Notes under the pieces: generated by a model | What the model was told of the DNA's origin: nothing | Database searches by the model: none | Seen by the model: the letters and a program-made list of their open reading frames with translations, nothing else | Shown here: piece after piece, positions 1 through 30,268 of the stretch | Numbering within the stretch: the stretch's first letter is position 1 | Layout: every line of letters starts with the position of its first letter | Translations under genes and position numbers: made by a program | Origin: a virus | Length of the DNA stretch: 30,268 bases | Direction: 5' to 3' (one strand) | Virus record (IMG/VR): IMGVR_UViG_3300034061_000928 | Location: 1-30,268 of that record

Positions 1-226
1 ACACTACATATTTAAAGATTAAACTGAGCCTTGAAGAAATAAAAGAAAAACACGAACACAGAACTGATTTAATTAACTCAATGGAACGTAGCTTAGCAGA
101 CTTACAACAAGTAAAAATAAGTTACGATGCTATGGAAAAAGAACTAAGAGCAGCATTACAGCAAAATTTCAGACTTGAAAAGCTATTAATAGAGGAGAAG
201 TTTAAGAATAAGGATTTAGAAATACA
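1..226. repeat. Left copy of terminal direct repeat
   Basis: Bases 1-226 match 30043-30268 except at three positions: 128 (T versus C), 140 (A versus G) and 150 (G versus A). The reading frame runs through the junction unbroken, which shows a circular or circularly permuted molecule whose assembled ends overlap. Two of the differences are synonymous and one changes Ala to Thr, which suggests two strains in the sample rather than a physical terminal repeat. Confidence 0.9.
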
Positions 227-254
227 ATTAAAAACCAAAAATTATGAATTATGA
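3..254 (+). CDS. Coiled-coil protein, C-terminal part (gene crosses the junction)
   Basis: This is the 3' part of a 97-residue protein whose start is at 30003. Joined across the ends it is a highly charged, Glu/Lys/Leu-rich, probably helical coiled-coil protein without cysteines or membrane segments. The stop overlaps the start of the cytosine methyltransferase as ATGA, which implies translational coupling. It lies between the helicase and methyltransferase genes, so a role in replication or as an accessory factor is possible, but no family is recognised. Confidence 0.7.
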   Translation, partial: TTYLKIKLSLEEIKEKHEHRTDLINSMERSLADLQQVKISYDAMEKELRAALQQNFRLEKLLIEEKFKNKDLEIQLKTKNYEL

Positions 255-1327
255 AACACAAATTTAATTACAATTGGACATTAAAAGATGCCGTATTTAC
301 AAAAGACAAGGGAAAAGTTTTTTCGTGTTTTGCTTGTGGTGGCGGTTCAACAATGGGTTATAAATTAGCAGGGTTTGACGTTATTGGACATAATGACATT
401 GATAAAAAAATGATTGAAGTTTATCAAGCAAATCACAATCCTAAATATTCATTTTTAGAATCAATTACAACTTTTGCAAAACGGAAAGATTTACCAAAAG
501 AATTATATGAATTAGATATTTTAGATGGTTCACCACCTTGTTCAAGTTTTTCAATGGCAGGAAATCGAGAAAAAGATTGGGGAAAAGAAAAAGTATTTAG
601 AGAAGGACAAGCTGAACAGATTTTAGATACATTATTTTTTGATTTTATAGATTTAGCAAAAGAATTGCAGCCAAAAGTTGTAGTTGCTGAAAATGTAAAA
701 GGATTGCTATTAGCAGAAGCCAAAAAATACGTTATTAAAATTTATAAAGAGTTTGATAAAGCTGGCTATTATTGTCAACATTTTTTACTTGATGCTTCAA
801 AAATGGGAGTTCCTCAAAAACGAGAACGAGTGTTTTTTATTTGTTTACGTAAAGATTTAGCTACTAAGTTTTTATACTGGAAAGATATGTTTACAGAAAT
901 TCCTAAAATAGAAATGAAATTTAATGAACCAATAATTACCTTAAATGATATTAAAGATAATAGCGCTAATGATAAACAATGTGAAATGACTGATATAAAA
1001 AGAAATATATGGAATAATAGAATTTATGGTGATGCTGATTTTAGCTGTACATTAGGTAGAATTGAAAATAGACCGAATTCAATGTTTAATAATAATTATT
1101 TATATGGTAATAAGCCATTAAATACTATTACATCCAAAAAGAATGATGTACTTTTTGATGAACCAAGACATTGTAATTTTAATGAAAACACGTCTGGTCA
1201 AACATATCCAAAAGATTACAACTTTTTAAATATGCCTTATTTGTATTTATTAGGAATGAGTGTTCCACCTGTAATGACTGCACAAATAGCAAGTAATATT
1301 TATGAACAATGGTTAAGTAAATTATGA
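251..1327 (+). CDS. C5-cytosine DNA methyltransferase
   Basis: It transfers a methyl group from S-adenosylmethionine to C5 of cytosine in DNA. The family motifs are in canonical order: motif I near residues 24-42 (FSCFACGGGSTMG), motif IV GSPPCSSFS at 93-101 with the nucleophile Cys97, motif VI ENVKGL at 147-152, motif VIII QKRERVFFI at 189-197, and motif X with the end of the protein at about 336-355 (SVPPVMTAQIASNIYEQW). At 358 residues it has full family length and no damage. No cognate restriction endonuclease is adjacent, so it is probably an orphan enzyme protecting phage DNA from host restriction. The ATG overlaps the previous stop. Its target sequence cannot be read from the protein. 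Confidence 0.95.
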   Translation: MKHKFNYNWTLKDAVFTKDKGKVFSCFACGGGSTMGYKLAGFDVIGHNDIDKKMIEVYQANHNPKYSFLESITTFAKRKDLPKELYELDILDGSPPCSSFSMAGNREKDWGKEKVFREGQAEQILDTLFFDFIDLAKELQPKVVVAENVKGLLLAEAKKYVIKIYKEFDKAGYYCQHFLLDASKMGVPQKRERVFFICLRKDLATKFLYWKDMFTEIPKIEMKFNEPIITLNDIKDNSANDKQCEMTDIKRNIWNNRIYGDADFSCTLGRIENRPNSMFNNNYLYGNKPLNTITSKKNDVLFDEPRHCNFNENTSGQTYPKDYNFLNMPYLYLLGMSVPPVMTAQIASNIYEQWLSKL

Positions 1328-1845
1328 AGTGTAAAAACTGCAAAGAGAAATTTGAACCTATCCGATTTAATCAAAAATTTTGCTTAGAATCCGATTGCGT
1401 CCGTGTTTGGGTAGAATCCGAAAAGGCGAAGGCTTGGAAAAAGACGAAAGCAAAAATGAAAAACGATCTTGAGACAGTCCAGGAACTAATTAAAGCTACT
1501 CAAATAATTTTTAACAAGTATATCAGATTACGAGATAAAGGTCAAGTTTGTATATCGTGCCAAAAGAAACCATTAAAAGAAAACGCAGGTCATTACTTCA
1601 ACGCAAATAACCATTGGAACGTTCGTTTTAATGAACTTAATGTTCATCTACAATGTGAACACTGCAACACGTATTTAAGTGGTAACCTAATTGAGTACCA
1701 AAGAAACTTAATACATAAAATCGGAATAGAAAGTTACTACGAATTAGAAGCAGAAGCAAGGAAAACACGAAAGTTCACAAAGGACGAGCTAAAAGAAATT
1801 ATGGCTATTTATAAAAAAAAGATTAAACAATTAGAATTATATTAA
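1324..1845 (+). CDS. ninG: NinG/Rap-like recombination nuclease
   Basis: It resembles the lambda NinG (Rap) family, structure-specific nucleases acting on recombination intermediates. The sequence has an N-terminal pair of cysteine motifs (C3-x2-C6, C20-x4-C25), a basic helical linker, then C76-x2-C79 and C111-x2-C114 around an AGHYF...HWNVRFNELNVHLQCEHCN segment typical of the family and reminiscent of HNH/zinc-ribbon folds. Its 173 residues are near the usual length. It starts in an ATGA overlap with the methyltransferase and ends the transcription unit before a new promoter. It probably works with the Erf and exonuclease proteins encoded at 3.6-5.1 kb. Confidence 0.88.
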   Translation: MKCKNCKEKFEPIRFNQKFCLESDCVRVWVESEKAKAWKKTKAKMKNDLETVQELIKATQIIFNKYIRLRDKGQVCISCQKKPLKENAGHYFNANNHWNVRFNELNVHLQCEHCNTYLSGNLIEYQRNLIHKIGIESYYELEAEARKTRKFTKDELKEIMAIYKKKIKQLELY

Positions 1846-1863
1846 AAAGAATAACTATATTTG
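1831..1863 (+). promoter_or_regulatory. Bacteroidetes-type promoter, -7 box TATATTTG
   Basis: The -7 element TATATTTG is at 1856-1863, matching TAnnTTTG. The -33 element is weak (TTA at 1831-1833). It is followed by a 23-base leader containing AAACAATTAAAA and then the ATG at 1887. The block from 1838 to the start codon is nearly identical to those at 3576 and 26877. Confidence 0.7.
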
Positions 1864-1886
1864 ACCAAACAATTAAAACTTAAATT

Positions 1887-2120
1887 ATGAAAAAGTATTA
1901 CTGGACTATGAAGAATGGTCAAAAAATCGACATTGATTTAATGGATGAGAATCATTTAAGAAACACGCTAAAAATGATTTTGCGTAACATTGAAAACGAA
2001 GAAGCTAAAGAACGTGAAATTAGAAAAACACGATTTGAACTTAACGGAGATATAGCACAAGACCATTACGATCAAATGAGTTTAGCTGAGTATGAAGATG
2101 TAATGCGTTATGGATTTTAA
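1887..2120 (+). CDS. Small acidic early protein, unknown
   Basis: A 77-residue protein with many charged residues and a central helix rich in Glu, Arg and Asn; no cysteines or membrane segment. It is the first gene after a host-type promoter with the shared AAACAATTAAAA leader, so it is probably expressed early and strongly. The N-terminus (MKKYYWTMKNGQKIDID) and the phrase LAEYEDVMRYGF at the end are the only distinctive parts. No function can be assigned. Confidence 0.7.
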   Translation: MKKYYWTMKNGQKIDIDLMDENHLRNTLKMILRNIENEEAKEREIRKTRFELNGDIAQDHYDQMSLAEYEDVMRYGF

Positions 2121-2129
2121 ACTTAAATT

Positions 2130-2351
2130 ATGAAAACAGCATTACAAGAAGCATTTAGCGAATTAGAAAGGTTGCATCCGTCTTTATTTGACATTTATAC
2201 GCAACAAGGCAGGGAGTTTGTAAATCACTTCCATAAGTTTTTAGAAATGGAGAAAGAGCAGATAACAAATGCTTGGAATGATGGAAAGTATGAAATATCA
2301 GGATATGGAGATTCAGAAACATACTACAACGAAACCTTTAAATCAGAATAG
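2130..2351 (+). CDS. Conserved small phage protein, unknown
   Basis: A 73-residue protein with a helical middle (FHKFLEMEKEQITNAW) and the ending YYNETFKSE. From memory, similar small proteins with a FLEMEK...YYNET pattern are common in flavobacterial phages, without assigned function. It lies nine bases after the previous stop in the early operon. The last codons and the bases after the stop form the first copy of a perfect 26-bp direct repeat, which recurs at the end of the next gene. Confidence 0.72.
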   Translation: MKTALQEAFSELERLHPSLFDIYTQQGREFVNHFHKFLEMEKEQITNAWNDGKYEISGYGDSETYYNETFKSE

Positions 2352-2356
2352 AATGA
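2331..2356 (+). repeat. 26-bp direct repeat, copy 1
   Basis: These 26 bases, beginning GAAACCTTTAAATCAG and ending AATGA, are repeated exactly at 2525-2550. The copy contains the end of one gene and the start codon of the next. Confidence 0.95.
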
Positions 2357-2535
2357 AAACAGATAAAGGATGTGCTTGTTATGGTAGCAACTCTTTGCAT
2401 ACGTGTTTTTGCAAGTATTCACAACCAAAGAAAAAAGAAATTATGATTACTAATATTGCATTAACGAATAAACAAAAACACGAATTAAATAATGCTATTG
2501 ATAAATTTCAAAAGCAATTAACAAGAAACCTTTAA
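2353..2535 (+). CDS. Small cysteine-containing protein between direct repeats
   Basis: A 60-residue protein starting at the ATG inside the first direct repeat. The reading frame is open further upstream from 2269, but that extension overlaps the previous gene, so the internal start is preferred; another ATG at 2443 would give only 30 residues. The N-terminal third has five cysteines (C-A-C at 7-9, then C-F-C and one more nearby), which could bind metal. The rest is a charged helix (TNKQKHELNNAIDKFQKQL). It appears to be a cassette placed between two copies of a gene boundary. No function is recognised. Confidence 0.55.
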   Translation: MKTDKGCACYGSNSLHTCFCKYSQPKKKEIMITNIALTNKQKHELNNAIDKFQKQLTRNL

Positions 2536-2550
2536 ATCAGAATAGAATGA
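2525..2550 (+). repeat. 26-bp direct repeat, copy 2
   Basis: Perfect second copy of 2331-2356, 194 bases downstream. Here the sequence is read in another frame at the end of the small gene and again supplies the start codon of the following gene (2547). Confidence 0.95.
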
Positions 2551-2909
2551 GCATAACTAATTTTGAAGAGTTCACACACGAACTCACAAGCGAAGAAATG
2601 GAAATACTGCCCGTAGTGGTGCATGGTTTTAGAAACTACAAAAAGGCGAACCCAATTAAAAGTGAATTGATAGTAACCCGAATGAATGAATACCTAAACA
2701 CGAAAGGTTATAAAACTAAAATGACTGGCGTTCGTTTACGTAAAATGGTTAACTACATTCGTACAAATGGAATCATTCCACTTATAGCTAACTCACACGG
2801 CTATTTTACAAGCGATTGTAAGCAAACTATCTCTGAACAAATTAAAAGTCTTCAGGAACGAGCAAACAGCATAGAACGATGTGCGAATGGATTAAGAAAA
2901 TTTTTATGA
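2547..2909 (+). CDS. Conserved early protein, possible winged-helix
   Basis: A 120-residue basic protein. The middle (TGVRLRKMVNYIRTNGIIP followed by LIANSHGYF) has the helix-turn-beta pattern of a winged-helix DNA-binding unit, and the C-terminal third is a helix (EQIKSLQERANSIERCANGL). I recall similar proteins of unknown function in Bacteroidetes phages. It lies just before the methyltransferase gene and overlaps it as ATGA. DNA binding is an inference from fold pattern only. Confidence 0.72.
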   Translation: MSITNFEEFTHELTSEEMEILPVVVHGFRNYKKANPIKSELIVTRMNEYLNTKGYKTKMTGVRLRKMVNYIRTNGIIPLIANSHGYFTSDCKQTISEQIKSLQERANSIERCANGLRKFL

Positions 2910-3553
2910 AAGTAACTGATAAAATAACAATAACTAACGAGGATAACATGGAGCTAATGGCTCGCTATCCAGATAACTATTTTGATTTGGCAATAGTTGA
3001 TCCGCCTTATGGGATAGATTTAGCAAATATGAATATGGGAATAGGTAAAACTAAAAAAGCATCTAAAGCCAAAAACAGAAAATGGACGCAAAAAGATTGG
3101 GATAATGAAACTCCAAGCCCTGAATATTTCAAAGAATTATTTAGAGTTTCAAAAAATCAAATTATTTGGGGGGGTAATTATTTTAATTTAGGTATATGTA
3201 ATAAATTTATTATTTGGGATAAAGAAGTTCCTGAAGGGTTATCTTTTTCTGATTGCGAGTATGCTTGGACTTCTTTCAGTGGAGCAAATAAAATATTTAG
3301 ATATTCAGCTTACTTAAATAAAAATGAAAAATTTCACCCAACACAAAAGCCACCGCAACTTTACAAATGGCTACTTGATAAATACGCAAAGCAAGGAGAC
3401 AAAATACTCGATACACATTTAGGCAGTGGCTCAATAGCAATAGCTTGTCACGATTACGGATTTGACTTAACAGCCTGTGAACTTGACACTGAATACTACG
3501 AAAAGGCGATTGAACGAATTAAAAACCACGTATCGCAATTAAAATTATTTTAA
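2906..3553 (+). CDS. DNA adenine-N6 or cytosine-N4 methyltransferase (beta class)
   Basis: It methylates the exocyclic amino group of adenine or cytosine. Motif IV DPPYG is at residues 32-36, HPTQKP at 144-149 and the SAM-binding motif I, here DTHLGSGS, at 169-176, followed by CELDTEYYEKA; this order (IV before I) marks the beta class. DPPY favours adenine. At 215 residues it is short, with a small target-recognition region. The ATG at 2906 is preferred over an upstream ATG at 2879, because it overlaps the previous stop (ATGA) and starts directly before the conserved fold. No restriction partner is visible. It ends the operon before the promoter at 3572. Confidence 0.92.
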   Translation: MKVTDKITITNEDNMELMARYPDNYFDLAIVDPPYGIDLANMNMGIGKTKKASKAKNRKWTQKDWDNETPSPEYFKELFRVSKNQIIWGGNYFNLGICNKFIIWDKEVPEGLSFSDCEYAWTSFSGANKIFRYSAYLNKNEKFHPTQKPPQLYKWLLDKYAKQGDKILDTHLGSGSIAIACHDYGFDLTACELDTEYYEKAIERIKNHVSQLKLF

Positions 3554-3571
3554 GTATTTTTTTAAAAGCTA

Positions 3572-3601
3572 TTGTTATATTAAAAAGAATAGTTATATTT
3601 G
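3572..3601 (+). promoter_or_regulatory. Bacteroidetes-type promoter for recombination genes
   Basis: TTG at 3572-3574, a 19-base spacer and TATATTTG at 3594-3601 match the Bacteroidetes consensus. The 22-base leader holds AAACAATTAAAA, as at three other promoters here. It drives the Erf-exonuclease operon. Confidence 0.8.
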
Positions 3602-3623
3602 TCAAACAATTAAAATTTATATT

Positions 3624-4136
3624 ATGAAAAAGTTATTAGAAATTCAGGCAGAATTAAAATGTCCAAAAGGAAGTTTAAACAAATTCGGTAATTACAAGTA
3701 TCGTAGTGCTGAGCAAATCTTAGAATCAGCAAAACCTATCTTAGTAAAACACGGAGCAACATTAATCCTTAGCGATGATATTATCCAGGTAGGCAACAAG
3801 CTATTTTTAAAAGCAACGGCAACTTTAAAAACCGATGACGGGATAGCAGAAGTTTTAGGATGGGCAGAACTTGGTGAACACAAAGGAATGTCATCTGAAC
3901 AATGCACCGGCACAGCTTCAAGTTACGCACGTAAATATGCTCTAAATGGTTTATTTTTAATTGATGAAACTGAAAGCGACCCTGATTCAAAAAACAACAA
4001 GAAAGCTGAAAAAATAGATAATGAACGTTTTGAAAAAGCAGTTGAAGCAATACGTAACGGGGAATTTAGTATCGAACAGTTACAATCTAAATTTGAATTA
4101 ACTGAGTTACAACAAAAAGCACTTTTATTGTTATGA
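3624..4136 (+). CDS. erf: Erf-family single-strand annealing protein
   Basis: It anneals complementary single strands during phage recombination. The N-terminal 120 residues carry the Erf family pattern: LLEIQAEL, then N-x-FGNYKYRSAEQILE (about residues 19-34), and the conserved TASSYARKYALNGLFLIDETE block near 95-115. A short C-terminal region with a charged linker ends in helical sequence. At 170 residues it is shorter than P22 Erf but normal for phages of this type. It is the first gene behind a strong promoter and overlaps the next gene. With the YqaJ-type exonuclease two genes on, it forms a two-component recombination system. Confidence 0.92.
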   Translation: MKKLLEIQAELKCPKGSLNKFGNYKYRSAEQILESAKPILVKHGATLILSDDIIQVGNKLFLKATATLKTDDGIAEVLGWAELGEHKGMSSEQCTGTASSYARKYALNGLFLIDETESDPDSKNNKKAEKIDNERFEKAVEAIRNGEFSIEQLQSKFELTELQQKALLLL

Positions 4137-4390
4137 CAGCAAATGAAATACTTTTAACTTGCCATAAATTGCTTTATGATATTTATGAAATAACAGCAAG
4201 AGATGTAACAGAATTATCATTTATAATGAATTCTAACCATATAAAAACAATACACGAACATTATAATTATAAAACTGAAATTACTCCAATTCATATAATT
4301 AGAATAATGGGACATAAAGTAATACATAATGAATTTTTACCTAATCATGTTATTTTATTAGGTTACGAAAAACAAATAGAACAATTATGA
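4133..4390 (+). CDS. Small protein in recombination operon, unknown
   Basis: An 85-residue His- and Ile-rich protein, overlapping both neighbours as ATGA (4133 and 4387). It has alternating helix and strand patterns and no evident motif. Its position between the annealing protein and the exonuclease suggests a linked role, but this is inferred from position only. Confidence 0.65.
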   Translation: MTANEILLTCHKLLYDIYEITARDVTELSFIMNSNHIKTIHEHYNYKTEITPIHIIRIMGHKVIHNEFLPNHVILLGYEKQIEQL

Positions 4391-5058
4391 AAATACGAGC
4401 TTCACAAATAGGAAAAATAATGAGTCTTCCCAAAACAAAAGGGGAGGTTCTTTCTAAAACTACAAAGACCTACATTCAAGAACTTGCAATCGAACATAAA
4501 TACGGAATCCGTAAAGAGTTTTGGAGCAGATACACTGACAAAGGTAATGAAGTAGAAGATGAAGGAATAGAATTAGTAAACGATGTGTTGAATTTAGGCT
4601 TTATTTACAAAAATGAAGAGAATTTAAGCAACGATTATTTAACTGGAACACCCGACGTAAACACGAATGAAGTTTTAATCGATGTAAAATGTTCTTGGGA
4701 TGCTACTACGTTTCCGTTTTTTGAAACTGAATGCCCAAATAAAGATTATTACTATCAATTACAGGGTTATATGTGGTTAACAGGAAAAGACGAAGCACTA
4801 CTTTGCTATTGCCTTGTAAACACACCTTTTCAGATAGTTGAAGATGAGGTTAGACGTGAACATTGGAAACAAGGGTTAATAGATGAAAGTTTGGATGTAA
4901 GGGACTTTGTACAGTCGAAACATAACTTTGATCATATACCAAAAGAAAAGCGCGTAAAAGTGTTTAAAATAGCAAAAGACGAAGAAGTAATAGAACAAAT
5001 TAAAGAACGAATAGAGTTAGCGAGAGTATATTATAACAATTTAATAAATGAATTATGA
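4387..5058 (+). CDS. YqaJ-like (lambda exonuclease fold) recombinase nuclease
   Basis: It probably digests the 5' strand of double-stranded ends to make 3' tails for the annealing protein. The N-terminus (MKIRASQIGKIMS) is typical of YqaJ-type nucleases, which begin by selecting ends through an RxSxxG segment. The PD-(D/E)xK core appears as GTPDV at 87-91 (metal-binding Asp90) and LIDVKCSWD at 97-105 (Asp99, Lys101), followed by YYYQLQGYMWLTG, the helix with the conserved Gln and Tyr. Its 223 residues agree with the family. ATGA overlaps on both sides tie it to the operon. Confidence 0.9.
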   Translation: MKIRASQIGKIMSLPKTKGEVLSKTTKTYIQELAIEHKYGIRKEFWSRYTDKGNEVEDEGIELVNDVLNLGFIYKNEENLSNDYLTGTPDVNTNEVLIDVKCSWDATTFPFFETECPNKDYYYQLQGYMWLTGKDEALLCYCLVNTPFQIVEDEVRREHWKQGLIDESLDVRDFVQSKHNFDHIPKEKRVKVFKIAKDEEVIEQIKERIELARVYYNNLINEL

Positions 5059-5240
5059 ATGAAGATTTAAAAGTAATGGGTTACTACAAAAACACGACCC
5101 GAGAGCAAATAGTACAAATCAAAGACTTTAAAAAGGATAAAGTTTGGTACGAAACAATAAGACAATATGAAACAAACCCTATAACGGAGTTTTGTTGTAC
5201 GCTTGAAAGATTTAAAAGGTTATATATTAAAACAAAGTAA
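5055..5240 (+). CDS. Small basic protein, unknown
   Basis: A 61-residue protein rich in Lys, Tyr and Thr, starting in an ATGA overlap with the exonuclease. It has two adjacent cysteines near residue 47-48 and no recognised domain. Its compact, beta-rich pattern (YYKNTTREQIVQIKDF) is seen, but no function can be given. Confidence 0.62.
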   Translation: MNEDLKVMGYYKNTTREQIVQIKDFKKDKVWYETIRQYETNPITEFCCTLERFKRLYIKTK

Positions 5241-5242
5241 AA

Positions 5243-5461
5243 ATGGAAAACTTAGCAAAAGTTATGGTAGTTCCTATGGACTACGAAGAAAGAAAACAAA
5301 GAGTTATTGAAGCAATTATTACGTATTTAAATTACGATGCTGTTTCAGATGAAAGATGGCACACGCCATTTGAAAATGAGCTTAGACAATTACGAATTCG
5401 TAAAGATGCGGAAAGAATAGCAGATATAACATTGGAGTATTATAAATTAGAATTAAAATAA
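5243..5461 (+). CDS. Small helical protein, unknown
   Basis: A 72-residue, mostly helical acidic protein (for example YEERKQRVIEAIITYLNYDA and RIADITLEYYKLEL). It starts two bases after the previous stop and ends one base before the next start, well inside the recombination operon. No motif is recognised. Confidence 0.65.
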   Translation: MENLAKVMVVPMDYEERKQRVIEAIITYLNYDAVSDERWHTPFENELRQLRIRKDAERIADITLEYYKLELK

Positions 5462-5462
5462 A

Positions 5463-5687
5463 ATGGAAAAAAGAGACAATTCAGGAGCGTTATTTACTAA
5501 CGACAAAAGAGAAAAAGAAACGCATCCACACTATCAGGGTAAAGCAACGATAGGTGGCGTTGAGTATTACGTTTCAGCATGGGTAAAAGACGGACAAAAA
5601 GGAAAGTTTCAAAGCCTAAGTTTTAAACCCGTTCAGGAACAGCCTAAACAGAAACAAGGATTTGATGACTTTTTAAACGGTATATGA
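5463..5687 (+). CDS. Probable ssDNA-binding protein (DUF736-like)
   Basis: A 74-residue protein with a beta-rich core, KATIGGVEYYVSAWVKDGQK followed by GKFQSLSFKP, that matches the pattern of small single-strand binding proteins seen in Bacteroidetes phages. A Gln/Pro/Lys linker and the acidic-hydrophobic ending DDFLNGI recall the C-terminal tip of SSB proteins, which recruits partner enzymes. Its place after the annealing protein and exonuclease supports a role in recombination or replication. The family assignment is from memory; the tail resemblance is visible in sequence. Confidence 0.68.
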   Translation: MEKRDNSGALFTNDKREKETHPHYQGKATIGGVEYYVSAWVKDGQKGKFQSLSFKPVQEQPKQKQGFDDFLNGI

Positions 5688-5887
5688 AAGAACACGCAAA
5701 AGTATTAAGCGAAGCAAATGAACTTACTCGGTTAATGATTAAAAATTACCTACAAAAACACGAATTAAGTTTAAACGCATTTTCAAAACAATCTGGAATA
5801 AGACAACCTAACTTGCACAAGTTTATGAAAGGACAAAATTTGTCCAGCAGTTCAATAGAAAAGTTAGGAATGTTTTTTAGTAAATAA
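5684..5887 (+). CDS. Cro/CI-type helix-turn-helix protein
   Basis: A 67-residue DNA-binding protein. Residues 29-64 fit a Cro/CI HTH: LSLNAFSKQSGIRQPNLHKFMKG with the scaffold Gly38 and a recognition helix around 40-47, followed by SSSSIEKLGMFF. It overlaps the previous gene (ATGA) and is the last gene before a strong terminator. A last-gene position suggests control of the early promoters by feedback. There is no divergent partner gene, so it is not obviously a lysogeny repressor. Confidence 0.82.
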   Translation: MKEHAKVLSEANELTRLMIKNYLQKHELSLNAFSKQSGIRQPNLHKFMKGQNLSSSSIEKLGMFFSK

Positions 5888-5910
5888 TTTGGCTCTGGTA
5901 AACCAACAGA

Positions 5911-5942
5911 AAGACGGAACGTAAAAAATTCCGTTTTTTTTT
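5911..5942 (+). terminator. Rho-independent terminator after early operon
   Basis: The stem ACGGAA (5914-5919) pairs with TTCCGT (5929-5934), extended by weaker pairs to 5911/5937, around a nine-base loop, followed by a run of T to 5942. It closes the recombination operon, and a new promoter starts within it. Confidence 0.85.
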
Positions 5943-5970
5943 GTTTGTATTATATTAATTAGTATATTTG
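5941..5970 (+). promoter_or_regulatory. Bacteroidetes-type promoter for sigma-factor operon
   Basis: TTG at 5941-5943, a 19-base spacer and TATATTTG at 5963-5970. The 30-base leader before the ATG at 6001 contains AAACAATTAAAA. It overlaps the T-tract of the preceding terminator, so the two units are insulated within a few bases. Confidence 0.75.
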
Positions 5971-6000
5971 TACACGTTAAACAATTAAAAATTAGAAATT

Positions 6001-6354
6001 ATGAAAAGTTTATTAATGGAATGCCCTGAATGTGATGGATGCGGTTATGTAACTATTGATTTGAACGATACGATAATACCGTATGAACAAAGAGAAGTTG
6101 ATTATACTTGCATGAGTTGTGACGGTAAGCAGTATGTTTTATCTCCAGATGCAGTTGAAGACCGAATGATGTGTATTGAAGATATGATTCACGGTATGCA
6201 ATCACGAATCGAATTAGTAGGTCGTTCAGCTTATTCAGCAAAGAAAGTAAGTAATGAAAGATATGTTGAAATATACTTAGACAGATTAGATACTTTAACA
6301 CGTGGTTTATATCGACTTAAACAATATAGAAATAAATTACTTAATTTAGCATAG
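6001..6354 (+). CDS. Zinc-finger-like protein (CxxCxGC motifs)
   Basis: A 117-residue protein whose N-terminal part has DnaJ-like zinc motifs: CPECDGCGYV (Cys8, Cys11, Cys14) and CMSCDGKQYV (Cys37, Cys40). The rest is a long helical hairpin with many Arg and Tyr. The likely role is metal-stabilised protein or nucleic-acid binding. As the first gene of the unit that includes the sigma factor, it may be involved in the switch to late expression, but that is speculation. Confidence 0.75.
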   Translation: MKSLLMECPECDGCGYVTIDLNDTIIPYEQREVDYTCMSCDGKQYVLSPDAVEDRMMCIEDMIHGMQSRIELVGRSAYSAKKVSNERYVEIYLDRLDTLTRGLYRLKQYRNKLLNLA

Positions 6355-6461
6355 TGAAAATTAAACGAACGGATGAGATTGCCTTTGGTATCAGTTATAA
6401 AAGTTCTGGTGTCATAGGCATTTTCTTTTTGTATTGGGTTGTAGAAATATATGTAAAGTGA
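6354..6461 (+). CDS. Small membrane protein, GTG start
   Basis: A 35-residue open frame from a GTG that overlaps the preceding TAG stop by one base and ends in a GTGA overlap with the sigma-factor start. The first 12 residues are basic and polar (KIKRTDEIAFGISYK) and the rest is a hydrophobic segment (SGVIGIFFLYWVVEIYV) long enough to cross the membrane. The double overlap supports a real gene. No function is known. Confidence 0.5.
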   Translation: MKIKRTDEIAFGISYKSSGVIGIFFLYWVVEIYVK

Positions 6462-6988
6462 ATTGGATTGAACTTGTAGCAAAGCATCACAAAGAATATG
6501 TAAAGACAATTCAAGGATTTGGGGAGTATTTTTATGCAGAAGATTTAGTTCAAGAAATGTATATTCGTTTATTAAATAAAAATAAAGAGCAACAAGTTAT
6601 TATAAACGGACAAGTGAATAGATATTACGTTTACTTAACTTTGCGTTCGTTATTCGTTGATTTTTACAGACAGAAAAGCAAAATAATAAAAGTAGATATT
6701 AATGAAATACTTACTTTGCAACAAATTGATGAGATAGAAGAACACGAAGCATTTGGAAGTTTAATGAATAGAGTAAACAATGAAACTAAAACGTGGCATT
6801 ATTACGACCAACTTTTATTCAAGTTATACAAAGACACGGATAAATCAATGCGAGATATAGCAAAAGACACGAATATAAGTTTACGTTCAATCTTTTGTAC
6901 TATAAAAAGTTGCAAAGAACGTTTAAAAGAAAACGTGAGTGAAGATTACGAAGATTATATAAATCAGGATTACGAATTAATTAAATAG
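6458..6988 (+). CDS. Phage sigma-70-like RNA polymerase sigma factor
   Basis: A 176-residue protein starting at a GTG in a GTGA overlap; the frame opens earlier from a TTG at 6434, but the overlap and the VNWIELVAKHHKEY start favour 6458. Region 2 is recognised by YAEDLVQEMYIRLLNK (about 26-41) and the helix YLTLRSLFVDFYRQKSK. Region 4 is a C-terminal HTH, DKSMRDIAKDTNISLRSI with a following basic helix ending ERLKE. It would bind host core RNA polymerase and select promoters. Because host-type promoters are seen only in early regions, it may direct the structural genes. It is a distant member of the family and has no anti-sigma partner nearby. Confidence 0.78.
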   Translation: MNWIELVAKHHKEYVKTIQGFGEYFYAEDLVQEMYIRLLNKNKEQQVIINGQVNRYYVYLTLRSLFVDFYRQKSKIIKVDINEILTLQQIDEIEEHEAFGSLMNRVNNETKTWHYYDQLLFKLYKDTDKSMRDIAKDTNISLRSIFCTIKSCKERLKENVSEDYEDYINQDYELIK

Positions 6989-6990
6989 AC

Positions 6991-7170
6991 ATGGAATTTA
7001 AAAATATATTAAGAATTATAGAAAATGAATTAGAATTAAGAAGCATTCGTTCAAAAGAGTTTTTTCATGAACACTGTAAATTAGAAAAACAAGTAAAAAA
7101 GTTAAAAGCTGAAAATGAAGCACTCAGAAAAGACTTACAAGAATTAAGTAAAGAATTTTTTAATAAATAA
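6991..7170 (+). CDS. Small coiled-coil protein
   Basis: A 59-residue frame two bases after the sigma-factor stop. It is rich in Glu, Lys and Leu with heptad-like spacing (LEKQVKKLKAENEALRKDLQ), so it should form a coiled coil. It could be a partner of the sigma factor by position, but nothing in the sequence proves this. Confidence 0.62.
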   Translation: MEFKNILRIIENELELRSIRSKEFFHEHCKLEKQVKKLKAENEALRKDLQELSKEFFNK

Positions 7171-7172
7171 AT

Positions 7173-7574
7173 ATGACAAGAAAAAGACGAACGAAAGCTG
7201 AAATTTTAGCAGCTGAAAGTAAAGGATTAGGAGATACAGTTGAAAAGGTTTTAGAAGTTACAGGAATAGCAAAAGTAGCTAAATGGATTTTAGGCGAAGA
7301 TTGCGGATGCGATGAACGCAAATCAAAGTTAAACGAGTTATTCCCTTATAAAAAACCTTTGTGTTTAGAACAACCTGAGTACGATTGGTTGCATGAATGG
7401 TTTATCAGAAACACGGATAAAGTAACTGCTCCAGAACAAGTAGAATTCTTTAAAATACATTCAAGAGTATTCCAAGTAAGAAATGAACTAACAAGCTGTC
7501 CAAGTTGCGTAGCTGAAAGAATAAATGATTTAAGAAAAGTTTATAACGAATATAAAGACGAAACAAATGGATAA
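7173..7574 (+). CDS. Conserved phage protein with two Cys pairs
   Basis: A 133-residue protein with a basic N-terminus (MTRKRRTKAEILAAE), a hydrophobic-basic helix (GIAKVAKWILG), then GEDCGCDERK (Cys44, Cys46), Cys64 and CPSC (Cys109, Cys112). From memory, proteins with the GLGDTVEK...GEDCGCDERK pattern are frequent in Flavobacterium phages, with no known function. The cysteine pairs could bind zinc. It overlaps the next gene by eight bases. Confidence 0.75.
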   Translation: MTRKRRTKAEILAAESKGLGDTVEKVLEVTGIAKVAKWILGEDCGCDERKSKLNELFPYKKPLCLEQPEYDWLHEWFIRNTDKVTAPEQVEFFKIHSRVFQVRNELTSCPSCVAERINDLRKVYNEYKDETNG

Positions 7575-7758
7575 ATCAGTAAAACTTTGGGTTCAATCTC
7601 AAAAGAATTTAATCGAACAATTAGAGCTTCAAATAACCAATTCAACAAATGTAATTGCAATGGAGAAGAAGATATTAAATCACACTAAACAAACTTTATT
7701 GCACGAAAAAACATTTTTAACTAACTTTTTAAATAATTTAGAAAATGCCGATACCTGA
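7567..7758 (+). CDS. Small coiled-coil protein
   Basis: A 63-residue protein, nearly all helical, with heptad-like Leu/Ile positions (LIEQLELQITNSTNVI and ILNHTKQTLLHEKTFL). No cysteines or basic clusters. It overlaps both neighbours, which fits a genuine member of the operon. No function is recognised. Confidence 0.62.
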   Translation: MDKSVKLWVQSQKNLIEQLELQITNSTNVIAMEKKILNHTKQTLLHEKTFLTNFLNNLENADT

Positions 7759-7888
7759 ACCGAATCCTAACGAAGAAAAAAAAGACTTCATTCAACGATG
7801 TATGTCTGACGATAAAATGGTAAGTGAATACGAAAACACGGAGCAAAGATTAGCCGTTTGTTCAACAACTTACGAAGAAAAAAAGTGA
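7745..7888 (+). CDS. Small protein with FIQRCMSDDKM...QRLAVC motif
   Basis: A 47-residue protein (MPIPEPNPNEEKKDFIQRCM then SDDKM, and ENTEQRLAVC). I recognise this pattern, a short domain found at the ends or beginnings of phage head proteins and as free small proteins in Bacteroidetes phages. Here it is free-standing and 700 bases before the terminase. The two cysteines (positions 19 and 39) are part of the motif. It overlaps the previous gene by 14 bases and the next start as GTGA. Confidence 0.65.
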   Translation: MPIPEPNPNEEKKDFIQRCMSDDKMVSEYENTEQRLAVCSTTYEEKK

Positions 7889-8085
7889 GCATAACATTAA
7901 GCAGCGATTATTACATAGTGTTTATGAATCCAAATAAACATAAAAATGAATGGAACGCAATAAAAGTAATAATGCAAGTTAGCGAAATAAACTACTGTAT
8001 ATTTTTAGACTATGAAATAAATAAGTTAGAAATACACGCAGTAACAAAAGACGAATTCAACACGTATCAATACAATTCTAATTAA
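7885..8085 (+). CDS. Small protein, GTG start, unknown
   Basis: A 66-residue protein that starts at GTG 7885, within a GTGA overlap with the previous stop. The frame is open from a TTG at 7858 but the overlap argues for the later start. The sequence alternates strands and short polar turns (SSDYYIVFMNPNKHKNEW, YCIFLDYEINKLEIHAV). No recognised domain; the next gene begins immediately after the stop. Confidence 0.6.
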   Translation: MSITLSSDYYIVFMNPNKHKNEWNAIKVIMQVSEINYCIFLDYEINKLEIHAVTKDEFNTYQYNSN

Positions 8086-8457
8086 ATGAAGTTAGTAAAC
8101 ATAAACGAGGTTAAACCAAACCCTAAAAACCCCAGAATAATAAAAGACGGAAAATTTCAAAAGTTAGTTAAGTCTATCCAAGAATTTCCTGATATGCTAA
8201 ATAAACGCCCTCTAATCGTTTTTACTGACGTAGACGGTAAATATATTGTCTTAGGTGGCAATATGCGTTTAAAAGCCTGTAAAGAGATAGGATTGAAAGA
8301 AATACCTATTATAATAGCAGATGAATGGACTGAGGAACAAAAAAACGAATTTTTAATAAAAGACAATGTAGGTTTTGGAGAATGGGACTGGGATAGCTTA
8401 GCAAATGAATGGGATGTAGAAAAGTTAGACGGTGCGAATCCGACCCAACCGCTCTAA
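8086..8457 (+). CDS. ParB/sulfiredoxin-like domain protein
   Basis: A 123-residue protein with a ParB-like N-terminal fold: VNINEVKPNPKNPR at 4-17, then VLGGNMRLKACKEIG at 55-69 (the GGxxR motif) and IPIIIADEWTEEQKNEFLIK. In phages such proteins are often fused or adjacent to a DNA methyltransferase, or lie upstream of the terminase as here. After EWDVEKLDG the ending NPTQPL departs from the usual family continuation, so the C-terminus may be truncated. ParB folds can be CTP-binding or nuclease-like; which applies here is not visible. Confidence 0.82.
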   Translation: MKLVNINEVKPNPKNPRIIKDGKFQKLVKSIQEFPDMLNKRPLIVFTDVDGKYIVLGGNMRLKACKEIGLKEIPIIIADEWTEEQKNEFLIKDNVGFGEWDWDSLANEWDVEKLDGANPTQPL

Positions 8458-8481
8458 TTACAGCACAAAAACAGCAGAAAA

Positions 8482-8817
8482 ATGGGTGCAAAAGATATAG
8501 AAAAACACGAATTTAAAAAAGGCGAATCAGGAAACCCTAACGGCAGACCTAAAGGAGCAAAGAATAGAAGCACAATAGCAAAGTATTGGTTAGAAGTAAA
8601 TCAAAAGCTAAAGAACCCTTTAACAGGTGCAGAAGAAACAATGAGTCAAGAAGATTTAATGACTTTGGCTTTAATTAAAAAAGCACGTGAAGGCGATGTA
8701 GCAGCTTATAAAGCATTAATGGATAGCGGTTACGGTGCACCACTTCAACAAATAGAACAAACAATAGTAGAACAACCTTTATTTCCAGATGTTCAAGAGG
8801 ACAACAGCAACGAATAA
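8482..8817 (+). CDS. terS: Terminase small subunit candidate (DUF5681-like)
   Basis: A 111-residue protein with the N-terminal signature KKGESGNPNGRPKGAKNR (about 12-29), characteristic of DUF5681-type proteins encoded just before the large terminase. The middle is helical (EDLMTLALIKKAREGDVAAY, then LMDSGYG), resembling the DNA-binding and oligomerising regions of small terminases. The gene overlaps the large subunit by 29 bases. It would recognise the packaging start on phage DNA. Confidence 0.8.
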   Translation: MGAKDIEKHEFKKGESGNPNGRPKGAKNRSTIAKYWLEVNQKLKNPLTGAEETMSQEDLMTLALIKKAREGDVAAYKALMDSGYGAPLQQIEQTIVEQPLFPDVQEDNSNE

Positions 8818-9949
8818 AGTACTGGCTTTAAAAAGACGAATTAAAATAATACAAGGCGGAACTTCAGCTTCCAAAACGTATTCAATCTTAGCAGTCTTAA
8901 TAAACAAAGCAATAATACAACCTAACTTAGAAATAAGCATAGTAGCTGAATCAATACCTCACTTGCGTAGAGGAGCATTAAAAGATTTTTTAAAAATACT
9001 TAAATGGACTAACAGATATTATGAAGACCAATTTAATAAATCGCTCCTTAACTATCAATTTAAGAATGGAAGTAGTTTTGAGTTTTTTTCTGCTGACGAT
9101 AGCAGTAAGTTACGTGGTGCTCGTAGGGATATTCTCTATATTAATGAGTGTAATAATATATCTTTTGAAAGTTACAATGAACTTGCTATTCGAACAAAAA
9201 AAGAAGTCTATTTAGATTTCAATCCTGCCAATGAATTTTGGGTACATACGGAACTAAAAGACGAATCCGATTCAGAGTTTATAATCTTAACGTACAAAGA
9301 CAACGAAGCACTTGATAATAGTATTGTTCAACAAATAGAAAAGAATCGTTTAAAAGCAGAAACAAGTAGCTATTGGAGTAATTGGTGGAGGGTTTATGGA
9401 TTAGGAGAAATAGGAATGCTTGAGGGTGTTATATTTAGTAATTGGAAACAGATTGATAAACTACCTGCAGAAGCTAAGTTAATAGGAATAGGTCTTGACT
9501 TTGGATATACAAACGACCCAACTGCAATAATTGAAGTTTACAATTATAACGGAACACGAATACTTAACGAATTAAAATACCAAACAGGAATGTTAAACAG
9601 CGATATAGCTAAAATACTTCCAAAACACGTACCTATTTATGCTGATAGTTCAGAGCCTAAATCAATAGACGAAATAAAACGATATGGAGTAACTATTAAG
9701 GGTGTTACAAAGGGCAAGGACAGCATTAATTACGGAATTGATGTAATACAACAACAGGAGTATTTAGTGACGTCAAACAGTATTAATTTAATTAAAGAAC
9801 TTCGTTCTTATTGTTGGGACGTAGATAAAAACGGAATCAGATTAAACAAACCTATTGACAAAAATAACAATGCTATTGATGCTTTTCGTTATCATGAAAT
9901 GGAAACACTCGGATTAAAGCGCAATTATGGAACATATAATATACGTTAA
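8789..9949 (+). CDS. terL: Terminase large subunit
   Basis: The packaging motor and headful or cohesive-end nuclease. Walker A is GGTSASKT at residues 23-30, Walker B ILYINE at 115-120 with catalytic Glu120. The C-terminal RNase H-like nuclease shows LDFGYTNDP (Asp237), IYADSSEP (Asp286) and NAIDAFRYHE (Asp364). At 386 residues it is full-length, though short for the family. The ATG at 8789 overlaps the small subunit gene; no better start is nearby. The protein resembles phage terminases of the Terminase_3 group. Confidence 0.96.
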   Translation: MFKRTTATNKVLALKRRIKIIQGGTSASKTYSILAVLINKAIIQPNLEISIVAESIPHLRRGALKDFLKILKWTNRYYEDQFNKSLLNYQFKNGSSFEFFSADDSSKLRGARRDILYINECNNISFESYNELAIRTKKEVYLDFNPANEFWVHTELKDESDSEFIILTYKDNEALDNSIVQQIEKNRLKAETSSYWSNWWRVYGLGEIGMLEGVIFSNWKQIDKLPAEAKLIGIGLDFGYTNDPTAIIEVYNYNGTRILNELKYQTGMLNSDIAKILPKHVPIYADSSEPKSIDEIKRYGVTIKGVTKGKDSINYGIDVIQQQEYLVTSNSINLIKELRSYCWDVDKNGIRLNKPIDKNNNAIDAFRYHEMETLGLKRNYGTYNIR

Positions 9950-10137
9950 TGACAGATGATACACCGATGTTAAAAGCGGTAGTTGAGAATTATGTGTATA
10001 TTCGTACAGGAAAACGAATTAAAATAGTATTTGATGACCCTCAAAGTATAAGAAAGCATTTAATAATGTTAGGAGATGCGTATGCTATTGCTGTGAACTA
10101 CAAAAAAACAGAACAAACGTTTAATAATAAAGAATGA
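9949..10137 (+). CDS. Small protein after terminase, unknown
   Basis: A 62-residue protein starting in a TAATG overlap with the terminase stop and ending in an ATGA overlap with the next gene. It has one predicted helix-strand pattern (YVYIRTGKRIKIVFDDPQSI) and a hydrophobic helix (LGDAYAIAVNY). It is probably a virion or tail assembly accessory, judging only by position. Confidence 0.65.
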   Translation: MTDDTPMLKAVVENYVYIRTGKRIKIVFDDPQSIRKHLIMLGDAYAIAVNYKKTEQTFNNKE

Positions 10138-10862
10138 AATTAGAACTAACCATACCGACAAAGCTAAGTGAAATACCTTTAAAGCATTATCAGAAGTTTT
10201 TAGAGTTATCCAAAAAGACGAATGATGAGGAATTTTTAGCTGAAAAGATGATTCAGATATTTTGCGGTATTGAATTAAAAGAAATAGTTAAGATTCCGTT
10301 TAAAGAAATCGAAGCATTAAGCATTCACTTTGCAAAGTTATTTGAGCAAAAGACGAATTTTCAAAATAGGTTTACATTATCTGGAGTTGAATTTGGTTTT
10401 ATTCCAAACTTAGAAGAAATAAGCTGGGGGGAATATATAGACTTAGAAGCGAATATAAGCGATATAAACAACTTTCATAAAGCAATGGCAGTTATGTATC
10501 GACCAATAAAAGAAAAACACAGAAACAAGTATTTAATCGAGGAGTATATTAGTTCAGCTAATTATTCAGAAGTTATGGAATTTGCTCCTTTGGATATTGC
10601 TTTAGCTGCACAAGTTTTTTTTTGCAATTTAGAAAACGAATTATTGACGGCTACCCTGTATTATTTGGAGAGCCAAGTGAAGATGAACAAGCAGATACAA
10701 ACGACTTTAGCGAAAGAACTCAATTTGCAAAACAGTGGGGATGGTATCAATCAATATATGCAGTCGCTAAGGGAGATGTCACAAAATTTGACGAAGTTAC
10801 CAGACTACGACTTACAAAAGCACTTACCTACCTTACTTTTGAAAAGCAGAAACAGGAAATAG
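10134..10862 (+). CDS. Tail assembly chaperone, short form (zero frame)
   Basis: A 242-residue protein at the head of the tail module. The first 163 residues would be shared by two products: a short form that continues in frame to 10862, and a longer one made by a -1 shift at the T tract 10615-10623. Tail assembly chaperones of siphoviruses typically coat the tape measure during assembly and use such a shift. The zero-frame tail continues 79 residues, including SGDGINQYMQSLREM and LPTLLLKSRNRK, and seems protein-like. I recall related C-termini in flavobacterial phages. The assignment rests on position, helical composition and the slippery site. Confidence 0.75.
   Translation: MKLELTIPTKLSEIPLKHYQKFLELSKKTNDEEFLAEKMIQIFCGIELKEIVKIPFKEIEALSIHFAKLFEQKTNFQNRFTLSGVEFGFIPNLEEISWGEYIDLEANISDINNFHKAMAVMYRPIKEKHRNKYLIEEYISSANYSEVMEFAPLDIALAAQVFFCNLENELLTATLYYLESQVKMNKQIQTTLAKELNLQNSGDGINQYMQSLREMSQNLTKLPDYDLQKHLPTLLLKSRNRK
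10616..10622 (+). other. Slippery heptamer T TTT TTT for -1 frameshift
   Basis: Codons in the zero frame are GTT TTT TTT TGC from 10614. Pairing T TTT TTT (10616-10622) lets tRNAs slip back by one base, and the -1 frame then continues TTG CAA TTT from 10622 without a stop to 10897. Nine consecutive T (10615-10623) is unusual inside a coding sequence. No pseudoknot was tested. Confidence 0.7.
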
Positions 10863-10897
10863 AAAATAGAGAATTAAAAAGACAAATTAAAAGATGA
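10622..10897 (+). CDS. Frameshifted C-terminal domain of tail assembly chaperone
   Basis: A 91-residue open frame, reached by the -1 shift, that would give a 254-residue fusion with the upstream 163 residues. It begins with LQFRKRIIDGYPVLFGEPS and continues with AKQWGWYQSIYAVAKGDVTK and ALTYLTFEKQKQEI. The composition and pattern look like a real helical domain, which I recall in the same position in related phages. It overlaps the zero-frame end for about 240 bases, and its stop overlaps the next start (ATGA at 10894). The frame lacks a good ATG of its own, so frameshift expression is favoured over independent initiation. Confidence 0.72.
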   Translation: MQFRKRIIDGYPVLFGEPSEDEQADTNDFSERTQFAKQWGWYQSIYAVAKGDVTKFDEVTRLRLTKALTYLTFEKQKQEIENRELKRQIKR

Positions 10898-11352
10898 GTT
10901 ATTACGCAATTTTAAACACGTTAAAAACAGAATTAGAAGCTACTAATTTAGTTAACACAGTAACAGAGGGAGATATTTTTAGAATTGATTTATCTAAACA
11001 AACGATATTTCCATTAGCTCATATCATGGTAAATAATGCCACGTTTGAAAATAATGTTATTCGTTATAATGTTTCTATTATTGCTATGGATATTGTAGAT
11101 ATATCGAAAGACGAAACAACAGATATTTTTGTAGGTAACGACAATGAACAAGACGTATTGAATACTCAGGTAATAATGTTGAATCGTGTTTATGATAAAC
11201 TAATAAGAGGAGATTACTTTTTAAATTCAGGAATCATTGACGGTAATCCAACACTCGAACCTTTCATTGAACGTTTTGAAAACAACTTAGCAGGGTGGAC
11301 TATGACTTTTGATTATTTAATAGGAAACGAAATGACTGTTTGTGATGAATAA
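10894..11352 (+). CDS. Tail completion/terminator-like protein
   Basis: A 152-residue protein: an N-terminal helix (YYAILNTLKTELEATNLVN), a central beta-strand run (FENNVIRYNVSIIAMDIVD) and a second helix before LAGWTMTFDYLIGN. This alpha-beta arrangement resembles small proteins that close the tail tube or join it to the head. It begins in an ATGA overlap with the frameshifted chaperone. Assignment is from pattern and position only. Confidence 0.65.
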   Translation: MSYYAILNTLKTELEATNLVNTVTEGDIFRIDLSKQTIFPLAHIMVNNATFENNVIRYNVSIIAMDIVDISKDETTDIFVGNDNEQDVLNTQVIMLNRVYDKLIRGDYFLNSGIIDGNPTLEPFIERFENNLAGWTMTFDYLIGNEMTVCDE

Positions 11353-11854
11353 CGGAGAAGAAACATTACAAAAGTTTATTAAGTACGTAGTAAGTCAAGC
11401 AAAACGAAATTTAACTACTTCAGGTAAAAACGCATCAAAGAAACTTTACGATTCAATTTCGGGAGAAAGTAAAGTAATGCCTAACTCAATAGGGATTTAC
11501 TTTGATATGGAGGAGTACGGATTCTATCAAGACAAAGGTGTATCAGGTAAAAAAAGAAAATTTAATACTCCGTTTTCTTATAAATCTAAAATGCCCCCTC
11601 CGAGTGCTTTTGACAAATGGACTATTCGTAGAGGTATTGCACCGAGAAATGTTAAAGGACAATTTCAAAGTAGAAAGGGTTTAAACTTTGCAATAGCACG
11701 TTCTATATTTGAAAAAGGAATTAAGCCAAGTTTATTTTTTACAAAACCATTTGAAGAAGGGTTTAAAAAGTTACCAGATGATTTAGTTGAAAGTTACGGG
11801 TTGGATGTGGTAGATTTATTTGATAGTATAATGAAACAAAATTTTAAGAAATGA
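11345..11854 (+). CDS. Tail completion protein, HK97 gp10-like candidate
   Basis: A 169-residue basic protein. The ATG at 11345 is preferred; a GTG just before it at 11342 is in frame. The phrase IGIYFDMEEYGFYQDKGVSG (about 50-70) and the RxGLNFAIARSIFEKGIKPS segment, followed by FFTKPFEEGF, agree with HK97 gp10-type proteins, which form the head-tail joint or tail terminator. It overlaps the preceding stop by eight bases and the following start as ATGA. The family assignment is moderate. Confidence 0.65.
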   Translation: MNNGEETLQKFIKYVVSQAKRNLTTSGKNASKKLYDSISGESKVMPNSIGIYFDMEEYGFYQDKGVSGKKRKFNTPFSYKSKMPPPSAFDKWTIRRGIAPRNVKGQFQSRKGLNFAIARSIFEKGIKPSLFFTKPFEEGFKKLPDDLVESYGLDVVDLFDSIMKQNFKK

Positions 11855-12954
11855 TATTAGCGAGAAGCCCATATATAGTTGAAATTAACGAAACAGGGCA
11901 AACACAAACACGAATAGAATTATTTTTATGGAATGGCACAGGTTCAGCTCCTGCAATACCAACTTATAGTTTATCAAAGTTAATTCCTGCAACTAATCAA
12001 ACTGCAACTTATTACAATATAGCACCGTTTATTCGTGAGTATTTTAATTTCATATATAGTTACCCAGATATAATTGGGAATAATGTACTGCCAAACGAAT
12101 ATACATATTGTAACGTTAAAATAATTACCTATGCAACAATAGGAGGTACTGATACAGAAATAAATAATACTCAAACAATAGCAACTGACGGATATGGATA
12201 TTATGAAGATGAAATGAATCCAACAGTAAATACAGTAGGTAATATATTACTAAGTAATTTAAGTATAGGAACACGAAATATACCATACACTTATTTATGT
12301 GATTCTAATAGTACAACAATAGGAACAATTACATTATTAGGAACAAGTTATTACCCTGGAATTGACCGTCTTTATGTAGTATATACCTCTTTAGATAATT
12401 CAGTAGCACAAATAGAAATAGATGTTACTCAATCTGATATAGTTAATTTTTCAAAAGTTTATGCTGATTTTATATCAGTTGGAAATTTATTTTCATTAAG
12501 ATATGATGATGAAGCAGGAACTACAATAGTATGGGAAGCATATTTTGTTCCTCAATGTGAATGTAAATACGAAGCTGTTAAAGTAGATTTTATTAATCGT
12601 TTTGGAGCATGGCAAAGAGAATGGTTTTATAAAGCATCAAATGAAACTTTAGATATTACAAATAACACTTATAAAATAAACCCAAACCCAATAAACTATA
12701 ATTTATATCAAGGGCAGTTTAAAAACTTTAATAATAATGGAAAAATAAGTATTAAAGTAAATAGCGGTTTTGTTCATGAACAATATAAAATAGTTATTCA
12801 AGAATTAATGTTAAGTGAGGTTATTCGTGTTAATGATTTTCCTGCTACCTTAAAAACAAAATCAGTTGAAAAATACAAAGAGATAAACACGAAACAAATA
12901 AACTACTCACTTGATTTTGAAATGGCTTACGACAAAATAAATTCAATAGTTTAA
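11851..12954 (+). CDS. Tail or baseplate protein, beta-rich
   Basis: A 367-residue protein rich in Thr, Asn, Tyr and Ile, with many short strands (for example GTITLLGTSYYPGIDRLYVV). There is no signal peptide. It contains one CECKY segment near 229-233. Its place between tail completion and the large tail-tip protein, and its composition, indicate a distal tail or baseplate component. I recall large, similarly unassigned proteins in this position in Flavobacterium phages. Specific function is unknown. Confidence 0.7.
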   Translation: MILARSPYIVEINETGQTQTRIELFLWNGTGSAPAIPTYSLSKLIPATNQTATYYNIAPFIREYFNFIYSYPDIIGNNVLPNEYTYCNVKIITYATIGGTDTEINNTQTIATDGYGYYEDEMNPTVNTVGNILLSNLSIGTRNIPYTYLCDSNSTTIGTITLLGTSYYPGIDRLYVVYTSLDNSVAQIEIDVTQSDIVNFSKVYADFISVGNLFSLRYDDEAGTTIVWEAYFVPQCECKYEAVKVDFINRFGAWQREWFYKASNETLDITNNTYKINPNPINYNLYQGQFKNFNNNGKISIKVNSGFVHEQYKIVIQELMLSEVIRVNDFPATLKTKSVEKYKEINTKQINYSLDFEMAYDKINSIV

Positions 12955-15527
12955 TGAAAACCGTACAGATATATATAGGCAGAACAGTTGTTGATTTAGA
13001 ATGTATTGAAATAACAATTATAATAGACGGTGTCCCAATAAGGTATGAGGCTTATATAGTTGCGTATCCTTACGACAGACCTGCTTATACAAGAGAAGAT
13101 GATTTACTTTCTATTTATTGGGAACCAGATCAATGGGTAATTAGAATCACAATAGATGATGTTACTTATTATTACACTTCGCAACAAGATGTTTATTATC
13201 CGTTTTTAAGTGATTGGGAATGTACTTCTGAGGGTGCGTGTTTTGGAATTATTGAAACAACGCAATGTAATAAAATACAATACGAACGCATTGAATTATT
13301 TAATGACGAAAAAATAAACATTACTTCGAGTATTCAAAATATTAGTGATATTTCTAAAACGTTTACTGATTTTAGTCAATCGTTTACTATTCCAGGCAGT
13401 GTAACAAATAACAAAATCTTTGAACATTTTTACCAAAACGATGTTGACGGTACAATAGACCACAATTTAAAGCGACCTGCATATATTGAAATTGATTACA
13501 TACCATTTAGAACTGGAGTAATAGGGTTGGAAAAAGCGAACGTAAAAAGTGGTGTTATAGATAATTATCAAATTAGCTTTTACGGGCAGTTAACTAATAT
13601 GCTTAATTTATTTGGAGATACAAAATTAAATCAATTAGATTATAAAGAATTAGAATTTGATTATAACGGAACTGAAATATATAATAGAATAACGGATATA
13701 GCAACTGATTACAATGTACGTTATCCATTAATAGCAAATAATAGGTTATGGAGTTACGGTACAACAGGAACGGAAGATATAACGCAAAATGCTCATGCAA
13801 TAAAATACAGCGAATTATTTCCTGCAGTTAAGATACGTTCTATATTTAAAGAAATAAGTGAGTATTTTGGAATTACTTTTAATAGTTCTTTTTTTTCAGA
13901 TGATAGATTTGACAAATGTTTTTTAGTTGCAAAGAATGCTATTGAATATGAATTTATAACTGAAATACTTGGTATTAATTTTAACAACAAAGGAACGGTA
14001 TTATTTGGAGCATGGGGTTACCCTACTAATTCAGGTGATTACGTGGATTTAGTTAATAACACTATTACGTTAACTAATTTTAGTATTGATATAAATTACC
14101 ATAGAATTAGTTTGGAAGTATTTTCAAAATCGGCAGCAGGAACTTATTATATTGATGTATTTAAAAATGGTATTTATTGGCAAACATTAACAGGAACAAC
14201 AACGGGTTTTTTAACACCGATTATAGTTACTTCTTTAGATTCAGAACAAGTAATAACATTTCGAGTTAAAGCATCTGATACTATGACACTTGGCATTGAT
14301 ATAACATACGAAGTTCACATGATAACGGAAGACGGATTCGGAAATCAAATTTACCCTTATTCAGTAACTGCAATTACTACAAATTCAAGTGTATTATTAG
14401 GTAAGGTTAATGTAGCTACTTCAATGCCAGATATGAAAGTATCGGATTTTGTTTCTGGAATTATAAAAGAATTTAATTTAACTTGTGTTGGAGTAGCTGA
14501 TAAATCTTTTGAATTATTACCTTTAGAAGATTGGTATAACAGGGGGAATGTTATTGATATAACAAATTACACTGATATTGAAAGTGTAGATATTGCACAA
14601 ATACCTTTGTATAATACGATTGAATTTAAGCATCCAGAAAGTGAATCATTTGTAAATAGAAATTATTTTAAAGTTGCTAATTCAGAATATGGAGATACGG
14701 TAAACACGTTTAACTATGACGGTGGGAATTTTACTGTTGATAGTCCATTTGAAAATTTATTATTTGCAAGGGCATTAGACCACCACAATCACGAAGCGAT
14801 ATTAGGGTATTATTTAAACGAAAGTTTTAACGGTTATATTCCTAAGCCTACATTGTTATATATGTATAACGATAAATATGTTTTAGACCATGCAATTAAA
14901 TTCGATAACGGAACTGCAAATGTAAATATAAACGACTATGTTTTATTTGGGCAGGATAGAATAAAAGACGAAATAAACTATTCTTTAAATTTTGGTGCTG
15001 ATAATTCAATAATAGAAAACGAAACAATACAAAATGGTTTATATGCTACTTATTATTTTGCTTACTTATCTAACTTATATAACCTTAAACAACGATTAAC
15101 AACTATAAAAACTATATTGCCAACAAGTTTAGTTACTAATTTGAATTTGAATGATAGGTTAATAATCGGAGATAAGCGATATATAATTAACGATATGAAA
15201 ATTGAGTTGACTTCTGGAGAAGCAACACTAAGTTTATATAACGATTTCAGACCAGTTCAACTTAATAATTTAATTATATTAAGCAGTACAGCACATTCAC
15301 TTTATTTTCCTGTATATTTTAGAAACGGTTCTGTTTCAACAACTAATACGGGAGCAGGATTAGTTCTTTCAAGTGCTGGTTTTAATTGGGTTGGTACAGA
15401 TACTTCTGTTAAAAGTTTAGGTGTTGGTGTGCCGGGAAATACAACAGGCTTACAAAGAAGATTTACATTAACGATTAGATACTCAGACAATACGAAAATT
15501 CAGTATTATTTTATACAACAAGCATGA
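12954..15527 (+). CDS. Large tail-tip/baseplate protein
   Basis: At 857 residues this is the longest protein of the window. The N-terminal 100 residues are strand-rich, with Cys residues at about 80-102 (DWECTSEGACFGIIETTQCN). The next part, DISKTFTDFSQSFTIPGS then NNKIFEHFYQND and RPAYIEIDYIPFRTG, is a pattern I recognise from Flavobacterium phage and prophage tail proteins. The C-terminal 90 residues (AGLVLSSAGFNWVGTDTSVK and a final beta pair) look like a separate beta domain. It begins in a TAATG overlap and probably forms the tip that carries receptor-binding proteins. Confidence 0.78.
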   Translation: MKTVQIYIGRTVVDLECIEITIIIDGVPIRYEAYIVAYPYDRPAYTREDDLLSIYWEPDQWVIRITIDDVTYYYTSQQDVYYPFLSDWECTSEGACFGIIETTQCNKIQYERIELFNDEKINITSSIQNISDISKTFTDFSQSFTIPGSVTNNKIFEHFYQNDVDGTIDHNLKRPAYIEIDYIPFRTGVIGLEKANVKSGVIDNYQISFYGQLTNMLNLFGDTKLNQLDYKELEFDYNGTEIYNRITDIATDYNVRYPLIANNRLWSYGTTGTEDITQNAHAIKYSELFPAVKIRSIFKEISEYFGITFNSSFFSDDRFDKCFLVAKNAIEYEFITEILGINFNNKGTVLFGAWGYPTNSGDYVDLVNNTITLTNFSIDINYHRISLEVFSKSAAGTYYIDVFKNGIYWQTLTGTTTGFLTPIIVTSLDSEQVITFRVKASDTMTLGIDITYEVHMITEDGFGNQIYPYSVTAITTNSSVLLGKVNVATSMPDMKVSDFVSGIIKEFNLTCVGVADKSFELLPLEDWYNRGNVIDITNYTDIESVDIAQIPLYNTIEFKHPESESFVNRNYFKVANSEYGDTVNTFNYDGGNFTVDSPFENLLFARALDHHNHEAILGYYLNESFNGYIPKPTLLYMYNDKYVLDHAIKFDNGTANVNINDYVLFGQDRIKDEINYSLNFGADNSIIENETIQNGLYATYYFAYLSNLYNLKQRLTTIKTILPTSLVTNLNLNDRLIIGDKRYIINDMKIELTSGEATLSLYNDFRPVQLNNLIILSSTAHSLYFPVYFRNGSVSTTNTGAGLVLSSAGFNWVGTDTSVKSLGVGVPGNTTGLQRRFTLTIRYSDNTKIQYYFIQQA

Positions 15528-15694
15528 TAAAAGGAATAATAGATATGTTAAAATTGGATGCGTTTATAGGAGCATCTGAAAACATAGAAATAGCGAAAGG
15601 AAAACACGAATTAAAAAAGGATTTTAAAAGCCTTTGGAATCAATCAATAAGAGAACTAAAAGTAAAACGAAATGGCAGAAAAAAGGGTAATTGA
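15524..15694 (+). CDS. Small basic protein before tape measure
   Basis: A 56-residue frame starting in an ATGA overlap with the tail-tip gene and ending 23 bases inside the tape measure. It is Lys-rich, with the sequence IAKGKHELKKDFKSLWNQSI and a very basic end (KVKRNGRKKGN). It fills what would be a 144-base gap in an otherwise gapless tail operon, supporting reality. No family is recognised; a tail accessory role is likely from position. Confidence 0.6.
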   Translation: MIKGIIDMLKLDAFIGASENIEIAKGKHELKKDFKSLWNQSIRELKVKRNGRKKGN

Positions 15695-17675
15695 ATTAGA
15701 AATTCAGGACAATAGCAAAACACTAAAAGCTCAATATAAAGAAGCGGTTTTAGAAGTTCAAAGATTAGCTGCTGCTTATGGGGAAACTTCTCAGCAAGTT
15801 GCAGAAGCTGCCAAAAAAGCTGCTGGCTTAAAAGACCAAATCGAAGATACAAACGATGCTATTGCTGCATTTAAAGGAGAGGGTAAATTTGCTGCTACTG
15901 GAAAAGCCTTAAGTGCTGTTGCAAGTGGATTTAGTGCTGTTGAAGGTGGTATGGCATTAGTAGGGGTTGAAAGTGAAAACTTACAAAAAACAATGTTAAA
16001 AGTTCAAGCTGCTATGGCATTAGCTCAAGGACTTGAAGGATTAGAAGATGCAGGTCGTGCTTTCAAACAGTTGGGAACCGTTGCTGTAAATGCTTTAAAA
16101 GGAGTTAGAGGAGCTTTAATTGCAACAGGAATTGGTGCTTTAGTTGTTGCATTAGGAACTATTGTTGCGTATTGGGACGATATAAAAGCTGCTGTTAGTG
16201 GAGTAACTTCAGAACAAGAAGCATTAAATGCTGAAACAGAAAAAAATGTTCTTATTGAAAATGAAAAACTAACATCATTAAATAGTCAGGATAACATTTT
16301 AAAATTACAAGGTTTATCTGAAAAAGAAATTTTAAGAATAAAAATAAAACAAATAGATGCTACAATAGCAGCAACTGAAGAACAAATAAAACAAAATGAA
16401 GTAACAGCAAAACTACAAGAAGAAGCTACATTAAGAAATTTCAAAATAGCAAAACAAGTTATAGCTGCAATTACTAAAATAGCATTAATTCCAATTACTG
16501 CTATGGTTGCACAAGTTGATTTATTAATTAAAGGAGCAAATTATGTTAGTGAAGCATTAGGCGGTAAAAAATTAATTGATTTAGAACCATTAAAAGAAGC
16601 CAATAAATACTTTGATAAAATGGCAGAGGGTGGAGCTAAATTATTATTTGACCCTGAAGAAGTAAAAGCAGAGGGAGAAAAAGTAAAAAAAGAAACTGAA
16701 AAACAACTTCAAGAACTTAAAAATACAAAAGCTGGGTATCAATTAGCTATTAAAGAAATAGATAAACAAGGCACATCAAATGTTGTATCTTCAAAAAAAG
16801 ACGAATTAGATGCTTTAATTGAATTAGAAATACAAAAGGCAAACACAGATGAAAATATATTAAGGGATTTACTTCAAAAAAGATTGGATTTAGAAAAACT
16901 TTCTGGAGCTCAATTAGAATTAGCGCAAAATGAAAATGCTGAAAAATTAAAACAAGCTATTGAAGATGATAAACAAGAAATAATAAAATTAGAAACTAAA
17001 TCAGTTAAAGATATTCAAGCTATAAAATTACAAGGACAATTAAATGAAATAGCTACACAAAAAGAAATAGACCAAATTAAACTTGATTCATATCAACAGT
17101 ATTTAGAAGAAGTAAAGAAAAAAGAACAAGAAGAATTAGATGCTCAAAAATTAGCGCAACAACAAAGAGTAGATTTAATTTTAAAATATGCTCAAACGTT
17201 TGGACAAGCAATGTCATCTTTAAACGGATTGCTAAACGCAAATGATGAGGAACGACTTAAAAACGTTAAAAAAGGCAGTAAAGAAGAAGAAGAAATTAAA
17301 CGTAAAATGTTTGATAGAGACAAAAAACTTCGCATTGTTCAAACAGTAATAGATACAGCTTCGAATGTAGTGCAATCAATTAGAAACGGTGGTGGTATTC
17401 CAACAGGTATTCCATTTGGTATTGCTGCCGCTGCTATGGGTGCGTTACAAATAGCTACAATATCTAAAGCTAAATTTGACGGTGGAGGTGACCAAGTTCA
17501 ATCTCCAAGTGCTGGAGGTGGTGCAATGGCCCCTAACTTTAATGTTATAGGAAGTTCTGGAGTTAATCAATTAGCACAAATACAACAACAACCAACAAGA
17601 GCATATGTAGTTAGTGGGGACGTAGCAAATGGATTAAGCCTTGAAAGGAATAGGTTACAAAACGCATCATTTTAA
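15672..17675 (+). CDS. Tail tape measure protein
   Basis: A 667-residue, largely helical protein that sets tail length and may pass into the host on infection. It has long Ala/Lys/Gln/Glu-rich coiled segments (residues 15-65, 380-510), a hydrophobic segment at about 148-168 (ALIATGIGALVVALGTIVAY), and a Gly/Ala-rich hydrophobic part near the end (GGGIPTGIPFGIAAAAMGAL). No peptidoglycan-cleaving domain is seen. The length suggests a tail of roughly 100 nm by the usual proportionality, i.e. a siphovirus of ordinary tail size. It is the last tail gene; head genes follow. Confidence 0.9.
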   Translation: MAEKRVIELEIQDNSKTLKAQYKEAVLEVQRLAAAYGETSQQVAEAAKKAAGLKDQIEDTNDAIAAFKGEGKFAATGKALSAVASGFSAVEGGMALVGVESENLQKTMLKVQAAMALAQGLEGLEDAGRAFKQLGTVAVNALKGVRGALIATGIGALVVALGTIVAYWDDIKAAVSGVTSEQEALNAETEKNVLIENEKLTSLNSQDNILKLQGLSEKEILRIKIKQIDATIAATEEQIKQNEVTAKLQEEATLRNFKIAKQVIAAITKIALIPITAMVAQVDLLIKGANYVSEALGGKKLIDLEPLKEANKYFDKMAEGGAKLLFDPEEVKAEGEKVKKETEKQLQELKNTKAGYQLAIKEIDKQGTSNVVSSKKDELDALIELEIQKANTDENILRDLLQKRLDLEKLSGAQLELAQNENAEKLKQAIEDDKQEIIKLETKSVKDIQAIKLQGQLNEIATQKEIDQIKLDSYQQYLEEVKKKEQEELDAQKLAQQQRVDLILKYAQTFGQAMSSLNGLLNANDEERLKNVKKGSKEEEEIKRKMFDRDKKLRIVQTVIDTASNVVQSIRNGGGIPTGIPFGIAAAAMGALQIATISKAKFDGGGDQVQSPSAGGGAMAPNFNVIGSSGVNQLAQIQQQPTRAYVVSGDVANGLSLERNRLQNASF

Positions 17676-17687
17676 CGTTTAGAAAAT

Positions 17688-18257
17688 ATGGATAAGAAAA
17701 TAATTGAATTAGTAATAGACGAAAACGATTTACAAACGGGAATCCATGCGGTTAGTGTTGTTCATTCTCCTGCAATCGAAGAAAACTTTATAGCTTTATC
17801 AAAACACGAAATAGAACTAAAAGAAGTAGATTCCGAAAAAAAGATTTTAATGGGTGCTGCATTGGTTCCTAATAAGCAAATTTTAAGGGCTGACAAAGAC
17901 GGAAACGGATATTACATATATTTTAGTGAGGACACTATTAAAAAGGCTTCAGAATTGTTCTTAATGCGTTCTAATCAAAACAATGCAACGTTAGAACATA
18001 AAGAAAAGTTAAACGGAATGAGTGTTGTTGAAAGTTGGGTAATTGATAATCCAGAAATGGATAAATCTAAAGAGTACGGTTTTAGCTTACCAAAAGGAAC
18101 TTGGATGATTGCTATGAAAGTAAACAACGAGGATATTTGGAAAGACGTAAAAGCAGGTAAAGTTAAAGGTTTTTCAATAGAGGGATATTTTGCTGACAAA
18201 TACGAGATGAGTACAAGTAATAATGTTATAAATCAATTAAAAGAACTTTTAAAATAA
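17688..18257 (+). CDS. XkdF-like prohead protease candidate
   Basis: A 189-residue protein matching XkdF-like putative serine protease domains: IHAVSVVHSPAIEENFIAL at 19-37, ILMGAALVPNKQILRAD (about 53-69), ATLEHKEKLNGMSVVESWVI (His in the catalytic-type EH-K pattern), and VKGFSIEGYF near 164-173, where the Ser of GFSIEG is a candidate nucleophile. It would process scaffold and capsid proteins. It contains LSKHEIEL at 37-44, a motif repeated in the next proteins. It starts 12 bases after the tape measure gene. Confidence 0.82.
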   Translation: MDKKIIELVIDENDLQTGIHAVSVVHSPAIEENFIALSKHEIELKEVDSEKKILMGAALVPNKQILRADKDGNGYYIYFSEDTIKKASELFLMRSNQNNATLEHKEKLNGMSVVESWVIDNPEMDKSKEYGFSLPKGTWMIAMKVNNEDIWKDVKAGKVKGFSIEGYFADKYEMSTSNNVINQLKELLK

Positions 18258-18263
18258 ACTAAA

Positions 18264-18635
18264 ATGAATAAACTAAACAACATTTTTAAAATGGTTTCTC
18301 AATTAGAGAAAAATGCTGAAGAAGTAAAGTTAGCTAAACACGAAGTTGAATTAGCTTCTTTACAAATGATTACTGCAATGCACGATAATGGAATTGACAT
18401 TTATAAACAAGGTCAAAATTGGGCAAAAGAAATGGAAGCATTTACAAAAAAGAGCCGTGAATTAAATAGAATGGCTGTTGCGCTTTCAAATGGTTTAGAA
18501 AAAGAAATAAATGATTTTGAAAAACAAGCTAAAGAATTAGGAATAAATACAAATAATCTTCCTGAATTAAATAAGGCTATTAGTATTTTAGGGCCTTTGG
18601 ACAATGTTATTAAAATGACAGAGCGATTTAAATAA
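18264..18635 (+). CDS. Head-module coiled-coil protein with LAKHEVEL motif
   Basis: A 123-residue, helical, Lys/Glu/Leu-rich protein of the capsid gene cluster. It carries LAKHEVEL at residues 23-30 and ends with a helix containing AKELGINTNNLPELNKAI. The protein at 18883 shares both the LAKHEVEL motif (18-25) and the AKELGI phrase near its middle, so the two may be diverged paralogues. Placed between the protease and scaffold genes, it is a candidate scaffold accessory or a protease substrate. Confidence 0.72.
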   Translation: MNKLNNIFKMVSQLEKNAEEVKLAKHEVELASLQMITAMHDNGIDIYKQGQNWAKEMEAFTKKSRELNRMAVALSNGLEKEINDFEKQAKELGINTNNLPELNKAISILGPLDNVIKMTERFK

Positions 18636-18640
18636 ATAAT

Positions 18641-18841
18641 ATGGCGCAAAGAACAGTTAGCAAAGTAAGTCCTCGCGGTGGCAAAAGAGGTTGTCTATGT
18701 AAAGACAATACTTATTCAAACAAATGCTGTGACGGAAGTTTAAGAGCGCAAGGAATAGGTAAAACAGCAAGTGTACCACCTCAAAATGTAACGACAACTG
18801 ACGTAAACGGAGTAAGGACTACAATACGTCAAAACGGATAA
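18641..18841 (+). CDS. Small Cys-rich conserved phage protein
   Basis: A 66-residue basic protein. The central GKRGCLCKDNTYSNKCCDG has four cysteines as CxC and CC, suggesting metal or disulfide stabilisation. The rest is Thr/Asn-rich (VTTTDVNGVRTTIRQ). I recall proteins with GCLCKDNTYS-KCCDGS in the head cluster of other flavobacterial phages, without assigned role. It is probably a minor virion protein. Confidence 0.75.
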   Translation: MAQRTVSKVSPRGGKRGCLCKDNTYSNKCCDGSLRAQGIGKTASVPPQNVTTTDVNGVRTTIRQNG

Positions 18842-18882
18842 AAAAGTAACAGCATAATTTATTAATCGTTTAAAACATAACT

Positions 18883-19260
18883 ATGAACACAAGAAAGACA
18901 GTTTACAACAAACTCTTTAAAGAGGAAACTCAATTAGCAAAACACGAAGTAGAGTTGGCTTTAAATACAGATGTTGACAAAGCAGTTAATGATTATTATA
19001 ATACATCAAATACAGCTTATTCTAAATCAACTGGAGCAATAAATTCATTAAGAGAAGCATTAGCCGTTCATAATAAATCTTATGAAATTACTAAACAATT
19101 TGATGTATTATTGAAAAAAATAAATGACACTGCAAAAGAATTAGGTATTTCACCAAACGAATGGCAAATATATAAAGACTTAAATATTGCAATAAAAGAA
19201 AAAAATAGAACATTGGAAAATATAAAATCTTTAGAAAAAGCTATTTCGCTTTTAAGTTAA
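18883..19260 (+). CDS. Head-module coiled-coil protein, second LAKHEVEL copy
   Basis: A 125-residue helical protein starting at the ATG after a 41-base spacer. LAKHEVEL is at residues 18-25, and AKELGISPNEWQIYKDLNIAI corresponds to the end of the protein at 18264. The middle is Ala/Ser/Tyr-rich helix. It probably arose by duplication with the 18264 gene. It lies immediately before the scaffold gene. Confidence 0.72.
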   Translation: MNTRKTVYNKLFKEETQLAKHEVELALNTDVDKAVNDYYNTSNTAYSKSTGAINSLREALAVHNKSYEITKQFDVLLKKINDTAKELGISPNEWQIYKDLNIAIKEKNRTLENIKSLEKAISLLS

Positions 19261-19282
19261 ATAAAATAAATAAACACGAAAA

Positions 19283-19870
19283 ATGAATACAAATCAAATC
19301 TTAAACAAAGTTCGAACACTTTTAGGAATGGAAGTAAAGTTAGAACAAATGAAATTAGCGGACGGAGTAACAGTTATCGAAGCTGAATCATTCGAACCCG
19401 AAATGGAAGTTTTTGTAGTTACCGAAGATGAGCAAAAAATACCTTTGCCAGTTGGAGAGTACGAAATGGAAGACGGACGTATTTTAGTTATCGAAAACGA
19501 AGGTATCGTTAAAGAAGTGAAAGAGAAAATGGAAGAAGAAGTAGAAGTTGAAGAACCTGAAACAGAAACTGAAATTGAAGTAGAAGCGGAAAAAGAAACT
19601 GCAGTAGCTACTCCAAAGAAAACTATTGAAAGTGTAGTTAAAGAATCATTCTTTTCTGAAATCGAAGCATTAAAAGCAGAAAACGAAACTTTGAAAGCTG
19701 AATTATCTAAACTAAACAAAGTAGAAGAAAAAACAGAAGTAGAATTAAGCGAGAAGCCTAAGCCTATTTCATTCAATCCTGAAAACACGAATCCTGTAGA
19801 GCGAATTAAACTTGCTTCTAAAAGAAAACGTTCAATAATGGATACAATTTTAGAAAAACTAAATAAGTAA
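19283..19870 (+). CDS. Capsid scaffolding protein candidate
   Basis: A 195-residue acidic protein placed before the decoration and capsid genes. The N-terminal part (MEVKLEQMKLADGVTVIEAE) resembles the corresponding part of other flavobacterial phage proteins. It then has a Glu/Val-rich low-complexity stretch (about 82-110), a coiled coil (SEIEALKAENETLKAELSKL), and a short basic C-terminal helix (LASKRKRSIMDTILEKLNK), the shape usual for scaffold proteins, whose C-terminus binds capsid. The preceding XkdF-like protease may cleave it. Confidence 0.72.
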   Translation: MNTNQILNKVRTLLGMEVKLEQMKLADGVTVIEAESFEPEMEVFVVTEDEQKIPLPVGEYEMEDGRILVIENEGIVKEVKEKMEEEVEVEEPETETEIEVEAEKETAVATPKKTIESVVKESFFSEIEALKAENETLKAELSKLNKVEEKTEVELSEKPKPISFNPENTNPVERIKLASKRKRSIMDTILEKLNK

Positions 19871-19891
19871 TAATTTAAAAACAAAAAAAAA

Positions 19892-20314
19892 ATGAGTACA
19901 ACATTAATTTCAGTATCTAACGATGTTTTGCGTCAAGTTGGCGTAGTTGAAACATTGACAGGTGCAACAACTTTAACTGCTGAGGATAGCGGTAAAGTAT
20001 TTATCTTAAACGCTGCTGCAGGTGCGCAAATTACACTTCCTGCTGTTGCTGATGCAACGGGTCATTCTTATAAGTTCATCGTAGGAGCATTATTTGCAAC
20101 TACTGCTTGGACTATTAAAGCGGCTTCAAACAAAATTCAAGGTGGTGTTATCGTAAATAGCACAAACGTACACGGTGCAGATGAAAACACAATTACTTTT
20201 TCTGCTTCTGCTGACTCAATCGGAGATTTCGTAGAATTAAATTGTGATGGTTCTAACTGGTATGTTTTCGGATTGGGAACATCATCTGGTGCAATTACAT
20301 TAACTGCAGTATAA
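19892..20314 (+). CDS. Capsid decoration/head fibre-like protein
   Basis: A 140-residue beta-rich Ala/Thr/Ser protein with GATTLTAEDSGKVFILNAAA, then QITLPAVADATGHSYKFIVG and FVELNCDGSNWYVFGLGTSS, a pattern typical of decoration or head-surface proteins directly before the major capsid gene. The start follows a 21-base leader with a run of nine or more A, suited to strong translation in Bacteroidetes. Confidence 0.8.
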   Translation: MSTTLISVSNDVLRQVGVVETLTGATTLTAEDSGKVFILNAAAGAQITLPAVADATGHSYKFIVGALFATTAWTIKAASNKIQGGVIVNSTNVHGADENTITFSASADSIGDFVELNCDGSNWYVFGLGTSSGAITLTAV

Positions 20315-20337
20315 ATAAATTAAAAAATTAAAATAAA

Positions 20338-21288
20338 ATGAGTACAACACAATCAATTACAACTACTTACGCAGGCGAGTTCGCAGGTAAGTATATTGCT
20401 GCAGCTTTATTGTCTGCTCCAACTTTAGAAAAAGGCGGAATCACAATTTACCCTAACGTAAAGTACAAGCAAGTTATCAAAAGAGTAGCAACTGATGACA
20501 TCATTAGAAATGCGACTTGCGATTTTGACCCAACTTCAACTGTAACTTTAACAGAGCGAGTTCTTCAACCTGAATCATTCCAAGTTAACCTACAATTATG
20601 TAAGTCTGATTTTAGACAAGATTGGGATGCTATCCAAATGGGTTATTCTGCATTCGATGTATTGCCTAAGTCTTTCGCTGATTTCTTAATTGCTCATGCT
20701 GCTGAGAAAGTTGCTGCTGGAATGGAAACTTCAATATGGAGAGGTGTTAACGCAACAGCTGGACAATTTGCAGGTATTATGACACAATTAACTACTGATG
20801 CTGCTTTACCTGCTGCTCAAGAAATTGCTGGTACTACTGTTGATGCTACAAACGTTATTGCACAATTAGGTTCAATCATTGACGCACTTCCTGCTGCATT
20901 GTACGGAAAAGAGGATTTAGTTCTTTATGTTTCTAACAACATTTATAGAGCTTACGTTCGTGCATTGGGTGGTTTTGCTGCTGCTGGTGTAGGTGCTAAC
21001 GGTTACGAAAACAAAGGAACTAACCAAGTATTGAATGACTTGTATTTTGACGGAGTTAAAATTTTCTTAGCTAACGGACTTGCTTCAAACACTGCTTTGC
21101 TTTCTCAAACTTCAAACTTGTTCTTTGCAACTGGTTTGATGAATGACATGAACGAAGTTAAAGTTATCGACATGGGTGACATCGACGGATCTCAGAATGT
21201 CAGAGTAATTCTCAGGTTTACGGCTGATGCTAAATACGGTTTTGCATCTGACTTGGTTACTTACGGAATTGTAAATTCAGCTAACTAA
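20338..21288 (+). CDS. Major capsid protein
   Basis: A 316-residue protein with moderate composition, few cysteines, and an HK97-compatible plan: a flexible N-terminus, long beta segments (VTLTERVLQPESFQVNLQLC), then helical and loop regions (LYVSNNIYRAYVRALGG, FFATGLMNDMNEVKVIDMGD). I recall close counterparts as major capsid proteins in flavobacterial phages. It follows the scaffold and decoration genes, has an A-rich leader and is followed at once by a strong terminator, as expected for a highly expressed gene. No separate cleavage site is clear. Confidence 0.9.
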   Translation: MSTTQSITTTYAGEFAGKYIAAALLSAPTLEKGGITIYPNVKYKQVIKRVATDDIIRNATCDFDPTSTVTLTERVLQPESFQVNLQLCKSDFRQDWDAIQMGYSAFDVLPKSFADFLIAHAAEKVAAGMETSIWRGVNATAGQFAGIMTQLTTDAALPAAQEIAGTTVDATNVIAQLGSIIDALPAALYGKEDLVLYVSNNIYRAYVRALGGFAAAGVGANGYENKGTNQVLNDLYFDGVKIFLANGLASNTALLSQTSNLFFATGLMNDMNEVKVIDMGDIDGSQNVRVILRFTADAKYGFASDLVTYGIVNSAN

Positions 21289-21308
21289 TCAAACTAAACT
21301 ATAAGCGA

Positions 21309-21337
21309 GGGTGGTGAAATATACGCCACCCTTTTTT
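21309..21337 (+). terminator. Rho-independent terminator after major capsid gene
   Basis: GGGTGG (21309-21314) pairs with CCACCC (21326-21331) around an 11-base loop, followed by six T. The stem is GC-rich in an AT-rich genome. It separates the capsid transcript from the following tail-tube candidate. Confidence 0.9.
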
Positions 21338-21362
21338 GTTTAACATTATAAAATAAAAAGAT

Positions 21363-21932
21363 ATGAGCTGTGATATAGCAAATGGAAGATTAGAAGCATG
21401 TAAAGATTCAGTAAGTGGATTAGATGCTATCTATATTATTAACTACGGGACGTACAATCCTGATTCTGCTGCATTGGGTGGTGATATTACCTATGACGGA
21501 ACTTACACTGATTTAATTACTCAAATTGCAAACGTGCCAACGGTATATAAATACGAATTAAAAGGTGCGAATGCTTTTGAACAAGCTATTCAATCTTCAA
21601 GAGATAACGGTACTACATTTTTTGAGCAAACGTTAACAATACAGTTAAAAAAACAAGACGTAGTTACACATAAAACAATCAAATTATTGGCTTACGGACG
21701 ACCTAACATTATTGTTAGAACACGTGGAAATCAATTCTTTATTGCAGGATTGCAAAGAGGTTGCGATGTAAGTGCTGGAACGGTATCTTCTGGAACTGCA
21801 TTGGGAGATTTCAACGGTTATTCTTTGACTTTCTTAGGAATGGAAAATGTACCTGCTAATTTCTTAGATTGTTCAAGTGAAGCTGATTTACTAAGTGTAG
21901 TATTAGACGGAGCATCCGTAGTTACTGCTTAA
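21363..21932 (+). CDS. Major tail tube protein candidate
   Basis: A 189-residue protein beginning MSCDIANGRLEACKDSVSGL, with a beta-rich centre (YKYELKGANAFEQAIQSS, then FFEQTLTIQLKKQD) and a strongly repetitive Gly/Asp loop near the end (GALGDFNGYSLTFLG). I recall this type in flavobacterial phages next to the capsid gene; the fold pattern (EQxLxIQLKK with long loop) fits tail-tube proteins. It is flanked by two terminators, suggesting separate, high-level expression. A minor capsid role is the alternative. Confidence 0.68.
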   Translation: MSCDIANGRLEACKDSVSGLDAIYIINYGTYNPDSAALGGDITYDGTYTDLITQIANVPTVYKYELKGANAFEQAIQSSRDNGTTFFEQTLTIQLKKQDVVTHKTIKLLAYGRPNIIVRTRGNQFFIAGLQRGCDVSAGTVSSGTALGDFNGYSLTFLGMENVPANFLDCSSEADLLSVVLDGASVVTA

Positions 21933-21957
21933 GTTTTATTTTCTCCAAGCATAAAAG

Positions 21958-21984
21958 ACCCTGCCTAAATTGGTGGGGTTTTTT
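21958..21984 (+). terminator. Rho-independent terminator after tail-tube candidate
   Basis: ACCCTGCC (21958-21965) pairs with GGTGGGGT (21972-21979), eight pairs including two G-T, around a six-base loop, and is followed by T to 21984. It ends the tail-tube transcript. Confidence 0.88.
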
Positions 21985-22023
21985 GTTTTAGAAACAGAAA
22001 CACGAAACAAACGTTTATAATAT

Positions 22024-22356
22024 ATGAATGTATTAACTACTTCAACAGAACTTCAAGAATTGGTAATAATACCACGTTCTAATACATTTGATACTTTATA
22101 TTTTACGGACGAAAGTAATAATACAATAGAAGAAATCACTATTGATTCAGTTGAAGACAAAGTATATTATTTGGTTTTAAATATCTATTGTGAATTAATA
22201 GAAAATCACTTTTATAAAATTGAATTATTTAACGACGGAGAATTAGTATTTAGGGGTAAAGCATTTTGTACCGACCAAACAATAGTTAATTTTTCAGTTA
22301 ATAACGGGCAGTACACAAGTCATTCGACTACAAATGAATATATAACTTATGAATAA
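22024..22356 (+). CDS. Beta-rich virion protein, unknown
   Basis: A 110-residue protein, nearly all beta-patterned (ELVIIPRSNTFDTLYFTDES, KIELFNDGELVFRGKAFCTD) with a Tyr/Ser/Thr-rich C-terminus. It overlaps the portal start by eight bases. I recall proteins with similar endings before portal genes in related phages. A head-completion or tail-fibre accessory role is possible but unproven. Confidence 0.68.
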   Translation: MNVLTTSTELQELVIIPRSNTFDTLYFTDESNNTIEEITIDSVEDKVYYLVLNIYCELIENHFYKIELFNDGELVFRGKAFCTDQTIVNFSVNNGQYTSHSTTNEYITYE

Positions 22357-24226
22357 CCTACATATAATAGATTTAGCAAAATACGAAGCTCCAGAAGTGG
22401 TTGAATCCAAAAGAGAAGATTGGGTAACGTATGGGGATTCAAATTCTTATTTTAATTTCCTTATTGATAGGTATAAAAATTCAACAACTAATAACGCAAT
22501 TATAAACAATATAAGCCGATTAATTTACGGTCGTGGGTTGTTTGCTTTAGATGATAATAAAAAGCCGAATGAGTATGCTCAAATGATGACCTTATTCAAT
22601 CAAGATTGTTTACGAAAGTTAGCATTTGAATTAAAGGCTTTAGGGCAGTGTGCTATTCAAGTTCATTACACTAAAGACCATTCAAAGATTGTTAAGGCAT
22701 ATCATATTCCAGTACAGTTATTAGCACCTGAAAAGTGTAATAAAGACGGAGAAATAGAAGCATATTATTATTCTGATAATTGGGAAGATATACGCAAATT
22801 CCCACCTAAGCGATTTGATGCTTTTGGGTTTTCAAATAATGAAGTAGAGATACTTTATATTAAGCCTTATTCAATAGGCATGAAATACTTTAGTTACGTT
22901 GATTATCAAGGTGCGTTAAGTTACGCAATGTTAGAAGAAGAAGTAGCTAACTATTTAATCAATGAAGTTCAAAATAGTTTTTCTGGGACTAAGATTGTAA
23001 ACTTTAATAACGGTGTTCCTACTCCAGAGCAACAAGACCAAATCACAAGCCAAGTATTAGGAAAATTAACAGGCTCACAAGGTCGTAAAGTTATAGTAAG
23101 TTTTAACGACAATGTAGAAACACGAACAAGTGTTGAGGATATACCGTTAAACGATGCTCCAGACCATTATACATATTTAAGTGAGGAGTGTTTACGCAAA
23201 ATAATGTTAGGGCATAACGTAACTTCTCCTTTATTATTTGGTATTGCTTCAAGTAATGGCTTTTCAAGTAACGCAGATGAACTAAGAAACTCAGCTATAT
23301 TATTTGAAAACATGGTTATTAAACCATATCAAGAATTATTGATTGATGAATTAGATAAAATCTTAGCATATAACGGAATATCACTTAAATTATATTTTGA
23401 AACGTTAAATCCTTTAGATGCTGATGGTGATTTAACAACTAACAATGATAAAAAACGATTACTTGAAAGTATTAATAACCTGTCTCCATTAGTTGCTAAT
23501 AAAGTTATTGAGTCAATGACACCTAACGAAATTAGAAGTATTGTAGGTTTACCTGCTGAAACAGGAGGAAGCGATTTAGAAGATGGAACGATGTTAAGTA
23601 AAGATTCTGTTGTTGCTCAATCGTTAATTGACTTAGGAGAAGACCCAAACGAAAATTGGCTTCTAATAGACGAAAGCCCTGTTGATTATGATAATGATGA
23701 TAGCGAGAACGAAACACTTTCTAAAGAGCCAAAACAAAGTTTATTAAGTAAAGTAGTTAACCTTGTTTCAACTGGTTCTGCATTTCCTAATTCAAAAAGT
23801 ACACAAGACGAAAATATAGACGGTGTTAAATTCATAACACGTTATGTTTATCAAGGTAATACTACAACAGATTCAAGAGAATTTTGTAGAAAAATGATGT
23901 TAGCTAAAAAGATTTATCGTAAAGAAGATATATTAAGAATGAGTACACAAGCTGTTAATGCAGGTTGGGGACCAGAGGGAGCTGATTTATATTCAATTTG
24001 GTTATATAAAGGTGGTGGTAATTGCAATCATAGGTGGAATAAACAAGTGTATGCAAGTTTTGAGGGTACTGGAATAGATGTTAATAGCCCAAAAGCTAAA
24101 AGAGTAGCAGTTCGTAAAGCTGAAAAATTAGGTTATGTAGTTAAAAACGAACCTAAAGTTAGTACACTTCCAAAAGATATGCCTTACAACGGGTTTTTAC
24201 CAACTAATAAAACATACGGAGAATAA
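22349..24226 (+). CDS. Portal protein with extra C-terminal domain
   Basis: At 625 residues it has the portal plan over the first 430: the N-terminal YGDSNSYFNFLIDRYKNS, the helical stem region LMLGHN-type segments (EECLRKIMLGHNVTSPLLFG near residue 280), and SADELRNSAILFENMVIKPY. An acidic linker (about 435-475) follows. The last 150 residues form a separate domain: REFCRKMMLAKKIYRKEDI, then GPEGADLYSIWLYKGGGNC and HRWNKQVY, a Cys- and His-containing unit I associate with head morphogenesis proteins. It overlaps both neighbours. A fusion of portal and a second head domain is the best reading. Portals usually lie next to terminase; here the gap is 12 kb. Confidence 0.85.
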   Translation: MNNLHIIDLAKYEAPEVVESKREDWVTYGDSNSYFNFLIDRYKNSTTNNAIINNISRLIYGRGLFALDDNKKPNEYAQMMTLFNQDCLRKLAFELKALGQCAIQVHYTKDHSKIVKAYHIPVQLLAPEKCNKDGEIEAYYYSDNWEDIRKFPPKRFDAFGFSNNEVEILYIKPYSIGMKYFSYVDYQGALSYAMLEEEVANYLINEVQNSFSGTKIVNFNNGVPTPEQQDQITSQVLGKLTGSQGRKVIVSFNDNVETRTSVEDIPLNDAPDHYTYLSEECLRKIMLGHNVTSPLLFGIASSNGFSSNADELRNSAILFENMVIKPYQELLIDELDKILAYNGISLKLYFETLNPLDADGDLTTNNDKKRLLESINNLSPLVANKVIESMTPNEIRSIVGLPAETGGSDLEDGTMLSKDSVVAQSLIDLGEDPNENWLLIDESPVDYDNDDSENETLSKEPKQSLLSKVVNLVSTGSAFPNSKSTQDENIDGVKFITRYVYQGNTTTDSREFCRKMMLAKKIYRKEDILRMSTQAVNAGWGPEGADLYSIWLYKGGGNCNHRWNKQVYASFEGTGIDVNSPKAKRVAVRKAEKLGYVVKNEPKVSTLPKDMPYNGFLPTNKTYGE

Positions 24227-24738
24227 TGGCAGAGGCTTTATTAATAACAAGAGATGACTTAGTTCGTTTAACAGCATTAAACGGAAACACGGATACGGAT
24301 AAATTTATTCAGTTTATCAAAATAGCTCAAGACATTCATATAGAAAATTACTTAGGAACTAAATTACTAACTAAGATTAAAGATTTAGTGTTGAATGGAG
24401 ATATAGATGACCCTGCTTTTAGTGATTATAAAGACCTATTAGAAATATACGTTAAACCAATGCTTATTTATTGGAGTATGGTTGAGTATTTGCCGAATGC
24501 TGCTTATACAATAGCAAACAAAGGAATATACAAACATAGTTCTGAAAACTCGGAAAACGTAGATAAACTGGAAGTTGACTTTTTGATAAACAAATACTCG
24601 AATATAGCGAAAGAATATACTGATAGATTTATAAGTTATATAATTTATAATCAAGACATATTCCCAGAATACAACGCAAATGTAAATGGGGATATTTACC
24701 CAAGTGACATTAATAATTACGGTGGATGGATTCTATAA
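24226..24738 (+). CDS. Head-tail connector candidate (DUF6712)
   Basis: A 170-residue helical protein of the type often annotated DUF6712 in Bacteroidetes phages: ALLITRDDLVRLTALNGN at 4-21, then FIKIAQDIHIENYLGTKLL, and the helix DLLEIYVKPMLIYWSMVEYL. Its resemblance to small head-tail connectors such as gp6-like proteins, and its place after the portal in a TAATG overlap, support a head-completion role. Confidence 0.82.
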   Translation: MAEALLITRDDLVRLTALNGNTDTDKFIQFIKIAQDIHIENYLGTKLLTKIKDLVLNGDIDDPAFSDYKDLLEIYVKPMLIYWSMVEYLPNAAYTIANKGIYKHSSENSENVDKLEVDFLINKYSNIAKEYTDRFISYIIYNQDIFPEYNANVNGDIYPSDINNYGGWIL

Positions 24739-24827
24739 AAGTAAAAAAATATACTCCTAAACAGGAGAACATAAAAAAGTTAATGATTTATTTAACTAAA
24801 CAAAAAGAAGTAAAAAATGGCAAATAG
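24726..24827 (+). CDS. Possible micro-protein, Lys-rich
   Basis: A 33-residue open frame from an ATG inside the end of the connector gene to a TAG inside the start of the GWG protein gene. It is strongly basic (KVKKYTPKQENIKKLMIYL). Only its overlaps with both neighbours, which fill the 78-base gap, suggest that it is a gene. It could be chance. Confidence 0.35.
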   Translation: MDSIKVKKYTPKQENIKKLMIYLTKQKEVKNGK

Positions 24828-24939
24828 TAACGGTTGGGGTGACGGAGCAGCAAACAACGCAATAGGTTGGGGGCAAGGTGCAAATAACGTTAACAATTCT
24901 ATTTATTCAGATATATTCACATTAAGCAAAACATATTAA
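24817..24939 (+). CDS. GWG-motif micro-protein
   Basis: A 40-residue protein with the start MANSNGWGDGAANNAIGWGQ, which nearly repeats the N-terminus of the next protein (MANDIGWGEGACNNEIGWGI). It preserves GWG-xGA-NN-x-IGWG and then has a short Ser/Tyr-rich end. It seems to be a free-standing copy of the attachment domain of the following adhesin. A structural role in attaching fibres is probable from this resemblance. Confidence 0.7.
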   Translation: MANSNGWGDGAANNAIGWGQGANNVNNSIYSDIFTLSKTY

Positions 24940-24951
24940 AAAAATTAAATT

Positions 24952-25626
24952 ATGGCAAATGACATAGGATGGGGAGAAGGTGCTTGTAATAACGAAATAG
25001 GCTGGGGGATTGCACAGGAATATTTTAGTTGTAGCGGTTCAGGTGAAGCAGCCGTTGGTGCTACGTTAATGAAAACGGGTCAAACAACTTCTTATAGAAC
25101 TGGAGATGATGGTGATATTGAAGCTGGAAGAGCAACTGATTTCACAACACTTGCTGAGAACAATCCATTTGGAAACACGAATAGATTTACAGATGAATTA
25201 GGCGGTTCAACATATACCAATAATATAATGATTGACTGGTCAACTTATGATGGTTCAACAGTATTAGGATGGCAAAGAACGGATAATGGAGTTGATATAA
25301 CTTGGAATAATGCAATTGATGGAGCATTAGCAACAAGCATAGGAACTTTTACAACGGGTTGGAGATTACCAAACATACAGGAGTTATTTAGTTTAGCTAA
25401 TTGGGTTGGACAAGTATTTAATTACTCACCTTTGAATTTAGGTATTACTGTTTTTAATTATTGGACTGGAACAACATTTTACAATGCAGCGACAAGGGCA
25501 TATGTAATAACTAATCAAACATCTGGAACTGCAGCTACTATATCACAAATAACAAAAACAACAAGTGGATCTATGAGATATATACCTTGTAGAGTATTCA
25601 CAGTAACAGGAACAACTTTAACATAA
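24952..25626 (+). CDS. Receptor-binding protein candidate, DUF1566 domain
   Basis: A 224-residue protein. The N-terminal GWGEGACNNEIGWG motif (6-19) is shared with the preceding small protein and probably anchors it. The C-terminal 120 residues fit DUF1566 (Lcl C-terminal): LGWQRTDNGVDITWNNAI, TGWRLPNIQELFSLANW (135-151) and the ending GSMRYIPCRVF with YWTGTTFYN before it. DUF1566 is related to C-type lectin-like folds used for surface binding. It follows a 12-base A-rich leader. I see no reverse transcriptase or template repeat, so it is not a diversity-generating target in this genome. Confidence 0.8.
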   Translation: MANDIGWGEGACNNEIGWGIAQEYFSCSGSGEAAVGATLMKTGQTTSYRTGDDGDIEAGRATDFTTLAENNPFGNTNRFTDELGGSTYTNNIMIDWSTYDGSTVLGWQRTDNGVDITWNNAIDGALATSIGTFTTGWRLPNIQELFSLANWVGQVFNYSPLNLGITVFNYWTGTTFYNAATRAYVITNQTSGTAATISQITKTTSGSMRYIPCRVFTVTGTTLT

Positions 25627-25647
25627 AATAAAAATAAAAATAAAAAA

Positions 25648-25884
25648 ATGGCAACTTATAAATTCCCGCAATTTAACGTTACAATTACTAACCCTATTGT
25701 AACAGTTACAATAGTAACAGATGATATTATAAACAGAGTATGCAGTGCAAACGTTTTGCTTACAACACCTTCTGCAATCTTTGGGATAGATTTTTACGAA
25801 TATTCTTATACGCAAGATTGGAGCGACCAAGATATTATTGACTGGGTTAATAACGTAGAACTTCCAAAATACGAAGTGCAATGA
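25648..25884 (+). CDS. Small beta-rich virion protein, unknown
   Basis: A 78-residue protein with a repeating Thr/Val/Ile pattern (VTITNPIVTVTIVTDDII), one Cys, and an acidic Trp-containing end (DWSDQDIIDWVNNVEL). The start is preceded by an A-rich leader with repeats of AAAAATA. The position between adhesin and lysis genes suggests a tail fibre component. The stop overlaps the next start (ATGA). Confidence 0.65.
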   Translation: MATYKFPQFNVTITNPIVTVTIVTDDIINRVCSANVLLTTPSAIFGIDFYEYSYTQDWSDQDIIDWVNNVELPKYEVQ

Positions 25885-26111
25885 TTGATATAACCAAACT
25901 TTTAGAAATAATTAAAAAGCAAGGAGCAACTGGAGTACTTGCAATGTGGTTATGGTACACACACAGCGAAGTACAAGAACTTAAACAACGATTATATGAT
26001 TGTTATGGTAAAAAAGCATTGATTGAACAAACTAAAAAAAACAAACAAGGTTTATTTAATAATTTTTATGCAATTTTACCGAAAAACGAATTAGAAGATG
26101 AAACTATCTGA
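25881..26111 (+). CDS. Holin candidate, one membrane segment
   Basis: A 76-residue protein with an N-terminal helix, one hydrophobic segment (about residues 15-27, GATGVLAMWLWYTH), then a charged coiled region SEVQELKQRLYDCYGK and a basic C-terminus. Directly upstream of an M15 endolysin gene, it is a plausible pinholin/holin or spanin-like protein. I recall similar GATGVLA-WLxYTHSEVQ proteins in flavobacterial phages. The membrane topology is inferred only. Confidence 0.65.
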   Translation: MIDITKLLEIIKKQGATGVLAMWLWYTHSEVQELKQRLYDCYGKKALIEQTKKNKQGLFNNFYAILPKNELEDETI

Positions 26112-26544
26112 ACACGTATCGCTTATTGAATTTGAAAGGTCGGAATCAGCGACAAAGCATAGCATCTTAAATAAGATGAATGAAAGTGAAACTGCAAAAG
26201 CTAAATTGCTTTGTGAGAAAGTGTTTGAGCCTATTAGAAAAAAGGTAGGTAAACCAATTAAAATCAATTCGGGTTTTCGTTCAACGTTATTAAATAAAGT
26301 TATCGGAGGGGCAAAGTCATCTCAGCACTGCAAAGGCGAAGCAATGGACTTAGATTTACATGACAAAGATTTATTTGTTTGGATAATCGAGAATTTAGAT
26401 TTTGACCAAGCTATATTTGAGGGTGGTACGGAAACACAGGCTGGTTGGTTTCATATAAGTTACAAAGCAACTGGAAACCGAAAAGAAGCATTAAGAATGA
26501 CAAAGATTAAAGGAAAATCAGTATATACTAAATTTATAAAATAA
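26098..26544 (+). CDS. Endolysin, M15 (D,D-peptidase) family
   Basis: A 148-residue protein that cleaves peptidoglycan cross-links. The zinc ligands of the M15 family appear as SQHCKGEAMDLD, with His77 and Asp84, and WFHISY with His119; the GFRSTLLNKVIGG segment at about 59-71 is the family's GYRS region. There is no signal peptide, so release probably depends on a holin. The start overlaps the previous stop by 14 bases. It has the usual size of single-domain M15 endolysins. Confidence 0.93.
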   Translation: MKLSEHVSLIEFERSESATKHSILNKMNESETAKAKLLCEKVFEPIRKKVGKPIKINSGFRSTLLNKVIGGAKSSQHCKGEAMDLDLHDKDLFVWIIENLDFDQAIFEGGTETQAGWFHISYKATGNRKEALRMTKIKGKSVYTKFIK

Positions 26545-26765
26545 TGGCTAAAAAGAATTTAAAAGTAGAAGTTGATACGGAAAACGTAGATGTTAATGTA
26601 GAACGCAAAGACGGAAACACGAAAGTAGATATAGATACTAAAAACTTAGATATAGAAGTAAGTAAGACCACTGATAACGTTGAGGTGAAAGTTGACGCAC
26701 AAGGTGGCTTACTGAAATTCATAGGTAAAATAATTGCAAAAGTAATTACTAAAAGAATTAAATAG
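26544..26765 (+). CDS. Beta-repeat protein with cationic amphipathic tail
   Basis: A 73-residue protein starting in a TAATG overlap with the endolysin. Residues 7-50 have a repeating Val/Asp/Lys pattern (KVEVDTENVDVNVERKDG, TKVDIDTKNLDIEVSK), likely a beta-solenoid or hairpin stack. The end LLKFIGKIIAKVITKRIK is a strongly basic amphipathic helix like those of membrane-active peptides. It ends the late operon before a terminator. A role in lysis, such as outer membrane disruption, is plausible but unproven; I know no characterised homologue. Confidence 0.7.
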   Translation: MAKKNLKVEVDTENVDVNVERKDGNTKVDIDTKNLDIEVSKTTDNVEVKVDAQGGLLKFIGKIIAKVITKRIK

Positions 26766-26815
26766 TTATATTTGCATATCTAATCATAATTTGGTTTAAT
26801 TGTTTTAACTGAAAG

Positions 26816-26842
26816 ACCCCTATAAAAAGTAGGGGTTTTTTT
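26816..26842 (+). terminator. Rho-independent terminator of late operon
   Basis: ACCCCTA (26816-26822) pairs with TAGGGGT (26830-26836) around a seven-base loop and is followed by T to 26842. It ends transcription after the lysis genes. The space from 26766 to 26815 has a TATATTTG box (26767-26774) but no coding sequence. Confidence 0.9.
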
Positions 26843-26858
26843 ATTGCCTAAAAAATAA

Positions 26859-26901
26859 TTGTTAAAAAATGTAACTTATATTAAAAAGAATAGTATATTT
26901 G
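26859..26901 (+). promoter_or_regulatory. Bacteroidetes-type promoter for small early genes
   Basis: TATATTTG is at 26894-26901, and the block 26877-26924 repeats the sequence seen before 1887 and 3624, including the leader AAACAATTAAAA. The only TTG upstream (26859-26861) is 32 bases away, so the -33 element is poor or differs. It drives the operon of small proteins from 26925. Confidence 0.68.
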
Positions 26902-26924
26902 CTGAAACAATTAAAATTTAAGTT

Positions 26925-27071
26925 ATGAAAAACAGATTAAACAACTTGTTGGATGATGTTAAACCGACAACAGATGAACACAAAGACGTTATTTACACGT
27001 TTTTAGGCTTTCCAGTGATACTTTTCGCTATCGTTGGAGCATTGTATTGTATTTTAAAATTCATGCGATGA
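26925..27071 (+). CDS. Small membrane protein behind early promoter
   Basis: A 48-residue protein: a charged N-terminus (MKNRLNNLLDDVKPTTDEHK) and a hydrophobic segment at about 23-45 (FLGFPVILFAIVGALYCIL) with a basic end. It has a canonical promoter, leader and ATG, and an ATGA overlap with the next gene. As an early membrane protein it might act in superinfection exclusion, but that is speculation. Confidence 0.7.
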   Translation: MKNRLNNLLDDVKPTTDEHKDVIYTFLGFPVILFAIVGALYCILKFMR

Positions 27072-27241
27072 GAGAGCCTAAAAAAAGCAATCCTACTTTG
27101 ATAGAGATTATCAGGTATTGGAAAGACCAAGAGAAAAAAAACATAGGTAAGTTTAACATGGAGTTATATTTAAAGATTTGCCATGCAAAAGCATACAATG
27201 TTAGGTATGATTCACAAACAAATAAATACTATCGTATATGA
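27068..27241 (+). CDS. Small basic protein, unknown
   Basis: A 57-residue protein starting at the ATG in the ATGA overlap with the membrane protein; the frame opens seven codons earlier, but that start lies inside the previous gene. It is rich in Lys, Ile and Tyr (EIIRYWKDQEKKNIGKFN, ICHAKAYNVRYDSQTNKYY). No motif recognised. Confidence 0.6.
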   Translation: MREPKKSNPTLIEIIRYWKDQEKKNIGKFNMELYLKICHAKAYNVRYDSQTNKYYRI

Positions 27242-27465
27242 AAATAAAAGAAGTTTCACTATCAATAGAATATACTACATTTGATGACTTAGAACAAGTT
27301 TTGAATCGTGTTTATAAACAAATAACTAAAGGTTATGAGTATTACGAAAAAATATACTGCACTGATAAAGGGAAAAGGCTTATTCAGTTTAAACAAGAAT
27401 ATAAAAAAACACGAACGTTCAAAATAGTAAATGAAGATTCAGTAATTGTAAAAGCTAATATATGA
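27238..27465 (+). CDS. Small basic protein, unknown
   Basis: A 75-residue protein beginning in an ATGA overlap. An alpha-beta pattern is visible: strand, helix (DDLEQVLNRVYKQITKGYEY), strand and C-terminal strand. It resembles no family I recognise. It belongs to the chain of small overlapping early genes before the replication initiator. Confidence 0.62.
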   Translation: MKIKEVSLSIEYTTFDDLEQVLNRVYKQITKGYEYYEKIYCTDKGKRLIQFKQEYKKTRTFKIVNEDSVIVKANI

Positions 27466-27644
27466 CACCGAAGCAAAAAGCGATAAACCTAATGGATGAT
27501 ATTTATGTAGGTTTAGAAATAAAACACCAACAAACAGCTAAAAAGATAGCTATTTATTTAGCACACTCTCACGTATGGGAAACACTGGAGCTGGATAGAA
27601 TAACATTCTGGAAGCAAGTTGTTAATGAATTAGAAAAGCTATGA
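27462..27644 (+). CDS. Small helical protein, unknown
   Basis: A 60-residue protein, overlapping both neighbours as ATGA. It is almost completely helical, with KAINLMDDIYVGLEIKHQQT and ETLELDRITFWKQVVNELEKL. I recall similar proteins (MTPKQKAINL...) in flavobacterial phages, with no known function. Confidence 0.65.
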   Translation: MTPKQKAINLMDDIYVGLEIKHQQTAKKIAIYLAHSHVWETLELDRITFWKQVVNELEKL

Positions 27645-27823
27645 AAAAATATAGAGTATGGTTAGAAGATTCAGTTGAACCATTAGGTGGTTTTTGGTGG
27701 TATTGTTTTGATAATGGGGATGGATATTTAAGGCAAGTTGATTATGATTACACTGGCAAAGAAAATGAACTTGACACTTTGGAACAATACATTGAGTGGG
27801 GGTATAAAGTTGAAAAACTATGA
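27641..27823 (+). CDS. Small acidic aromatic-rich protein, unknown
   Basis: A 60-residue protein in an ATGA overlap, with many Trp and Tyr (EPLGGFWWYCFDNGDG, LEQYIEWGYKVEKL). Acidic and compact; could mimic DNA or bind a host protein, but this is speculative. It overlaps the next small gene as ATGA. Confidence 0.6.
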   Translation: MKKYRVWLEDSVEPLGGFWWYCFDNGDGYLRQVDYDYTGKENELDTLEQYIEWGYKVEKL

Positions 27824-27936
27824 AAGTGTTTAAGCTATACAACCCTAAGCAAAAGATTGACTATCGTAAAATAAAACGATGGAGGATTCGTGTTAATATA
27901 TCGAATAATTTTTACAAGAATTTTGAGTTTGATTAA
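27820..27936 (+). CDS. Micro-protein, basic, unknown
   Basis: A 38-residue open frame from the ATG in an ATGA overlap with the previous stop. It is very basic in the middle (YRKIKRWRIRVNIS) and aromatic at the end (NNFYKNFEFD). It is the last small gene before the promoter at 27947. Probable on overlap grounds only. Confidence 0.5.
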   Translation: MKVFKLYNPKQKIDYRKIKRWRIRVNISNNFYKNFEFD

Positions 27937-27954
27937 ATAAATTTATTATATTTG
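27923..27954 (+). promoter_or_regulatory. Bacteroidetes-type promoter of structured leader
   Basis: TTG at 27923-27925, a 21-base spacer and TATATTTG at 27947-27954. A transcript start near 27960 would produce a leader of about 110 bases before the ATG at 28070. Unlike the other early promoters, it is not followed by AAACAATTAAAA. Confidence 0.72.
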
Positions 27955-27959
27955 TAAAA

Positions 27960-28050
27960 TAGTTCGGTCTCACAATATAGAACTAAAAGGAATTATTTAC
28001 CCTTGTAATGAAACTGAAGTGAGACCCAGTGGATTTGCGAGGGTTTTTTT
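27960..28050 (+). ncRNA. Structured leader RNA or attenuator
   Basis: GGTCTCAC (27966-27973) is the exact reverse complement of GTGAGACC (28019-28026). The enclosed 45 bases contain a smaller pairing, AAGG (27987-27990) with CCTT (28001-28004). The right arm is shared with a second stem, ACCC (28024-28027) with GGGT (28041-28044), followed by seven T, which resembles a terminator. Both large pairings cannot form together. This is the design of an attenuator or riboswitch, or of a small RNA ending at 28050, ahead of the replication genes. I do not recognise the family. Confidence 0.6.
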
Positions 28051-28069
28051 ATGTTTAAAAATTAATAAA

Positions 28070-28282
28070 ATGAAAAAATTAATTATTACAAATTTAGATT
28101 TAGCGATTGAAAATGGTATGACGTTTTCTGAATTAGCAGATTTTGAAAAAATTATTTTTACTTCAAAAGAAATAACAAAAGTAATTAAATCTGATTCATG
28201 TTATTTTCATTTAGTCATTGCATCTGTTTACCCTAATGGAAATTTAGAATTTTATTACAGATACGATAAAAACCCATTTTAA
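28070..28282 (+). CDS. Small protein after structured leader, unknown
   Basis: A 70-residue protein. The frame is open from 28019, but that start lies in the leader stem; the ATG at 28070, preceded by an A-rich stretch, is better. It is acidic at the centre and strand-rich near the end (SDSCYFHLVIASVYPNGN, LEFYYRYDK). The gene is immediately followed by the replication initiator. Function unknown. Confidence 0.65.
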   Translation: MKKLIITNLDLAIENGMTFSELADFEKIIFTSKEITKVIKSDSCYFHLVIASVYPNGNLEFYYRYDKNPF

Positions 28283-28283
28283 A

Positions 28284-28892
28284 ATGAGCGGTTGGATTAA
28301 ATTACACAGGCAAATTCTCGAATGGGAATGGTACTCGGATAATAACTGTTTTAGGTTATTTATTCATTTACTTTTAAAAGCTAATCATAAAGAAAAACGA
28401 TTCAAAGGCATTGAATTAAAAGTAGGTTCTATTGTTACAAGTCGTGACTTATTAGCACGTGAAACTGGTTTAACATCGCAACAAATTAGAACTGCTTTAA
28501 CTAAGTTAATTTCAACCAACGAAATAACCAGCAAAACAAGTTCTCAAGGCACTATTATTCAAATAGTTAGCTATGAAAAATATCAAGTAGCAACCAACGA
28601 AATAACAAACGAGCAACCAACGAGCAACCAGCAATCAACCACTAACAATAATGTAAAGAAAGAAAAGAAAGAAATATATATACCTGAATTATCTGAATTT
28701 TTAGCTTTTGCTATTCAAGAATGTTCAAACATTAATCAAGATGATGTTAAGCATAAATACAAAAGTTGGGTAATGAATGAATGGAAAGACGGAAACGATA
28801 AGCCTATTAAGAATTGGAAAACTAAACTTTTAAATACGATTCCACATTTAAAGAAACACGAAATACAAAAAGAACGAATTATATTTGACTAA
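28284..28892 (+). CDS. Replication initiator (DnaD-like/phage replisome organiser)
   Basis: A 202-residue protein. The N-terminus GWIKLHRQILEWEWYSD (3-19) and the winged-helix LLARETGLTSQQIRTALTKL (about 52-71) mark phage replication initiators of the replisome-organiser type. A Thr/Asn/Gln-rich linker (about 103-125) follows, encoded by iteron-like CAACCAACGA repeats. The C-terminal part (KYKSWVMNEWKDGNDKPIKN) is characteristic of the family and probably contacts the helicase encoded next. It would bind origin DNA and load the helicase. Confidence 0.85.
   Translation: MSGWIKLHRQILEWEWYSDNNCFRLFIHLLLKANHKEKRFKGIELKVGSIVTSRDLLARETGLTSQQIRTALTKLISTNEITSKTSSQGTIIQIVSYEKYQVATNEITNEQPTSNQQSTTNNNVKKEKKEIYIPELSEFLAFAIQECSNINQDDVKHKYKSWVMNEWKDGNDKPIKNWKTKLLNTIPHLKKHEIQKERIIFD
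28513..28640 (+). repeat. Iteron-like CAACCAACGA repeats within initiator gene
   Basis: CAACCAACGA occurs at 28513, 28591 and 28614, and shorter variants at 28625 (CAACCAGCAA) and 28632 (CAATCAACCA). Two copies extend to the 16-base CAACCAACGAAATAAC at 28513-28528 and 28591-28606. The cluster lies in the linker-encoding part, as lambda ori lies within gene O, so it may be the replication origin. Confidence 0.55.
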
Positions 28893-28894
28893 TT

Positions 28895-29929
28895 ATGTAT
28901 AAAAGACTAAACGAATTAAACGATGAACTATTTACCATTAGACACGAAAAGCAAGTTAAGGGTAAATCAATTGGATGGGATTGGGATTTATTACCCTATA
29001 CAATTAAAGAAGGATGTACGACTTATATAGGCGCAGCTCCTGCAAGTGGTAAAACTGAATTATGGTTTGAGTTCTTAATTAACCTTTCGTGTTTACACAA
29101 CTGGAATCATGTTATATTTTCACCTGAAACAGGAAGTGCAGCCGAAATTTATGCAGAACTTTGTTATAAGTATATCGGGAAACCTTATACCGAAGGTCAA
29201 TATGGAATGAATAACGCTGAATTGGTACGGGCTCAAATGTTTATTGACGAACATTTTATTGTGATTGACCCAATAGACGAAGATTTAACGCTTGAAAAGT
29301 TTTATGATTTAGTAGATGAGATTGAACGAAAACACGAAATAACAATTCACACTACAACTATTGACCCTTGGAATGAACTAACTGAAAACTTTATACATTC
29401 TGACTTAGGACGTGAGGATAAATACCTTAGCAGAATTTTAGGACACGCAAGAAAAAACGCAAGAAAAACAAATCGACATAATTGCATTATAAACCACGTT
29501 AGAGACCAACCAATGGTTAATGGTAAAACTATTGCAGGAACTGAAGCGAGTTATTTTCCTATTGCAAGTGCAAGAGATTTCGCAGGTGGTCAAGTATGGT
29601 TTAGAAAAGGTTTAAGCGTTTTAATACTTTGGAGGCCAGCAACTGACTTATTATTGAACGATGGAACGGTAGCAAAAGAAAACGAAGTTCATTTGAAAGT
29701 TGCAAAGAGTAAACCAAAAGGCGTATCAAAAAACGGAACTTATAAGCTATATTTGGACACTCAAAAATATCAGTATTATATGTTAGATAAATTTGGGAAC
29801 AAGGTTTACGCTCAAAGAAAACACGAACTAACAAAACCTAAAGAATTGCCACTTCAAGAAGTAGATATTGTTAAAGGTAAAGAAATACGTTCATTTAGCG
29901 AAAAGATGAAAAAAGATGTTCCATTTTAG
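28895..29929 (+). CDS. DnaB/RepA-type replicative helicase
   Basis: A 344-residue P-loop ATPase. Walker A is GAAPASGKT at 46-54, and the Walker B-like segment ITIHTTTIDPWNE has Asp157; HNCIINHVRDQP around 195-206 and the later KSKPKGVSKNG basic loop fit hexameric RecA-fold helicases. There is no primase or N-terminal interaction domain, so it must be recruited by the initiator encoded just upstream. The C-terminus MKKDVPF recalls the last residues of SSB proteins. It may open the origin at or near 28513. Confidence 0.88.
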   Translation: MYKRLNELNDELFTIRHEKQVKGKSIGWDWDLLPYTIKEGCTTYIGAAPASGKTELWFEFLINLSCLHNWNHVIFSPETGSAAEIYAELCYKYIGKPYTEGQYGMNNAELVRAQMFIDEHFIVIDPIDEDLTLEKFYDLVDEIERKHEITIHTTTIDPWNELTENFIHSDLGREDKYLSRILGHARKNARKTNRHNCIINHVRDQPMVNGKTIAGTEASYFPIASARDFAGGQVWFRKGLSVLILWRPATDLLLNDGTVAKENEVHLKVAKSKPKGVSKNGTYKLYLDTQKYQYYMLDKFGNKVYAQRKHELTKPKELPLQEVDIVKGKEIRSFSEKMKKDVPF

Positions 29930-29974
29930 ACGTAATTTAGACGTACTTTAGACATACTTTAGACGTAATTTAGA
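29928..29974 (+). repeat. 11-bp tandem repeats, four copies
   Basis: AGACGTAATTT (29928), AGACGTACTTT (29939), AGACATACTTT (29950) and AGACGTAATTT (29961), then AGA. The first and last copies are identical; the middle two each differ at one or two bases. The period is about one helical turn, placing each site on the same face. It overlaps the helicase stop by two bases and lies in the 73-base gap before 30003. Confidence 0.9.
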
Positions 29975-30002
29975 TAAATATAACAAGCGAAAACACGAAT
30001 TA

Positions 30003-30268
30003 ATGGATGAATTGACAATTATAACAGGCAAAGTAAACTTAGACACTACATATTTAAAGATTAAACTGAGCCTTGAAGAAATAAAAGAAAAACACGAACA
30101 CAGAACTGATTTAATTAACTCAATGGAACGTAGCTTAGCAGACTTACAACAAGTAAAAATAAGTTACGACGCTATGGAAAAGGAACTAAGAACAGCATTA
30201 CAGCAAAATTTCAGACTTGAAAAGCTATTAATAGAGGAGAAGTTTAAGAATAAGGATTTAGAAATACA
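30003..30268 (+). CDS. Coiled-coil protein, N-terminal part (gene crosses the junction)
   Basis: This is the start of the 97-residue protein whose end is at 3-254. It begins MDELTIITGKVNLDTTYLK and continues in a Lys/Glu/Leu-rich coil. In this copy it has Thr where the left copy has Ala at base 150 (30192). An AACACGAA octamer lies at 29992, just before the start codon. No family is recognised. Confidence 0.72.
   Translation, partial: MDELTIITGKVNLDTTYLKIKLSLEEIKEKHEHRTDLINSMERSLADLQQVKISYDAMEKELRTALQQNFRLEKLLIEEKFKNKDLEI
30043..30268. repeat. Right copy of terminal direct repeat
   Basis: Matches 1-226 apart from bases 30170, 30182 and 30192. It shows that the molecule is circular or terminally redundant, with a unique length of 30042 bases. 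Confidence 0.9.

Follow-up and report, generated by a model that had tools for sequence, protein, structure and literature searches.

A probable slippage gene with two overlapping and conserved C-terminal ends in a phage genome and its relatives

The window analyzed here, a stretch of 30,268 nucleotides comprising the IMG/VR virus record IMGVR_UViG_3300034061_000928, contains a gene (Table 1) with a run of nine T's read in the zero frame as GTT TTT TTT TGC. As the first-pass annotation had pointed out, this run holds a T_TTT_TTT heptamer in the correct register for a -1 shift, and both the zero frame and the -1 frame stay open beyond it. Through the -1 frame the gene would encode a fusion of 163 + 91 = 254 residues, and the 240 nt (80 codons) that follow the heptamer, up to the zero-frame stop, are common to both frames. 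The third (+1/-2) frame meets a stop at codon 5-6 in all of the 174 sequences tested. In the AlphaFold2 model of the zero-frame protein the mean pLDDT is 79, with block means of 82-93 for residues 11-160; the model of the -1 domain is helical (pLDDT 70), and the part following the slip is mostly helical in the models of both versions.

Table 1. Features of the slip gene and its surroundings, in window coordinates
Feature	Coordinates	Strand	Evidence
Terminase large subunit, two genes upstream of the slip gene	8789..9949	+	PF04466/PF17288
Shared N-terminal domain, codons 1-160 of both predicted products	10134..10613	+	ORF and AlphaFold2 model
Zero-frame product, 242 aa, including the 80-codon post-slip tail (10623-10862)	10134..10862	+	ORF, shuffles, selection
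Slip tract, T9 with T_TTT_TTT (10616-10622) in the -1 register	10615..10623	+	Sequence; at least nine T's in 240/240 relatives
-1-frame C-terminal domain, 91 codons (LQFRKR...), stop TGA 10895-10897	10622..10897	+	Conserved KWGWYxS...LAKGD core, helical model
TAG closing the third (+1/-2) frame, five codons past the tract start	10630..10632	+	Sequence
Next gene, 152 aa, phrog_30964, ATG overlapping the -1 stop (ATGA)	10894..11352	+	PHROG match
Likely tape-measure protein, four genes between	15672..17675	+	phrog_24676 tail length tape measure protein, E=1.2e-12

One small gene separates the slip gene from the terminase gene. The order slip gene - phrog_30964 - phrog_29822 - phrog_35281 - phrog_38559 is common to the window and to the Nonlabens phage P12024L, whose phrog_29822 member shows a weak match to tail-completion/Neck1. 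Between 8789 and 24738 the window has an unusual gene order, with the terminase followed by the tail block and the tape-measure gene, and then by a head protease (17688) and the portal (22349). A 184-aa protein encoded upstream of the terminase (6434-6988) resembles a small sigma factor by eye, and P12024L_35, likewise upstream of the terminase, is annotated as Sigma-70 region 2; a 123-aa protein (8086-8457) resembles, again by eye, a ParB-type nuclease domain. Elsewhere in the window a second T9 run (5934-5942) lies upstream of an ORF at 6001, an A10 run (19883-19892) is found between the genes at 19283 and 19892, and a 196-aa open frame on the minus strand (19294-19884) is antisense to nearly all of the 195-aa gene at 19283-19870.

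Relatives were collected from IMG/VR (by single-protein and alignment queries), GTDB genomes and annotated phages, and the search also covered genomes from the family and the order to which the MAG behind one locus (L199) belongs. This yielded 240 distinct relatives spanning the region, mostly IMG/VR contigs, with N-domain identities ranging down to about 27-33%. Three relatives (L292, L303 and L306), which were at first dropped by a motif filter, fit the pattern when inspected by hand (FRP for YRP), and other filtered-out sequences are interrupted by contig ends. Judging from the Nonlabens phages, the MAG of L199 and the search within the family, the hosts are probably flavobacteria. The gp10 region of Flavobacterium phage 6H (10048-10927 of L263) contains gene 10, presumably the BFVD structural match R9VW65 (191 aa; equated by protein length), and after it 300 bases of unannotated sequence in which a further frame is open; the gene was left out of the analysis since its frames look disrupted in the record.

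The tract is T9 in 233 relatives, T10 in six and T12 in one, and is never shorter than nine. Both frames are kept open for 56-104 codons after the slip in 237 of the 240, the zero frame being short (19-28 codons) only in the three sequences of the Nonlabens P12024L clade. Stops breaking one of the frames in homologues and a poorly conserved T tract, either of which the first-pass annotation had held to speak against its proposal, are thus not the pattern observed. Of two additional loci from bacterial genomes, L354 (on a 3.9 Mb contig) combines T9 with a 70-codon overlap, and L355 combines T9 in another register, starting on the third codon base, with a 43-codon overlap. The zero-frame end point has shifted several times (about 58, 64-73 and 80-104 codons). 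In a tree with midpoint rooting the short-overlap P12024L clade falls outside all others on a long branch, a placement compatible with either gain or loss of the overlap.

From the tract onward the -1 frame displays a conserved FFLxFRxR motif, which lacks a conserved start codon. Conservation beginning at the tract itself fits entry into this frame by slippage at the tract, rather than by internal initiation. Seven bases suffice for a ribosomal slippery heptamer, and yet the run never falls below nine T's in the relatives, a length held even where the register differs (L355) and in the T10 and T12 variants. The run reaches the threshold for transcriptional slippage, a homopolymer of at least nine A or T (PMC1088944), and A/T runs of this length are avoided in many bacterial genomes because of polymerase slippage (PMC1088944). 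Hence, of the frameshift proposed in the first-pass annotation, the conserved heptamer in the -1 register stands, but a ribosomal shift is not the sole option: RNA polymerase might slip at the T9, inserting an extra U in some transcripts and yielding identical proteins. RNAalifold, applied to three sequence groups, detected no conserved downstream RNA structure, with nothing below the column-shuffled nulls. Further, a Shine-Dalgarno stimulator is unlikely because ribosomes of Bacteroidia do not use such pairing (PMC9976891). In E. coli, U_UUU_UUU acts only weakly as a site of ribosomal slippage (PMC5009743). On the other hand, the outer T's also serve amino acids (as the middle base of a V/L/I codon and in an invariant -1 Leu), so that the nine T's could be partly coincidental, and shifting of the lambda type needs only a few percent, which may be within the reach of ribosomes alone. 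Given a run of at least nine across registers, the lack of conserved RNA structure, the improbability of a Shine-Dalgarno stimulator and the weakness of U_UUU_UUU, we rate slippage by the polymerase and by the ribosome as about equally probable.

Profile searches of Pfam and NCBIfam with the slip gene gave no match, the sole PHROG match was phrog_32199, a family of unknown function, and a structure search against the PDB gave no significant match. Among viral models the structure search recovered only uncharacterised phage relatives, along with an insignificant hit to an Arthrobacter phage Elesar chaperone (E about 1). A match to Arthrobacter phage Peas (E=0.1) was rejected as chance, because the early region in which it falls is unrelated. 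G/GT-type chaperones are defined in part by products that bind the tape-measure and tail-tube proteins but do not become part of the virion. With such genes the slip gene shares a conserved slippery site and a -1 extension (at least nine T's and an open -1 domain in the 240 relatives), but it does not lie directly upstream of the tape-measure gene. We accordingly class it not as an established member of the G/GT group but as G/GT-like, with a putative role as a tail chaperone. The designation as a tail chaperone given at first pass is thereby retained as an analogy: the conserved slip site and -1 extension favor it, no Pfam, NCBIfam or PDB match lends it support, and a position following the terminase, rather than directly preceding the tape-measure gene, counts against it. 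That position, the lack of a family match and the presence in the block of the gene whose P12024L homolog resembles tail-completion/Neck1 could alternatively point to another type of head-tail assembly or neck protein made in two isoforms by slippage. We regard this as rather doubtful, given that low-level -1 slippage and a helical C-terminal extension upstream of the tape measure are typical of G/GT, and that the slip gene is the first of a block, the tape-measure protein being encoded further downstream.

The claim of the first-pass annotation with the greatest consequence was that the zero frame runs for some 80 codons across the shifted domain as genuine dual coding. This was evaluated by shuffles in which the protein of one frame was held and synonymous codons were redrawn from the phage codon usage. 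For the window, holding the -1 protein produced 5.0 zero-frame stops on average, with the zero frame open in 0 of 4000 trials, and reshuffling the zero-frame codons interrupted the -1 frame with 6.1 stops. In the long-overlap lineages 3-6 zero-frame stops are expected with the -1 protein held, as against none found, and the reverse shuffle introduces 4-7.5 stops into the -1 frame; for the lineages other than that of the window, 0-1.4% of the draws leave the zero frame open.

Selection was assessed in independent pairs of three divergence classes, using 2- and 4-fold sites of the -1 frame. The third position of the -1 frame is the second position of the zero frame, and hence every -1-synonymous third-position change alters a zero-frame residue; if the -1 frame alone mattered, sites in the overlap would be expected to change at the ordinary synonymous rate. 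The rates observed are lower. In the first set of pairs they were 0.044, 0.099 and 0.209 in the overlap versus 0.133, 0.324 and 0.409 in the single-coding upstream part, about a threefold reduction. From the zero-frame stop up to 36 nt ahead of the -1 stop, the rates were 0.102, 0.290 and 0.352, not differing from upstream (p versus overlap 0.013, 5e-6 and 1e-3). In a larger set the close pairs gave 0.117 after the stop, 0.055 in the overlap and 0.138 upstream (p = 1.6e-4), with the recovery after the stop being partial at higher divergence (0.227 versus 0.297 and 0.282 versus 0.406 upstream). Change is slow in the last 36 nt, even past the zero-frame stop, presumably owing to their position just ahead of the next gene. 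Without the zero-frame extension, the P12024L clade shows rates like those of the upstream part in its -1-only stretch (7/33 versus 26/122 and 26/49 versus 69/133). Pooled rate ratios for the two closer classes are about 0.31-0.37 in the zero frame and about 0.18-0.23 in the -1 frame. In the zero frame, amino-acid replacements at first looked significantly biased towards conservative ones; with stop-creating changes removed and bases matched the signal was lost, and it was not used as support.

Thus, long open frames are found in independent lineages and selection is seen on each frame: both overlapping ends are kept by purifying selection. The comparison of codon-position substitutions advised in the first-pass annotation bears out dual coding, which is strongly supported by these rates together with the 240 relatives. 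The zero frame might nonetheless be held open merely so that most ribosomes terminate near the next start (coupling or polarity), and not for its protein. This would suit the 59 of 174 relatives in which the zero-frame stop lies 8 nt ahead of the -1 stop, near that start, and the conservative-replacement test is uninformative on the point. We judge it improbable, since stops would arise from only about 15% of the comparable synonymous changes, yet about two thirds of these are missing, and since many relatives stop 59-95 nt ahead of the -1 stop with the overlap still constrained. That the -1 frame alone codes, with the zero frame open by chance, has nothing to commend it other than that long dual coding is rare a priori, and is scarcely credible in view of the 237 of 240 open frames, the stops arising in the shuffles and the suppression of -1-synonymous change.

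Taken together, these sequence comparisons make it likely that this is a slippage gene with two products of common front, in which the zero-frame product's own C-terminus is overprinted on the -1 domain. Standard decoding would give the zero-frame product of 242 residues, and slippage at the T9, by the ribosome or RNA polymerase and probably at a low level, would add the helical -1-frame domain to give the 254-residue fusion, so that the two would share a front of 163 residues and differ in ends drawn from the same DNA. Purifying selection on both ends implies that the zero-frame protein has a functional C-terminal part of its own and does not merely stop after the slip. By analogy with gpG/gpGT of lambda, many copies of the short form might coat the tape-measure protein and a few fusions might recruit tail-tube subunits, with the zero-frame tail perhaps helping to assemble the tape-measure complex. 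More tentatively, as a conjecture that we would not yet favor, the phage family might have exchanged the G/GT design in which the short form stops for two C-terminal domains of nearly equal size in the same 56-104 codons, by means of RNA-polymerase slippage at a T9 or longer run, with the ratio of the proteins set at transcription.

Frameshifted tail chaperones are among the most widespread of recoding events, and their short form is usually regarded as nothing more than the shared domain. Here that form has a conserved end of its own, which competes with the end of the long form for one set of bases, and the P12024L clade provides a natural control free of the overlap. The family therefore permits direct tests of the mutual constraint between overlapping protein domains, of gain versus loss of the zero-frame end, and of whether phages of Bacteroidota, whose hosts' ribosomes ignore Shine-Dalgarno sequences, set the ratio by RNA-polymerase slippage. 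A literature search, with most subscription journals lying outside it, found no report of dual coding of this length in a phage tail chaperone.

The likeness to G/GT of lambda lies in the two products with a common N-terminus and in a slippery run, located before the tape-measure gene, that allows a -1 shift. However, lambda uses a different slip sequence (GGGAAAG) and has no detectable homology, its gene adjoins the tape-measure gene, unlike the slip gene here, and G ends 6 codons past the heptamer as opposed to 80. E/E+E' of P2 is likewise reached by a -1 shift at a T-rich slip sequence (TTTTTTG), located just before the tape-measure gene T, but E ends 7 codons past the slip, without a long overlap. 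The contrast with typical chaperone pairs drawn at first pass, where the zero frame ends soon after the slip, accordingly holds. The Nonlabens phages P12024L/S offer a homologous system (P12024L_40 and P12024L_41), with a T9, the same neighbors and identities of 30% in the N-domain and 28% in the -1 domain; they differ in having a zero frame that stops 28 codons from the slip codon and a later -1-only stretch that evolves at the ordinary synonymous rate. What GenBank lists as two genes of P12024L (L198, 8001-8695) is a single slippage gene, split into its zero-frame and -1 halves. Beyond phages, overlapping ORFs reached by slippage are known from RNA viruses, in the paramyxovirus P gene and the potyvirus P3N-PIPO (PMC5009743, PMC4552492); these involve unrelated proteins and other slip sequences, but there too slippage gives access to a long additional ORF within conserved coding sequence.
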